In this document: positions 1 through 64,000 of the stretch, piece after piece
Position numbering within the stretch: the stretch's first letter is position 1
How the letters are laid out: the number at the start of each line of letters is the position of its first letter
DNA from: Synechococcus sp. WH 7803
Lineage (GTDB): Bacteria; Cyanobacteriota; Cyanobacteriia; PCC-6307; Cyanobiaceae
Direction: 5' to 3'
DNA: 64,000 bases
NCBI GenBank assembly: GCA_000063505.1
Contig: CT971583.1
Location: forward strand, 713,918-777,917
Position numbers and translations under genes: made by a program
The notes under the pieces: model-generated
Told to the model about the DNA's origin: nothing
Seen by the model: only the letters and a program-made list of their open reading frames with translations
Database searches by the model: none

Positions 1-120
1 ACCGTTCCCAAGACCCTTGAAGACTCAGGGCTCGAAGCCGGTGAATGGCCAGTGCTGTTCCATGCCGGTGAAACGTTGAACTGGTCGGTGCATGTCGATG
101 GGCAAGCGGAGACGAACTGA
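1..120 (+). CDS. 3' end of an unidentified gene (partial)
   Basis: Frame 1 is open from the window edge to a TGA at 118-120 and gives a 39-residue C-terminal fragment, with motifs such as EAGEWPVLFHAGETLNW. The codon choice looks like that of the neighbouring genes. The next gene starts 31 bases downstream on the same strand, so it may be the upstream member of the same transcription unit. The fragment is too short for me to recognise a family, and no function is proposed. Confidence 0.6.
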   Translation, partial: TVPKTLEDSGLEAGEWPVLFHAGETLNWSVHVDGQAETN

Positions 121-151
121 ATAGGGTTCGTGCAGGCGAACATCTCATTCC

Positions 152-613
152 ATGGGCGATCCCCAGATCCAGACTCCCGCCGCAGAGCAGTATTGGCATC
201 TGTGGACGGATGCCGAGGGCATCAGTCGCCATCAGCTCTGCACGATCAGTGAGTTCAAGCTCGGCCGTCTCGGGCCGCGAAACTCACCACAGTTCTCCCG
301 CGATCTGATCAAGGATGGCAATGCGTTCGTGACGTATCTGCCCGTGGGTTGGACAGCCGATTGGCATGAAAACCCTGAGCCCAAATGGATCTACATCCTG
401 CGCGGAGCCTGGGCTGTCACGAGCATGGATGGTCAGCGGGTTGTCATGAAAGCTGGTGAATACTCCTATGGGGGAGATCAGGGCTGCGTGATGACATCCG
501 ATGGTCGTTTGGGCCATCTGTCCGAACAGGTTGGCGATGAACCGTGTGTGCAGTTGGTGATCCAGCGCAATGACAATGCCTGGCGCAATCTTCCCCCAGG
601 CTCATTCAGCTGA
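152..613 (+). CDS. Cupin-fold protein, 153 aa
   Basis: The 153-residue protein has the pattern of a single small beta-barrel cupin. Residues about 60-115 contain a WHENPEP segment with His72, followed by a strand-rich stretch with Gly at turns (LRGAWAVTSMDG, then MKAGEY), as in cupins where one motif binds a metal. The usual second-motif His is not obvious, so catalytic activity is uncertain. ATG at 152 is the first start in frame. It is followed 17 bases later by an SMP-30-type lactonase gene, so a role in sugar-acid or lactone metabolism is an inference from context only. Confidence 0.7.
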   Translation: MGDPQIQTPAAEQYWHLWTDAEGISRHQLCTISEFKLGRLGPRNSPQFSRDLIKDGNAFVTYLPVGWTADWHENPEPKWIYILRGAWAVTSMDGQRVVMKAGEYSYGGDQGCVMTSDGRLGHLSEQVGDEPCVQLVIQRNDNAWRNLPPGSFS

Positions 614-630
614 AACAAGCGACCGCAGCG

Positions 631-1578
631 ATGAACGTCTACCAAAGCGATTTCGTTGAAACAAGGCTTGAGGAGCTTGATCCTCGCTTCAGTTCTCTGG
701 TCTTGTTCAATGCCCAGTTGGAACGACTGTTTGATGGTTGCCGATGGCTGGAAGGTCCTGTTTGGCTTGGTGATCAGCAGCGCCTTTTGGTTTCTGATAT
801 CCCCAACGACCGCATCCTGTCTTGGGATGAGGTGCACGGCTTGAGCGTGTACCGCCACAATGCAGGATTCCCGAATGGTCAGACGCGGGATCGTCAAGGA
901 CGTTTGCTGACATGCAGCCACCGCGATCGTGCCGTGTTGCGGACCGAGCACAACGGCAGAGTGACGTCGTTGGTGGACTCCCATCAGGGAAAGTCTCTCA
1001 ACACACCCAATGATGTGGTGGTGAAACGGGACGGCACCGTCTGGTTTAGTGATCCGCTCTATGGGCTGGTGAATGATTACGAGGGCGGTCGGCGCTCGTC
1101 GTTGCAGGCTCCGGTGATTTACCGCTTTGACCCAGCGGATGGTTCATTGCAAGCCATGACCACACCAGATGAAGTGTCGGGTCCCAATGGTCTGGCCTTT
1201 TCGCCTGATGAGTCCCTGTTGTACGTCGTTGATACCGGTGCTCCGGATGATCCCGTTGCCGATCGACTGATTCATGTGTTTGATGTGGTGCAGGGTGGCC
1301 GGCTGCTCGAGGGACGGCGGGATTTCCACCGGGTGAACAACGGCAATGCCGATGGCATTCGTGTGGATGAGGTCGGCAATGTTTGGAGCAGCGCAGGCAA
1401 TGGTGTGCACTGCATCGCTCCCGATGGAACCCTGTTGGGGCGCATTGCCACGCCGCGCCTCGTCAGCAATCTTTGTTTTGGCGGTGTTCATGGCAACCGA
1501 CTGTTTCTGTGCAGTTGGGACACCGTGTATTCCATCCACGTCAACACCAGAGGGCTTCAGCATCCAGCCCTTCCTTGA
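631..1578 (+). CDS. SMP-30/gluconolactonase/LRE-like protein
   Basis: This 315-residue protein matches the six-bladed beta-propeller SMP-30/gluconolactonase family, whose members hydrolyse sugar lactones or related esters using one divalent metal. The expected metal ligands are visible: Glu41 in WLEGPVW, an Asn in SGPNGLAFSPDE and an Asp in NADGIRVDEVGNVWS. The length is normal for the family and no signal peptide is apparent, so a cytoplasmic enzyme is likely. The nearby SDR and GMC oxidoreductases could produce a lactone substrate, but the real substrate cannot be told from the sequence. Confidence 0.85.
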   Translation: MNVYQSDFVETRLEELDPRFSSLVLFNAQLERLFDGCRWLEGPVWLGDQQRLLVSDIPNDRILSWDEVHGLSVYRHNAGFPNGQTRDRQGRLLTCSHRDRAVLRTEHNGRVTSLVDSHQGKSLNTPNDVVVKRDGTVWFSDPLYGLVNDYEGGRRSSLQAPVIYRFDPADGSLQAMTTPDEVSGPNGLAFSPDESLLYVVDTGAPDDPVADRLIHVFDVVQGGRLLEGRRDFHRVNNGNADGIRVDEVGNVWSSAGNGVHCIAPDGTLLGRIATPRLVSNLCFGGVHGNRLFLCSWDTVYSIHVNTRGLQHPALP

Positions 1579-1582
1579 CCCA

Positions 1583-1855
1583 ATGTCTCTCCCCATGACC
1601 CCTCATCCTCAACTTGAAGCGTTTCTCAGCAAGGTGAAAGGTGATCCCGACCTGCTGAAACAGTTCCACTCCGCCGAATGCCTTAATGACATCGCTGCCA
1701 TGGGGGCTGGGATGGGCTTTCAATTCAAAGGTGTGGACATTCTTCTGCACCAAGCCTCAGCCACGCTGAAGCTCTCTCCGGATGCCCTGGAAGCCCTGGC
1801 TGCAGGTGTGGAATTGGAAGGGCATCTCTGGAAGATGGCCATTCAATGGACCTGA
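1583..1855 (+). CDS. Nif11-domain protein, 90 aa
   Basis: Starting from ATG 1583 this gives 90 residues; a second ATG at 1595 is equally possible. Residues about 8-55 look like a Nif11 domain: an amphipathic helix (LEAFLSKVKGDPDLLKQF), then a second helix with DIAAMGAGMGF. Nif11 domains also serve as leader peptides of RiPP precursors, but here there is no double-Gly cleavage site and no Cys/Ser/Thr-rich core, so a precursor role is unlikely. It lies 4 bases after the lactonase stop and 4 bases before the next ATG, which suggests an operon. Function unknown. Confidence 0.75.
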   Translation: MSLPMTPHPQLEAFLSKVKGDPDLLKQFHSAECLNDIAAMGAGMGFQFKGVDILLHQASATLKLSPDALEALAAGVELEGHLWKMAIQWT

Positions 1856-1859
1856 GCTG

Positions 1860-2300
1860 ATGCAGATGATTCCCTGCCTGGACCTCGCCGATTCCGAAGC
1901 GATTGTCTTCTCCGCGCTCCAGACGGCTGAACGCTCTGGGTCGCAGGTGTCGATTGCAGTGGTGGACGGGGCTGGACTGCTGATCCGTTTCAGTCGGATC
2001 GATGGCGCTTCAGCAGCGAGCGTTGAAGCGGCCATGGCCAAAGCGCGAACGGCCGCTTTGACAGGAAAGGACAGCGCCGCTGCCGAGCAGGCCATCGCCT
2101 CGGGGCGTCTGGCGTTGCTCTCGCTGCAGGGGGTTCTCCACCAGCCTTGTGCGCTGATGGCTGGTGGTCTTGTGCTGCGCTCCCAGGGCGTGGTGGTGGG
2201 GGCGATCGGCGTGTCTGGGATGACTCCTGATCAGGACCTTGCGATCGCCCGAGCCGGCGCGGACTGTTTTGCGCTCAGAGTCCAGGACTGCTCATCATGA
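1860..2300 (+). CDS. GlcG/HbpS-like protein
   Basis: The 146-residue product has the features of the GlcG/HbpS family: an N-terminal AIVFSALQTAERSG helix, a strand with VSIAVVDGAGLLIRF, a Met/Ala helix (AAMAKARTAAL) and a Gly-rich C-terminal GAIGVSGMTPDQDLAIA. Some family members bind heme or lie in glycolate or sugar-oxidation operons, and no catalytic role is established for most. ATG 1860 is chosen because it comes just after the Nif11 stop. The 3' end overlaps the convergent SDR gene by 26 bases. Confidence 0.8.
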   Translation: MQMIPCLDLADSEAIVFSALQTAERSGSQVSIAVVDGAGLLIRFSRIDGASAASVEAAMAKARTAALTGKDSAAAEQAIASGRLALLSLQGVLHQPCALMAGGLVLRSQGVVVGAIGVSGMTPDQDLAIARAGADCFALRVQDCSS

Positions 2301-3075
2301 TGCCGCCGTCAGCAAACACGCTGGTGGCGGTCATGTAGCTGGCTCCATTGCTGGCGAGAAAGGCCACCACGGAAGCGATTTCTTCAGGCTGAGCCATGCG
2401 CCCCATGGGAATCGCTGCATTGAGCTTGGCCAAAAGCTCAGGATTGTTGATTGTGGAGTCGTTGATTGGCGTCGCCACGGCGCCAGGACCCACATTCACA
2501 ATCGAGACTCCTTTGCTGGCCAGTTCCACCCCGGCGGTGCGGGTGAGCATGCGCACACCGCCTTTGGCCACGCAGTAGGGCGTGTTGTCAGGCATCGGCC
2601 AATCTTCATGGACCGATGAGATGTTGATGATCCTGCCGCCGCTGCCTTGGGCGATCATCTGTTTGGCTGCGAACTGCGTGGCGAAGAACACCCCACGGAG
2701 ATTCACATTCATCACTTTGTCGTAGTCCTCGGGAGTGGTGTCGAGGATCGAGGTGCGGGTTTCGATGCCTGCGTTGTTCACCATCACGTCGATCTTTCCG
2801 AACGTCTTCACCGCAGTGTCGATGAGCCGTTGAAGATCATCCAGCTTGGCCACGTCGGCCTGCACACCAATGGCTTGGCCGCCCAGTTCGCCGATTTCTT
2901 CGATCAGCTCTTCGGTGCGTTCGGGATGGGATCTGTAGTCGATCACCACTTTCGCGCCCAGGCCGCCAACCGCTTCAACGATCGACTTGCCGATTCCGGA
3001 ATTACCTCCGGTGACAACGATCACTTTGTCGCGAAGACAAAGGGATGTCATGGCCTTAGGGACCTGGTTGGTCAT
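2275..3075 (-). CDS. SDR-family oxidoreductase (glucose 1-dehydrogenase-like)
   Basis: This is a 266-residue classical short-chain dehydrogenase. The cofactor loop TGGNSGIG is at about residues 22-29, the NNAG motif at about 100-103, and the catalytic Ser153/154, Tyr167 and Lys171 lie in NISS and YCVAKGG. The C-terminal DGGIM segment is typical of glucose 1-dehydrogenase and 3-oxoacyl-ACP reductase relatives. An internal Met at residue 9 is an alternative start. It is convergent with, and overlaps, the GlcG-like gene. The substrate is not determinable, though a sugar or sugar alcohol fits the neighbours. Confidence 0.85.
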   Translation of the reverse strand: MTNQVPKAMTSLCLRDKVIVVTGGNSGIGKSIVEAVGGLGAKVVIDYRSHPERTEELIEEIGELGGQAIGVQADVAKLDDLQRLIDTAVKTFGKIDVMVNNAGIETRTSILDTTPEDYDKVMNVNLRGVFFATQFAAKQMIAQGSGGRIINISSVHEDWPMPDNTPYCVAKGGVRMLTRTAGVELASKGVSIVNVGPGAVATPINDSTINNPELLAKLNAAIPMGRMAQPEEIASVVAFLASNGASYMTATSVFADGGIMMSSPGL

Positions 3076-3184
3076 GGGGATGGGTGAGCAACCTTCATTG
3101 AATAGCTGGTTTTCGTCTGGCTTGCTGTGTTGTGTTGCGTCGCCTGGAACGCGCTAAGACGCCTTTAAAGCCCTTGGTCTGGCC

Positions 3185-4024
3185 ATGACTGACTCCCTTC
3201 AACTCTCCCCTGCAGTGGAAGGCGTGGCGTTTTCTCTGCCAGACCCGCAGGCGCTTGATCCACTGTTCAGCGTCCTTGGCGTCACTGACCATGGCAGCAC
3301 GATGCTCGATGGCGCAGCGCTCCAGCGTCGTTTCGGCCTCAAGGAAGGACGGGCGACAGTGCATCACCATCGCCTCGGCTCCGAACGTCTCGACACCATC
3401 ACCTTTGAGGACTGTCCTGCCGCAACGTCTTTCCAGCCGGGCCCTGCCAACACCCTGTGGTTTCAGCACGTGGCCATCGTGGTGAGTGACATGAACCGTG
3501 CGGCGGCCTGTTTGATGCCGATGGTGTCACCCATTTCCGAGTCCCCCCAGTGGCTCCCCAACGGAGTTGCGGCATGGAAGTTCAGGAACGCGGCCGGCCA
3601 TGCCATGGAACTGCTGTGGTTTCCTTCCGAACTGGGCCATCCCCGTTGGCATCAGTCGAATCCTCCGCTCTTTCAAGGGCTTGATCACACAGCGATCGCC
3701 ATCGCTGACAGCGACCGCAGCCTTGACTTCTACGGTTGTGAACTCGGGCTGCAATTGCGTTACGCCACGCTTAATCAGGGGCTTGAACAACAGCGCTTGG
3801 ATGGCCTGAAGGATCCCCGGGTTGCGATTCATGGTGTCAGTGGCTCCAGTCCCTGTGGGGTGGAGTTCCTTCGTTATCTGCACCCCGAGCCCTGCCAGCC
3901 AACAGCGGCGGCTCTGCAACCTCAGGATGCGTTGTATGCGCAAATCCTTTTGCGCGATCCGGATGCTGGGCACGGCCGATTGCTGCGTGACCCTGATGGT
4001 CATCGACTCTGGATCGAGTCTTAA
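3185..4024 (+). CDS. VOC-superfamily (glyoxalase/dioxygenase-like) protein
   Basis: The 279-residue protein appears to hold two vicinal-oxygen-chelate modules. The C-terminal half (about 155-279) begins with FQGLDHTAIAIADSDRSL, the typical metal-His strand followed by FYGCELGL, and ends with LLRDPDGHRLWIES. The N-terminal half has a related pattern around WFQHVAIVVSDMNRA. Family members include glyoxalases, extradiol dioxygenases and fosfomycin-resistance proteins, and the sequence alone does not separate these. ATG 3185 opens the frame 109 bases from the divergent SDR gene. Confidence 0.75.
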   Translation: MTDSLQLSPAVEGVAFSLPDPQALDPLFSVLGVTDHGSTMLDGAALQRRFGLKEGRATVHHHRLGSERLDTITFEDCPAATSFQPGPANTLWFQHVAIVVSDMNRAAACLMPMVSPISESPQWLPNGVAAWKFRNAAGHAMELLWFPSELGHPRWHQSNPPLFQGLDHTAIAIADSDRSLDFYGCELGLQLRYATLNQGLEQQRLDGLKDPRVAIHGVSGSSPCGVEFLRYLHPEPCQPTAAALQPQDALYAQILLRDPDAGHGRLLRDPDGHRLWIES

Positions 4025-4085
4025 GACAATCCTTAACGTTCCGGTTGGGCTCGGTTTCTAGCGTTCGTTAAACGCGTCCTGTCCG

Positions 4086-4577
4086 TTGGATCTAATCTCT
4101 CTGATTCTCCCCGCTGCGCCGACTGGGCCCGCTGCAGGGGGCTTGCTCTTGCTGCGTGTGTTCACGGGGCTGGTGTTCATTCGCCACGGATGGCCGAAGT
4201 TAAGCAACCTCGCGACCTGGGCTGCTGCGATGAATACTCCGGCATGGCTCTGCTTTCTCTCGGCGTTTTCGATGTGGGCCGGAGGGATTGCTCTCATCCT
4301 CGGCGTCCTCACGCCGCTTGCCGCATTGGCGATCGCTGTGTCGATGCTTTACGCCGTTGTGTTGGAGATCAAGAATGGATTTCCCTTCATTGCTCCTGAT
4401 CCTTTTCAGATTCCGGAGGGTGATTATGTGGGCCCCATGGGAGTGGGCGACCCTCCGAGTTGGGAAAAGGCCGCCATGTACGTGGTGATGTGCGGTGTGC
4501 TGATCACCGCTGGAGGTGGTCCTTTCAGCCTTGATCTGGCTGTGGTTGCGCCCAAAGTTCAGGCTTGGCTGGGCTGA
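4086..4577 (+). CDS. DoxX-family membrane protein
   Basis: The 163-residue protein has four hydrophobic segments and the DoxX signature LLLLRVFTGLVFIRHGWPKL near the N-terminus, followed by FSMWAGGIALILGVLTPLAAL. DoxX proteins are small four-helix membrane proteins linked to quinone or thiosulfate redox and to oxidative stress responses. The longest frame uses TTG at 4086 and the true start is uncertain. Its stop abuts the convergent GMC oxidoreductase gene with no bases between them. Confidence 0.8.
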   Translation: MDLISLILPAAPTGPAAGGLLLLRVFTGLVFIRHGWPKLSNLATWAAAMNTPAWLCFLSAFSMWAGGIALILGVLTPLAALAIAVSMLYAVVLEIKNGFPFIAPDPFQIPEGDYVGPMGVGDPPSWEKAAMYVVMCGVLITAGGGPFSLDLAVVAPKVQAWLG

Positions 4578-6176
4578 TCAGCCCAGCCTCTCCTTGAGGT
4601 GATCCCCAACGCGGATGGCATTGGCAATCGCGGTGAGTGATGGGTTCACGGCCGAGCTGCTGGGGAAGAAGCTTGTATCCACGACATAGAGGTTGTCCAC
4701 ATCGTGGGTGCGGCAGTTGAGGTCCAGCACGGATGTGGCGGGATCGGTGCCGAAGCGGCAGGTCCCCATCTGGTGACCGACAGCTGCAATATCCATCGAA
4801 GAGGCGAAGTACACCTGACGTTCAGCCAGGTGATTCTGCAGATAAAGCTTGTCAAGAAGGCCTTCCAGTCTGTTGATCAGCTCCTGGGATGCCCGGTTGT
4901 TGGTCATGGTGTAGCTCAGCTTGATCTGGCCATGGGCATCCACGGTGACCCGGTTGTCGGGGCAGGGCAGGTCTTCGGTTTGCAACCAGAAATCAAGCGA
5001 ATGCTCAGCGATGCGATCCATGCTCCAAGTGGGAGCGAGTGCCGTTAAACGCGGCTTGTAGCCCTTGATCATGGCTCCGTTGGTCTTGCCGGTCATCTGC
5101 ACATTGCCCATCGGATAATCGAAGGCGTTGTCGCCGAAATACCAGTCGTTCACTGCGACGGTTTTCTGGAAGATTGTGGTGTTGGGCTCATGGGCAAGGG
5201 CCACAACGGCCTTGCAGTTATGGAACATGTAATTCCGTCCCACCTGATCGGAGCTGTTCGCCAGTCCTTTGGGATGGGCATCATTGGCCGACATCAGCAA
5301 CAGTCGGGCAGAGTTCGCTGCTCCAGCTGAAATCACCACAATGTCTCCCCGGAAGCGGCGCTCTTCACCACGGTGATTCACAACAACCTCGGTGATCTCG
5401 CGACCGCTGGCGTCAGTCTTGAGCTTGCAGACTTCCGCTTCGGTCAGCAGAAATACGTTGTCGTGATCCAGGGCTGGACGCACACCCATCACCTCGGCAT
5501 CGCCTTTGGCGTGCACGAGACAGGGGAAACCGTCGCAGCGATTGCAGCGCACACAGGCGCTGAACGCTGGATCCAGTTCGTTCATGGCCACGCCGGTTGG
5601 TGCATGGAACGGATGAAGACCGGCGGAGCGCAGATCAGTCACCAGTTTCTGCATCCGCGGTTCGTGGCTGATCGGTGCGTAGGGGTAAGGCGAGGACGCC
5701 GGTGGCTCGGTGGGATCCTCCCCTCGTTCGCCGTGCACGTGATACCACTCTTCGGCTTTGCGGTAGTAAGGCTCGAACACGTCGTATTTAAGGGGCCATT
5801 CCGGTGACTCACCGTCGACGTGAATCACCGATTCAAAATCTCTTTCGCGAAGGCGAAAGTGGGCTGCTCCATACATCTTGGAAGCACCACCAACGAAGTA
5901 ATGACTCCCGGGTTGAAATTCCTTTCCGTTCTTGTCGAGCCAGGGATCGGTTGAGACGTAGCGATCCTTCTGAAAGACTTCAACTGGGTCCCAGTTTTGA
6001 GGTTCTCGGGGCAGCCAGCCACCTCGCTCCAGGATCAGAATCGAATGGCCTGCATCGGCCAGGGCCCGTGCCAGAGAGCCGCCACCAGCACCGCTGCCGA
6101 TGATCACCACGTTGAAGTGATCGCCTTGAGGCTCCATCGGCGTCTGACGCTGCGCGGAGCAAGTGGCAAAATCCAT
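4578..6176 (-). CDS. GMC-family FAD-dependent oxidoreductase
   Basis: The product (about 532 aa from ATG 6176) begins with an FAD-binding Rossmann motif, VVIIGSGAGGGSLARAL, and ends with the conserved GMC C-terminus DTSFFPSSSAVNPSLT, where the catalytic base region lies. GMC enzymes oxidise alcohol groups of sugars, polyols, choline or sterols. A Cys cluster, CVRCNRCDGFPC, in the middle suggests the bacterial glucoside/gluconate-type GMC subgroup. GTG 6194 and ATG 6137 are alternative starts; no clear ribosome-binding site decides between them. Substrate unknown. Confidence 0.85.
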   Translation of the reverse strand: MDFATCSAQRQTPMEPQGDHFNVVIIGSGAGGGSLARALADAGHSILILERGGWLPREPQNWDPVEVFQKDRYVSTDPWLDKNGKEFQPGSHYFVGGASKMYGAAHFRLRERDFESVIHVDGESPEWPLKYDVFEPYYRKAEEWYHVHGERGEDPTEPPASSPYPYAPISHEPRMQKLVTDLRSAGLHPFHAPTGVAMNELDPAFSACVRCNRCDGFPCLVHAKGDAEVMGVRPALDHDNVFLLTEAEVCKLKTDASGREITEVVVNHRGEERRFRGDIVVISAGAANSARLLLMSANDAHPKGLANSSDQVGRNYMFHNCKAVVALAHEPNTTIFQKTVAVNDWYFGDNAFDYPMGNVQMTGKTNGAMIKGYKPRLTALAPTWSMDRIAEHSLDFWLQTEDLPCPDNRVTVDAHGQIKLSYTMTNNRASQELINRLEGLLDKLYLQNHLAERQVYFASSMDIAAVGHQMGTCRFGTDPATSVLDLNCRTHDVDNLYVVDTSFFPSSSAVNPSLTAIANAIRVGDHLKERLG

Positions 6177-6264
6177 CGGTGGCACTGAAAGCACTGCCTG
6201 AACGCTAGGTAGGGCGTTGGCCGACGTCAGGCGATGCGTGTTGAGCCAAACCGATTGAAGGGGA

Positions 6265-8961
6265 TTAGGTCTGCCAACGATTCAGCTGGGTGATCATCTT
6301 GGCGACGATGGCGCTCCACCCTGTCTGATGACTGGCTCCGACCCCGGCGCCGCTGCAGCCATGGAAATATTCGTTGAAGAGGAAGAGATCACGCCACAGC
6401 GGATTCTGCTGAAACTGTTCAACAGGGCCATTGAAGGCGCGTCGTCCGTCGTCATCACGGCGGAAGATACCGATGAGGCGTTGTTCCAACTCAAGGGAAA
6501 TTTGCCAGAGGTTGAGTTCCCGGCCGGAGCCTGTCGGGAATTCCATTTTGAAATCGTCGCCGAAGAAATGGCCGAATTTCTGCAGCGCTTCGATCAGTAA
6601 GTAGTTGATCGGCATCCAAATGGGACCCCTCCAGTTGGAGTTCCCTCCGAACATGGCAACCGGGCTGTCTGCTGGGCTGTAGCTGATCGTGGCGTAATCG
6701 TCTCCCTGCTGATAGGAATAAGGGTGGTTTTCATACACCTTCGAGAGGCTGCGAATGCCGTAGGGAGACAGGAACTCCTCTTCATCGAACACTCTCGTCA
6801 GAATTCGCCTCAGACGGTGGGGAGGAACGATTGAAAACAGAACCCTGTCTCGGTGCCACGTGCCGAGGTGCGAGATCGCATCAAAGGGAGCTCCGCGTTC
6901 CCGGCCGAGATCATTGAGGTAGCTGCGAACATCCAAGGCTGGAATTGAATCCACCGTCTGGGCGTCAAAGGTGGCGATGGCCAGCAGTGGGATCAGTCCG
7001 CTGAGGGAGCGGGTGCGCAGATAATCGGAGCTCCCGTCTGGCCGTTTCAGCACGTCGTAATAGAACCCATCCGCTTCATCCCAATTCACGAATCCCCGTC
7101 CTGAGGGACTGTTGAGGGCATAGGTGAGCCGGCTGAAGTCGCTGACAAAGCGCTCGCACAAGCCTTTGTACTCTTCACGATCACTGGAGAGCAGAACACA
7201 GGCCTCCAGCATGTTGAGACTGAGCATGCCCATCCAGGCTGTGCCATCGGATTGCTCGATTCGACTGCCGTCTTTCAGGGGATAACGGCGATCGAAGATG
7301 GCGATGTTGTCGAGTCCGAGGAAGCCACCTTCAAACAGGCTGTCGCCGTTGCGATCCGTGCGGTTGGCCCACCATCCGTATTCGAGCAGAAGCTCCCGCA
7401 GGCTGGCGCGCAGAAAGGGATAGTCCTTTTGCCCATGGGTGCGCTTGGAGATCTGGAAAATGCGCAGGGTGGCCCAGGCTCCGATGGGCGGATTGGCGTC
7501 GGATAAGGCCCATTCATAGGCGGGGGACTGCCCGTTGTTGGCTGTCACGCTCGCCTGGCGCAGCATGCGGGCCTGACGTTTCGCTTCGCCGGGGTCGAGT
7601 TCTGCAAAGGCCACGGCGTGAACCATGAGATCCCACTGGCAGAAATAGGGATATTCCCAACAGTCGGGCATCGAAATGATGTTGCGGGCTCGCAGGGTGC
7701 TCCAGTAAGCGTTCTCGGAATGCCAACGCTCTTCCGGTGGTCGCGGAGCATTGCTGTCACCGCGCAACCATCGGGCGACGTACCAGTTGTAAAACTTGCG
7801 GCACCAGAACAACCCGGCTGCGGCGGCGGCGTGAATCGCCCGGTCTTCCGTCCCCAAGCCCGGTGCGACCCATTGCAGGTGATCCTCCCAGTCCTGGCGA
7901 CGCTGGCTCAGGACGGCGTCCACCTGAGAGGACTCCATCGGGTCTGGAGCCTTCGCTCCGTGATGGTCATGACGGCAGAGGCGCAGATCGACCTGCCAGA
8001 CCTCGCCGGGGTCGAGACGGCGTTGGAGATGAAGCGCCGCTTTGCTGCCCTCGCCGCTTGGGTTGACAGCACCTGCCTCCCCTTCAATCAGATACCGGTG
8101 AAAGGCATCCTTCACATAAGGCTGGCGAAGCGGTTGGTTGTAAAGCCGCTCGGTGTTGGTTTCATTCTCCGTGAACAGCCAGGTGCCCTGCTCGCTGCAG
8201 CTGAAGTTGTAAGACGCCAATGCATTCAATGCGTCGCTGACCACCACGCCGTCTGCCAGACGAAGTCTGGGACGGGCACTGGTGTCATCACCCCAGTCCC
8301 AGGTGTTGCGGAACCAGAGACTGGGAAGCAGGTGCAGATCCGCGGCCTCTGGTCCTTGATTGGTCACTGTGAGGCGGATCAACAGATCCTCTGGTGAGAC
8401 CTTCGCGTATTCGACGCCGAGATCGAAGAAGCGATTGTCTGAGAAAATTCCGGTGTCGACCAACTCGAATTCAGGCTCATCCCGGCTGCGGCGTTGGTTC
8501 TCCTCGCGTAGACGCTCGTAGGGAAAGCGTTCCTGTGGATAGCGATAGAGGGCCTTGGCGTAGCTGCACGTGGGTGTGCCCGCCAGGTGGTACATCGTGT
8601 CTTTCAGGTCTTCACCGTGGTTCCCTTCAGGGTTCCCTAAACCGAACAGGCGTTCCTTGAGCACAGGGTCTTTCCCGTTCCAAAGCACGGGAGCGAAGCA
8701 GAGCAGACCGTTTTCATCGCTGAGTCCGAGCAGGCCATCTTCTCCCCAGCGATAGGTGCGCAGATGACTGTGATCGAAAGGAAAGGAGTTCCAGGCATTG
8801 CCATCGCCTGAATAATCTTCACGGACGGTTCCCCATTGGCGATCGCTGAGATAGGTCCCCCAGAGGTCCCAGGGTTTCAACCCTTCATCCCTTTCCCGGG
8901 ATCGAACCAGCTCCAGAGGCTCTTCGCCCAATTGGGCCGTGGAGATGACGGACGTGGTCAT
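6265..8961 (-). CDS. Large GH63/MGH1-like glucosidase
   Basis: This 898-residue protein resembles the bacterial glucosidase family with an (alpha/alpha)6-barrel domain related to GH63/mannosylglycerate hydrolase. Evidence includes WDLWGTYLSDRQWGTVREDY at the N-terminus, an aromatic-rich catalytic domain with SENAYWSTLRARN and WMPINYLLIEALQKFG, and a C-terminal HGCSGAGVGASHQTGWSA. There is no signal peptide, so it probably acts inside the cell. GH63 relatives hydrolyse alpha-glucosides, including glucosyl- or mannosylglycerate, but this protein is much longer than the roughly 450-residue glycerate-specific enzymes. Its substrate is therefore open. Confidence 0.8.
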   Translation of the reverse strand: MTTSVISTAQLGEEPLELVRSRERDEGLKPWDLWGTYLSDRQWGTVREDYSGDGNAWNSFPFDHSHLRTYRWGEDGLLGLSDENGLLCFAPVLWNGKDPVLKERLFGLGNPEGNHGEDLKDTMYHLAGTPTCSYAKALYRYPQERFPYERLREENQRRSRDEPEFELVDTGIFSDNRFFDLGVEYAKVSPEDLLIRLTVTNQGPEAADLHLLPSLWFRNTWDWGDDTSARPRLRLADGVVVSDALNALASYNFSCSEQGTWLFTENETNTERLYNQPLRQPYVKDAFHRYLIEGEAGAVNPSGEGSKAALHLQRRLDPGEVWQVDLRLCRHDHHGAKAPDPMESSQVDAVLSQRRQDWEDHLQWVAPGLGTEDRAIHAAAAAGLFWCRKFYNWYVARWLRGDSNAPRPPEERWHSENAYWSTLRARNIISMPDCWEYPYFCQWDLMVHAVAFAELDPGEAKRQARMLRQASVTANNGQSPAYEWALSDANPPIGAWATLRIFQISKRTHGQKDYPFLRASLRELLLEYGWWANRTDRNGDSLFEGGFLGLDNIAIFDRRYPLKDGSRIEQSDGTAWMGMLSLNMLEACVLLSSDREEYKGLCERFVSDFSRLTYALNSPSGRGFVNWDEADGFYYDVLKRPDGSSDYLRTRSLSGLIPLLAIATFDAQTVDSIPALDVRSYLNDLGRERGAPFDAISHLGTWHRDRVLFSIVPPHRLRRILTRVFDEEEFLSPYGIRSLSKVYENHPYSYQQGDDYATISYSPADSPVAMFGGNSNWRGPIWMPINYLLIEALQKFGHFFGDDFKMEFPTGSGRELNLWQISLELEQRLIGIFRRDDDGRRAFNGPVEQFQQNPLWRDLFLFNEYFHGCSGAGVGASHQTGWSAIVAKMITQLNRWQT

Positions 8962-9047
8962 GCGTTGCTCTGAACCCTTGCCCCAGAACGTAGAGGGGGA
9001 TTCAAAGACTGCCCATGGGATCGTGTCGGATCGACAGGTCGGCCGGA

Positions 9048-9133
9048 TGGGGGCGGGGGGACTTGAACCCCCACAGGATTTTCATCCCAAACGATTTTAA
9101 GTCGCGTGCGTCTACCGATTCCGCCACGCCCCC
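9048..9133 (-). tRNA. trnL: tRNA-Leu (anticodon UAA)
   Basis: Read on the reverse strand, a complete 86-base cloverleaf folds. The acceptor stem is GGGGGCG paired with CGCCCCC, and the D-loop contains GGTAGACGC. The anticodon loop CTTAAAA gives anticodon UAA, and there is a class II variable arm (GGAT/ATCC). The T-arm GGGGG-TTCAAGT-CCCCC is followed by discriminator A. The 3' CCA is not encoded (TCC follows the discriminator). No intron interrupts the anticodon loop, unlike the tRNA-Leu(UAA) of many cyanobacteria that carries a group I intron. Confidence 0.95.
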
Positions 9134-9194
9134 GGAAACCACTGGTTCCGATCCGGCATCCTAGATTCCCCTTGCTCAGGAATCATCAGTGACG

Positions 9195-9440
9195 ATGGAG
9201 ACGCTTCTGAACGCCATTCCCCAGGAGACTCTCCTCGTGATCGGTGCCTACGGTGCCCTCGGAGCGGCGTATCTCGTGGTGATCCCGCTGTTTCTTTATT
9301 TCTGGATGAACCGTCGCTGGACGGTGATGGGAAAACTGGAGCGGCTGGGAATCTATGGACTGGTGTTTCTGTTCTTCCCCGGGTTGATTCTGTTCGCGCC
9401 GTTCCTGAATTTGCGGATGAGCGGTCAAGGAGACGTTTGA
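9195..9440 (+). CDS. ndhL: NAD(P)H-quinone oxidoreductase subunit L (NdhL)
   Basis: The 81-residue protein has two membrane helices ([20 protein letters not shown] and [15 protein letters not shown]) separated by the basic [14 protein letters not shown] loop, as in NdhL, a small membrane subunit specific to cyanobacterial and chloroplast NDH-1. The complex performs cyclic electron flow and respiration in thylakoids and supports inorganic-carbon uptake. ATG 9195 is chosen over GTG 9189. The DUF3007 gene starts one base after its stop and trpA follows, an order seen in other cyanobacteria. Confidence 0.92.
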
Positions 9441-9441
9441 T

Positions 9442-9798
9442 TTGACGCGAGCAGGAGTTTTGTCGCTGGGCGCCGCCCTGCTTGTGGCTGGAGCCCTCGG
9501 CTACGCGGGCTTTCAGGCCTTGGGCTTGAAGGGATTTTCCGCTGGAATTGCCGCCGAAGCCCTTTTGGTGCTCGTGGTGGTTGTGTGGACAAGCAGCTAT
9601 CTCTTCCGGGTGATCACCGGTCGGATGACCTACATGCAGCAACGGCGCAACTACAGAGCGGAGTACGACGCTCTCACCGATCAGCAGTTGCAGGCGCGTT
9701 TCGATGCCATGAGTCCAGAAGAACAAGCGGCTTTATTGGCTTCAGTCTCTGGTGAGAAGCCTGAGGAATCCCAGGACAAGGTTTCTTCCGACTCGTAG
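9442..9798 (+). CDS. DUF3007-like membrane protein
   Basis: The frame starts at TTG 9442, one base after the ndhL stop, and gives 118 residues. Two N-terminal hydrophobic helices (residues about 3-25 and 33-55) are followed by a [27 protein letters not shown] segment. That arrangement is typical of a conserved cyanobacterial family located next to ndhL. The C-terminal tail is charged and probably disordered. Tight spacing implies co-transcription with ndhL and trpA, but the function is unknown. Confidence 0.8.
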
Positions 9799-9829
9799 GC
9801 TCGCTGCCGTCACATTGTCAGATTCTGCG

Positions 9830-10633
9830 ATGCAGCCTTCGTCACGAATCGCCGAGGTCTTCGCCCAGACCGCTCGTGAGCAGCGCCTCGCACTGATGCC
9901 TTTCATCGTGGCTGGCGATCCGAATCTGGAAACAACAGCCGATATCTTGCTCAGCCTTCAGTCCAATGGTGCTGATGTGGTTGAACTGGGAATTCCTTAC
10001 AGCGATCCACTGGCGGATGGTCCGGTGATCCAATCCGCTGCCTATCGAGCATTGGCTCAGAACACCACGCCGTCGAATGTGCTCACCATGCTGCGTGGTC
10101 TGCGCGATCGTCTGACCATGCCAGTTGTGCTGTTCACTTACAGCAATCCTCTGCTGAACCGTGGTGCAGAAGCATTCTTCGCTGAGGCTGCAGATGCAGG
10201 CGTGGCTGGATTGGTGGTGCCCGATCTTCCCTTGGAGGAGGCGGAACGTTTGTCTCCACTCGCTGCTGAGCAGGGCCTGGATCTTGTGCTGCTTGTGGCC
10301 CCCACCACTCCAGGCGATCGTCGGCGCAGGATCGCAACATCCAGCCGTGGATTTACTTATCTGGTCAGTGTTACAGGCGTGACCGGTGAACGTGCTTCTC
10401 TTCAGGATCGCGTAGCAGAGCTGGTGCTTTCGCTAAAGGGATTGGAGGCTGGACCTGTTGCGGTTGGCTTTGGAATTTCTGGGGCTGATCAGGTGCGTCA
10501 GGTGCGTGAGTGGGGAGCTGATGGCGCCATCATTGGCAGTGCCCTCGTTAAAAGAATCGCCGCTGCACAACCAGGTTGTGCAGCGGCGGAAGCAGGTGAA
10601 TTTTGCCGGGAGCTGCGCAAGGCAGCCGGCTGA
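9830..10633 (+). CDS. trpA: Tryptophan synthase alpha chain
   Basis: The 267-residue TIM-barrel enzyme cleaves indole-3-glycerol phosphate to indole and glyceraldehyde 3-phosphate, handing indole to TrpB. The catalytic Glu and Asp are present in [19 protein letters not shown]. The phosphate-binding [13 protein letters not shown] and [15 protein letters not shown] segments are also present. ATG 9830 gives the normal start [11 protein letters not shown]. The frame extends upstream into the DUF3007 gene, but that part is not conserved-looking. The last 25 codons contain a strong inverted repeat that doubles as a terminator for the opposite gene. Confidence 0.96.
10558..10588 (-). terminator. Intrinsic terminator of cyAbrB gene, inside trpA coding sequence
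   Basis: A perfect inverted repeat has 15-base arms at 10558-10572 and 10574-10588 separated by one base. On the reverse strand, downstream of the cyAbrB stop, it is followed by a U-rich run (ATTCTTTTAACG), the structure of a rho-independent terminator. On the forward strand there is no T-run. The hairpin lies entirely within codons for the trpA C-terminus ([10 protein letters not shown] region). Confidence 0.8.
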
Positions 10634-10636
10634 TCA

Positions 10637-11008
10637 TCACTCTTCGTCTTCGTCGGTGCCGCCGACGGGGACGAGGCGAATCTGCTTGCGGCCAAGCTTA
10701 ATTTCGAACTCATCACCAGGCTTGAGATCGAGCATGGCTGTGTAGGCCTTACCGATCAACAGATTGCCGTTGCCTTGAACGGTGGCGACGTAGGAAAGCT
10801 TGCGACCGCCTTTGCCGATTCCGCCAACGCCAGTAGCACCGAGATTCACTCCCTTGGCTTCGAGCAGTGCTTCATAGAAGGCGGTGAAGTTGAGGCGCTC
10901 CCCACCATCCTTCTTGTTGGACACATAACCGCAGGCACGGACGAGATCAGACTTGCTGACATCACCCAGCTCTTTCACTTTGTTCAGCAGGTCAGCACCT
11001 GTAAGCAT
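10637..11008 (-). CDS. cyAbrB-family transcriptional regulator
   Basis: This 123-residue protein has the cyanobacterial AbrB (cyAbrB) form: an N-terminal helical region (LTGADLLNKVKELGDVSKSD) and a C-terminal AbrB-like beta domain (LLIGKAYTAMLDLKPGDEFEIKLGRKQIRL). cyAbrB proteins are global DNA-binding regulators of nitrogen, carbon and photosynthesis genes in cyanobacteria, usually present as two paralogues. ATG 11008 matches the canonical start; ATG 11023 would add five residues. It converges on trpA with only three bases between stops and appears to use a terminator inside that gene. Confidence 0.9.
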   Translation of the reverse strand: MLTGADLLNKVKELGDVSKSDLVRACGYVSNKKDGGERLNFTAFYEALLEAKGVNLGATGVGGIGKGGRKLSYVATVQGNGNLLIGKAYTAMLDLKPGDEFEIKLGRKQIRLVPVGGTDEDEE

Positions 11009-11102
11009 GGTCGTTGAAAACATCTACTCATTGAACATAGCGCTTGATGTGCAGCATGTGCCATCCTTTCCCTTGGATTTGTACCAACTGAGCAAGCAAC
11101 CT

Positions 11103-11372
11103 ATGGCGCGTTTCGTTCTTTGGGGTTTGTACTGCGAAGATGCTCTTCAGAAAAGAGTGCCGTTTCGTGATGAGCATCTAGCTCGTCTTCAAAGTCTCAA
11201 GGACGAGGGCACCTTGATCACCTTGGGTCCAACGGAGGCCAGCACTCACGTGTTCGGGGTGTTCGAATCCGAGAGTGAATCAGCTGTTCGTGCGCTGCTC
11301 GAAGCCGACGTCTATTGGCGGGAGGGTATCTGGACGCGTTTGGATGTTTATCCCTGGATCCAGGCGTTTTGA
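11103..11372 (+). CDS. YciI-like protein
   Basis: The 89-residue protein resembles the YciI family, small ferredoxin-fold dimers with a conserved His/Asp pair. Supporting stretches are RFVLWGLYCEDALQKRVPFRDEHLARLQSL, with RDEHLA in the conserved position, and LLEADVYWREGIW near the C-terminus. The family has uncertain enzymatic function. ATG 11103 is the best start because upstream sequence in the same frame is not protein-like. The 3' end overlaps the convergent cytochrome gene by 25 bases. Confidence 0.85.
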   Translation: MARFVLWGLYCEDALQKRVPFRDEHLARLQSLKDEGTLITLGPTEASTHVFGVFESESESAVRALLEADVYWREGIWTRLDVYPWIQAF

Positions 11373-11689
11373 GCCTGAAGCCATACCCAATCGCCAACAA
11401 CCTGCTCGTTTCCCTCGCCGAGGGCATCGCCATAACCACTCATCTGGCCGATTCCCTCCTTGGCGATCGCTGCAATCGCTTCTGGATTGTCCAGGCCTCG
11501 TTTGGAAAGATCCTTCAATTTCAGTGAACGGCCGCGGCGAATGATGTTCCCGCCGTTGGGGTGACAACCAGCACAGTGAAGATCAAACAGCTGGGCGCCA
11601 TCGCTCGAGAGGGCGCCGACGCTTTCGACGGGCAAGGCGAGCGCGATGATCAGACCAGCCACAATCAACAGTGCTCGCATTGGCGACAA
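11348..11689 (-). CDS. Small c-type cytochrome (cytochrome c6-like)
   Basis: A signal peptide (MRALLIVAGLIIALALPVES) is followed by a mature domain with one heme motif, CAGCH, in LFDLHCAGCHPNGGNII. A Met in GIGQMSGYGD could be the axial ligand. At 113 residues it is the size of class I cytochromes such as c6 and its c6B/c6C relatives. It differs from the canonical PetJ at 21627-21989 in lacking the AMPAY segment. It should be a lumenal or periplasmic electron carrier, but its partner is unknown. Start is at 11689 or 11680. Confidence 0.85.
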   Translation of the reverse strand: MSPMRALLIVAGLIIALALPVESVGALSSDGAQLFDLHCAGCHPNGGNIIRRGRSLKLKDLSKRGLDNPEAIAAIAKEGIGQMSGYGDALGEGNEQVVGDWVWLQAQNAWIQG

Positions 11690-11703
11690 CCCTTCAAGGG
11701 TTC

Positions 11704-11949
11704 TCAGTCTGCCTTTGAGGCCGTGTCATTCATCTGGTGAGACCGTTGATAGCGGAGCACCAGATCCTCAGGGGAGCGGTAGCTCTGAGGAAGTGAACGA
11801 TGCAGCCGTTGGAGATAGTCCCAGCAAATCGTGCGCTGAATGGCCGTCATGGATCGCCCTTCAGAAACAAGGCGACGCAGCGCTTGGCAATAGCTTGAAA
11901 ATCCTGCTTCCAGATCACCAATCGTGAGCGTGCGACTTGAGGCGGTCAT
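11704..11949 (-). CDS. Conserved-looking small protein, 81 aa
   Basis: The 81-residue protein is helix-rich (SSYCQALRRLVSEGRSMTAI, then WDYLQRLHRSLP) and lacks membrane or signal segments. It resembles small proteins found only in picocyanobacteria (possibly the DUF3136 group, an uncertain assignment). It lies just upstream of the cytochrome gene on the same strand with a 14-base gap and may be co-transcribed. No function is proposed. Confidence 0.6.
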   Translation of the reverse strand: MTASSRTLTIGDLEAGFSSYCQALRRLVSEGRSMTAIQRTICWDYLQRLHRSLPQSYRSPEDLVLRYQRSHQMNDTASKAD

Positions 11950-12034
11950 GACCGGATCTGTCAGGTTCCCCTGACTTTCGTGGCGTCATGGCCATTTCGT
12001 CTGTTGCCAGGATCACGAGATTGCTACGGATGTC

Positions 12035-12601
12035 ATGGCAGAAGAGGATCTGCAGCGGTTTCTGGAGAAGGTGAAGGCGCTCAATGCTCTCGTTGCACGT
12101 CTCGAGAGCGATCCTGCTTCGCGCCAGCAGTTCGCTGCTTGCTCGGACCACAACGCCGTGGTGGCGCTGGCCTCAGCGTGGGGATTTGAGATCGGACGGC
12201 GTTGGGGTGAAGCGTCGCTCACTGGGCCATCGCCCTCAACGGCGACGTCGAATCTTCTGGCGGACGCCGAGACTCTTCCTGGTGAGGAGCAGGAGGACGT
12301 TCTCTGCAGCGGCGCTGATTGGAGGTTGGTGGTCATCCGCTCCAATGCTGCGAGCACTCCCGCTGGCTTCTGGTACGACCAGAGTGAAAACGAATGGCTG
12401 ACGTTGCTGAAGGGAAGCGCTCTTCTGCGTCTGGCAGATCCTGACCAGTTGGTGGATCTCAGTGTTGGCGATCAGTTGCTGCTTCCGGCTGGTCGTCGTC
12501 ATCGGGTGGAGCGCACTGATCCCCATCCAGGTACAACCTGGCTTGCTCTGTACTGGACTGATGCTTGCGCGCCGAATCACCAGGCTGCATTGAACGTTTG
12601 A
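12035..12601 (+). CDS. Nif11-cupin fusion protein
   Basis: The 188-residue protein appears to join two unrelated domains. Residues 1-60 form a Nif11-type helical domain (EDLQRFLEKVKALNALVARLESDPASRQQF, then VVALASAWGFEIG). After a linker (about 60-95), residues 95-180 form a cupin-like barrel (GFWYDQSENEWLTLLKGSALL, then DLSVGDQLLLPAGRRHRVERT). The cupin metal-binding residues Glu and His are partly present. This pairing of a leader-like domain with a cupin is unusual. The 3' part is antisense to the PsiE-like gene over 143 bases. Confidence 0.75.
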   Translation: MAEEDLQRFLEKVKALNALVARLESDPASRQQFAACSDHNAVVALASAWGFEIGRRWGEASLTGPSPSTATSNLLADAETLPGEEQEDVLCSGADWRLVVIRSNAASTPAGFWYDQSENEWLTLLKGSALLRLADPDQLVDLSVGDQLLLPAGRRHRVERTDPHPGTTWLALYWTDACAPNHQAALNV

Positions 12602-13019
12602 CCAGCCAGTAAGCGCCTGCAAGAGCGATTGAGGAAATTCCTAGACCGATCAGCAGCTGGGGTTTGTTTTCCGATCCCGCTGGCAGCACGATCACTTTGC
12701 GGGCGACGGCGGTTAAGGCTGTCACGAGAACCAGTTCGATTTGAACCACGTGACGCCGCAGGTAACTGGTGATGTTCTGCAGCACCTCCAAAGCGATCAG
12801 AACAGTGAGCAGATCTCCCAGAACTCGGATCAGTCCGTCGCCGAGCCAGTACGCGTCCTGATCGGTGTTAATCAGGGCGAGTGTGACTTTGACAGTGAGT
12901 TGAACCAGGGCTGCAACGATGACCACTGCTGTGATCACGGTGAGAAGCATGGCGACTTGTTTTTCGCCCTGATCAACCCACTGCAGAAAACTGCGGCGCC
13001 GGCGACGAAACTCAGGCAT
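12459..13019 (-). CDS. PsiE-like membrane protein
   Basis: The 186-residue protein starts with a basic segment (MPEFRRRRRSFLQWVDQGEK) and then has four hydrophobic helices, the pattern of the phosphate-starvation-inducible PsiE family of unknown function. The ATG at 13019 begins this conserved part; longer frames upstream are not protein-like. The last ~45 residues (a charged tail with PPDDDDQPEAATD) lie antisense to the Nif11-cupin gene. They may be a recent extension after loss of an earlier stop. Confidence 0.8.
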   Translation of the reverse strand: MPEFRRRRRSFLQWVDQGEKQVAMLLTVITAVVIVAALVQLTVKVTLALINTDQDAYWLGDGLIRVLGDLLTVLIALEVLQNITSYLRRHVVQIELVLVTALTAVARKVIVLPAGSENKPQLLIGLGISSIALAGAYWLVKRSMQPGDSARKHQSSTEQARLYLDGDQCAPPDDDDQPEAATDRQH

Positions 13020-13024
13020 GCGCT

Positions 13025-13279
13025 TCAGTTGCTGCTGAAGGGGTTGTAGTAAGGCTTCGCCGGGGTATCGCCGGGTGGGTTCTCGATCTTGGTGTTGCAG
13101 GTGATCGATCCGTCTGCATTTTCCAGGCAGTCGGTGGGAACAACGGTGCTCTCTGGACCTGTGCGGCTGTTCGGACCCAGAAGCCAGACCTCCGATTGAG
13201 CCAGAGCGGCTTGAGGGAGCGTGGCGCAAAGGGCTGTTAGCAAACTGATGCCGGCTAGCTGTCGGGGCAGGAAGGGCAT
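13025..13279 (-). CDS. Secreted small protein with signal peptide
   Basis: The 84-residue product starts with a clear signal peptide (FLPRQLAGISLLTALCATLP, cleavage likely after ALA). The mature part of about 55 residues has two Cys (DCLENADGSITC) that could form a disulfide. It lies 5 bases upstream of the PsiE-like gene on the same strand, so the two may be co-expressed. I do not recognise a named family. Confidence 0.7.
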   Translation of the reverse strand: MPFLPRQLAGISLLTALCATLPQAALAQSEVWLLGPNSRTGPESTVVPTDCLENADGSITCNTKIENPPGDTPAKPYYNPFSSN

Positions 13280-13320
13280 CGTCCTCAATTCATCTCACTC
13301 CACTTTGCCCGGGATTGCCC

Positions 13321-13665
13321 TCAGCTGGCGCGGTCATCGCGGATTTCCTGCAGGAGGAGGTCGAGCTGACCGAATGGATCGGCAGCGTCGCTGGCTGCGT
13401 TCACCGTGTCGCCAAAGGAGTCCGAAGGCTGTCCGTCAGCCCACTCCGCTTCGATGGCGCAGAGGCGGGCCGCAACGCTCGGCATGCCACCAAGGCTGTA
13501 AGCACGCTGAAGCACCTCGAGCAGGGCAGGCATGCGTGTGGACGAGGCCCGGAGGCTGCGCCGCAGATCGGCCTGCGTGCGCCCTTGGCTTTTGAGCCAG
13601 TCCTTGAGCAGTGATCCGAGGTCGTCTTCCAGCTCTTGAGACCAGGGCGTCATGGAGTTGCTCAT
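13321..13665 (-). CDS. Conserved-looking cytoplasmic protein, 114 aa
   Basis: ATG 13665 overlaps the stop of the upstream DUF1232 gene by 4 bases (ATGA), supporting this start and translational coupling. The protein is mostly helical (LEDDLGSLLKDWLKSQGRTQADLRRSL, divided in two helices) with an acidic C-terminus (DPFGQLDLLLQEIRDDRAS). No membrane helix, metal motif or known domain is visible. It may act with the DUF1232 protein, but this is only inferred from coupling. Confidence 0.65.
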   Translation of the reverse strand: MSNSMTPWSQELEDDLGSLLKDWLKSQGRTQADLRRSLRASSTRMPALLEVLQRAYSLGGMPSVAARLCAIEAEWADGQPSDSFGDTVNAASDAADPFGQLDLLLQEIRDDRAS

Positions 13666-14009
13666 GGAAACCACCGCTCCAGTCTGCGTTGAGCTCGCTG
13701 CCTGATTTCAGGGGTGATGTGATTCCTGCACAGCCCGAGCAAGGCGGTAAGTGCCACTAGGTCGTCGCTGAAGCCAGCCACTGGCAGAAGGTCGGGGATG
13801 AGATCAATCGGAACGAACAAGTAAGTGAGCGCAGCCAGAACAGTGACCCTGGCCTGATGGGGTGTGCTCGGCTCCAGCACCATTTCCAACGCTTCCAGCG
13901 CGGGGCGGGCGACGAACCGGCCGCTCCTCTTGAGCAGGTTGCGCAGCAGTCCCGCATCCACCGTGACGTCACCGGTGTTTGCTTCGGCGCGAGGGTGAGC
14001 GGATGCCAA
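13662..14009 (-). CDS. YkvA-like DUF1232 protein
   Basis: The C-terminal half (about residues 55-115) contains the DUF1232 signature: ALTYLFVPIDLIPDLLPVAGFSDDL followed by a helix with RQRAQRRLERWF. YkvA-type proteins are small membrane-associated proteins of unknown function. The only long start in frame is TTG 14009; a later GTG in VTVDAG is possible. It is coupled to the next gene by an ATGA overlap. Confidence 0.8.
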   Translation of the reverse strand: MASAHPRAEANTGDVTVDAGLLRNLLKRSGRFVARPALEALEMVLEPSTPHQARVTVLAALTYLFVPIDLIPDLLPVAGFSDDLVALTALLGLCRNHITPEIRQRAQRRLERWFP

Positions 14010-14103
14010 TGACAGTTCTCAGATGACAGGGAACCCCACCCTCCATCAAATCTCCTGTCCTGTGAAGGGGAGAGATCCGATGCGTTGAGGGGCGGGGACC
14101 CGC

Positions 14104-15030
14104 TCAAACGCTCAGCTCGACCAGCCCATGCTGAATGCCCGTTTTACGGAGCTTGCGCAGTGCGCGCTGCACGACTTGGCGGCAGTATTCGCGACTGCAG
14201 TTCATCTGACGGGCCACCTCGGCCAATGTTCTCCACTCGTTGCTGCCATCAAGGCCGAAGCGCAGCATGACGACGGTGCGTTCCTTGGGGGTGAGATTGG
14301 ATTTATCGAGCAGCTTCCAGGCTGATGCTGTGCGCTCGGCAATCTCAGCCCGTTCCATGGGTGGTACCTCTTCACTGGGCAGCACATCCACCAGTTCCGA
14401 GGGGTCGGATTTTGACTTCACCACCCCTTGCAGGCTCACGGTGACGCTGCGCAGTTCACATCCCAGAAGATCTTCAACTTCGCTGATGGGAAGATTCAGA
14501 TCGTCGGCAAGTTGCTCCGTGCTTGGTGATAAACCATTCCGTTGCATCAGACGGGCTTTGGAGGCACGAAGTTTTGTTAGTTTTTCATTCACATTGACGG
14601 GAATGCGAATGGTGCGGCTTTGGGTGGACAGCGCTCGATTGAGGCCCTGCCGAATCCACCAATAGGCATAGTTGGAAAAACGATGTCCCCGGGTTGGATC
14701 GTATTTCTCAACGGCTCGGGTCAGTCCGAGTGTGCCTTCCTGGATCAGGTCGAGAAGGTCGAGGCCTTTGCCCTGGTAGCGCTTGGCGAGATTCACAACC
14801 AGCCTGAGGTTGGCTGTGATCATTTGATTCTTGGCCTTTTCACCGCGTTTGATCGTGCGCTTCTCGTCATCGCTGTACTCGCAGGCCGGGCCGCTGCCGC
14901 CCGCGAGATGGCAGCGTTCGGTCAGGCTCACCATGGCCTGAACTTTCCGACCCATCGTTAATTCCTGCTCAGGCGTGAGTAACTGGTGTCTGCCGATTTC
15001 GCCCAGAAATGCACTCAGGGAGCTCACCAT
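14104..15030 (-). CDS. Group-2 (RpoD-like) RNA polymerase sigma factor
   Basis: The 308-residue protein has sigma-70 regions in order. Region 1.2 is FLGEIGRHQLLTPEQEL and region 2 has NLRLVVNLAKRYQGKGLDLL, then DLIQEGTLGLTRAVEKYDPT and FSNYAYWWIRQGLNRAL. Region 3 and region 4 follow, with a helix-turn-helix, TLAEVARQMNCSREYCRQV. The absence of the long N-terminal extension of the housekeeping factor and the well-kept region 2.4 place it in the non-essential group 2 (type 2) class that cyanobacteria use for stress and light responses. Which SigB/C/D/E-type it is cannot be decided here. Confidence 0.92.
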   Translation of the reverse strand: MVSSLSAFLGEIGRHQLLTPEQELTMGRKVQAMVSLTERCHLAGGSGPACEYSDDEKRTIKRGEKAKNQMITANLRLVVNLAKRYQGKGLDLLDLIQEGTLGLTRAVEKYDPTRGHRFSNYAYWWIRQGLNRALSTQSRTIRIPVNVNEKLTKLRASKARLMQRNGLSPSTEQLADDLNLPISEVEDLLGCELRSVTVSLQGVVKSKSDPSELVDVLPSEEVPPMERAEIAERTASAWKLLDKSNLTPKERTVVMLRFGLDGSNEWRTLAEVARQMNCSREYCRQVVQRALRKLRKTGIQHGLVELSV

Positions 15031-15277
15031 TTTGTTTGCTCTGTTTCTTTGAACCTAGGGCGAATGTCTTTTTCTCTGGCCCGTGTAATAAAGAGTGCGG
15101 AATTCATACTTTGGACACAATTTTGAATTTGTACGGATTCCTTTTTTTGTTCATCTTTTCAATCGTTTTTCTTCGCTTTTTGCCAGTCTGAGTTTTTTGC
15201 CTGGTTCAGGCTTTGGCATTACAGCCGCTGGTGCGGTTCTGCCGCTACCCTCGCTTGCGCCGACCGACGTCGAACCC
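15031..15277. other. Divergent intergenic region, T-rich
   Basis: This 247-base gap separates the reverse sigma-factor gene from the forward DUF2214 gene. It is markedly T-rich at about 15110-15195, unlike the flanking coding sequence, and should hold both promoters. Frames that read through it into the DUF2214 gene are not convincing protein. I see no tRNA, hairpin terminator or repeat in it. Confidence 0.5.
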
Positions 15278-15769
15278 ATGCCATTGGCCACCGTGCTCAC
15301 CCCCGAGATCGCCAAGAGTGCGGGAGTGGCCTACATCCACTACGTGAGCTTCATGTTCTGCTTCGCGGCCCTCGTTGTGGAGCGCAGGCTTCTCCGTCCG
15401 GATCCTGACCGGCGTGCGGCAACGGCCATGGTGATCACCGACATCATTTATGGCATCGCCGCTCTGGCGCTGTTGGTGAGTGGCATCTTCCGGGTTCTCT
15501 ATTACGGCCAGGGAAGCGAGTTCTATACCCAGAACCCACTGTTCTGGTGGAAGGTGGGTCTCTACCTGAGTGTGGGGGCTCTCTCCCTCTACCCCACCAT
15601 CACCTACATCCTCTGGGCCATTCCCCTGCGCAAGGGTGAGCTCCCCAAGGTGAGTGAGGCTCTCGCCACGCGCCTCGGATGGATCATCAATGTGGAATTG
15701 GTGGGCTTCTCGCTCGTTCCCCTCCTCGCCACGCTCATGGCTCGAGGGGTTGGTCTGCCCAGTGCCTGA
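15278..15769 (+). CDS. DUF2214-like membrane protein
   Basis: From ATG 15278 the product is 163 residues with four hydrophobic segments. It carries the pattern of the DUF2214 family: an N-terminal AYIHYVSFMFCFAALVVERRLL with a conserved His, a GIFRVLYYGQGSEFY loop, and NPLFWWKVGLYLSVGALSLY. Family members are found in cyanobacteria and proteobacteria, with unknown function; the conserved His residues suggest a metal or heme role, which is inference. The longer upstream frame starts inside T-rich intergenic DNA. Confidence 0.75.
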   Translation: MPLATVLTPEIAKSAGVAYIHYVSFMFCFAALVVERRLLRPDPDRRAATAMVITDIIYGIAALALLVSGIFRVLYYGQGSEFYTQNPLFWWKVGLYLSVGALSLYPTITYILWAIPLRKGELPKVSEALATRLGWIINVELVGFSLVPLLATLMARGVGLPSA

Positions 15770-15781
15770 CCCAGGCGATCG

Positions 15782-16438
15782 ATGAGCCTTGACCTGTGCC
15801 CTCCAGTTCAGGCGGAGCGGGTTCTGGACGGGGAGGCGCTGCAAAGCAACCCTGCTGTTGCGGCGCCCGGATATGGCAGCAAGCTGGCCCGATCGCGCTA
15901 TGGAGCCCCCTCGTTGCCGCAATGGTGTGTGTGGGTTGAGCCGGCTGCGGGGATGGAGGCGGATCGCTGGGAGCGACGTTGGCTGCTGGGTATGGATGCG
16001 GCTCTAGCTAGCTGGGCCAAGCTTCTGCCGATTGTTCGCGTTGAGGATCCGCAACGTGCCCATGTGCGCGTTGAGCGGCGGCGCCCTCCGCTGCGTCAGC
16101 TGCCTGGGGGATGGCGCGCCAGCAACGGACGCAGTTTGTTGCAGGTGCTGGAGGTGACCCGCGCAGGTCGCACGCTGCTCGAGCCCCGGGTCACCGTGCT
16201 GGTGTCGCCGGGGCTGCGTGCATCGTCGCTGAGGGCGACGGCGCTGCATGAGCTTGGGCATGCGTTTGGGCTCTGGGGCCATAGCGATAATCCCGCTGAT
16301 GCCATGGCGCCCGTGCAGGGGGCGTCTCCGGTGCTTGAGCCATCTGCGGATGATCGCCTCACCTTGGAGTGGATCCGCCGCCAGCCGACTGGTTTTGGGC
16401 AGCCACTGCCGCCCGAGCCTCCCGTCGACGACGCGTAG
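15782..16438 (+). CDS. Small metzincin-like zinc protease
   Basis: The 218-residue protein carries a full extended zinc motif, HELGHAFGLWGHSD (HExxHxxGxxH), near residues 155-170, with a downstream DAMAPV Met-turn. This matches metzincins such as the M10/matrixin group. No signal peptide is seen at the N-terminus (MSLDLCPPVQAERV), which is odd for a class that is usually secreted. It starts 12 bases after the DUF2214 gene. A peptidase role is well supported by the motif, but the substrate is unknown. Confidence 0.8.
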   Translation: MSLDLCPPVQAERVLDGEALQSNPAVAAPGYGSKLARSRYGAPSLPQWCVWVEPAAGMEADRWERRWLLGMDAALASWAKLLPIVRVEDPQRAHVRVERRRPPLRQLPGGWRASNGRSLLQVLEVTRAGRTLLEPRVTVLVSPGLRASSLRATALHELGHAFGLWGHSDNPADAMAPVQGASPVLEPSADDRLTLEWIRRQPTGFGQPLPPEPPVDDA

Positions 16439-16568
16439 GCGTTTCGTTTTCGTCGCGCTTGCGTAACGTTACCGTGTCATTTGCCAGGGAGCTGGCGGCT
16501 CCTGGGGTGGGGTGCCGTCAGGCTCGAAACTCGGCAAGCTGGCAGCAGTGAATCCTCTTTCTTTGCTT

Positions 16569-17246
16569 ATGTCGCGGAGATGGCGCCCCGGTCAGCTGAT
16601 GGCACTGCCCGCCCTTGCTGCTGTGGCGGTCGCTGCGGTGGGGTGCAGTGCCTCGGATCAGAGCGTTGATTCATCGGCTGGAGGAGCGTCAACCATCCGC
16701 ATTCAGTTGGATGGCAAGGATCCATCGGCCAGTCGCGGGGAGCTGGGGCGCGGCAGCAAGCCTCTTCAGTTCAAAGTTGGCTTCGGGCGCAACGGCATTG
16801 CCTGCCAAGGAACGCGTTTCGAGGAGGGCTGGACTCCCCTGGGTACCTTCCGTGTGAACGCTGTGCTCAGTGCGGATCGCTTTGCGATGGACCCCTCCCT
16901 GGTGGAGGCCTCCGGACGCAGTGAGGACTATCTGCGCGACAACCTATTCCGCAACATGAGCGCGATTGACTTCAAAGGGGATGGTGAAACGGCGGAATAC
17001 GGCATCGGTTACATCAGCCTGACCCCGGTTCCAGCGACGCCCCAGCCGTTCCGCTTCAACACCTACGACGGCCAGTTCCGCTGGTACAGCTTTGCCATTC
17101 ACGGCACCAATGACTCCAGTCGGGTTGGTCAGTCGGTGACGGGTGGGTGTATCAACGTGGGAGAGCAGGCGATGGCCGACCTGCTCAAGACCGTTCAACT
17201 TGGCGATGAGGTTGTGATCACCTCCGAGAGCCCCTGCGTGTCTTAG
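16569..17246 (+). CDS. L,D-transpeptidase (YkuD) lipoprotein
   Basis: From ATG 16569 the product is 225 residues. It begins with a lipoprotein signal ([14 protein letters not shown], with the lipobox Cys near residue 26). The C-terminal YkuD catalytic region has the conserved His and Cys in [13 protein letters not shown] and TGGCINV. Such enzymes form 3-3 peptidoglycan cross-links or attach proteins to peptidoglycan. The longer upstream frame is less likely because the signal peptide begins at this Met. The stop overlaps the convergent hisIE stop by 4 bases. Confidence 0.85.
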
Positions 17247-17923
17247 GCCGACGGATCGTGCCGCCTTGGTGCCCCGCGTCGGGCCGCAAGAACCTCTTGC
17301 ACCTGGCGCCAGCTCACCCCGTGATGGGCGAGGGCGACTTGCATGTGAAACAGAATGTCGGCTGCTTCACCGGCAATCTCATCGGCGTTGTTGTCCTTGC
17401 AGGCCATCACGAACTCGGCGCTTTCTTCGCCGATCTTTTTGAGAATGCGGTTGTCGCCACCCTCAAGCAGCTTGTTGGTGTAGCTGCCCTCGTCCGGGTG
17501 TTCGCGGCGGTGTTCGATCACGCGCATCAGTTCCGTGCAGGCATCCGCCGGCGGTGGCAAGGCCTGGGGGCCGCCTTCACTGCGTTGATCCCGGTTTTCG
17601 TAGAAGCAACTGCGTGCTCCTGTGTGGCAAGCCACATCGCCGCGCTGCTCGATGGTGAGCAGGATCACGTCGGCATCGCAGTCGTAGCGGATGTTGCGCA
17701 CCGTCTGGGTGTGCCCACTGGTGGCTCCCTTGTGCCAGAGCTCCTGGCGGGAGCGGCTCCAGTAATGCGCCTCGCCGTTGCTGAGGGTGAGCTCCAGTGA
17801 CTCGCGGTTCATCCAGGCCACCATCAGCACGGCGCCATCCAGCCAGTCCTGCGCAATCGCGGGGATCAGTCCCGCTTCGTTGAAGCGGAGCTGATCGAGG
17901 AACGCTGGGGTGAGGGACTGCAT
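17243..17923 (-). CDS. hisIE: Bifunctional phosphoribosyl-AMP cyclohydrolase / phosphoribosyl-ATP pyrophosphatase (HisIE)
   Basis: The 226-residue protein joins the two domains that catalyse steps two and three of histidine biosynthesis. Residues about 20-125 are HisI, with the metal-binding Asp/Cys region in [20 protein letters not shown] and HTGARSCFY. Residues about 135-215 are HisE, with [13 protein letters not shown] replaced by [18 protein letters not shown] and [10 protein letters not shown], the pyrophosphatase helices. The fused form is common in cyanobacteria. ATG 17923 gives a normal N-terminus. Confidence 0.93.
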
Positions 17924-17991
17924 CGGTGGGCGTGGGGTCCAGATGTAGACAGGAGGAATCCTCCCGCAGCGCCGTTCCTTTCGTCTGCCCG

Positions 17992-18492
17992 ATGCCCCTG
18001 CCCCCCGCTGGTTACACCTGCAGCAAGCAGTTCGACGGCTACCCCTGTTGTCACCGGCAGTGGCAGCACCCCGGGCATTGCCGCTTTGTGCATGGCTACA
18101 GCCGCAGCTTCACGGTTTGGTTTGCAGCCACGGCTCTCGACGCCTGTGGCTTTGTGGTGGATTTCTCCAGCCTCAGGCCTCTGGAGAAACAACTGCGCGA
18201 CCAGTTCGATCACACGTTTCTGGTGAATGCTGACGACCCGCTGATGGAGCAGTGGCAGGCGCTGCATGCGCAGGATGCTTTGGATCTGCGCGTGATGGAG
18301 AACGTGGGCATGGAAGCTTCGGCACGGTTGGTGTGGGGGTGGGCCAACACCCTGTTGAAGGAGCGCGATGGTGGTCGCTCCTGCTGCTGGAAGGTGGAGG
18401 CCCGGGAGAACCGGGCCAATAGCGCCTGTTACGAAGCCCTGCCGGAGTGGTTCAACGCAGAGCCAGCTGTTGCTGGTTCTCGTGGCCTGTGA
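17992..18492 (+). CDS. QueD/PTPS-like protein, divergent
   Basis: The 166-residue product resembles the 6-pyruvoyltetrahydropterin/6-carboxytetrahydropterin synthase fold: an N-terminal [18 protein letters not shown] strand and [17 protein letters not shown] followed by DQFDHTFLV. In canonical QueD the zinc motif reads HGH, but here it is HGY, and the catalytic Cys region reads [12 protein letters not shown]. This matches a divergent subfamily rather than standard QueD, so a queuosine or pterin role is not certain. ATG 17992 is favoured over upstream frames. It overlaps clpB by 41 bases. Confidence 0.75.
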
Positions 18493-21068
18493 CAGCTTCC
18501 ACATCCACATGGACGGTGTCACCGTCGCCATACCTGCCGGAGAGGATGGCTTTGGCAATCGGCGTTTCCAGTTCGCGCTGAACGGCGCGCTTGAGTGGGC
18601 GGGCGCCGTACACGGGGTCGTAGCCGGCATTGGCCAGCCAGTCCGTGGCTGCTTCGCTGAGATTGAGGCCCAGTTTGCGCTCATCCAGGCGAGCGCGTAG
18701 GCGTTCCACCTGCAGGGTCACGATCTGGCGCAACTCATCCCGCCTGAGGCTGTGGAAGATGATCTGGTCGTCGAGCCTGTTGAGAAACTCGGGCCTGAAG
18801 TGAGCGCGCAGCGCTTCGTTCACCCGCCGCTCCATTTCGCCATGCTGGCCGTCATCGCCTCCGAGGTCGAGGATCGACTGGCTGCCGATGTTGCTGGTGA
18901 GGATCAGAACAGCATTGGTGAAATCCACCGTTCGTCCCTGTCCATCGGTGACGCGGCCGTCATCCAGGATCTGCAGCATCACGTTGAACACATCGGGGTG
19001 GGCCTTCTCCACCTCGTCGAACAGGATCACGGCGTAGGGCCGGCGTCGCACAGCTTCCGTGAGCTGCCCCCCGGCTTCGTATCCCACATAGCCCGGAGGG
19101 GCTCCGATCAGCCGGCTCACTGTGTGCTTTTCCATGTACTCCGACATGTCGATGCGCACCATGGCCTCTTCACTGTCGAAGAGCTGCGCGGCCAGGGCTT
19201 TGGACAACTCGGTCTTGCCGACCCCGGTCGGGCCCAGGAAGAGGAAGCTGGCGATCGGTCGGTTGGGGTCGCTGAGACCAGCGCGGGAGCGCTGGATCGC
19301 ATCGGCAACAGCGGTGACCGCCTGCTGCTGACCGACGACGCGTTCGTGCAGCTCGGTTTCCAGGCTCAGCAGCTTGGCCATCTCCGATTGGACCAGCTTC
19401 GCCACCGGAATCCCTGTCCACTTGGCGATCACCTCGGCGATGTCGTCTTCGGTGACCTCTTCGCGCAGCAAGGATTTGTCCTGGCTTCCGTCGTCGGCCG
19501 CAGCGAGAGCTGTCTCCTTCTCGGCCAGCTGTTTCTGCAGGGTGGCCAGCGTTCCGTATTCGAGTTCGGCTGCTTTGTTCAGGTCGTAGCTGCGCTTGGC
19601 TTGCTCCACCTGCAGCTGCACGCGCTCGATCTCTTCCTTCAGGTTGGAGAGGTCGTCGATCGCGCCTTTTTCATGCTGCCACTGGGCATTGAGGGTGCTC
19701 TGCTGTTCGGAGAGTTCCGCCAGCTCCCGCTCAAGGCGTTCCAACCGCTCCTGGCTGGCGGCGTCTGATTCGCGGCCGAGAGACAGTTTCTCCATCTCCA
19801 GCTGCAGGATCTTGCGGTCGATTTCGTCGATCTCCTCCGGTTTGGAGGTGATCTCCATCTTCAAACGTGCCGCCGACTCATCTACCAGATCAATCGCCTT
19901 GTCCGGAAGGAAGCGATCGGCGATGTAGCGGCTGCTCAGAACGGCCGCAGCCACCAGGGCGCTGTCGGCGATGCGCACGCCGTGGTGCACTTCGTAGCGC
20001 TCCTTCAAGCCACGCAGGATCGACACCGTGTCTTCCACGGTGGGCTGATCCACCAGCACTTGTTGGAAGCGTCGCTCGAGGGCGGGGTCCTTTTCGATGT
20101 GCTGCCGGTGTTCATCCAGGGTGGTGGCACCGATGCAACGCAGTTCGCCCCGGGCCAGCATCGGCTTGAGCAGATTGCTGGCATCCATGGCTCCACCGGT
20201 GGCACCGGCACCGACCACGGTGTGGATCTCGTCGATGAACAGCACAATCCCGCCGTCGGAGGCGGTCACCTCCTTGAGCACGGCTTTCAACCGTTCCTCG
20301 AACTCTCCTCTGTACTTAGCGCCGGCGATCAGCGCGCCCATGTCGAGGGCGATCAGCTGCCGGTTCTGCAGGGCCTGGGGAACATCGCCGTTGACGATGC
20401 GTTGTGCCAAGCCTTCAACGATCGCTGTTTTGCCAACGCCAGGCTCACCGATGAGCACTGGGTTGTTCTTCGTGCGGCGGCTCAGAATCTGAATCGTGCG
20501 GCGGATTTCCTCATCACGACCGATCACCGGGTCGAGCTTGCCGTCCCTGGCTGCCGCCGTGAGATCCCGGCCGTATTTTTCAAGGGACTCGTAGGAGCCC
20601 TCCGGGTTCTGATCGGTCACGGTCTGGCTGCCTCGCACAGCGTTGATGGCCTTTTTGAGCGAGCCAGGGTCCGGCGCCGGCCTGTGAGAGCAGGCGCCGA
20701 CCGCAGCGACTGTCATCGGCAAGGGCCAGCAGCAGATGCTCAACGGAGATGTAACTGTCGCCATAGTCTTGTTTGAGGCTGTCGGCACGATCGAGCAGGT
20801 CGCTCAGGCCCTTGCCCAGATACACCGATTCAGGTGGGGACTGCAGGGCTGGCTGCTGCGTGAGGTGACTGTCCACACTGCTCTGCAGGGCGGCAGGTGT
20901 GACTCCAGCTTTTTCGAGGATGCGGCTGGCCAGGCCATCCTGTTCCAGGAGGGCTTGGAGCAGGTGTTCCGTTTCCAGCTGCTGATGCCGGCGTTTCTGG
21001 GCCAGCTGCTGAGCCGAAAGGATGGCGGCCCAGGCTTTCTCCGTGAATTGTTCGGCCGTGGGTTGCAT
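18452..21068 (-). pseudogene. clpB: ClpB disaggregase, interrupted by a one-base frameshift
   Basis: The C-terminal frame (18452 to about 20670) encodes both AAA+ modules of ClpB, with Walker A motifs [10 protein letters not shown] and [11 protein letters not shown], a middle coiled-coil domain ([17 protein letters not shown]) and the ending ENQQQLALR. The N-terminal Clp-N domain ([41 protein letters not shown]) is in another frame from 21068. The frames meet near 20671-20672, where an extra G (reverse strand) turns the expected AGADPGSLKK into [10 protein letters not shown]. The full length of about 871 residues is normal. In-frame GTG codons at 20638 and 20620, past the break, could start an N-domain-less short form, as known for ClpB. 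A sequencing error is also possible. Confidence 0.85.
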
Positions 21069-21209
21069 GGTTCTAGTTGTTCTTCACCAACCGTATGGGT
21101 GATCGTCGAATCAGAGTCCTGGAGAACCGCTCCTTGTCGTTCGGTCTCCACGACAGACGACGGCTTACCGATGGGAATCGGTAGGGTCCACCGAACTATT
21201 CCACTGACA

Positions 21210-21425
21210 ATGCAACAGCCCAAGGCTGTCGACCCAACGCTTGTGAGGCGCCTTGTGGCCAGGGTGCGGGAGGTTTACGGCGCAACCCTGACCGACCCCG
21301 AGCGCATGTGTTGGACCGTTGTGCATGAACACCATCACGAGGCGATGCCAACGGAGTACGACATCCGCGAGGTGGACGAAGATCTGTATCTGGCTGTTCT
21401 TGAGGCCTGCCGCCAGGGGGGCTGA
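21210..21425 (+). CDS. Conserved-looking small protein, 71 aa
   Basis: ATG 21210 gives a 71-residue acidic, His-rich protein (VDPTLVRRLVARVREVYG, CWTVVHEHHHEAMPTEYDI). No domain is recognised. The upstream frame overlaps clpB and is not convincing. It lies 4 bases from the convergent Nif11 gene stop. The length and composition suggest a real gene, but its function is unknown. Confidence 0.6.
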   Translation: MQQPKAVDPTLVRRLVARVREVYGATLTDPERMCWTVVHEHHHEAMPTEYDIREVDEDLYLAVLEACRQGG

Positions 21426-21429
21426 TGGC

Positions 21430-21630
21430 TCAGATCCTGCTCTTGTCAAACCAGTTTGCGATCTTGGAGCAGTGCGCATCGGCCTGGAAATCTCCGGCCG
21501 AAACCGAAAAGCCTGTGCGTCTTGCCAGTTCGATCACCGCATCAAGCGTGGCGAGGTTCTGAAAGTCTCGTCTCAAGCCTGGGCTGCGCTCCAGCGCTCG
21601 AACGAAATCGCTGAATCCCTCTCGGCTCAT
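21430..21630 (-). CDS. Nif11-domain protein, 66 aa
   Basis: The 66-residue protein is almost entirely a Nif11 domain: FSDFVRALERSPGLRRDFQN, then DAVIELARRTGFSVSAGDF. It has no double-Gly site or core peptide, so it is probably not a RiPP precursor. Its ATG overlaps the petJ stop by 4 bases (ATGA), so it is likely co-translated with cytochrome c6. No function is established for such stand-alone Nif11 proteins. Confidence 0.75.
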   Translation of the reverse strand: MSREGFSDFVRALERSPGLRRDFQNLATLDAVIELARRTGFSVSAGDFQADAHCSKIANWFDKSRI

Positions 21631-21989
21631 CGGGACCAGCCCTGTTCGGCCTGGCTCTCCACGTAGGCCGCGACATCAGCAATGTCTTGATCACTGAGCT
21701 TGCCTTCGTAGGCAGGCATGGCGTTTTTGCCGTTTTCGATCTGATGCTCGATGGCCTCCAGTGGGTCCATGCCGTAGGACTCCAGATGGGCTTGCAGATC
21801 GGTTTGGCTCAAGGTTCGGCTTGCGCTGATCACATTGCCACCACCCATATGGCAGGCCGCGCAGTTGGCCGAGAACAGCTGGGCGCCATGCTCAGGATCT
21901 GGACTGCTCAGAGCACTGGCAGGCCATGCCGCGATCAGGCTCAAGCCCATGCAGAGAAGCAAGGCCAGGAAAGGGGTGGGGTTCAGCAT
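21627..21989 (-). CDS. petJ: Cytochrome c6 (PetJ)
   Basis: The 120-residue precursor has a signal peptide (FLALLLCMGLSLIAAWPASA) and a mature class I cytochrome with heme motif CAACH in LFSANCAACHMGGGNVI. The axial Met is in GKNAMPAYEGKLSDQDIADV. Cytochrome c6 carries electrons from the cytochrome b6f complex to photosystem I in the thylakoid lumen and is an alternative to plastocyanin under copper limitation. A plastocyanin gene lies directly upstream on the same strand, separated by a terminator. A Nif11 gene follows with an ATGA overlap. Confidence 0.95.
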   Translation of the reverse strand: MLNPTPFLALLLCMGLSLIAAWPASALSSPDPEHGAQLFSANCAACHMGGGNVISASRTLSQTDLQAHLESYGMDPLEAIEHQIENGKNAMPAYEGKLSDQDIADVAAYVESQAEQGWSR

Positions 21990-22041
21990 CCAACCCGGGG
22001 AATCTCTGCTCGAACCCTATCCAGACCAGGGCATAAAGAAA

Positions 22042-22074
22042 GCCCCCGGAGGAAAGGTGACATCCTCCGGGGGC
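22042..22074 (-). terminator. Intrinsic terminator of petE
   Basis: A perfect 12-base inverted repeat (GCCCCCGGAGGA with TCCTCCGGGGGC, 9-base loop) is followed on the reverse strand by TTTCTTT. It lies between the petE stop (22123) and the petJ start (21989), so it should terminate petE transcription and keep petJ under a separate promoter. Confidence 0.9.
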
Positions 22075-22122
22075 CTCTTGTGTTGCTTTCAAGAAATCGT
22101 CAACCGATCCAAGACAGCGTGA

Positions 22123-22482
22123 TCACTCAACAATCACCTTGCCAACCATGCCAGCACCACGATGGGGCTCGCAGTAGTAGTCGTAGGTGCCGGCTTCGCT
22201 GAAGGTTTCTTCCCAGGACTCACCGGGGGCGAAGGCCAGGTCGCTGTGGCTGAGCTCGTCATGACCGTCGAACACAGCGTTGTGAGGAGCCAGCTTGTTG
22301 TTCACGAACTTGACGGTGTCGCCAGCTTTGATGGTGACGGTGCTGGGCTCGAAAGCCAGCATTCCGGCATCGGTACCAAGCTTCACTTCAACAGTGGCGG
22401 CGTTGGCAGAAGCGACGCCGATGGAGCAGACCACGAGAAATGCGATGGCTGCAGAGAGAATGGACTTCAGGCTCTTAAGCAT
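22123..22482 (-). CDS. petE: Plastocyanin
   Basis: The 119-residue precursor has a signal peptide ([20 protein letters not shown], cut after ANA). The mature type I copper protein has the ligands His in [13 protein letters not shown] and Cys, His and Met in [17 protein letters not shown]. Plastocyanin transfers electrons from cytochrome b6f to photosystem I in the lumen. Its position beside petJ groups the two interchangeable carriers, with a terminator between them. Copper-dependent switching is known in other cyanobacteria, but no operator can be identified here. Confidence 0.96.
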
Positions 22483-22516
22483 GACGTCAGAAACACTTGG
22501 GTGATCTTAAGCGTTT

Positions 22517-23509
22517 TTAGACGCCACCTCGATGGGGTAAGCCCGAGTCTTGAAGCACAGCTTCAAGATCTGCAGCATGGCTGGTGCCGCCGAAGCGCTC
22601 GGGCTGGGTGACCGGGTTGTGGATGAAGTGGCGCTGTTTGATCGAGAAGCGGTCCCAGGCGTTCACCTCGATGGGGAGAATCTTGATCAGCGTTTCAATC
22701 AACCAGGGCCAAAGTGGAATCCCCGGCGTACGGGCGACGCCACGCCACCGGCAAAGGGTGGCAACGGCTTCATTCACGCTGATGGCCGGCTGTCCCATCA
22801 CGATGCGTCGAACCGCTCCCTGGCCTGGCTCGGCATTGCGCTGATGCGGGGTGACCGCCAGGTGCCCGCAGATCGCGGCAATGTCCGCTGCATGGATGAA
22901 ATGGAAACTGGCGTCGGCCCTGAGAAACCGGGCCAGCCAGAGCCACTTGCTGGCTTCCGCCAGACCTTCTGTGAGATAGCTGGTGGGAAAGGGACTGGTG
23001 CCATCCACTCGCCCGCCGAACACCAGCGTTGGAAACACCGCCACGATCTTCTCGGCCAGCGGATGCTGTTCCAGATCGCTGAGGCACTGCGCTTTGGTTT
23101 GGATGTATTCCGTGCCGTAAGCGAGTGCTTCCGGGAGTGGCTGGAGGTGGCGATTCAGAATGCTCGCCGTTGAAAAGTATGTGATCTGTTCGATCAGATT
23201 TGGGTTGAGCAGCGCCAGCAACCGCTTCACGGCCACCACATTCACTTGATGGGCGCGCTCTGGATCCCCCCAGGCCGTGGCGGTGTGAATCACGCGGGTG
23301 ACCGTGGCCAGATCGCTGGCAAAGCGGTCGGTTTCGCGCAGATCGCCCACCAGCAGCCTCACCCGGGGATTGTTGGCCTGGATTGCCGTGAGCTTGGAGG
23401 GATCCCGCAACCAGAGGAGGAGATCCGCATCGCTGTTCTGCAGCAGCCAATGGGCGGTGTACTGACCAACGCAGCCGCTGGCGCCGGTAATGAGGATGCG
23501 GGCAGGCAT
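22517..23509 (-). CDS. Extended-SDR NAD(P)-dependent epimerase/dehydratase-like protein
   Basis: The 330-residue protein begins with a dinucleotide-binding motif, ILITGASGCVGQYTAHWLL, and shows the extended-SDR pattern (LLVGDLRETDRFASDLATV, VIHTATAW). The active-site Tyr/Lys region is altered: LAYGTEYIQTKAQ matches YxxxK. It may be a sugar-nucleotide epimerase or a cinnamoyl-reductase-like enzyme. It starts 7 bases from the hemE stop on the same strand and may be co-transcribed with it. Confidence 0.8.
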   Translation of the reverse strand: MPARILITGASGCVGQYTAHWLLQNSDADLLLWLRDPSKLTAIQANNPRVRLLVGDLRETDRFASDLATVTRVIHTATAWGDPERAHQVNVVAVKRLLALLNPNLIEQITYFSTASILNRHLQPLPEALAYGTEYIQTKAQCLSDLEQHPLAEKIVAVFPTLVFGGRVDGTSPFPTSYLTEGLAEASKWLWLARFLRADASFHFIHAADIAAICGHLAVTPHQRNAEPGQGAVRRIVMGQPAISVNEAVATLCRWRGVARTPGIPLWPWLIETLIKILPIEVNAWDRFSIKQRHFIHNPVTQPERFGGTSHAADLEAVLQDSGLPHRGGV

Positions 23510-23519
23510 GGGCTGGTGC

Positions 23520-24578
23520 TCAGGCGAGGGCGCCGATGCGGTCCATCACGCTCTTGCCGGAGCGGAAGAAGGATGCACCGTTCTCCTCAGGGGTCCCAGG
23601 CAGGATTCCGTGACCGAGGTTGAGGATGTGCTTGCGGCCCCTGGCTTTGCGCACGCAGTCGTCGATCCTGGCCTCGATCGCTTCGGGCGTTCCAAAGAGC
23701 AGGCCGGGATCCACGTTGCCTTGCACGCCGATGTGCTCGGGCAGCCTGGCCAGGGCTTCGGCCATGTCCACGGTCCAATCGAGAGAGATGATGTCCACCC
23801 CGGTGGTGGCCATGCGCTCGAGCACCCCTGCACTGCCAGAGATGTAGAGGATGAAGGGGGTGTCGGGGTGGGTCTGCTTGACCAGATCCACCACTTTCTT
23901 TTGATAAGGAGCCGCGAAGGTGTCGTAATCCGCGGGGCTGAGCTGGCCGGCCCAGGAATCAAACATCTGCACCACCTGGGCGCCGGAGTCGATTTGATAG
24001 CGAAGGTACTGGGCAATCGATTCCGCGAAGTGATCGAGCAGCTTGTGCAGCAGCGCCGGTTCCTGGAAGGCCATGGCCTTGATCACGGCGTAGTTTTTGC
24101 TGCTCTTGCCCTCCACCACGTACGCGGCCAGCGTCCAGGGAGCGCCAACAAAGCCCAGCACGGCGGCCTCATTGCCCACGCTCTGACGCAGACGACCGAG
24201 AACTTCGCCCACAAAAGGCATCGATTCAGCTGGGTTCAACGGATGCAGAGCATCCACCTGGGCCATGGTGCGGATCGGGTCGCCGATCTGGGGGCCCTTG
24301 CTCTCGATGATGTCGAAATCAATGCCCATGCCCGGCAGGGGCGTGAGGATGTCGGAGAACAGGATCACGCCGTCGGGCTTGAAGGCGTTGAAGGGCTGCA
24401 TGGAGATCTCGTAGGAGAGATCAGGGTTTTCGGAGCGTTCCCGGAAGCTGGGGTATTTGTCGCGGAGATCCCTGTAGATCTTCATGTAGCGACCTGCCTG
24501 ACGCATCATCCAGACGGGAGGACGCTCCACCGCCTCACCGCGGGCTGCGCGCAGCAACAAGGGCAGGGTGTCGCTCAT
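23520..24578 (-). CDS. hemE: Uroporphyrinogen III decarboxylase
   Basis: The 352-residue TIM-barrel enzyme removes four carboxyl groups from uroporphyrinogen III to give coproporphyrinogen III, on the shared route to heme, chlorophyll and phycobilins. The substrate-binding [14 protein letters not shown] is at residues about 19-33, and a conserved Asp is in [15 protein letters not shown]. The C-terminal [15 protein letters not shown] is characteristic. ATG 24578 is used; a TTG one codon earlier is possible. Confidence 0.97.
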
Positions 24579-24629
24579 CAAGCTTTTATCGGCGTAGCCG
24601 GAAACTTACCTGAGTGATGCATGTAAAAA

Positions 24630-24655
24630 GCCCCGGGATGCCTGCATCCCGGGGC
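24630..24655 (-). terminator. Intrinsic terminator of glgB
   Basis: The inverted repeat GCCCCGGGATG...CATCCCGGGGC has an 11-base stem with a short loop, followed on the reverse strand by TTTTT. It lies between the glgB stop (24698) and the hemE start (24578), as expected for a glgB terminator. Confidence 0.88.
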
Positions 24656-24697
24656 CTTCGTCATATGCGGAGAACTTTCTCGGGATGGCAGACCCGA

Positions 24698-26983
<2,286 letters not shown>

Positions 26984-27061
26984 GCCTTCGGACGCCGCGT
27001 TGGCCGGGAGCTTAAGCCGAAATTCCCAACATGCGGCGCACCGATCCGTCGGAGGTGGTGA

Positions 27062-27817
27062 TCAGACCAAATCCGCGGAGAAATCCACGTTGATGATTCG
27101 CCCCTGGCGGTTGAAGATCACGAACAGGTTGTCGGTGACTTTGCCGAATTCGATGGTGACCAAAACGAGCTGTTGCTCACCCCCTTGGCTCGCCACCAGC
27201 GCGCTCTTGATGCGCTTCACACCGCCGAGGACAGTTTCGAGCTTGGTCCATTTGCGTTGCAGATCGGCCGGTGAAATCTCTTTCTGGAAATCGAGATCGA
27301 GGTAATAGCGAGCCGCCACCCAGCGGCCTGCATCCAGATCCTTCACAAAATTGAGTGCCGTCTGCTCGATCGGGCGCATCGTGCCGACCCATTTCCAGGC
27401 GAGCAGTTTGCCGTCGTCGTCGAGCACCAGCATCAGAGGAACCTCCCGGGTTCCACCGTTGGTGATCGCAACGGTGTCCACGGTGGTGTCGTCCATGCCG
27501 GGGTTCACGGCCACCACGCGGAACGTTTCAATCCCTGGGGCGGATTCCAGACGCTTGGCGACGGCTTCCGCAGTGGTTGCGGCCTGCAGCGGCGACGAGA
27601 GCAGGGCGTAAATCCCTGCTGCATTTTTGGTTTGGATGGCTTGAAGCAACGCCGTGGCGGCCTCGGTGGCCTGGCGGGGGCTGAGGCCTGTGCGGGGTGC
27701 TTCGGTGGCCTGGCTGAGGAGACTCTCGGCGCGAACGGAGGGGGCAGGGATCAGCTCAACCGTGCTGGTGGCCAGGGCTGCAGCCAGAAGACAGGAGGTG
27801 AGCTTCACAACAATCAT
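27062..27817 (-). CDS. Exported protein of unknown function, 251 aa
   Basis: From ATG 27817 the product has a signal peptide (LTSCLLAAALATSTVELIPA) and two related alpha/beta segments. The first is TALLQAIQTKNAAGIYALLS and the second is ALNFVKDLDAGRWVAARYYL, each followed by strands, which looks like a duplicated NTF2-like or DUF3887-like fold (inference). No catalytic residues are evident. It is 14 bases from the upstream hydrolase gene's stop at 27832 and may be in its operon. Longer upstream frames are not convincing. Confidence 0.7.
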   Translation of the reverse strand: MIVVKLTSCLLAAALATSTVELIPAPSVRAESLLSQATEAPRTGLSPRQATEAATALLQAIQTKNAAGIYALLSSPLQAATTAEAVAKRLESAPGIETFRVVAVNPGMDDTTVDTVAITNGGTREVPLMLVLDDDGKLLAWKWVGTMRPIEQTALNFVKDLDAGRWVAARYYLDLDFQKEISPADLQRKWTKLETVLGGVKRIKSALVASQGGEQQLVLVTIEFGKVTDNLFVIFNRQGRIINVDFSADLV

Positions 27818-27831
27818 CCGAACATTCGGCG

Positions 27832-29436
27832 TCAGTCTGCCGGAGTTCCATCGTTGTGGAGCATCAGCAAAGACTCCATCTGCAGCCGAGCTGTCTCCAA
27901 ATGCAACGCGATGCTGATCACCTGGCAGCCGGGATGCGGTGCTCCGCAGGAATGCTCCAGCGTGCCTGGATTCACGCCCACCGCAGGCCACGCCGCACCG
28001 GCAATGGAGAGCCGCAGGCGATCGCCTGCTTGAAAACTCGCAAGCAGCGGCTGCAGTTCAACGCAGCGTTCCTCGATCTGCTGGGCACGGTCTCCAAGAA
28101 TGCGCCGATGACCCGTCGATAATTGCTGGGTGGTCGTCGATCCCGCGGGGAGTCTGGACAGGGTCACGCTGAGATCGAATCCGGGTTGATCCGCCGACGC
28201 CTGACAGCGCAAGACCGGACGGCCGTTCAGCACGATTGCTTCTGGCAGTGGAGCACTGGTGAAGAGAGCAACATCACTGCGCTGGTCGATGGAACTGCGG
28301 TCGCAGGGTCCCGCTGATGGACTCAGGTGACCACCTACGGCCTGGACCGGACGCCAAGGATCATGCACAACGGTGACGGTTCCTCCGCAGCCTGCCGGCG
28401 ACGGGAGAAGACGGCCATCGTTGGGATCGAGGCAGGCCAGGCCGCCACTGGCGAGGTGCCAGCCAACGGCATGTTCTGAGGCGGGTTCCGCCAGGGTCCA
28501 GGGCCCTTCAACCCAGTGATCACGTCCCTGGTCCCAGAGCCTCAGGCTCCCAGCATCCGCAACCGCTGGATGGTCTTGCAGATGGCGCTGAAAGAAGTTG
28601 AGCAGCAGCGCACTGCTCTGAGGCCACCATTGCAGATGGGTGGCGGGGCCGATGTGCAGTTCCGGACGTCCGCCTGCGGCCCGGGACCTTGCGGCGAGAT
28701 CGAGCACGCCGCGGAGATGGGGATCCCACCATCCGCCCAGCAGCAGCAGCGGACGACGCAACCAGGAGCGTGGGCTCTGATGCTGGATCCAGCCATCCGC
28801 TTGGTCTGCACGCTGCTTCAACCAGCGCAGAGCCATGCCATCGGGATCATGGCGTTCAAGCAGTGCAGGGCCATCCCGCAGGTAACGACCATTCTCAAGG
28901 CTTTCACGGATCTCAGCCCAGCCACGCTGATCACCCCGTCGTCTGGCCTGCAGTGCTGCCAGCTGCAGACCCCAGCCCAGGCCGAGATGCCACCAGTGCG
29001 CACCGCCCTCGCAGCTCCAGTGGCTGCGCTCATCGAGCCCGCACATCGCCGGTGCCATGCAATCGGGCGGAGGACAGTCCTCCGGGGCCAGAAGCTGGGT
29101 CAGGCCTTGATAAGAAAAGCCGTAGAAACCGATCCGACCATTGCAATCGGGGTGGTTGCGAACCCATTCCAGGGTTGTGGCCGTATCGCGCGCTTCCTGT
29201 CCGAATCCTTTGAACACCCCATCGGAGTCTCCTTGCCCGCGAACGTCCTGCACCATCACCATGAACCCATGGCGGCACCACCAATCAGGGTGCGGCAAAG
29301 TCACGGTGGAGGCGATGGCCCGTCCATAGGGTTGGCGCATCAACAGCCAGGGCCATGGACCGGCACCATCAGGACGCCAGAGTCTGGATGCGAGCCCAAT
29401 GCCGTCCTCGCTGATCAGGGTGTGATCAACGAACAT
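27832..29436 (-). CDS. CocE/NonD-type hydrolase
   Basis: The 534-residue protein has an alpha/beta-hydrolase domain with the nucleophile elbow GFSYQG in IGFYGFSYQGLTQLLA, preceded by VMVQDVRGQGDSDG, as in the X-Pro dipeptidyl-peptidase/CocE esterase family. The C-terminal jelly-roll domain typical of the family is present (SVTLSRLPAGST, GDRLRLSIAGAAWP). Known members hydrolyse acyl esters or N-acyl bonds. No signal peptide is seen. The substrate is not predictable. Confidence 0.85.
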   Translation of the reverse strand: MFVDHTLISEDGIGLASRLWRPDGAGPWPWLLMRQPYGRAIASTVTLPHPDWWCRHGFMVMVQDVRGQGDSDGVFKGFGQEARDTATTLEWVRNHPDCNGRIGFYGFSYQGLTQLLAPEDCPPPDCMAPAMCGLDERSHWSCEGGAHWWHLGLGWGLQLAALQARRRGDQRGWAEIRESLENGRYLRDGPALLERHDPDGMALRWLKQRADQADGWIQHQSPRSWLRRPLLLLGGWWDPHLRGVLDLAARSRAAGGRPELHIGPATHLQWWPQSSALLLNFFQRHLQDHPAVADAGSLRLWDQGRDHWVEGPWTLAEPASEHAVGWHLASGGLACLDPNDGRLLPSPAGCGGTVTVVHDPWRPVQAVGGHLSPSAGPCDRSSIDQRSDVALFTSAPLPEAIVLNGRPVLRCQASADQPGFDLSVTLSRLPAGSTTTQQLSTGHRRILGDRAQQIEERCVELQPLLASFQAGDRLRLSIAGAAWPAVGVNPGTLEHSCGAPHPGCQVISIALHLETARLQMESLLMLHNDGTPAD

Positions 29437-29725
29437 CGGGGCAGTGAAGGCCGATCACATACGTGGCCAGGATCTCAGCGTCGGTGGTGCTGAGGTTGCG
29501 CTGACTGGCCAGCTGACCGATGGCCTGACCCGACAGCGCCGACTCACCCTTGGCATTCAAGGCTTTGAATTGCCGGCAGAGGGCCTTGGCCTCCTTCGGA
29601 TTGCGCTTGACGCTCTCGAGAAGGGTGGACTGTGCAGCGCTGGGCATGGCCATCGTGAACGCCAGCGCCATGGAGGCAGCGCTCAATCGAGCCAACGTTC
29701 GTGCCAACGTTTGGAAGGAGTGCAT
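29426..29725 (-). CDS. Small exported protein
   Basis: ATG 29725 has a good ribosome-binding site, GGAGG, five bases upstream. It gives a 99-residue protein with a signal peptide (TLARLSAASMALAFTMAMPS). The mature part has two Cys (KALCRQFKALN, VIGLHCPDVR). No family is recognised. Its 3' end overlaps the start of the CocE-type gene by 11 bases, so the two are probably translated together. Confidence 0.7.
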   Translation of the reverse strand: MHSFQTLARTLARLSAASMALAFTMAMPSAAQSTLLESVKRNPKEAKALCRQFKALNAKGESALSGQAIGQLASQRNLSTTDAEILATYVIGLHCPDVR

Positions 29726-29791
29726 AGGACCTCCGCCCTTGTTCATGATTCATTTGAAACGGGTGGGACCATGACCTGCTTGCCGGGGCGG

Positions 29792-30196
29792 TCAGTTCGT
29801 GTTTTGCCTCTCCTTGGCTCTCAGGATCCAGGTCTTTGCCAAAGCCAGGTCAACCACCGGTGGGCGCCCGCTGCGCAGTTGCCGCTCTAAACGCCCTGTG
29901 CGGGTGACCAGCTCAGGGGGGGATGAACCCGCCACGGCGGCGACTGTGGCCAGACCCGCATGCATCAGGAGGGCCGCATCCGCTGGAGCGAGATCGAGGC
30001 GGCATCCCAGATCAGCCATGCCTTTGAGGCGGCGGAGGTTCCGTGCGGAGGCCCTGCCTGAGGCGGCCAGGCGACTGATCTGATGATCGCTCAGGTTCTG
30101 AACGTCTCCCCAGGTGTTCAGTCCTGAGGCCAGGAGCTGAGCCTGTTCATCACGCAACCCCTGTGGCAGCTCTTCGAGTGGATCGGAGGCGTTCAT
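29792..30196 (-). CDS. DUF4332-like helix-hairpin-helix protein
   Basis: The 134-residue protein contains repeated helix-hairpin-helix-like segments (LLASGLNTWGDVQNLSDHQI, LMHAGLATVAAVAGSSPPEL), as in the DUF4332 family whose members often resemble RNA polymerase alpha C-terminal or SAM-like DNA-binding modules. A nucleic-acid role is inferred. Its ATG overlaps the stop of the Ycf51-like gene by 4 bases, supporting coupling. Confidence 0.75.
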   Translation of the reverse strand: MNASDPLEELPQGLRDEQAQLLASGLNTWGDVQNLSDHQISRLAASGRASARNLRRLKGMADLGCRLDLAPADAALLMHAGLATVAAVAGSSPPELVTRTGRLERQLRSGRPPVVDLALAKTWILRAKERQNTN

Positions 30197-30636
30197 CCGG
30201 CCTCAAAGCTGCGCTCGAGCTCCCCGAGAACGACGGGCTTCGAAGCGCCGTCGCCAGCTGGTTGCAACTGACGCAGCCGCACCGAGACCACGGCGCTGCT
30301 GCGCCCTCCAGGTCGCACATTGCTGGCGAGCTGTTCGAGGGTGGGTGCTACGGCCTCAGGGGGGAAATCAATGCCTGCCTGCGCCACCACGAGATCGTCC
30401 CCGTTGTCGAACACCACAGGAACGCGAAGGGCTCCATCCACCTTCACGGTGGGGGTGTAACTCACTGAAAAAGCCCAGCAGCTTGCGGCCAGCAACAGGG
30501 TGAAACTGCTCACTCCCACCAGACGGAAACGCAGTCCCCAGCGGGCGATGAAGGCCACGATCGTCAGTGCTGACAGCGCTGCTCCGCCCCAGGCCAGCCA
30601 GCCGCTCGACTGATCCAGCAACTCCGGTAAGGGCAT
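30193..30636 (-). CDS. Ycf51-like (DUF2518) membrane protein
   Basis: From ATG 30636 the protein is 147 residues. It has two N-terminal hydrophobic helices (GWLAWGGAALSALTIVAFIA and VGVSSFTLLLAASCWAFSV) and a soluble C-terminal part (TVKVDGALRVPVVFDNGDDL) that matches the Ycf51/DUF2518 family of cyanobacteria and some algal plastids. Function is unknown. The gene is divergent from the TamB-like gene with a 64-base space that should contain both promoters. Confidence 0.8.
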   Translation of the reverse strand: MPLPELLDQSSGWLAWGGAALSALTIVAFIARWGLRFRLVGVSSFTLLLAASCWAFSVSYTPTVKVDGALRVPVVFDNGDDLVVAQAGIDFPPEAVAPTLEQLASNVRPGGRSSAVVSVRLRQLQPAGDGASKPVVLGELERSFEAG

Positions 30637-30700
30637 GGGGTGGTGTCTCAAGGATGTGCTCCTTATATTGCGTCGGCTTCCAGGCAATTGACGGAGATTG

Positions 30701-33700
30701 ATGCTCGGAAGCGGTCCAAGGGGGCGAACTCACACCGTGATCGCCAAGAGGCTCGCAGTCGCGCTGATCGGTGGTGGTGTTGTTTGGATTGCTGCCGATC
30801 GCGTCGTTGCGTCGGTGTTCGAACGACTGCGCCCGGACCTTGAAGAACAGGTGGGCAAACCCCTGGGACACCCGGTGAGCATCGGCGCTTATCGGGGGTT
30901 GAGCCTGCGCGGGATCACGGTTGGCCCGATCAAGGTGCAGCGCGGTCGCCGCGATCAGTCCACGGCCTCGGTGCAGCAGCTGACGGTTGGTCTGAACCCT
31001 CTGGCCAGCTTGCAGCGGCTTCGGCCCGTGGTGACTGTGGGCGTCAAGGGCGCCCAGCTCGACCTGCGCCGCAATCCTCAAGGGGCGTACTGGGTGCTGG
31101 GTCCCCAGCCGAAGGGCGGCAAGCCGCCTCGCCTCGATCTGGATGTTCGGCTCACGGATTCAGCGCGATTGCAGATTGCTCCTGCTGGACTGGCGCTCCG
31201 TGCAGCAGGCAGAACATCGGTTCGCCTGGATGAGCATCGAGCCGACGTGTCCCTGCAGGTGGCACTGCCGGATCGTGGCCGGATCACGCTCCAGGGGCGG
31301 GGCCGTTGGGTGCGCCCGGAACTGCAACTGAGCACCCGACTGGAGCGGATTCGGCTGGAGCGCTATCAGGGGCTTCTGCCCGCCCAACTCCCTGTGCAAC
31401 TGCGGGGACAGCTGGGCGGAGATCTGCGCCTTGGCTGGAGGCAGGGACAGGCGAATTGCAGCGGGGGGGTGTCCCTGGTTGGTGTTGAGGTGAGCGGTGA
31501 ACCTCTGGATCAAACCCTGCGCTCGAAGCAGCTGAAGGTCAGCTGCCGTGGCAACGCGCTGACGATTCCCACCAGTGCATGGGTTTATGGGAACTATCGC
31601 GCCGATCTTGGTGGTCAGGTGCGTCTGAATCGCGCCTTCGATTTACGCGGTGGCCTCAGGGAGCTTGGCAAGGACAGGACCGTTGCCTTCCGTTTGCTGG
31701 GCGATTGGTATCAACCAAAACTTCAGCTCAAGGGGCGCTGGGCTCTGCCCGAAACGGTGGCTCTGGATGGGCCTTTGCAGTTGGCTGTTCAGCTGGGCGC
31801 CGATTGGCGCAACCGCAAGGCCTGGACGGCCCAGCTCGAGCGTTTCGATCTGCAGGCACCCGGTGTGGCGGTGCAAGCGCAGGGGACGCTTCATCCACAG
31901 CTCGATGTGACCAGCCAACAGCTCACCCTCGCCGGGCCGGCTTGGAAGCGACTGCCGCTGGTGCCTGAGTTTCTGGGGGCGGAGGCGCCGCTGCAGGGGC
32001 TGTTGAAGCTACGAGGAGAAACGGCGAAACCCGTTGTCAGTTTTGATCTCGCGCAGGCCAGCAATCCTCTTCTCGATGCCTGGTCGCTGAAGGCTGGCTG
32101 GAGCCGCGCAACCGGTCTTCTGCGGGTCGAGGAGTTCCGCAGTCCTGACCTTCAAGCGCAGGCCCGTCTTCCGCTCGCCCTTGGCGGGCAGGGCCTGCAA
32201 CTCGGAGATCTTCAGGCTGATCTAAAGCTGGATCGCTATCCGCTGAAGCGCCTCGGTCCGCTGCTGGGCACCGCGATGGACGGATCGATCAGCGCATCCG
32301 GTCGGGTGCGTGGTCCGCTTCAGGCGCTTCGACCTGATCTCAGCATCGCTGTGAATGAACCCCGTGCCGGGGCGATTCGCCTGGCCGAGAACTGGACCGG
32401 ACGCTTTGAGGGGCTGGCTGGAGGAGGTGGCGTTCTGACCATGGCCTCCGTTGGTGCGGTGGTGCAGGGGGACCTCGAAGCCACCCTTGGAGCGAACTGG
32501 TTGCCGCGTCGGGTGCTTCTGACCCGGCGTGGTGGTCGCATGGAGATGACTGGAACACCGGCGGCTTACCGCTGGATGGCCAAGGGACTCGCCATCGACG
32601 GGGTGGAGCTGGCCTTGCCTCCGAAGCAGCGCTGGGAGGGGCTCTATGGCCGCTTGAGTGGAGAAGGGACCCTGGGGCTGCAGCCATTGGCAATGGAGGC
32701 TGATCTGAGCATCACTCGGCCGGGGCTGATGGGGCTCCAACTGCGTCAGATCCTGCTGAGCGGTCGTTACGAGGATCGTCGCTATGCCTTCAGCGGTGAG
32801 CTGCTCCCACCGGACACGGGCCAGATCACGCTCGACGCCACCGGTCGGCTGAACGGTTCCTTGGATGCCCATGTGGAAGCACGGGGACTCAGTGCCCGTT
32901 GGTTGGCCAACAGTGCGCTCAGCCTGCCCCAGCTCAACGAAGAGCTGCCGGCCTCCATGGGGACAGCCACGGATCTGGGCACCTTGTTGGTGAACACCTT
33001 TGGGGGAACGCTTGACGGTCAGCTGCAGGCCCTTCGCGACGCCCGGGAGGCTTTGCTGAACGCGACCCAAGCAAGCCCTGATCGCGATCCCTTGCATCTC
33101 AAGGATCTGAGAGGGCAGGTGGATGCGGTGATCGATGTGAAAGGCCCCAGGCTCAGTCGCCTCGATCTTGATCTCCAGGCCAGGGGCCATCTCTGGATCG
33201 AAGGACAGGACCAGGATTACGCCCTGCAGGTCAAACCCTTCATCGCCCGAATCGAAGGCCCGATCCAGGGCGGGGAAGGCAGTTTCTCCCTGGAACATCT
33301 CCCCTTCAGCCTGCTCGCCCTCGTGGCTCCTGTGCCGCCGGCGCTTCAAGGCGCTGTTGGATTCACGGGCCGCTACAAGCTCGGCGCTGCATCACCCGAG
33401 CTCAGCCTCGATCTTGCGCTGGAGGATGCGCGGGTTGGGGACAAGCCGGTCGCTCTCGAGCGCGGGCAGGTGCTGTTTGAAAACGGTGGCTTAACGCTTG
33501 ATCTGGCGCTTCTGGCGGAGCAGGCCGCTGAGCCTGTCACTGTCACCGGGCGCATCCCGCTGGGCTCCGATCAACCGCTCGATGTCAGGGTTGTCAGCCT
33601 CGGGGATGGTCTGCGTTTTCTCACCGGTTTCACGGGGGGATTGGTGTCTTGGACCAAGGGAGATGCCGACCTGCGGCTCCTGCTCAGCGGACCGTTGTCG

Positions 33701-35131
33701 GCCCCGGAAGCCAATGGTTACGTGGTGCTGAAAAATGCTTCGTTCACGGCTCAGGACCAAGCGCTCTCCCAGGTGAACGGGTCGGTCGTGTTCGATTTCG
33801 ACCGGTTGGAGGTTCAGTCGCTGACGGGACGCGTCGGTTCAGGCGGTGAGCTCAAAGGCAGTGGCTCCCTGGCTCTGCTCCGCCCCGCCCCTGAGGCCAA
33901 GCCGTTGCGACTGCAATTGGAGAAGGCGCGGATCAAGTTGCCGATTGCAGACGTTCAGGTTGGTGCCGATCTCACGATCACGGGGGCCTTGGTGAAGCCT
34001 GATGTGGGCGGCAGTCTGGAGGTCAGTGATGGCGCGATCCGGCCAACGCGCTCGATGTTGGTGCGTCCCAAGAACAGGGCGGCATCGAAGGTTCTGGCCA
34101 CAACGCCGGTCAAGGGCGGTGGTGGGCAGATTGTGTCGGCGGATGCCCTGCTCGAGCAGCAATGGAACTTTGAGGAACCGCTGGTCTTGCTGGGGCCCAA
34201 CATCGAGGCGAACAGCAGCCGTGCGCTGAAGGCGTCGCTGCCAAACCTTCCCTTCCTGGGATTCAATGATCTGCGGCTCAGGCTTGGTCCCAAGCTCAGA
34301 GTGGAGGTGCAGCCGCTCGCGAACTTCACCACGGCCGGACTGTTGACGCTGAATGGTGCCCTGGACCCCAGCCTGCAGCTCCGCGGTGTGGTGCAGCTGC
34401 TCACCGGGCGGGTGTCGATGTTTACAACGACGTTCAACCTGGATCGTCGCGCACCCAATGTGGCGGTCTTCACCCCATCTCTCGGTCTGATCCCCTACGT
34501 GGATGTGGCCATGACCAGCAGGGTTTCCGACAGTGTGAACCTGGGGACCGGGAGCAACTCAGTCTCCAGCTCCGTGTTCGATACCAATGGCCTCGGCACT
34601 CTCGGCGGTGGTGGCCAGTTGCGTCTGATCAAGGTGATGCTCACTGCCGCTGGGCCAGCGGATCGTTTGGCTGATGCCATCACACTGCGCAGTTCTCCTC
34701 CGCTGCCCCAGGCGGAATTGCTGGGCTTGATCGGCGGCAACTCCCTGGCTGGCCTCTCCGGCGCTGGTGCTGGTGCGGCTCTGGCGGCGGTGCTCGGCCA
34801 GTCGCTGCTGTCGCCCGTGCTCGGCACCTTGACGGATGCCTTCAATCAACGCTTGCAGTTCGCCCTCTATCCCACGTACGTGACCCCAACGGTGCAAAGC
34901 AATCAGGAACGCACGTCTGGGCAGGTGCCTCCCCAGCTCGCCTTGGTCACGGACGTGGGTGTGGCGCTCACCGATCGCTTCGATTTCTCCGTGTTGGCTG
35001 CTCCCGACCGCAACGACATCCCCAGCCAGGGCACCTTGACCTACCAAATCAACTCCAGAACGAGTGTGTCCGCTTCCGTGGATACGCAGGGCACGTGGCA
35101 GTCTCAACTTCAGGTGTTTCTGCGCTTCTGA
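30701..35131 (+). CDS. TamB/TIC236-like translocation and assembly protein
   Basis: This 1476-residue protein has one N-terminal membrane anchor (AVALIGGGVVWIAADRVVAS) and a long chain of beta-rich AsmA/DUF490-like segments. The C-terminal TamB domain (about residues 1040-1476) includes NFTTAGLLTLNGALDPSLQL and a terminal LTDRFDFSVLAAPDRNDIP and SQLQVFLRF strand pattern. TamB in bacteria and TIC236 in plastids bridge the inner and outer membranes for lipid transport or outer-membrane protein assembly. ATG 30701 is preferred to the preceding TTG. The ROK kinase gene starts 3 bases after its stop. Confidence 0.88.
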   Translation: MLGSGPRGRTHTVIAKRLAVALIGGGVVWIAADRVVASVFERLRPDLEEQVGKPLGHPVSIGAYRGLSLRGITVGPIKVQRGRRDQSTASVQQLTVGLNPLASLQRLRPVVTVGVKGAQLDLRRNPQGAYWVLGPQPKGGKPPRLDLDVRLTDSARLQIAPAGLALRAAGRTSVRLDEHRADVSLQVALPDRGRITLQGRGRWVRPELQLSTRLERIRLERYQGLLPAQLPVQLRGQLGGDLRLGWRQGQANCSGGVSLVGVEVSGEPLDQTLRSKQLKVSCRGNALTIPTSAWVYGNYRADLGGQVRLNRAFDLRGGLRELGKDRTVAFRLLGDWYQPKLQLKGRWALPETVALDGPLQLAVQLGADWRNRKAWTAQLERFDLQAPGVAVQAQGTLHPQLDVTSQQLTLAGPAWKRLPLVPEFLGAEAPLQGLLKLRGETAKPVVSFDLAQASNPLLDAWSLKAGWSRATGLLRVEEFRSPDLQAQARLPLALGGQGLQLGDLQADLKLDRYPLKRLGPLLGTAMDGSISASGRVRGPLQALRPDLSIAVNEPRAGAIRLAENWTGRFEGLAGGGGVLTMASVGAVVQGDLEATLGANWLPRRVLLTRRGGRMEMTGTPAAYRWMAKGLAIDGVELALPPKQRWEGLYGRLSGEGTLGLQPLAMEADLSITRPGLMGLQLRQILLSGRYEDRRYAFSGELLPPDTGQITLDATGRLNGSLDAHVEARGLSARWLANSALSLPQLNEELPASMGTATDLGTLLVNTFGGTLDGQLQALRDAREALLNATQASPDRDPLHLKDLRGQVDAVIDVKGPRLSRLDLDLQARGHLWIEGQDQDYALQVKPFIARIEGPIQGGEGSFSLEHLPFSLLALVAPVPPALQGAVGFTGRYKLGAASPELSLDLALEDARVGDKPVALERGQVLFENGGLTLDLALLAEQAAEPVTVTGRIPLGSDQPLDVRVVSLGDGLRFLTGFTGGLVSWTKGDADLRLLLSGPLSAPEANGYVVLKNASFTAQDQALSQVNGSVVFDFDRLEVQSLTGRVGSGGELKGSGSLALLRPAPEAKPLRLQLEKARIKLPIADVQVGADLTITGALVKPDVGGSLEVSDGAIRPTRSMLVRPKNRAASKVLATTPVKGGGGQIVSADALLEQQWNFEEPLVLLGPNIEANSSRALKASLPNLPFLGFNDLRLRLGPKLRVEVQPLANFTTAGLLTLNGALDPSLQLRGVVQLLTGRVSMFTTTFNLDRRAPNVAVFTPSLGLIPYVDVAMTSRVSDSVNLGTGSNSVSSSVFDTNGLGTLGGGGQLRLIKVMLTAAGPADRLADAITLRSSPPLPQAELLGLIGGNSLAGLSGAGAGAALAAVLGQSLLSPVLGTLTDAFNQRLQFALYPTYVTPTVQSNQERTSGQVPPQLALVTDVGVALTDRFDFSVLAAPDRNDIPSQGTLTYQINSRTSVSASVDTQGTWQSQLQVFLRF

Positions 35132-35134
35132 TTC

Positions 35135-36025
35135 ATGGCTGAGCCGTGTGTTCTGGGAGTTGATATCGGTGGAACCGCTCTCAAGCTCGGCCTGTTCAGC
35201 CTGGATGGCACCTTGCTGGCTGAACTCCAGCGACCCACGCCGCAACCGGCAACACCCGGATCCGTGTGCATGGAACTGGTGGAGGCCATCGACACGCTCG
35301 ATCCGCAGAGGACGGCCGAACGGGTGGGGATTGGGCTGCCTGGACCGATGGATGCAGCGGCCCGGGTGGCGAGGGTGTGCATCAATCTGCCTGGATGGGA
35401 GGAGGTTCCCCTGGCTGCGTGGCTGGAGCCACGCCTCAAGCGCAGGGTCACGTTGGCCAATGACGGCAACTGCGCCCTCGTGGGAGAGGCCTGGAAGGGG
35501 GCTGCTCGAGGTTGTCAGGATGTGGTGCTTCTCACCTTGGGAACGGGGGTTGGCGGGGGGGTGATGCTCGGGGGCACGTTGTTCACGGGCCACAACGGTG
35601 CCGCTGCAGAGCCTGGTTTGATCACCCTCGACCCGGACGGGCCTCCCTGCAACAGCGGCAATCAAGGGTCGCTCGAACAATTCGCCAGCATCAGTGGCCT
35701 GGGGCGTCTCAGCGCCAAGGCGCCAGCCCTTCTCGCTGAAGCGGCGTCGCGCGGGGATGCTGAGGCTCTGGCGATCTGGGCTGAATACGGCCGCCTGCTG
35801 GGGATCGGCATCACATCGCTGGTGTACGTGTTTACACCACAACGCGTGCTGGTGGGCGGAGGGCTGGCTGGAGCCAGTCCCCATTTTCTTCCCGCGGTGC
35901 GCCAAGAGGTGGCTCAGCGGGTGCAGGCCGTTTCCAGGGAGGGACTGCGCATCGAAGCCTGTGCCCTGGGAAATGGAGCCGGTCGTCTCGGCGCAGCTCG
36001 GCTCGCTTTGCAGCGCTTGCGCTGA
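35135..36025 (+). CDS. ROK-family sugar kinase
   Basis: The 296-residue protein has the N-terminal phosphate motif LGVDIGGTALKLGLFSL and the ROK signature around VVLLTLGTGVGGGVMLGGTLF, including GHNGAAAEPG. The sugar-binding motifs are retained, and the short zinc motif (PCNSGNQGSLEQ) has lost most of the usual Cys. It probably phosphorylates glucose or a related hexose. A separate Glk-type glucokinase lies at 47019-48095. Start is ATG 35135. Confidence 0.87.
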   Translation: MAEPCVLGVDIGGTALKLGLFSLDGTLLAELQRPTPQPATPGSVCMELVEAIDTLDPQRTAERVGIGLPGPMDAAARVARVCINLPGWEEVPLAAWLEPRLKRRVTLANDGNCALVGEAWKGAARGCQDVVLLTLGTGVGGGVMLGGTLFTGHNGAAAEPGLITLDPDGPPCNSGNQGSLEQFASISGLGRLSAKAPALLAEAASRGDAEALAIWAEYGRLLGIGITSLVYVFTPQRVLVGGGLAGASPHFLPAVRQEVAQRVQAVSREGLRIEACALGNGAGRLGAARLALQRLR

Positions 36026-36095
36026 AGTCAGGCCCCGGTTGACTCCGCCAGCCCCTCGGCGTTGATGATGGCCTTCGTTGAACGTCGCCTCAGGC

Positions 36096-37403
36096 ATGAA
36101 CGAAGTCCCAGAGCCGTCCCCTGAGCTGCTGCAACGGGCTGGCGCCGTGCGTCGGGCCGCGGTGGATCTGGGGATGGCTGACGATGGTCAGCGAATGCAG
36201 GCTCTGCAAGCCATGGCTGACGCCCTGGCTGAGCGCTCCGATGCCCTTGTGGCCGCCAATCGCGAAGATCTGGATCGCTCGGCCTCCGAGGGGCTGGCGC
36301 CCGCATTGCTGGCCCGGCTCAAGCTGGATGCCGCAAAGCTTGAGGGGGCGATCGATGGCGTCCGCAAGGTGGCCAGCCTGAAGGACCCTCTCGGCCGGCG
36401 TGACCTGCACCGTGAACTGGATCAAGGCCTCACTCTCGAGAGGGTGACCGTGCCTCTTGGGGTGCTGGGCGTGATCTTCGAGGCGCGTCCAGACGCCGTG
36501 ATTCAGATCGCCTCCTTGGCCATTCGCTCTGGGAATGGCGCCTTGCTCAAAGGGGGCAGTGAAGCCCGCTGCACCAACGAAGCGGTGATGGAGGCTCTCA
36601 AGGCCGGGTTGGCTTCCAGTGCTGTCTCACCCGATGCACTCGCTCTGTTGACCACCCGTCAGGAGAGCCTGGCTCTGTTGAAGCTGGATGGTCTGGTTGA
36701 TCTGATCATTCCCCGAGGCAGCAACGAACTGGTTCGTTTCATTCAGGACAACACCCGCATTCCTGTGCTGGGTCACGCCGATGGAATCTGCCATCTCTAC
36801 GTGGACGCGGCGGCGGATTTGGACAAGGCCGTTCGGGTGGCGCTGGACAGCAAGACCCAGTACCCGGCGGCATGCAACGCCATTGAGACCCTGCTGGTGC
36901 ATCGCTCTGTGGCCGCCTCCTTCCTGTCTGCTGCCATCCCGGCGTTCCGCGACGCGGGGGTGGTGCTGCGTGGCGATGCTGCCAGCGTCGCGCTGGGGGT
37001 GCCTGAATCGGCGACGGAGGCTGACTGGCGCACCGAGTACCTCGATCTGACCCTGGCGGTGAAGGTGGTGGATGATCTGGCCGCAGCCGCTGATCACATC
37101 CGCCGTTTCGGTTCGCGTCACACCGAATGCATCGTCACGGAGGATGCAGCCGCTGCCGACCGCTTCCTGAGCTCCATCGACAGCGCTGGTGTGTATCACA
37201 ACTGCTCCACCCGTTTCGCGGATGGTTTCCGCTACGGGTTCGGCGCCGAGGTCGGCATCAGCACCCAGACGCTCCCGCCCCGCGGTCCAGTTGGTTTGGA
37301 GGGTCTGGTGACCTATCGCTATCGCTTGCGCGGTGATGGCCATGTCGCCGCCGACTATGCCTCCGGTGCCAGCCGCTTCACGCATAACGATCTGTCGTTG
37401 TGA
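36096..37403 (+). CDS. proA: Glutamate-5-semialdehyde dehydrogenase
   Basis: The 435-residue enzyme reduces glutamyl-5-phosphate to glutamate semialdehyde in proline synthesis. It belongs to the aldehyde dehydrogenase superfamily with the catalytic Cys in [16 protein letters not shown]. Other ProA motifs are [28 protein letters not shown] and [22 protein letters not shown] 36096 is used; an in-frame TTG at 36078 is possible. The stop overlaps the folB start (TGATG). Confidence 0.95.
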
Positions 37404-37792
37404 TGTCTGCTTTGACCGCTCTCCACGCTCTGGATGTGATCCGCATCGATGATCTGCGCCTCTGGGCCCATGTGGGTGTGCTGGAGCATGAACGCAGGGA
37501 TGGGCAATGGTTTTGTCTGGATCTTGCGTTGCATCTGGATCTCTCCAGTGCCGCAGCGGTGGATGCACTCGAGGCCACCGCTGACTACAGCCTGGCTGTG
37601 ACTGCACTGCAGGGGCTTGCCGCTGAGATTCGTTGCCAGACGATCGAACACTTCAGTGAACGGGTCTTCGCGGTTTTGGAGCACCTGTATGGACCCTTGC
37701 CGATGCATCTGCGTCTGCGCAAATGTTCCCCTCCCATCGCTGGATTCACCGGTACGGTGAGCGTTGAACGCTGGCGCAACCGGCCGTCCTGA
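37403..37792 (+). CDS. folB: Dihydroneopterin aldolase
   Basis: The 129-residue enzyme of folate synthesis cleaves dihydroneopterin to 6-hydroxymethyl-dihydropterin. Conserved segments are LWAHVGVLEHERRDGQWF near the N-terminus, DYSLAVTALQGLAA, and the catalytic Lys region LRLRKCSPPIAG. Start is the ATG overlapping the proA stop. It is followed by an esterase gene after one base, suggesting an operon. Confidence 0.92.
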   Translation: MSALTALHALDVIRIDDLRLWAHVGVLEHERRDGQWFCLDLALHLDLSSAAAVDALEATADYSLAVTALQGLAAEIRCQTIEHFSERVFAVLEHLYGPLPMHLRLRKCSPPIAGFTGTVSVERWRNRPS

Positions 37793-37793
37793 C

Positions 37794-38414
37794 ATGACCT
37801 CCTCGGTCAATGAGCCGGCGCCTGCGCGGCGCCCGCTCATCCTTGTTCACGGGCTCTGGGATTCACCCCGTCTGTTCAATCGGTTGGTTCGCCGACTGGA
37901 TGCCGACGAGTGGCCGCTGCTCGTGCCCCATCTTCCCCATCGCTTGGGTGCTGTTCCCCTCGTCACGCTTGCGGAACAGTTGGACGATCACATCCGCCAA
38001 CGCTTCGGCGATGACGCGTCGGTTGATCTTCTGGGTTTTTCGATGGGGGGCATCATCGGTCGGGTGTGGCTGCAGCAGTTGGGTGGAGCCCGGAGAACCC
38101 ATCGCTTCATCAGTGTGGGCAGCCCACAGCAAGGCACGCTCACAGCCCAGTGGATTCCTCGCTGGTTGTTTGCTGGGCTGGCTGATATGAAATGCGGCAG
38201 TGCCCTGTTGCGTTCCCTGAATGCCGATCTCTCGCCATTGGCTGATCTCGATTGTGTGAGTTATTTCTGCCGCTGGGATCTGATGGTGGTGCCTGGATGG
38301 CAGGCCCGTCTTCCCGTTGGTACGGCGCGGGGTATTCCTGTGCTGACCCATCAGCAGCTGATCGCCCATCCCCGTTCACTGGATGTGCTTCTGCAGACCC
38401 TTCGGGGTGACTAA
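37794..38414 (+). CDS. Alpha/beta-hydrolase, lipase/esterase-like
   Basis: The 206-residue protein starts its core strand with LILVHGLWDSPRLFNRLVRR (oxyanion HG motif). The nucleophile Ser is in VDLLGFSMGGIIGRVWL, and later Asp and His are plausible (DLDCVSYFCRWDLMV, LTHQQLIAHP). It resembles small bacterial esterases or lipases. It begins one base after folB and may be co-transcribed. Substrate unknown. Confidence 0.82.
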   Translation: MTSSVNEPAPARRPLILVHGLWDSPRLFNRLVRRLDADEWPLLVPHLPHRLGAVPLVTLAEQLDDHIRQRFGDDASVDLLGFSMGGIIGRVWLQQLGGARRTHRFISVGSPQQGTLTAQWIPRWLFAGLADMKCGSALLRSLNADLSPLADLDCVSYFCRWDLMVVPGWQARLPVGTARGIPVLTHQQLIAHPRSLDVLLQTLRGD

Positions 38415-38482
38415 TGGTCAGCGACTGATGACACTTTTTGTTCGCAAGGTCACACTTGGGTGTCGTCGACGGGTCGCCGCCC

Positions 38483-39178
38483 ATGTGTTTTTCGGCATCG
38501 GCAAGTTTCACCGCCTCAGCTGTGCTCATTCCCCTGGGGCTGTATTCCAATCATCTGGCCTCCAGGCACGAACGGCCGGATTACAAGCCTTTGGCGCTGG
38601 TGCCTTTCTTTTTCGGCGTGCAGCAGCTGGTGGAAGGTCTGGAATGGACGGCGATTGACAACGGCAATCTGGAACCTCTTGGCACCCTCGCAGGCTTGGG
38701 ATTCCTCTTTTTTGCCTATTGCTTCTGGATGATCTGGATTCCATGGAGCGCCTGGTCGATCAGCCGTACCACCGACTCCATTGGCCTTCAACGACGGCTC
38801 AAATGGGTGGCCATCGTGGCCACGGTTCTGGGGATTGCCTTCTATTTGCCGGTTCTCTTCAATCCTCCAGCTCTCCAGCCTGCGGTTGAAAGCAACGGAC
38901 GGCTCCTCTATGACGTCTCGAACTTGAACAGCATCGTTCACAATTTCATCAATACAGAACCGGTGGGAGAGTTGCTGTATTGGGGATTCATTGTTTTGCC
39001 ACTGATCGCATTGAGCGATAAGGCGGTCAAGCTGTTCGGTGTGTTGATCTTCGTGTCGATCGTGCTCACCTGGCTCACGTACAGCGCCACGTTCAATTCG
39101 GTGTGGTGCTTCTACTGCGCTGTGTTGTCGATCATGGTGATCTGGATCGTCAACCGCCCTCAGTTGCGTCGGGCTTGA
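38483..39178 (+). CDS. DUF6629-like multi-pass membrane protein
   Basis: The 231-residue protein begins MCFSASASFTASAVLIPLGL and has about seven hydrophobic helices. The MCFSAxASF start and the FFGVQQLVEGLEW segment are typical of a membrane family with unknown function (DUF6629-like). ATG 38483 is chosen for this reason over the longer frame that runs into the previous gene. It lies in a forward run of membrane-associated genes. Confidence 0.75.
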   Translation: MCFSASASFTASAVLIPLGLYSNHLASRHERPDYKPLALVPFFFGVQQLVEGLEWTAIDNGNLEPLGTLAGLGFLFFAYCFWMIWIPWSAWSISRTTDSIGLQRRLKWVAIVATVLGIAFYLPVLFNPPALQPAVESNGRLLYDVSNLNSIVHNFINTEPVGELLYWGFIVLPLIALSDKAVKLFGVLIFVSIVLTWLTYSATFNSVWCFYCAVLSIMVIWIVNRPQLRRA

Positions 39179-39185
39179 AGGCCCC

Positions 39186-39734
39186 ATGGTTGACCAATTG
39201 ATCACCGGGTTGGACTCCATGGCTCAGTTGCTGCTGGCCATGGATTCCGGCGTTGGTCTCCTGATCGGTGTGGGGATCTCGATGTCGGCATCCCATGGTT
39301 TTGCCCTGCTAGCGAACAGGCTGACGCCCCCTCAGATCCTGATGCACATGGTTGTTGATGCCCTTGTTCTCAGCCTGGCGTTTCTGCTCTGCATCCTCTG
39401 TCACAGCGTGATGTTGATGGTGTTTGAAGGGATCCCTTTGCAACCCATCACCTTTGCCAACCGCATGGGTGCTGCCCTCTGGCCTGGGCTGCTGTATGTG
39501 CTGGTGGCAGCTCCCTACGTCAGTGATGTGCTCGCCGTTGGCCTTTTGGCCTGGATTCACCTCAACGTGCTGGTGCTGCTCCAGGCCGTGTACGGCGTCC
39601 CCTTTCAGACGGGACTGCTCGTGGTCTTGCCTGGTTACGTCGTGGCTCTCGTGCTGGTGGGTCTCTTATTCGCGCAACGCTGGCGCAGGAGTTACGACAC
39701 CCTGGCCCGTGAAGTGACGGCTCTGTTGCAGTGA
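39186..39734 (+). CDS. Multi-pass membrane protein
   Basis: The 182-residue protein has four to five hydrophobic helices (GLLIGVGISMSASHGFALL, LVLSLAFLLCILCHSVMLM, ALWPGLLYVLVAAPYVSDV, GLLVVLPGYVVALVLVGLL). It might be a Yip1-like protein, but I cannot confirm that. Its stop overlaps the next ATG by one base (TGATG), so it is probably co-translated with the downstream hydrolase-like protein. Confidence 0.7.
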   Translation: MVDQLITGLDSMAQLLLAMDSGVGLLIGVGISMSASHGFALLANRLTPPQILMHMVVDALVLSLAFLLCILCHSVMLMVFEGIPLQPITFANRMGAALWPGLLYVLVAAPYVSDVLAVGLLAWIHLNVLVLLQAVYGVPFQTGLLVVLPGYVVALVLVGLLFAQRWRRSYDTLAREVTALLQ

Positions 39735-40828
39735 TGGCAGTTTCGTCCGCGGTCATCCAACACCAACGCAGCCGTCTGCGTTTCGCCCGCCGCTGTCTCA
39801 TTGCCGTTCTGGTGAGTGTTGCCGTGCTTGGCCTGCTTGGGCTGGCGGCCGTGCGTCGTGATGCTGAGGATCTTCTTCAACCTGAATCTCTGTTGGAGCT
39901 TTTGGTCTGGACCGGCTCTGTGCTGGTGGTCGTGATTGCTTTGGTGGGGGTGTATTCCGTGATGGCGGACTTCGTGTTCTGGGAGGGTTGGATGCGTGGT
40001 CTTCCCGATCCATCCCGTCTGTTTTCACAGGAGACCAGCCAAGCCTCGACCCATCGTCATTACCTCGTGTATCTCGATGGGATTCATCAAAGTGAGGAAT
40101 GTCATCCGCCCAAAGTGTCGGAGTTCCTGGAATGTCTCGAGGCAGCGATTGCTGAAGACACGCTGCTCGTGAAGGGCATCGAGGCTTACACGATCACCAA
40201 CGTTGGATTGCGCTCCACTGTGTTTGCCGGATGGTTCTGGCAGCGTCTCTTCTCGCTTCAGGAGCATCATCCCAACGCAGTGGTGCGCTTGATCTGTGCC
40301 ATCTGCGTGCAGGCCAACAATGTGATCAAGGTGGGGATTTCATCGGATCGTCGCTACGGGCCGGTGATGAATTACGAGCTGGCGCTCAAGATCGCCCGCC
40401 GTCTTGGCTTGATGGGGTTCCATCCCAGTCGGGCGTCCCGGGTTGTGCTTGTTGGTTACAGCGGAGGGGGGGAGATGGCCATCGGCACCGCTGAGATCCT
40501 GCAACAGTTATGCCGCGTGCCTGTTCAAGTGATCACTGTGTGTGGGGTGTTCAGTGGCAATGGCGCCCTGGACACCATCAACAATGTGGCGATGGTGGTG
40601 GGAAGCCGGGATCCGGTTGCCGCTCTGGGACGCATTGCCTACCCAGGTCGCCTTCCATGTCTGTTTCTGTCCAACTGGAATCGATGGCAGCGGCTTCATC
40701 CGCTTCATCGCTACCCCATTGAGGGGATGAGCCATAACGGCTCCTCAGGACCGTTTTCCATCACGTTCCGCAGCGCGGTGGTCGCTGCTGTTTGCCGTGA
40801 GCTAGAGCGCTCTGCGCTTAAGGTTTAG
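39734..40828 (+). CDS. Membrane-anchored alpha/beta-hydrolase-like protein
   Basis: The 364-residue protein has two N-terminal membrane helices (about residues 20-40 and 60-80) and a soluble domain with a nucleophile-elbow-like motif, VVLVGYSGGGEMAIGTAEIL, and a possible His in YPIEGMSHNGSSGP. Together these fit a serine hydrolase fold on the cytoplasmic face. No substrate can be predicted. Its 3' end overlaps the convergent reverse gene by 11 bases. Confidence 0.75.
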   Translation: MAVSSAVIQHQRSRLRFARRCLIAVLVSVAVLGLLGLAAVRRDAEDLLQPESLLELLVWTGSVLVVVIALVGVYSVMADFVFWEGWMRGLPDPSRLFSQETSQASTHRHYLVYLDGIHQSEECHPPKVSEFLECLEAAIAEDTLLVKGIEAYTITNVGLRSTVFAGWFWQRLFSLQEHHPNAVVRLICAICVQANNVIKVGISSDRRYGPVMNYELALKIARRLGLMGFHPSRASRVVLVGYSGGGEMAIGTAEILQQLCRVPVQVITVCGVFSGNGALDTINNVAMVVGSRDPVAALGRIAYPGRLPCLFLSNWNRWQRLHPLHRYPIEGMSHNGSSGPFSITFRSAVVAAVCRELERSALKV

Positions 40829-42284
40829 CGGTGCTTTCCCCATTCAGGGATCTCACCAGGGCGAATGGACTGTGGGGAGGCTGACTGGCGAGCAGGCGCC
40901 GGTTCGCGTCGTTGACGGTGTTGCGGTTGACGAACAGATCCTGCGGTGTGGTGTCCAGGCTCTGCCTGTAGCGCTCCACCGTTTCAGCACTGGCCTTCAG
41001 TCCGTTCTCCAGGAGCTGATTGAGCTGATCGTCGAGGCGTTGACGCCAAAGACCACCCAGGGTTAGAGGGAACAAGTGCGTTGTTTGGCGCACGGCCACC
41101 TCCAGCATGGCCGTGGAATCGATGCAATAGCCCAGCGCGCCGTAGCCGCCAATGACCAGTCGGTTTTGTTGGGCTGCACTGTTATGCACAGCACCCATCA
41201 GGTCGCAGAGATCCAGGGCAGCGCTGAGGGTCTCGCCGGTGAGCTCTGGCCCTGGGTAGGCCACCGTTCCATTGCTGCGGTCGTTCTGCCAGGGGCGATT
41301 GAGATCATTGAGAGCGGCCCAGCCGTTCAATCCTTCCGTTCCCTGGTAGTACTGAAGCAGGAAGGGTTCCCCGTGGTCGGGTTGCAGCTCCATCTCAAGG
41401 GAGCAGTGGGGGAGGAGGGCTCGGCGTTCCTCTCCCTGGGAATCGCAAAGACCTGTGCGGTACGGCACGGCCAAGGGAATTTGTGACCACTGATCACCGT
41501 CGCGGGTGCTGGCTCCCAGCCCGAAGCTGGCGACGCTGGCCCGGAAGCGGGCTCTGCACTGCCATCCCCCTGCGATCAGATGGGTGATCAACGCGGAGCT
41601 GCGATCGCAGCTTTCAAAGCGGAATGGCTCCGAGGAGCCTGGCGGTGGCGGCAAACGGTTGCTTCCCAGCACATTGAGAACCTGGGCGAGCGCACGGTTT
41701 CGCAAACGGGCATTCTCTGGTTGCAAAAACGGCAGGCCTTCGTTCCTCCACTGCAGCTCTGCACTGAATCCCTTCGCCACGCGGGCAAGGGCTCCTGCTC
41801 CTGGAGATGGGGGTGCGCTGTCCGGGCTCGAGATGGACTGCAGGGCGATCAGGTTGGTGGGTAACAACCGTGAGCTGCCATCGTCGAGATCAATGGAGCG
41901 CTGGCACCAGCGATCCATGGCGTTCTTTTTGGCTGGTTGCCTCTTGCCCTCGTGGGCGATCAGATGCTGCAGATCATCGGCGAGAGCTGCGAGAAGCAGC
42001 GGACTCAGCAATCCATGTTCCAGCACACCTCCCAGGTTGCGTAGGGATTGCGGCAGGGCCGCCGGCTGCAGTCGCCAGCGTCTGGGCAGCATGAAGAGCA
42101 GGGGGATGAGCCGCTGATGATTCAGCTGGGTCAGGGTTGACTTGAGAAAGTCGTCGCGGCTGATATTCCGGCGCAGGCTGCTGGATTCGAGAGCTTGCTC
42201 GAATGGGACCAAAGGCGCGATGTCTGTGCCATCTCCCTGGGAATGCCCCCAGCTGTCACTCAGTTTCAGAAGGTCATCAGCCAT
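40818..42284 (-). CDS. Orphan protein of 488 aa
   Basis: No domain is recognised. The protein is soluble and contains LLFMLPRRWRLQPAALPQSL, FRFESCDRSSALITHLIAGG and an acidic C-terminal helix (LLENGLKASAETVERYRQSL). Its codon use resembles the neighbouring housekeeping genes. It lies 20 bases downstream of the M3 peptidase gene on the same strand, so the two may share a transcript. It may be a lineage-specific conserved protein of picocyanobacteria. Confidence 0.7.
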   Translation of the reverse strand: MADDLLKLSDSWGHSQGDGTDIAPLVPFEQALESSSLRRNISRDDFLKSTLTQLNHQRLIPLLFMLPRRWRLQPAALPQSLRNLGGVLEHGLLSPLLLAALADDLQHLIAHEGKRQPAKKNAMDRWCQRSIDLDDGSSRLLPTNLIALQSISSPDSAPPSPGAGALARVAKGFSAELQWRNEGLPFLQPENARLRNRALAQVLNVLGSNRLPPPPGSSEPFRFESCDRSSALITHLIAGGWQCRARFRASVASFGLGASTRDGDQWSQIPLAVPYRTGLCDSQGEERRALLPHCSLEMELQPDHGEPFLLQYYQGTEGLNGWAALNDLNRPWQNDRSNGTVAYPGPELTGETLSAALDLCDLMGAVHNSAAQQNRLVIGGYGALGYCIDSTAMLEVAVRQTTHLFPLTLGGLWRQRLDDQLNQLLENGLKASAETVERYRQSLDTTPQDLFVNRNTVNDANRRLLASQPPHSPFALVRSLNGESTAKP

Positions 42285-42304
42285 GGCTTAGCGACCCCAT
42301 TGGA

Positions 42305-44422
42305 TCAGCTTGTCGTGGCTGCCAGCCCCGAATGGCGAATGAGCGCCGCGCTGCTGGCATCTCGGCCTCGGAACTGCCGGTAGATCTCCGCTGGACGCAG
42401 GCTTCCTCCCAGGCTGAGGATCGTGTTCCGGAAGCGCTCGCCGGTGGCTGCCACAGCATCATCCTGCTCCAGACCAACCTCTTCAAACGCAGAGAAAGCG
42501 TCCGCACTGAGAACTTCCGCCCACTTGTAGGAGTAATAGCCCGCTGCGTAACCCCCAGCAAAAATATGGCCGAAGGCGCAGAGAAAGCGATCGGTGGCGA
42601 TCGGCGGCAGCACGGTGGTTGATTCGGCGATCCGGCGCCGGAATGCATCCGGGCTCAGTCCGAGCTCGGGGGACCATTGGCTGTGCAGGCGCAGATCCGT
42701 GAGTGCGAAGTGGATCTGGCGCAGCGTGCCACTGCCTTGCATGAAGGTGCGGCTGCTGCAGAGCTTGTTGTAATCCGCCTCCGGTAACGGTTCACCGGTT
42801 GTCCAGTGCCGGGCCATGCCCATCAGTGTTCGGCGGTCGAAGCACCAGTTCTCCATGAACTGACTGGGGAGTTCCACGGCATCCCACTCCACGTTGTTGA
42901 TGCCTGCGGCCTGGGGATGGTCCACCGTGGTGAGCATGTGCTGCAGGCCGTGCCCGAATTCGTGGAAGAGGGTCTCCACCTCTTCGAAGCTCATGAGGCT
43001 GGGGGTGTCCCCTGAGGGTGGGGTCTGATTGCAGATCAGATAGGCCACCGGAAGGGTGAGGTCACCGTTCGCTTGCTGTTTGCGGTTGAGGCACTCATCC
43101 ATCCAGGCCCCGCCGCGCTTGCTGGCCGGCCGACTGAAAGGATCCAGATAGAAGCCAGCCAGCGCCTCGCCGCTGCGGTCGAGAACGCGGAAGAACCGCA
43201 CGTCTTCATGCCAGATCGGCGCGTCTCCATCGGCGGCTTCGATGCGAATCGCAAACAGGCGCTCGCAGAGGCTGAACAGGCCGTTGAGCACCTGGGGGAG
43301 GGGAAACCATGGCCTCAGAGCTTCTTGATCGAGATCAAAGCGCTCCCTGCGTAGTTGTTCAGCCCAATAGCTCACATCCCATGGCGCCAGGGTCTCGCTG
43401 ACACCACGGCGGGCTGCGAGTTGGTTCAGTTCCTTGAGCTCCTGTTCAGCCACAGGAAGGGCTGCAGCTCTGAGTTCCTCCAGAAGGGTTTCCACTGCAT
43501 CCACCCCATCGGCCATCTTGGAGGCCAAACTGAGTTCGGCCCAGTTGGAGTAGCCCAGACGCTTGGCCTGCTCCTGGCGTAAAGCAAGGATTTCCTCGAT
43601 GAGAGGGCCATTGTCGAGATCACCCTGGCTCGCCCGGCTTACGTAGGCCTTGTAGAGCGTTTCGCGAAGCGTGCGGTCCTCGGCATGGGTGAGGATCGGT
43701 AGGTAGCTCGGCATGTCCAGTCCGAGTCGCCACGGGCCGTTGGCGGCGGTGGGCTCGGCACCGGATGCGCTGCGCTCACCTGCAGTGGCTGCAGCAACGG
43801 CCAGAGTCTCCAGCACGCGTTCGGGAACTCCCTGCAGTTGATCCCGGTCGTGCACGACGAGGCTCCATTGCTGGGTGGCGTCGAGAACGTGATTGCTGAA
43901 ACTGGTGGAGAGGGCGGCCAGACGCTCGCTGGTGCGGTTGAAGGCTTGCTGCTCGTCTCCTTGCAGACCCACACCGCGATGCTGCATTGACAGCAATTCG
44001 GTTTCGAGAATGCGCGTCTGGGTTGCATCGAGCGTGTGGGTGTCTTGCGCAAGCAAGGAACGCAGAGCCTGGTGCAGGACCACGCTCTGTCCAACCCTGT
44101 TGCTGAAGCGCACCACATCAGGTTGTTGGCGGGCGTGGGCTTCACGCAACTCCGGTGTGTTGCGAACGGCGGTGAGGTGCGTCACCACACCCCAGCTCCA
44201 GCGCAAGCGTTCCCCCAGCGCATGGAAGGGGGGCATGAGTTCGTCCCAGCTCAGGGGAGGGCTGCCTGGTTTGGAGATCCGAGCCCGAAGCTGATCTTCC
44301 AGGGCAGTGAATCTCTCAGAGAGATCTGCCAGAAGGGCGGGGATCTGTTGATCCACCTGTTCGGCATCGATGGCGTCGAACCGGGGGAGTCCCTCGCAAC
44401 GCAGCAGTTCCGATGGGGGCAT
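42305..44422 (-). CDS. M3-family oligopeptidase
   Basis: The 705-residue enzyme has the zinc motif HEFGHGLQHML (HExxH) with a downstream Glu region, NNVEWDAVELPSQFMENWCF, as in oligopeptidase A (PrlC) and thimet oligopeptidases. These are cytoplasmic enzymes that degrade short peptides. The helical N-terminal cap is present and the length matches the family. The ndhD stop is 6 bases downstream of its start on the same strand. Confidence 0.92.
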   Translation of the reverse strand: MPPSELLRCEGLPRFDAIDAEQVDQQIPALLADLSERFTALEDQLRARISKPGSPPLSWDELMPPFHALGERLRWSWGVVTHLTAVRNTPELREAHARQQPDVVRFSNRVGQSVVLHQALRSLLAQDTHTLDATQTRILETELLSMQHRGVGLQGDEQQAFNRTSERLAALSTSFSNHVLDATQQWSLVVHDRDQLQGVPERVLETLAVAAATAGERSASGAEPTAANGPWRLGLDMPSYLPILTHAEDRTLRETLYKAYVSRASQGDLDNGPLIEEILALRQEQAKRLGYSNWAELSLASKMADGVDAVETLLEELRAAALPVAEQELKELNQLAARRGVSETLAPWDVSYWAEQLRRERFDLDQEALRPWFPLPQVLNGLFSLCERLFAIRIEAADGDAPIWHEDVRFFRVLDRSGEALAGFYLDPFSRPASKRGGAWMDECLNRKQQANGDLTLPVAYLICNQTPPSGDTPSLMSFEEVETLFHEFGHGLQHMLTTVDHPQAAGINNVEWDAVELPSQFMENWCFDRRTLMGMARHWTTGEPLPEADYNKLCSSRTFMQGSGTLRQIHFALTDLRLHSQWSPELGLSPDAFRRRIAESTTVLPPIATDRFLCAFGHIFAGGYAAGYYSYKWAEVLSADAFSAFEEVGLEQDDAVAATGERFRNTILSLGGSLRPAEIYRQFRGRDASSAALIRHSGLAATTS

Positions 44423-44428
44423 GGATGA

Positions 44429-46000
44429 TCAGCCTGTGGGGAGGAGGGCGCGCATGGCGACCACGGTGTGTTTGGCCAGATCCACGGCGAGTGCATCGGT
44501 GGATGCTTCATACAGATCCATCGCGATCCGGGGCCAGATGCCAATCACCAGCGTTGGCACCAGCAGGGTGAGACCAATGACCAGCTCGCGAGGACGCATG
44601 TCCTCAACAAAAGCGAGGGCTGGAATCCGTGGACCGAAAAACACCCGACGGCACATCGACAGGAGGTAGATCGGCGTGAGAACCAGACCGATGGCTGCAA
44701 GCACGATCGTGGTGACTCTGAAGAGTGTGGTGAAACTCTCCTGGCTGGTGATGCCAAGAAACACGGTGATTTCACTGATGAATCCACTCATGCCCGGCAG
44801 GGCGAGGGAAGCCAGGGAGCTGGCGAGGAAGAAGGCAAACGTGATCGGTAGCACCTTGGCCAAGCCGCCCATATTCGGAATGGAGAGGGTTTTGGTGCGC
44901 TCGTAAAAACAGCCGGTGACGAAGAACATGGCCGCGGCAATCAGGCCATGGCTGATCATCTGCAGCATGGCGCCACTGATGCTGAGGGCATCGACGGCAC
45001 CGATGCCCAGCAGCACAAACCCCATGTGGCTCACCGAGCTGCAGGCGATTCTGCGCTTCACGTTGTCCTGCGCGAAGGCATTGAGAGCGCCGTACACAAT
45101 GTTGACGATGCCGAGGACGATCAGAGCCGGAGCCATCACGAGGTGGGCATCCGGAAGCATCTGAACGTTGAACCGGAGCAAGGCGTAACCACCCATCTTG
45201 AGGAGAACGCCGGCAAGGAGCATGGACACCGGAGCATTGGCCTCACCGTGGGCATCCGGAAGCCAGGTATGAAGCGGGAACATCGGCAGCTTGACCCCGA
45301 AGCCCACGAGGAATCCGAGGTAGCAAAGCAAGCCAAAACTTCCACCCGGTGAGCGCTGTGCGAGCTCGTTGAGATTGAGGGTGAAGCTGTCTCCTGAGAG
45401 GGCCAGTGCCAGCCCGCTGATCAGGATCAGCAACGACGCAAGTGCGGTGTAAAGGATGAACTTTGTCGCGGCGTACTGACGGTTCTGCCCACCCCAGATG
45501 GCAATCAGCAGGTAAACCGGGACCAGCTCCAGCTCCCAGGCCAGGAAGAAGAGCAGGAAATCCTGGGACAGAAACACCAGGCCCTGAGCCGAGGCCTGAA
45601 CCAGGAGCAGGCCGAAGTAAAGACGTGATTTATGGGTGACATTCCAGCTGGCTACCACCGAGAGCAAGGTGACCAGTCCACTGAGAACCACAAGCGGAGC
45701 AGAGAGTCCGTCGGCCGCGAGGGACCATTCCAGGCCGATGGACGGAAGCCAGCTGACCCTTTCGACCAGTTGGAGCTCGCTACTGAGCGGATCAAACTGC
45801 TGGCTGAACACAACCAGCATCAGCACGAGGTCGACAAGCAAGACCCCGATGGCCAGGTTGCGTGGCACCGGTGAAGGGGATTGGTCGTCGCCAGGTAACA
45901 GAGGCATGACCAATGCCGCCGCCGCTGGCAGCAACACGATCAGGGACAGCCAGGGGAAGCCCGCGTCGGACGCAGCCGTCAGAGGCAGATTGGCGTCCAT
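44429..46000 (-). CDS. ndhD: NAD(P)H-quinone oxidoreductase chain 4 (NdhD)
   Basis: From ATG 46000 the protein is 523 residues with about 14 hydrophobic helices. It carries the antiporter-like Nqo13/NuoM core: [20 protein letters not shown] with the conserved Glu, [19 protein letters not shown] with Lys and His, and [20 protein letters not shown]. NdhD pumps protons in NDH-1; its paralogues separate respiratory and CO2-uptake forms, and this one resembles NdhD1/2. The longer frame to 46231 reads into thrB and is not used. Confidence 0.92.
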
Positions 46001-46056
46001 AGCGTCCACAACATTGAGACTGAACTTATCAGTTCCAAGGGTGCTGTTGAGTACAA

Positions 46057-47004
46057 CTACCCAGCATCCCAGGGTTGCCAGTGGCTTCCGGTGGTCTGCA
46101 GGTTCAGCAGGGGGGCGCGGCTGGCGACGCCCACCGACTCCCAGGCTCGGACCATGGCCTGGCTGATGCCGGGGCCTTTGTCTTCTGAGCAAAGCGCAAG
46201 GATGCTGGGTCCTGCTCCACTGATGGCACAACCCCAGGCCCCGGCCTCGAGGGCGGCCTGGCGCACCTCCTGCCCGCCTTTGATCAAGCGCCAGCGGTAG
46301 GGCTCATGCAGCCGATCATGCATGCCATCGGCGATCAGATCGCCATTGCCTGTGCGCAGGCCCTGAAGGAGCAGGGTGAGCGCACCAAGATTCACCACCG
46401 CATCGCCTACAGGGACCGTTTTCGGCATGGCCCTCCGGGCTTCACTGGTGCTCAAGCGGATGGCAGGGATCGCCACCACGGCCTTGACGCTGTGCATCCA
46501 TTCGCAACGCACCACCCGCCAGCGCTGTGATGCCGCCTTGGCGGTCATGCAAAGGCCCCCGAGCAGGGATGGCACCACATTGTCGGGATGCCCCTCAATG
46601 TCGATGGCCAATTCCAGCAATTTCTCTTTGCTCAAAGGTTCTCCCACCAAGGCATTGGCTCCCACCAGCCCGGCAACGATGGCTGTGGCACTGCTCCCGA
46701 GGCCACGGGCTGGCGGAACCGCCAGCCGCACCCTGGCTTCGAGCGCAACAGGCTCCTCTCCAGCTGCTTTCCAGACGCGCTGTGCGGCGCGGTAGACCAG
46801 GTTTTCGGCGCCGCCACGGAGATGGGAGCCCTCTTGCCCTTCGATGATCAGTTCGAAGCGTTCACCATCCCCCTCGATGCGCCGCATGGTGAAGCGGTTG
46901 TTCAGGTCGAGGGCTGCACCGAGACAGTCGAAGCCTGGTCCGATATTGGCTGTGGTGGCTGGAACATCCACCACAACGGTCTGGCCTATGCGTGGCTGCG
47001 CCAT
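46057..47004 (-). CDS. thrB: Homoserine kinase
   Basis: The 315-residue GHMP kinase phosphorylates homoserine on the threonine path. Motif 1 is [19 protein letters not shown] near the N-terminus, the ATP-binding Gly-rich loop is [20 protein letters not shown], and motif 3 is [16 protein letters not shown]. It is 56 bases from the ndhD start on the same strand. ATG 47004 is the first start. Confidence 0.95.
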
Positions 47005-47018
47005 CGCTGATGCTCTGC

Positions 47019-48095
47019 TCAGGCCAGTGTCCCACCCGACTCCGCCAGATCACGCGCTCTGCAGGCCGCACTGAACAATCCCGCTTCCTGATCAGTCACC
47101 GCCCGGATGGTGAGACTCTCGATCAGAGGCCTGAAGCGTCCTTTGCGGCGCAGAGGCTCGAGAAACTGCGAGGAGCGCAGGCCATCGATGACCTTCTCCG
47201 CTGTGCCACCGCCGATCCAGAGTCCACCAGTGCAGAGCTCCTGAAGGGCCAGATCCCCTGCGGCAGAGCCATACGCTCCCAGCCATAGCGTCATCGCGGC
47301 CTGGGCCAGAGGATCCCCTGATGCGGCGGCCCGACTGGTGTGGGCTGGCAGGTCTTCATGATCCGGGTGCTCTGCTGGCAGCGTCGTCCAGGCTTTCGCC
47401 TTGCCTTGCAAGGGGTGATCGCTGTGCTCCTGCGCGGAGAGCAGCCAACACATCACGTGGCCAAGTCCCGTGCCGCTGACCACCCGTTCGATGGACAGCC
47501 GATCGAGATCGAGAGTGCTGCGCATCCACTGGGCCAGGTGCCATTCGTCTTCGGTTCGCGCTGCGAATTCGCGGTGACCTCCCTCGCTGGGCAAGGCCTG
47601 CCAGCCTCTGGCTGCCGGAAGGCCGCGGGCCATTCCCAGGCCAGTGCCTGCACCGAGAATGGCGACGGCCCCGCCGTCTTGGCCGGCTGCTGCTGGCGCG
47701 TCTCGGCCGCTTCCGGTCTGCAGCACCACCTGCTGTGACGCACTGAAGTGGGGCAGGCCATGGATGAGCACAGCAAAGTCGTTGACCAGCTCCAGGCGTT
47801 GCAGCCCTGTGGCTTTGCACAGCGAGGCCTCACTCATGCTCCAGGGGAGGTTCGTGAGCTTTGCCGTGCCGTTCTGCACCGGTCCGGCCACGGCGATGCA
47901 GCTGGTTTCCGGTTTGGAGAGACCTTGAGGCAACGTCTTGAGGAAATCGCCAAGCATCGACTCCAGGTCGCTCCACTCCGCCGAGACGTAGCGATGGGAG
48001 TGAATCTTGTTCAGCCCCTCCTCGGATTCGCTGTAAAGGGCCAGAAGGGTCTTGGTGCCTCCGAGATCACCGGCCAAAAATGTTTTGGCTGCCAT
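47019..48095 (-). CDS. glk: Glucokinase (Glk type)
   Basis: From ATG 48095 the protein is 358 residues and starts with the phosphate-binding LAGDLGGTKTLLALYSES. Other hexokinase-fold segments are VNDFAVLIHGLP (with the catalytic Asp), ILGAGTGLGMARGL and LPSEGGHREFAARTEDEW. It uses ATP to make glucose 6-phosphate. The ROK kinase at 35135-36025 could overlap in function. The thrB start lies 14 bases beyond its stop. Confidence 0.93.
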   Translation of the reverse strand: MAAKTFLAGDLGGTKTLLALYSESEEGLNKIHSHRYVSAEWSDLESMLGDFLKTLPQGLSKPETSCIAVAGPVQNGTAKLTNLPWSMSEASLCKATGLQRLELVNDFAVLIHGLPHFSASQQVVLQTGSGRDAPAAAGQDGGAVAILGAGTGLGMARGLPAARGWQALPSEGGHREFAARTEDEWHLAQWMRSTLDLDRLSIERVVSGTGLGHVMCWLLSAQEHSDHPLQGKAKAWTTLPAEHPDHEDLPAHTSRAAASGDPLAQAAMTLWLGAYGSAAGDLALQELCTGGLWIGGGTAEKVIDGLRSSQFLEPLRRKGRFRPLIESLTIRAVTDQEAGLFSAACRARDLAESGGTLA

Positions 48096-48184
48096 GGGAT
48101 GGGGTCTGGCATCGATCCCAAGGGTGGAGATCGAGCTGTCGAAAGGCAAGCAATCCAGGCGACATTCCCGGCGGGTTGCAGTCG

Positions 48185-48604
48185 CTACCGCTGTGCTTCG
48201 CTGCCTGCTGCAGGGAAGAAGTCCAGGGGAAGCGGTCCCCAGGTGGTGCTGGGCTGGCTCTCGTCCTCACCATGCCCAGTGATCAGGATTCCCTGGCCGA
48301 GGCCGTGTTCAATGCGGATGCGCACTGATCCACCTTGTTGGTTCGCTTTGAGGAAGACAGGACCGTCTTCATCGGTGCCGTCAACAACTGCCATGGGATC
48401 CCATCCCTGGCTTGTTTCCAGCGCCCTGAGGGCCGCGAGGGCTTGTTTGGCAGAGGGGGCCATCACGCCGACGGTGAACCAGCTGGCATTGGTCATGGCC
48501 TCACGCAGCTCGGACCGCAGGCGGGCGGAAGCGTCTTCGCTGAGCGCTGGAGCACCGCGCAGGCGGGCCAGATCGGAGAGGGAGGAGATCGGAGAATCGC
48601 CCAT
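48185..48604 (-). CDS. DUF1824-like protein
   Basis: The 139-residue soluble protein has a helical N-terminus and beta strands (SWFTVGVMAPSAKQALAALR, VFLKANQQGGSVRIRIEHGL, GEGQGILITGH changed to GLGQGILITGHGED), a pattern of the cyanobacterial DUF1824 family of unknown function. Its ATG overlaps the thrS stop by one base (TGATG), so translation may be coupled to thrS. Confidence 0.75.
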   Translation of the reverse strand: MGDSPISSLSDLARLRGAPALSEDASARLRSELREAMTNASWFTVGVMAPSAKQALAALRALETSQGWDPMAVVDGTDEDGPVFLKANQQGGSVRIRIEHGLGQGILITGHGEDESQPSTTWGPLPLDFFPAAGSEAQR

Positions 48605-50436
48605 CAGTTCAGCTCCAGTCCTGCGGCACGTTGGCTGTTGGCGTTTTGAGCGGCGCGGAGCAGATCGGCCACAGCGACCACACCAAGATCACCATCCCTG
48701 CGGCTGCGCAGACTCACGGCGTTCTGCTCGGCTTCCTTGGCACCGATCACCGCCAACACGGGGATCTTCATCTGCTCCCCGGTGCGGATCAACTTGCCGA
48801 GCCGGTCGCCGCTGCGATCGATGGTGGCCCGCACGCCCGCCTGGGTGAGCTGGTCGAGCAGGCTTTCGGCGTAGGGCTGTACCTCATCGGTGACCGGCAG
48901 AAGTCGCACCTGCTCCGGGGCCAGCCAGAGGGGGTAATCGCCGGCGTAGTTCTCGGTCATGATCCCGAAGAACCGTTCCAGCGAGCCGAAGATGGCCCGG
49001 TGGATCATGATCGGGCGCTGCTTGCTGCCATCAGCCGCGATGTAGTCGAGCTTGAACCGCTCCGGCAGGTTGAAATCGAGCTGGATGGTGGAGCACTGCC
49101 ACATCCGGCCGATGGCGTCTTCAATCTTGAGGTCGATCTTGGGGCCGTAGAAAGCACCGCCACCTTCATCGATCTTGTAAGCCCAGCCCTTGCGTTCCAG
49201 CGCTTCGATCAGGCCTTTGGTGGCCAGGTCCCAGACGGCGTCATCGCCGATGGACTTCTCCGGGCGGGTGGAGAGGTTGATCTCGTAGGTGTTGAAATCG
49301 AAGGTGGAGAGGATCCTCTCGGTGAGATCGAGAATTTTCAGGATCTCGTCGCTGATCTGCTCGGGCAGGCAGAACACGTGGGCGTCGTCTTGGGTGAAGC
49401 CGCGCACACGCATCAAGCCGTGCATCACACCCGGCCGCTCGTAGCGGTACACGGTTCCCAGTTCGGCCCAACGGATCGGCAGTTCCCTGTAGCTGCGCAG
49501 CTTGCTGGCGTAGGTGAGCACGTGGAACGGGCAGTTCATCGGCTTGAGCTGGTACTCCCGCTCGTCCACCTCCATCGGGCCGAACATGCTCTCGGCGTAG
49601 AAATCGAGGTGGCCGGAGGTCTTCCAGAGGCTGATATCGGCCACGTGGGGCGTGTAGAGCAGCTCGTAGCCCCCTTCGAAGTGGGCCTGGCGCCAGAACT
49701 CCTCGATCAACAGACGCATGCGGGCGCCGCGAGGGTGCCAGAACACCAGGCCGGCGCCGGCTTCATCCTCGATCGAGAACAGATCAAGGTCTTTGCCGAT
49801 GCGGCGATGATCCCTGCGCAGGGCCTCTTCCTTGCGGCGTTTGTGCTCGGCCAGTTGCTCGGCGGTTTCCCAAGCCGTGCCGTAGATCCGCTGCAACTGG
49901 GCTTTGGTTTCATCACCGCGCCAGTAGGCCCCCGCCACGCTCTCCAGCTCAAAAGCCTTGGCGTTGAGCTGGCCGGTGTTCTCCACGTGGGGGCCGGCGC
50001 AGAGGTCCCACCAGTCCTCTCCGAGGGTGTAGAGGGTGATGGGCTCCTGGAGGCCTTCAAGGATCTCGAGCTTGTAGGGCTCGTTCTGGGCTTTGATTTT
50101 TTCCTCGGCTTCGCTACGGCTCACCTCGACCCGTTCCAGAGGCAGCTTTTTGTTGATGATCTTGATCATCCCTTTTTTGATGGCCTTCAGATCCGCCTCG
50201 GTAAAGGGCTCCGGATTGTCGAAGTCGTAATAGAACCCGGATTCCGTCCAGGGGCCGATGGTGACGCGAGCGTTGGGGAAGAGCTGTTGCACCGCCATGG
50301 CCATCACATGGCTCATGGAGTGGCGGATCCTGAGCAGTTGCTCGTTTTCGCTGGTTTTGGGCAGCACCACTGGGCTGGGGGAGGCTGAAGTCGTTGCTGC
50401 CGCGCTGCTCACCGTCTGCTGATCGTGATTCGCCAT
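48604..50436 (-). CDS. thrS: Threonine--tRNA ligase
   Basis: From ATG 50436 the protein is 610 residues. It has the editing domain (RIRHSMSHVMAMAVQQLF, and a DLCAGPHV segment holding Cys and His) and the class II catalytic core, with KPMNCPFH, YRELPIRWAELGTVYR and the motif 3 Arg region RPIMIHRAIFGSLERFFGI. The anticodon-binding domain is C-terminal (LLPVTDEVQPYAESLL). It lacks the N-terminal TGS domain of E. coli ThrRS, as is usual for cyanobacterial enzymes. Confidence 0.96.
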   Translation of the reverse strand: MANHDQQTVSSAAATTSASPSPVVLPKTSENEQLLRIRHSMSHVMAMAVQQLFPNARVTIGPWTESGFYYDFDNPEPFTEADLKAIKKGMIKIINKKLPLERVEVSRSEAEEKIKAQNEPYKLEILEGLQEPITLYTLGEDWWDLCAGPHVENTGQLNAKAFELESVAGAYWRGDETKAQLQRIYGTAWETAEQLAEHKRRKEEALRRDHRRIGKDLDLFSIEDEAGAGLVFWHPRGARMRLLIEEFWRQAHFEGGYELLYTPHVADISLWKTSGHLDFYAESMFGPMEVDEREYQLKPMNCPFHVLTYASKLRSYRELPIRWAELGTVYRYERPGVMHGLMRVRGFTQDDAHVFCLPEQISDEILKILDLTERILSTFDFNTYEINLSTRPEKSIGDDAVWDLATKGLIEALERKGWAYKIDEGGGAFYGPKIDLKIEDAIGRMWQCSTIQLDFNLPERFKLDYIAADGSKQRPIMIHRAIFGSLERFFGIMTENYAGDYPLWLAPEQVRLLPVTDEVQPYAESLLDQLTQAGVRATIDRSGDRLGKLIRTGEQMKIPVLAVIGAKEAEQNAVSLRSRRDGDLGVVAVADLLRAAQNANSQRAAGLELN

Positions 50437-50464
50437 CCTATGGGGGTGCTGCCCAAAACCCTGG

Positions 50465-50782
50465 ATGAAACCGGACCGGGACCCTGAAGCTGATGCCCTG
50501 CTGGAGACCCTGCTGGATTCATTGCTGAAGGATTTCAATCACTGGTTCCGTCGCGGAGAGGAGTTGCTTGAGGTCTGCCCCGACGTCGTGATGGATGGGG
50601 CCGCTCGTGAGGCCATGGCGGCTCGGCTGACGGAGGGCCTCCGTGCGATCGAGGCAACACGCGCGCTCGTCAATGCCAGTCCTGAGGCGATGGCCGTGTC
50701 GATGGAGGCCATGGCGCCCTGGCACCAGCTGGTGATGGAGGTTTGGGCTCTGGCCGCTCAGGTGAGCAGGGCCTCGCGATGA
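50465..50782 (+). CDS. DUF2605-like protein
   Basis: The 105-residue helical protein (LETLLDSLLKDFNHWFRRGE, LRAIEATRALVNASPEAMAV) matches the small cyanobacterial DUF2605 family of unknown function. It is divergent from thrS with a 28-base gap. Its stop overlaps the ATG of the next gene by three bases (ATGA), which supports coupling. Confidence 0.75.
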   Translation: MKPDRDPEADALLETLLDSLLKDFNHWFRRGEELLEVCPDVVMDGAAREAMAARLTEGLRAIEATRALVNASPEAMAVSMEAMAPWHQLVMEVWALAAQVSRASR

Positions 50783-51174
50783 GTCGTGCTTCAGGCCATC
50801 GACGCACTGGTTGGATCAGCTTGGGGGTGCTTACAGCCCTTGCGCTGCGTGCCCGGGGCGTGCCCCTGCTGTTGCCAGGGTGCCCTCTGCGAACGCTCAC
50901 GGGGATTCCCTGTCCCACTTGTTTTCTCACCCGTTCAGCTCTGGCGACGCTGCACGGTGACCTCGGTGAAGCTCTGGAACTTCATCTTTTCGGCCCGCCG
51001 CTGGTGCTGGGCCTTGGCTGGTTCGGATTGCGGCAGGGGGTTCTGGGCAGGGAACTGCCAAAACTGCAGAGCTCGGGCTGGCGCATGCTCCTCGCGATCG
51101 GGGCAGGACTCGGTTTGTACTGGGTCCTGCGTCTGACGCTCTGGTTTGTTTTGGATGTTCCCCTGCCGGCTTGA
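50779..51174 (+). CDS. DUF2752-like membrane protein
   Basis: The 131-residue protein has two to three hydrophobic helices and a conserved Cys-rich motif, GCPLRTLTGIPCPTCFLTRS, which is the signature of the DUF2752 family. Function is not established. ATG 50779 overlaps the DUF2605 stop, supporting translational coupling. The stop lies 6 bases from the convergent muramidase-like gene. Confidence 0.82.
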   Translation: MSRASGHRRTGWISLGVLTALALRARGVPLLLPGCPLRTLTGIPCPTCFLTRSALATLHGDLGEALELHLFGPPLVLGLGWFGLRQGVLGRELPKLQSSGWRMLLAIGAGLGLYWVLRLTLWFVLDVPLPA

Positions 51175-51180
51175 TCGGCG

Positions 51181-51900
51181 TCAGGTGCCCTGGCGCAGCT
51201 CGAGCAGATTGCTTTCGTAGAAGGCTAGGAGTTCAGCGTGGCTCTTCACCGGTTGGCCATAGGCACTGAGCCCTGCATGGGTGGGAAAGGAGGCCCACTC
51301 CGGTGCCAGACGGTTCATGGCGGTTCGGGTCAAGCCATGGCGGTCAACCTCCTGCAGGGCGCCGCGCTTGTTCACCAAGTGCAGAGCCGCCTGGTCTTGA
51401 TGGTTGGGAGCGAAGCTGGGAAGGTTGAGGCTTCGGGCCGTTTCCTGCCAGGTGCTGGGCAGGAACTGGTAAGCGCCCGCGGCCGCGCTGGTGTAGCGCT
51501 TCACGACGACCCGTTCGGGATGACGGGATAGATCCTGAAAAAGCCCGCCTCCGTAGAGGGTGCGATAGCCAAGGTCATGGCCGTCCTTCCAGGTTCCTTC
51601 GGCGTAGCGGATGGTGTTGAGAAGGGCCCTGCGCTCGGGAGTGATGGTGTACGGAGTGGCTTTGAGATCCTTTGAGCGCTCTCTCCGATCTTGGCTGCGA
51701 AGCGCCTCGGCCACGACTTGGGCCTGATCCACCCGCGTCGCGGCGCGTTCAGCCTGGATGCCCGTCCCCAGCGTCATCACCAGACCCACGCTGAGGGCTC
51801 CCATGCCAAGAACCTTGGCTCTGGGGGTCTTGAGCGCGTGAATCAGCGTGACGGTTTGACGAAGCAAGTGGGCAACACTCCAAACGTTTCGAAGCGTCAC
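51181..51900 (-). CDS. Muramidase-like exported protein (GH24/104-like)
   Basis: The C-terminal domain (about 130 residues) resembles phage-type muramidases. It has a catalytic Glu in LNTIRYAEGTWKDGHDLGYR, the RTLYGGGLF segment and SAAAGAYQFLPSTWQETARS. These enzymes cut peptidoglycan glycan strands. A hydrophobic segment (LGMGALSVGLVMTLGTGIQA) suggests export or an N-terminal anchor. The start is uncertain: GTG 51900 gives 239 residues, ATG 51804 gives 207, and the frame is open to 51978. The first is used here because the extra residues look coding. Confidence 0.75.
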   Translation of the reverse strand: MTLRNVWSVAHLLRQTVTLIHALKTPRAKVLGMGALSVGLVMTLGTGIQAERAATRVDQAQVVAEALRSQDRRERSKDLKATPYTITPERRALLNTIRYAEGTWKDGHDLGYRTLYGGGLFQDLSRHPERVVVKRYTSAAAGAYQFLPSTWQETARSLNLPSFAPNHQDQAALHLVNKRGALQEVDRHGLTRTAMNRLAPEWASFPTHAGLSAYGQPVKSHAELLAFYESNLLELRQGT

Positions 51901-52119
51901 CCTCGTCAATGGGAAGGGGCTCTGACGAGAGGAACCTCCCCCCTCTTGACGACGTGAGCGGTGTATGCCTGAGCACAAAGACTTAGGTAAAGATTGCCGC
52001 GAGACCCGTGAGACTCCTGTTACGCACTGGCAAGCCCCTGTGGCGAGGGTGCTGGCGTGTTCCGAGGCTCTCAGGAAGCTCTAATCATTAGGGAAGCTTT
52101 TTAATTGCTTCATCATTGA
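51901..52119. other. Intergenic region between muramidase-like gene and trpS
   Basis: If the GTG start is right, this 219-base gap holds the muramidase promoter and the trpS 3' end. An imperfect hairpin near 52075-52110 (AAGCT-CTAAT / ATTAG-GGA-AGCTT) is followed by a T-run on the forward strand, where no gene ends nearby. I see no other structure. Confidence 0.4.
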
Positions 52120-53133
52120 TCAGCTCGCCGTGAGAAAGCCCAGGGCGGCGCGAACCCTTTGCGCGCTGGCATCAGCAACGGCGCTGGCCCGCTCTCGGCC
52201 GGTTTCCAAAACCGCGAGGAGCTGACCCCGGTCTGCCATCAAGTCTTGATAGCGCTTCTGGATCGGCTCGAGGGCTGCCACGGTGGCCTCCGCAAGCAGG
52301 GGTTTGAATTGACCCCAACCCATCGCTGCGCACTCCGTGGCCGCGGCTTCACGTCCCTTGCCGCTCAGCAGCGCATAAAGACCGAGGAGATTGTCTGTCT
52401 CCGGCCGCTCTGGGTTGCCGAACTCGAGACCGCGTTCTGGGTCAGTCTTGGCCCGTTTGATCTTTTTAGTGATCAGTTCCGGAGGGTCGAGCAGGGTGAT
52501 GCGGCTTCCCTCGTTTGGGTCGCTCTTGCTCATCTTGCTGCGACCGTCGGTGAGGCTCATCACCCGAGCGCCATCCTTGAGGATCAACGGTTTGGGAACC
52601 TTCAGGATCGGGGCATCCTCGCTCCCGAACCGGGCATTGATGCGCTGCTGGGCGATGTCACGGGCGAGCTCGAGATGCTGTTTCTGGTCCTCTCCGACGG
52701 GGACGAGGTCCGCGTCATACAGAAGGATGTCAGCAGCCATGAGCACTGGGTAATCCAGGAGGCCCACGGACACGTTGTCACCCTGTTTCACAGCCTTCTC
52801 TTTGAACTGGATCATGCGTTCCAGCCAGTTGAGGGGGGTGACGCAGTTCAGCAACCAGCACAGTTCGCTGTGGGCCGAGACCTGGCTCTGCACAAAGATT
52901 GTGCAGAGTTCAGGATCGAGCCCGCAGGCCAGGTAAAGAGCCGCCGTTGTGAGGGTGTCCTCCGCGAGGCGCTGCGGGTCGTGGGGCACGGTTACCGCGT
53001 GCAGATCCACCACACAGAAAAACGTGTCGTGGTCATGCTGCAGATCCACCCAGTTTCGGATTGCTCCGAGCCAGTTCCCTAGGTGCAGGGCCCCGGTTGG
53101 CTGGACGCCAGAAAGAACGCGTGGCCGGCCCAT
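52120..53133 (-). CDS. trpS: Tryptophan--tRNA ligase
   Basis: The 337-residue class I aminoacyl-tRNA synthetase starts RVLSGVQPTGALHLGNWLGAI, where the HIGH-like motif is HLGN, and has KMSKS in DGRSKMSKSDPNEGSR. The tryptophan pocket and anticodon-binding C-terminal helices are present. The gene begins 3 bases from the stop of an upstream RGG-rich protein gene, suggesting co-transcription. Confidence 0.96.
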   Translation of the reverse strand: MGRPRVLSGVQPTGALHLGNWLGAIRNWVDLQHDHDTFFCVVDLHAVTVPHDPQRLAEDTLTTAALYLACGLDPELCTIFVQSQVSAHSELCWLLNCVTPLNWLERMIQFKEKAVKQGDNVSVGLLDYPVLMAADILLYDADLVPVGEDQKQHLELARDIAQQRINARFGSEDAPILKVPKPLILKDGARVMSLTDGRSKMSKSDPNEGSRITLLDPPELITKKIKRAKTDPERGLEFGNPERPETDNLLGLYALLSGKGREAAATECAAMGWGQFKPLLAEATVAALEPIQKRYQDLMADRGQLLAVLETGRERASAVADASAQRVRAALGFLTAS

Positions 53134-53136
53134 CGA

Positions 53137-53670
53137 TCAGGCTCCGGGATCGCTGGTTGGGGCCGCTTCAGCTGCAGCTTGTTCGCTCTCTGCTGCTGCC
53201 TGTTCCGCAGACGCCGGCTCAACATCAGCGTCTGCACTGGTTTCGGGCGTGGGCTCGGGTTCCGGCGCAGGTGGCTGGGGCTTGGCGGGTCGTGCGAAGG
53301 GGTCAGGCCTGGAGCTGCGTCCTCCTTCGCCGCGGCTCTCGCCACGACGACCGCCGCGATCATCATCCCGGCGACCGCCGCCGCGGTTGCCCTGGGCGCG
53401 TTGCTGGGCGACCAGCTCGTCAAGCTTTCCATCCTCGAGCATTTGCCCAAGGGTGCGGACGGCAAAGCCGAGCACAGCCACGGTGGAGCGCAGATTGAGG
53501 GCTTCTTGGAGCGCCCGAGCGGAGCGCATCTCGTTGTCGCTCAACCTGATCCTGAAGCCGCCACCCTCTCTGTTACCGGGGCCACGGCCACCTCGGGCGC
53601 CACGACCGCCCTCGCGGCCGCCTTCACCTGGTCCGCCCTGTTGGCGGGAATCGCTGTAGGAATCAGTCAT
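53137..53670 (-). CDS. RGG-rich, low-complexity protein with RHH-like centre
   Basis: The 177-residue protein has Gly/Arg-rich ends (GGREGGRGARGGRG near residues 16-32, and RGGGRRDDDRGGRRGESRGE near 95-115) and a long acidic, Ala/Pro-rich tail. The centre, residues 38-90, is regular: FRIRLSDNEMRSARALQEAL followed by LRSTVAVLGFAVRTLGQML, one strand plus two helices, like a ribbon-helix-helix fold. RGG boxes often bind RNA. A nucleic-acid role is inferred; it may be lineage-specific. Confidence 0.7.
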   Translation of the reverse strand: MTDSYSDSRQQGGPGEGGREGGRGARGGRGPGNREGGGFRIRLSDNEMRSARALQEALNLRSTVAVLGFAVRTLGQMLEDGKLDELVAQQRAQGNRGGGRRDDDRGGRRGESRGEGGRSSRPDPFARPAKPQPPAPEPEPTPETSADADVEPASAEQAAAESEQAAAEAAPTSDPGA

Positions 53671-53774
53671 GGCCTGGGGCCTGGAGTCAGGCGCAAGTGT
53701 GACGCATCACCGCAAACCCGCGAGTTTGGTGGGGAGCTTCCTCAGCTGTTTCAACCCTTGGCTCAAGCTTTCGC

Positions 53775-54680
53775 TCAACCGTGGGTTCCCCGAAAGGTGA
53801 TCTGCTGTTCGGCGTAATCGCGCGGCTCCAGGTGGATGGTGCAGCGCACCGGTCCAAAGCGGGTCTCCAGCCGCTCCTCAACCTGTTCGGTGATGCGATG
53901 GGCTGCGGCCAGGTCATCCACATCCACCACCATGTGCATGTCGATGAAGACACGCTGACCCAGGACTCCCCGGCTCGCGATGTCATGGCAGTTCAGCACT
54001 CCCGGAACATCCATGGCCTGAGCATGGATGGCTTCGGGGGCAATGGCGATGTGATCGACCAGCCAGGGCAGGTTGTCCCGCAGAACATGCCAGCACACAC
54101 GGATCAGGATGATGGCCAGGGGCATGGCCAGGGCCAGATCCAGCCAATTCACTTGGAAGATCCAAGCGCCAGTGAGCCCAACCAGCACGATCACGGTGGT
54201 CCAGATGTCGCTGGTGGTGTGATTGGCATCAGCCAGCAGCAGCTGACTGTTGAGCTTGCGACCTTGCCGGCGTTCGTAGCGGGCCAGAACCACATTGAGA
54301 ACGAGCACCAGGAGCAGCAACAGCAGCTCGGAGCCTTCGATCTTCAACCGGGGTAAACCCTCCAGGATGCGCTGGCCAGCGGTGATCAGGATTTCGATCG
54401 CCGTGAAGAAGATGAAACCAGCAATCGCCAGGGCACCGATTCCTTCATATTTATCGTGTCCGTAGGGATGATCCCGGTCCGGCCTCGGATCAGACAAGCT
54501 GTTGGTGATCAGGGCCAAAAGGCTGGACAGCGCATCCGTGGCGCTGTGCATGGCATCGGCGATCACGGCCAGAGATCCGCTGATCAACCCCACCACAAGT
54601 TTCAGGGCGGTCATGCAGAGGTTGATGGACAAGGCCACCATCAGCACCCGCTTCACCTCATCTCGGCGGTCGCTGGCCAT
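53775..54680 (-). CDS. Cation diffusion facilitator transporter
   Basis: The 301-residue protein has about six hydrophobic helices and CDF motifs. DAMHSATDALSSLLALI has the conserved Asp and His, and ADANHTTSDIWTTVIVL has the second metal site. A cytoplasmic C-terminal domain follows (IDMHMVVDVDDLAAAHRITE). CDF proteins export zinc, iron, manganese or cobalt. The selectivity is not clear. ATG 54680 is used. Confidence 0.92.
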   Translation of the reverse strand: MASDRRDEVKRVLMVALSINLCMTALKLVVGLISGSLAVIADAMHSATDALSSLLALITNSLSDPRPDRDHPYGHDKYEGIGALAIAGFIFFTAIEILITAGQRILEGLPRLKIEGSELLLLLLVLVLNVVLARYERRQGRKLNSQLLLADANHTTSDIWTTVIVLVGLTGAWIFQVNWLDLALAMPLAIILIRVCWHVLRDNLPWLVDHIAIAPEAIHAQAMDVPGVLNCHDIASRGVLGQRVFIDMHMVVDVDDLAAAHRITEQVEERLETRFGPVRCTIHLEPRDYAEQQITFRGTHG

Positions 54681-54833
54681 CGACAGCAATGTCTTGCACT
54701 TTCACCATATGGAGTGGTGCCCGTCCTGGCCGCGAACGAGGGTCGGATTGCCTGCTGCACGATTGCAGGCTGGTCATCAAGGTGTGCCGAAGGCAGCAGA
54801 GTGAGCTAGGAAAGCCGGGTTCGTGGACCCGAT

Positions 54834-56192
54834 GTGCAGTTTCCGGTTCAATCGATCCGCAACCTGGTTGGCTCCGGTTGGTCTCTCTCCCCTCGCCTTG
54901 CGGGGCGTCTGGCTCTCTCCGCCGGCGTTCTCAGCGCAGGGCACTGGCTGCTCACGGATGTGGCACACATTCCTGGCGGGGGGATGGGCGTCGTCGCTGC
55001 TGGTGCAGGCCTTTGGTGGCTGTCCCGTCCGCTGAAGGCCCCGGCCTTCAAAGAACCTGAATCGCTGAAGGCCTGGGTTCAACGGTGCGAACAGGTGCTG
55101 GGCCAGTTCGCCGAACTCGAAACGGTGCTTGGGCTGCCTGAACTGCGCGCTGCCAGAGCAGCGGAGCTGCAAAAGAGGCTGGCTTTTGATGATCCGCTCA
55201 GTCTTGGGGTGGTGGCCACGGATGGCACTCCCCTGCCGTCGACTGAGCAATTGCAGTCCGCGCTGGCCGGGGTGAGCAACCTTGATCTCTGTATCGGACG
55301 GCCTCTCCCCGTTGTCGGCACGACCTGGAGCTGGCCAGACGATCTGCAGCGACTCGATGTTCTCCTGCACGTATTGCCCCTGCCCTTGCGGGCGGCTGAT
55401 CTGCTCTGGCTCGAGCAGCTGCCTGTTGATCGTCCTGTCTGGTTGCTGCTCGCGGCGGAGTCATCCACTCCCGAGCAGATTCAGGCCTTGATCTGTCAGC
55501 TTCCAGAGCGCTGGCATTCGCGGCTTCTCCCCTGGGAAGGAACCGCCGCAACCTTGCGACCTGTGCTTCAGCCTGTGCGGCGTCAGCTTGATGATCCGCA
55601 ACGGGTTCGGCAGAGCACACGCCAGAGGCTGCTGCGTGATCTGCATCGCCAGTGGCAGGCCGAGCTGGAAGGGTTCCGTCGCGAACGGTTTCGGACTTTG
55701 CTTCAGCGCAGCCAGTGGATTGTGGCCGGTGTGGTGGCTGCGTCACCGGTGCCCAGTGTCGATCTTTTGGCGGTCGCGGTTGGCAACGGCTTGATGGTCA
55801 AAGAAATGGCCAAGATCTGGAGTTGTCCCTGGAGTCAGGACGTGCTGCAAGCGGTGGTTCGTCAGCTCGGTAGCGCCGCGTTGGCCCAGGGGGTTGTGGA
55901 GTGGAGCGGCCAGGCACTGCTTGGACTGGCCAAGCTTGATGGGGCGAGCTGGCTGGCAGCTGGCGCAGTTCAAGCGTTGAGTGCGGCCTACCTCACCCGT
56001 GTGGTGGGAGCGTCGATGGCCGACTGGATGGCTCTCAATGCCGGTGTTGCTGAGCCTGATCTTGAGGAGCTCAAGCGTCAGGCGCCATTGCTGGTGGCCC
56101 GTGCGGCAGAGCGTGAACGTCTGGACCTTTCCGGTTTTGCCGACCAGGCGCGTGACTGGATCCGAACACGGAACGATTGGATCACCACGTGA
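54834..56192 (+). CDS. DUF697 (YcjF-like) membrane protein
   Basis: The 452-residue protein starts at GTG 54834 and has N-terminal hydrophobic stretches (LALSAGVLSAGHWLL, GVVAAGAGLWWL). Its C-terminal half carries a DUF697-like region (WIVAGVVAASPVPSVDLLAV, GNGLMVKEMAKIW, and SAAYLTRVVGASMADWMAL). YcjF/DUF697 proteins are often linked to membrane GTPases. No G-domain motif is visible here, so it may partner with a GTPase encoded elsewhere. A perfect inverted repeat begins 6 bases after the stop. Confidence 0.78.
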   Translation: MQFPVQSIRNLVGSGWSLSPRLAGRLALSAGVLSAGHWLLTDVAHIPGGGMGVVAAGAGLWWLSRPLKAPAFKEPESLKAWVQRCEQVLGQFAELETVLGLPELRAARAAELQKRLAFDDPLSLGVVATDGTPLPSTEQLQSALAGVSNLDLCIGRPLPVVGTTWSWPDDLQRLDVLLHVLPLPLRAADLLWLEQLPVDRPVWLLLAAESSTPEQIQALICQLPERWHSRLLPWEGTAATLRPVLQPVRRQLDDPQRVRQSTRQRLLRDLHRQWQAELEGFRRERFRTLLQRSQWIVAGVVAASPVPSVDLLAVAVGNGLMVKEMAKIWSCPWSQDVLQAVVRQLGSAALAQGVVEWSGQALLGLAKLDGASWLAAGAVQALSAAYLTRVVGASMADWMALNAGVAEPDLEELKRQAPLLVARAAERERLDLSGFADQARDWIRTRNDWITT

Positions 56193-56197
56193 GTTCA

Positions 56198-56228
56198 AAC
56201 AACTTCATGACGTTTTCATGAAGTTGTT
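56198..56228. repeat. Perfect 13-base inverted repeat upstream of psbA
   Basis: Arms AACAACTTCATGA (56198-56210) and TCATGAAGTTGTT (56216-56228) are exact reverse complements with a 5-base spacer. It lies 6 bases after the DUF697 stop and about 130 bases before the psbA start. No T-run follows on the forward strand, so a simple intrinsic terminator is unlikely. It may be an operator or a weak terminator. Confidence 0.85.
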
Positions 56229-56356
56229 ATGAATTAATGCTGCAAGATGACTCGAATCATGTGATGTCGTGTTTCCTGATCAGCAACTCCATAGTCTTAA
56301 TGGCGAATCCAGGCTTTCTCTGAACGTTCGGATTCCAAACCGTACTCTTTTGTTTT

Positions 56357-57433
56357 ATGGCTACCGCAATTCGCAGCGGTCGCATCGGCGGCTGGGAACG
56401 CTTTTGTCAGTGGGTCACCGACACCAATAACCGCATTTATGTGGGTTGGTTCGGTGTGCTGATGATTCCCTGTCTGCTCGCTGCTACCACCTGCTTCATC
56501 GTTGCTTTCATCGCAGCGCCCGCCGTCGATATCGACGGCATTCGTGAGCCCGTCGCTGGCTCTCTGATCTACGGCAACAACATCATCTCCGGTGCTGTTG
56601 TGCCCTCCTCGAACGCCATCGGCCTTCACTTCTATCCCATCTGGGAAGCTGCTTCCCTCGATGAATGGCTGTACAACGGCGGTCCTTACCAGCTGGTTGT
56701 CTTCCACTTCCTGATCGGTATTTCCGCCTACATGGGGCGCCAGTGGGAACTCTCCTACCGCCTCGGCATGCGCCCCTGGATCTGCGTTGCCTACAGCGCT
56801 CCGCTGTCGGCTGCCTTCGCTGTGTTCCTGGTGTACCCCTTTGGTCAGGGTTCTTTCTCTGACGGCATGCCCCTCGGCATCTCCGGCACCTTCAACTTCA
56901 TGCTGGTGTTCCAGGCAGAGCACAACATCCTGATGCATCCCTTCCACATGCTTGGTGTGGCTGGTGTGTTCGGTGGCTCCCTGTTCTCCGCCATGCACGG
57001 CTCCCTGGTGACTTCCTCCCTGGTGCGTGAAACCACCGAGGCTGAATCGCAGAACTACGGCTACAAGTTCGGCCAGGAGGAAGAGACCTACAACATCGTG
57101 GCTGCCCACGGTTACTTCGGTCGCCTGATCTTCCAATACGCCTCCTTCAACAACAGCCGCAGCCTTCACTTCTTCCTGGCTGCCTGGCCTGTGGTCGGCA
57201 TCTGGTTCACCTCCATGGGCATCAGCACCATGGCGTTCAACCTGAATGGTTTCAACTTCAACCAGTCGGTTCTGGATGCGCAGGGCCGCGTCCTGAACAC
57301 CTGGGCTGATGTGCTGAACCGCGCCAACCTCGGAATGGAAGTGATGCACGAGCGCAACGCTCACAACTTCCCCCTCGACCTGGCTGCGACTGAGTCCACT
57401 CCTGTGGCTCTGCAAGCACCCACCATCGGCTGA
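56357..57433 (+). CDS. psbA: Photosystem II D1 protein, Gln130 form (D1:1 type)
   Basis: The 358-residue protein is D1, the photosystem II reaction-centre subunit that binds P680, QB and the Mn cluster. Signature regions are [37 protein letters not shown] and [15 protein letters not shown], where the mature chain should end at Ala (position 344 in standard numbering). The position corresponding to standard residue 130 is Gln in YMGRQWELS (residue 129 here), which marks the D1:1 isoform of low-stress growth. The N-terminus is two residues shorter than the classical one. A terminator follows the stop. Confidence 0.98.
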
Positions 57434-57472
57434 GGCTGAAGTCTCCAAAAGATTCAGCGTCAGTTGAATCGG

Positions 57473-57502
57473 AAAGCCCTCACCAATCGGTGGGGGCTTT
57501 TT
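57473..57502 (+). terminator. Intrinsic terminator of psbA
   Basis: A 12-base stem (AAAGCCCTCACC with GGTGGGGGCTTT, one G-U pair, loop AATC) is followed by TT and AT-rich sequence. It begins 40 bases after the psbA stop on the same strand. It is a plausible rho-independent terminator between psbA and the convergent Coq4-like gene. Confidence 0.85.
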
Positions 57503-57524
57503 ATTGATCGCCCTCCGTCACTGT

Positions 57525-58193
57525 CTATTGAGGCGAAATTGGAACGATCTTCAATTCTTCTCGCCACGCCTCAAGAGGCTTTTCCCAGGCCTCTTCAAAT
57601 TTGCAAGCGGGAATGCACTCAACACCTTGCTGTCCCATGCAAATTCCTTTTGTGGCACTGTCCAACCATGCTTCGTAGCATCCGTCATTGAGCAGGGCGT
57701 GATACAGAAAAGCCGGTATCAGCATCAATGACACCGGGCTGCGCCATTGAGCCATCCCAAACCCCAACACACCCAATTCACCCTCGAGAGATACGTCGAA
57801 CCCTGTCAGCACGTGCAGGATGTCGTGGGTCTCGCGCATTCGATGACTGACGTACTCCAACGGTGATGTAATTGGATTTGGATCGTTGATTTTGTTGAGA
57901 GTCAGTCCAGCCCGCTGTAAGTGGGAGCCGTAGTGGTACCCAAGGGAGTGATTTGGCATGGACAGGAGCTGGTCCAATGTGATGGTTTTTGGCCTCCAAC
58001 CTTCGTCGATCAGTGCTTTCATGCGAGGAAGAGCTGCGACGTATCCGAGCTCTTTGGGTAATCCGTAGGTCGTTTTGAGAAGTTCGTAGAGGCGGATCGC
58101 GCTGTTGACATCCTGGCCACGTGTGTCGACATAATTGGCAACTGCCTGGAGCTTGGTTAAGGTCAATTCGTTAAAAGTGTCTCCTAGGTTCAT
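57525..58193 (-). CDS. Coq4-family protein
   Basis: The 222-residue protein has the Coq4 zinc motif HDILHVLTGF in MRETHDILHVLTGFDVSLEG (HDxxHxxTG, with Glu downstream). In eukaryotes Coq4 organises ubiquinone synthesis, but cyanobacteria make plastoquinone and phylloquinone, so the bacterial role here must differ. The gene is convergent with psbA, with a terminator between, and divergent from the GFA-like gene (90-base T-rich gap). Confidence 0.85.
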   Translation of the reverse strand: MNLGDTFNELTLTKLQAVANYVDTRGQDVNSAIRLYELLKTTYGLPKELGYVAALPRMKALIDEGWRPKTITLDQLLSMPNHSLGYHYGSHLQRAGLTLNKINDPNPITSPLEYVSHRMRETHDILHVLTGFDVSLEGELGVLGFGMAQWRSPVSLMLIPAFLYHALLNDGCYEAWLDSATKGICMGQQGVECIPACKFEEAWEKPLEAWREELKIVPISPQ

Positions 58194-58283
58194 CGTCTTT
58201 AGTTTGGCGAGTCTGTTGATATGATTTTAACATCCTCCTGCCTGAATAGCTGTTATAATAGATGGTAAATATCTGCTTGTTCA

Positions 58284-58904
58284 GTGAAGACAGTGGCTTG
58301 TCAGTGTGGGTCTGTGCGGCTCGAGTTGGATGATTTAGACATTCTTGGTTCGGTTCTTTGTGGTTGTTCAGAATGTCGTCTTGTTAATACTATTCTGCAT
58401 GGCCTTGGGGGGCCAGTTGTAACCTCTTGCTTGCGTGCTGTTTATTTAAAGGCTGGGCATTTTCGTATTGTGGAGACATCCTCTGAACCGTGTGCCCGCA
58501 GGCTGCGTCTTTCTGCTAGGTCGACGACGCGTCGGCTCTTTTGTGCGCGATGCCGCTCGGTTATCGCGATGCGCCATGCCATGTATGCAGAGAGTGTTTT
58601 CGCGCTTCCAGTTGATCTTGTGCGAAGTGATTTTGAGATCGATTGTTCTCCTCAGGCCTACGTTGGAATGATTGATTTTGACCAGGATTTTGGTTTGATT
58701 GACGATGCTTTGCCGCTCTTTCATAGCTTTCGTTATCAGCAGGAGCTTCGGCGTTTTCTCTCTATTGCAAGATTTTCTGAGATCGTCTCTCTGCATCCTC
58801 ATGGCTCGAGACATCCCATTGATGATGAGCTGAATCGATTGCCTGTGATGGATTTGGACCATGGTTTGCAAGAGCATGAACTCGTTCAACCTTCCTGCCT
58901 TGGT
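58284..58904 (+). CDS. GFA/CENP-V-like zinc protein
   Basis: The frame from GTG 58284 gives about 207 residues. The N-terminal half has the Cys pattern of the GFA (glutathione-dependent formaldehyde-activating) family: VACQCGSVRL, then LCGCSECRLV, then a later LFCARCRS, which would hold zinc. GFA-fold proteins bind small thiol adducts, but many have other roles. The C-terminal half (about 100 residues) is not explained by the GFA fold. Base use is T-rich compared with neighbours. The stop ends at 58907. Confidence 0.7.
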
Positions 58905-58920
58905 TAGCGTTGATCGTTTG

Positions 58921-60443
58921 ATGTCGCCCCCTCTCATCCGTAGCCCTGGGTTTTTTTCACTTTTGCTTGCCTACTCGGCACCATTTCTCAACACCAGTTT
59001 GGTGACTGTTGCAGTGCCTGATCTTTCCTTGGCCTTTGCAGCTTCATCCGCTGATCTGCTTTGGATTGTCAACATATCTGCAGGTGTTGGTGGCGTGCTG
59101 GTGTTGATTTTCGGCCCTCTCGCCGATCAGCTGCAGGCGAAGCATCTTTTCAGAATTGGTCTTTGGTGGCTGTCGGGATCCACGCTGCTATCGATGGTGG
59201 CCTGGTCGTTGCCTGCTCTGGTGCTGGCCCGGGCATTGGCCGGCATTGGTGCCGCCATGGTCCTTCCCAGTTCTTATGCATTGGGCATGCAGGTTGCAAC
59301 CCGTGAGCGGACAGCTCATGCTGTTGCAATGTTTTCGGCTGCTTCGACGGCAGGGTTTGTCTTTGGCCCTGTGTTATCCGCTTTGCTTCTGACCAGCTTC
59401 AGTTGGCGAGGGTCATTTTTGCCTGTGCTTCTTTGCACTGGATGCAGTGCATTGATGTTGTTCAAGACATCATTGCCAGAGTATAAAGTTACTCGCACGC
59501 TCATAGATTCTCTCCGTGTCTTCGACTGGCTTGGGGTGGGGCTTCTCTTTGCTCTGTCAGGAACAGGTCTTCGGTTGATTCAGGCATTGATTTCCCTGGA
59601 TTGGCTGTTAGTGCTGTTATGCTTTTCCGCTATTGTATTGATTGTTTATTGGTTGTTGAATCATCTCAAGAAGGTGGCTAACCCTGTAATTTCACTCTCT
59701 GTGATGATTCAACCGGGCTTTCTGTGGTCCGTTGGATTGCTTGTTATGGCTCAGCTCGTTTATTCTGGTTATGTCTACCTGACCCCTCAACTGCTGCAGT
59801 TGGCTAAGGATACTAGTTCTGGAACTATTGGCTTTCTCCTGTTTTGTGTTGCAATTGCTGGTGTCGTTGTTTCTTTTTTTACGCCTAATTTGGCCCGACG
59901 TGTTGGTGAGCGTCGACTGATGTTGTGCAGTCTTCTAGTTGTGCTTTTGGCTTTAGTCCTTCTTGGGTTACTGGCAGCGTTTCCTCCGGTAAAGGGATTC
60001 ATGCTGATGTTTTCATTGGTTAGTTTATTGCTCTGTTTTTTCTCCCCTACTACTGTCTTGATGACTGCTCATATGGTCCATTCTTTTTCTGACGATCTTC
60101 GCTCGACGGCCTCGGCTGTCTTGGCTTCTGTGATTCGTTATGGATATATTGTGGGTTCACTCGTTGTCGCTGCTATCACGCAGGCTGTGTATCAATACCA
60201 GTTGCGGCCTCTTGTTTCGAGTCTCGACTCTCAAGACCGTTCGATTCTGTTAGGTTCTTTAGGTAGTGCTATCTCTCATCAGAATTCTCTCGTTTCATCA
60301 GTCCACGTTGGTCTGATTGAAGCAGCCATTCGCGCATTCTCTGATGGATATGCCGTTGCATGTGCAGCGTTGGCTCTGCTTCTTGCTCTTGTAATAGTAT
60401 TCTTCTATTTTTGTTTTTCTCCACGTTTTATTGGGGGAAAGTA

Positions 60444-60444
<1 letters not shown>
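58921..60444 (+). CDS. MFS transporter (DHA2-like)
   Basis: From ATG 58921 the protein is 507 residues with about 13-14 hydrophobic helices. It shows MFS motif A, GPLADQLQAKHLFRIG, and a helix-4/5 region, ARALAGIGAAMVLPSSYALG. The length and motif order fit the 14-helix DHA2 drug/proton antiporters. ATG 58876 and 58861 would extend it into the GFA gene. The stop overlaps the next ATG (TAATG). Codon use is T-rich, unlike the window average. Confidence 0.85.
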
Positions 60445-62798
<2,354 letters not shown>

Positions 62799-62897
62799 TC
62801 AGCACAGGTCGCTTCAGGGGAGGCGATCTGCGCCATTCATCAGTGGGCCTTATCCATCCCATTGCTGATGCTCGTGGCGTTCGGCTTCCGCATCGGG

Positions 62898-62925
62898 TTG
62901 TCAAGCCGCAAAGTTCCTTTACATT
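62898..62925 (+). promoter_or_regulatory. Candidate sigma-70-type promoter of second psbA
   Basis: TTGTCA at 62898-62903 and TACATT at 62920-62925 are separated by 16 bases, close to -35 and -10 consensus spacing. Transcription would start near 62932 and give a 5' leader of about 62 bases before the psbA ATG. The match is by eye and not tested. Confidence 0.5.
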
Positions 62926-62993
62926 GTCGGAGTCGGATCGCCGACTTTCTTTACCGCTGAAGGGTTTTCCCTGACGCTTTCTCCCCCGTTCTC

Positions 62994-64000
62994 ATGACCA
63001 CCACCATTCAGCAGCGCTCCGGCGCCAATGGCTGGCAGTCCTTCTGCGAGTGGGTCACCTCCACCAACAACCGCCTGTATGTGGGCTGGTTCGGTGTGCT
63101 GATGATCCCCACCCTGCTGGCTGCCACCACCTGCTTCATCGTTGCTTTCATCGCAGCGCCCCCCGTCGACATCGACGGCATCCGTGAGCCCGTCGCTGGC
63201 TCCCTGATCTACGGCAACAACATCATCTCCGGTGCTGTTGTGCCCTCCTCGAACGCCATCGGCCTTCACTTCTATCCCATCTGGGAAGCTGCTTCTCTCG
63301 ACGAGTGGCTGTACAACGGCGGTCCTTACCAGCTGGTTGTCTTCCACTTCCTGATCGGCATCTTCTGCTACATGGGTCGCGAGTGGGAACTCTCCTACCG
63401 CCTCGGCATGCGCCCCTGGATCTGCGTTGCTTACAGCGCACCCGTGGCTGCTGCCTCCGCCGTGTTCCTGGTGTACCCCTTCGGTCAGGGTTCCTTCTCT
63501 GACGGCATGCCCCTCGGCATCTCCGGCACCTTCAACTTCATGCTGGTGTTCCAGGCAGAGCACAACATCCTGATGCACCCCTTCCACATGATGGGCGTCG
63601 CAGGTGTGTTCGGTGGCTCCCTGTTCTCCGCCATGCACGGCTCCCTGGTGACCTCCTCCCTGGTGCGTGAAACCACCGAGAGCGAGTCCCAGAACTACGG
63701 CTACAAGTTCGGCCAAGAGGAAGAGACCTACAACATCGTGGCTGCCCACGGTTACTTCGGTCGCCTGATCTTCCAATACGCCTCCTTCAACAACAGCCGC
63801 AGCCTGCACTTCTTCCTGGCTGCCTGGCCTGTGGTCGGCATCTGGTTCACTGCCCTGGGCGTCAGCACCATGGCTTTCAACCTGAACGGTTTCAACTTCA
63901 ACCAGTCCATCCTTGATGGTCAGGGCCGCGTCCTGAACACCTGGGCTGATGTGCTGAACCGCGCCAACCTCGGCATGGAAGTGATGCACGAGCGCAACGC
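62994..64000 (+). CDS. psbA: Photosystem II D1 protein, Glu130 form (D1:2 type), partial
   Basis: The visible 335 residues start [20 protein letters not shown] and match D1 to VMHERNA, where the window ends before the C-terminus. The residue at standard position 130 is Glu (YMGREWELS), the mark of the D1:2 isoform used under high light or stress. Apart from the N-terminus and the segment after residue 120, the DNA is almost identical to the first psbA, even at silent sites. The frame continues past 64000. Confidence 0.97.

Follow-up and report, generated by a model that had tools for sequence, protein, structure and literature searches.

A Nif11-cupin fusion protein of Synechococcus sp. WH 7803 and indications of repeated loss of its cupin half in Prochlorococcus

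Which half of a two-domain protein carries its function is the question raised by the gene at positions 12035 to 12601 (plus strand) of the window, the whole 64,000-nucleotide stretch of Synechococcus sp. WH 7803 DNA analysed here. The gene starts with ATG and encodes 188 amino acids, in which the original prediction recognized a Nif11 domain joined to a cupin with no core peptide. This architecture is borne out by the Pfam Nif11 model, by the NCBIfam model TIGR03890 over the full length and by a match to the cupin structure 2OPK. Profile searches recover both halves. Nif11 is found at residues 1–57 well above its gathering score (E 6.6e-16; 58.8 bits against 23.8), whereas the Pfam cupin matches remain below theirs (Cupin_2, E 1.4e-4; Cupin_6, E 4.1e-4) and the cupin is secured by TIGR03890 and 2OPK. 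TIGR03890, named nif11_cupin and classed as a hypothetical equivalog, scores 284.4 bits (cut-off 159.45; E 2.5e-85) along profile positions 1–171 of 171. The fusion is already catalogued under this name, and the present gene is one copy of it, with the same architecture end to end and no difference of its own. Its discovery therefore adds little, and the fusion is not unusual, as had been supposed: it is a named family, carried by most genomes in the taxonomic family of the source organism and found in the majority of small cyanobacteria of both sea and fresh water. The source genome (2.37 Mb, one contig) has a single nif11-cupin copy among eleven Nif11 matches.

The Nif11 domain occupies residues 1–59 (12035–12211) by Pfam and AlphaFold, and the cupin barrel, which is of the 2OPK type, residues 83–174 (12281–12556). 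The cupin half matches 2OPK by sequence (E 6.9e-12) and by profile (E 6.3e-31), and 2OPK is also the best match in the PDB for the AlphaFold model of this half (Foldseek E 2.7e-11, TM 0.89 on target). Together with TIGR03890, these matches make the identity of the cupin certain despite its sub-gathering Pfam scores. The AlphaFold model (mean pLDDT 87.6) has Nif11 helices at residues 3–25, 27–35 and 39–48 and a beta barrel in the second half. The variable linker between them (residues 60–82; 12212–12280) has no Gly-Gly site and is modelled with low confidence, lowest at residues 65–69, and the mutual placement of the two domains is predicted without confidence (pTM 0.59). Comparison of the window gene with the gene of locus L087 reveals purifying selection on both halves (dN 0.14 and 0.16, dS above 1) and relaxed dN in the linker only. 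Because both halves are under purifying selection, the gene is real.

The original prediction asked whether the cupin keeps its metal ligands, and the answer is mostly negative. Motif 1 of the cupin is WYDQSENE (residues 113–120; 12371–12394), and His156 (12500–12502) is the conserved histidine of motif 2. In an alignment to quercetin 2,3-dioxygenase, with the ligand positions of that enzyme as the reference, the two histidines of HxH are replaced by Trp113 and Asp115, whereas Glu120 and His156 align with the remaining two ligands. The classical pattern of three His and one Glu (HxH(x)3-4E in motif 1 and the His of motif 2) is thus not found, and with two of its four ligands replaced the classical metal site is absent; as judged from sequence, the cupin may hold an atypical one. 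Among the 108 distinct full-length proteins, Trp113 is present in all, Asp115 in 85, and Gln116, Glu120 and His156 in 105 each; the last three are also kept in the aligned stand-alone cupins. Fold and pocket residues are those of the 2OPK type. 2OPK itself (Ralstonia eutropha Reut_A1446, labelled a putative mannose-6-phosphate isomerase) is the nearest solved cupin in both sequence and fold and has the same pocket Trp-Tyr-Asp, Glu and His, but it stands alone and carries Ser at the position of Gln116. A literature search on 2OPK returned crystallography methods papers only and no functional paper. No copies of nif11-cupin were present in viral contigs, and the BFVD matches were generic cupins.

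The Nif11 half is strongly conserved. Cys36, His39, Gly50, Ile53, Arg56, Trp57 and Gly58 do not vary among the 132 distinct proteins compared (108 full-length and 24 short), bearing in mind that RWG, but not the Cys and His, was partly included in the search pattern that fetched 80 of the loci. All 14 invariant Nif11 columns are common to the fusions and to Nif11-only proteins of 59–66 amino acids. The combination of Cys36-x2-His39 (12140–12151) with the RRWG motif at residues 55–58 (12197–12208) does not occur in any further Nif11 paralogue of the source genome that was examined. A Foldseek search of the PDB with the Nif11 model found no fold relative, and sequence comparison with structures gave only weak matches, among them 9zn4 (E 0.014), which is a deposited Nif11 domain protein. 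That Cys36 and His39 occur in every protein compared and are absent from those paralogues would suit a small module for metal, heme or thiol-redox chemistry, with the cupin handling the same cofactor. In communities of Synechococcus, a Nif11-like transcript increases as more iron is supplied (PMC9723758, where the particular Nif11 gene is not stated), which points the same way. However, there are only two candidate ligands per chain, and in the AlphaFold model both sit where helices 2 and 3 join, a position that may be purely structural. A cofactor role of this kind is therefore considered rather improbable.

It may also be asked whether the protein is a RiPP precursor, with Nif11 as leader and an unusual core. 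The leader model TIGR03798 scores 30.9 bits on the Nif11 half in the full protein (cut-off 32.3) and 35.9 bits when this half is scanned alone. RiPP mining of this group has counted such clusters (PMC10783134), including a cluster 2 of marine Synechococcus in which a Nif11 domain/cupin beside a putative epimerase was treated as a RiPP cluster; in contrast, no epimerase is present among the conserved nif11-cupin neighbours identified here, the slot being housekeeping. N11P/TIGR03798 precursors and prochlorosins have the Nif11 domain in common with nif11-cupin. They possess a Gly-Gly leader end and a core, with LanM or YcaO available, whereas nif11-cupin possesses neither motif nor core and has instead a helix 1 longer by about ten residues, the Cys-x2-His and RRWG motifs and a folded cupin in the place of the core. 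The short Prochlorococcus proteins end just 1–8 residues past RRWG. In the source genome no match to LANC_like or YcaO was found, and its one C39 peptidase lies about 160 kb away. Since Gly-Gly, core and LanC/YcaO are all missing, nif11-cupin is very hard to reconcile with a RiPP precursor. Two other Nif11 genes of this genome (L177 and L178, near 365000 and 998400) do combine a site of the Gly-Gly type with short cores. They are possible peptide precursors, with modification unknown or absent in view of the lack of LanC/YcaO matches.

The gene is isolated on its strand, the immediate neighbours being opposite. Upstream are a small DUF3136 protein (11704–11949, minus strand) and a cytochrome c (Cytochrome_CBB3; 11348–11689, minus strand) that is kept in 13 loci, and downstream is a convergent ORF with a PsiE domain (12459–13229, minus strand), the 3' end of which overlaps the end of nif11-cupin by 143 bases (12459–12601). 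The surrounding slot is anchored by trpA (9752–10633, plus strand), a sigma-70 family factor (14104–15030, minus strand) and hisIE (17243–17923, minus strand). Its order, common to the 13 loci with minor differences, is trpA, abrB-like, YCII, cytochrome c, nif11-cupin, DUF1232, sigma factor, DUF2214 and hisIE. A scan for promoter and terminator found none. A functional link via the neighbours of the fusion was considered and rejected, the slot being conserved yet housekeeping and the gene alone on its strand.

A search for other Nif11-cupin fusions, proposed in the original prediction, was fruitful. TIGR03890 matches in 171 of 201 genomes of the taxonomic family, above its cut-off, as a fusion, in 120 and below it in 51. 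Among the matches listed, nearly all sub-cut-off genomes have a frame that stops after the Nif11 part, and such Nif11-only descendants fall under the family cut-off. The 80 named loci comprise 73 fusions (Synechococcus, Cyanobium and some Prochlorococcus) and seven Nif11-only genes, all from Prochlorococcus. A cupin half alone in the place of the fusion was found neither in the named loci nor in the listed family genomes. Matches above the cut-off are confined, in the phylum sample, to this taxonomic family; where other cyanobacteria match, they do so with a stand-alone cupin half in a frame of 101–157 amino acids, and 20 such loci revealed no conserved neighbours.

The true separate versions of the two halves are these stand-alone cupins of other cyanobacteria and the Nif11-only proteins of Prochlorococcus, rather than the window genes that had been put forward as such. 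The cupin at 152–613 (Cupin_2, E 2.2e-7) has no TIGR03890 match, and the Nif11 proteins encoded from 1583 (E 5.9e-9) and at 21430–21630 on the minus strand (E 4.4e-10) lack the Cys-x2-His...RRWG signature. The former Nif11 gene (1583–1855) lies between an SMP-30/gluconolactonase gene (631–1578) and an HbpS-like gene, with the cupin gene upstream. Cyanobium-like nif11-cupin genes are also present in L160 (titled Microcystis elabens) and in L129, a record titled as a Bifidobacterium breve MAG that looks mislabelled or misbinned. In L126 (Synechococcus sp. GFB01) the frame shifts inside the cupin part, which is either a frameshift or a draft error.

How the Nif11-only genes arose can be followed in Prochlorococcus. 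In four genomes the ancestral slot is occupied by a Nif11-only gene (loci L031, L162, L169 and L170). Relocated Nif11-only genes are located beside pcb-type antenna genes (PF00421; L032, L033, L034, L049, L050 and L171), near a PAP/fibrillin gene (L166–L168 and L173) or near a fatty acid desaturase (L164 and L165), these neighbours being named by Pfam on one or two members per set. The pcb-adjacent genes occur in two different gene orders; their adjacency may be a functional hint or may reflect one shared relocation.

Two full-length genes are natural intermediates of cupin decay. L174 (genome G046; 5996–6526), in the ancestral slot, retains a full-length frame with an intact Nif11 half (E 7e-8) and no Pfam cupin, and its ligand positions are lost (WYDQ to WYKL, E120K and H156F). 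Between L174 and L045 the cupin pN is 0.48 as against 0.22 for the intact pair L045/L090, while the Nif11 pN is 0.27 as against 0.23. In the second, L057 (G147, a 2.6 Mb genome), Gln116, Glu120, His156 and Trp169 are replaced by Ser, Leu, Tyr and Arg, respectively.

In a host tree built from TrpA, the sigma factor, HisIE and AbrB of 27 slot genomes, the Nif11-only rows are scattered among fusion rows and four changes are required; the test rejects a single Nif11-only clade, with p-AU 0.021 when L174 is included and 0.046 when it is left out. Repeated loss of the cupin within Prochlorococcus lineages is thus supported with moderate confidence, the p values being 0.02–0.05 and the forks inside Prochlorococcus partly open. 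The direction is that of loss because the Synechococcus and Cyanobium outgroups have the fusion and because the intermediate is visibly decayed. The apparent Nif11-only gene L175 (G068) is interrupted by an assembly gap and was excluded from the loss count.

Gene fission was ruled out by the missing separate cupin: at E 1e-3 the cupin profile has no match in 34 of 37 Nif11-only genomes. The remaining three have a 113-aa frame (G117, E 4.5e-9) or frames of about 485 aa with matches near 1e-3 (G003 and G110), which on their sequences may compensate for the cupin in trans. The profile detected no cupin remnant in the region downstream of the Nif11-only genes. A search of the literature did not find the pattern of cupin loss with Nif11 retention; what is new here is the in-place loss of the cupin, with Nif11 retained, in several Prochlorococcus lineages.

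The losses took place in reduced genomes, and in 30 of the 201 family genomes the search has no match, among them five from genus g9, 95–99% complete, in which neither half is matched. The whole protein might accordingly be of little importance and the loss of its cupin mere drift in small genomes. Such neutral streamlining is at odds with Nif11-only genes that are intact and have low dN/dS (L166/L167; dN 0.18, dS 1.28) after relocation and in many near-complete genomes, and it seems a poor bet as an explanation.

Comparison of the sequences suggests that it is the Nif11 half that counts; this half is the retained part because it persists alone, equally conserved, where the cupin has been deleted in place or has decayed. 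The leading, though still tentative, reading is that the Nif11 half performs the core function through partner binding and that the cupin, as a small-molecule module, is dispensable. Judging from its helical fold, size and conservation, the Nif11 half would bind a conserved protein partner. Recruitment of a partner, as originally predicted, is plausible and fits with Nif11 being kept alone. The cupin, whose type occurs as a stand-alone protein in other cyanobacteria and is joined to Nif11 here, would bind a small molecule and thereby modulate or supplement the function of Nif11, and streamlined oligotrophic lineages would manage without this contribution.

Since the fusions hold the cupin under clear purifying selection, it must matter in most lineages. 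This selection, and the near invariance of Gln116, Glu120 and His156, stand-alone cupins included, would also be expected if the cupin were the working part, as an enzyme or a binding barrel, and Nif11 a tag that docks it to a partner. However, such a tag would persist without its cargo in many genomes, a cupin half alone occurs in none of the named loci or listed family genomes, and two classical metal ligands are missing. We consider this arrangement unlikely, if slightly less so than the cofactor and streamlining explanations.

A more specific form of the reading in which Nif11 carries the core function would make the Nif11 half a 60-residue non-RiPP adaptor, perhaps acting with the photosynthetic antenna, and the cupin a detachable regulatory sensor that was repeatedly lost. 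The possible antenna role follows from the pcb-type genes beside the Nif11-only gene in Prochlorococcus, in two gene orders, and this specific form is as improbable as the cofactor role.

The pattern of loss points to the half of the protein that is worth studying, and natural fused, damaged and Nif11-only versions are available for comparison in culturable strains. It also calls for caution, since short Prochlorococcus Nif11 proteins need not be RiPP precursors. If the adaptor reading is true, many of the short Nif11 proteins of Prochlorococcus that are labelled as RiPP precursors would be mislabelled.
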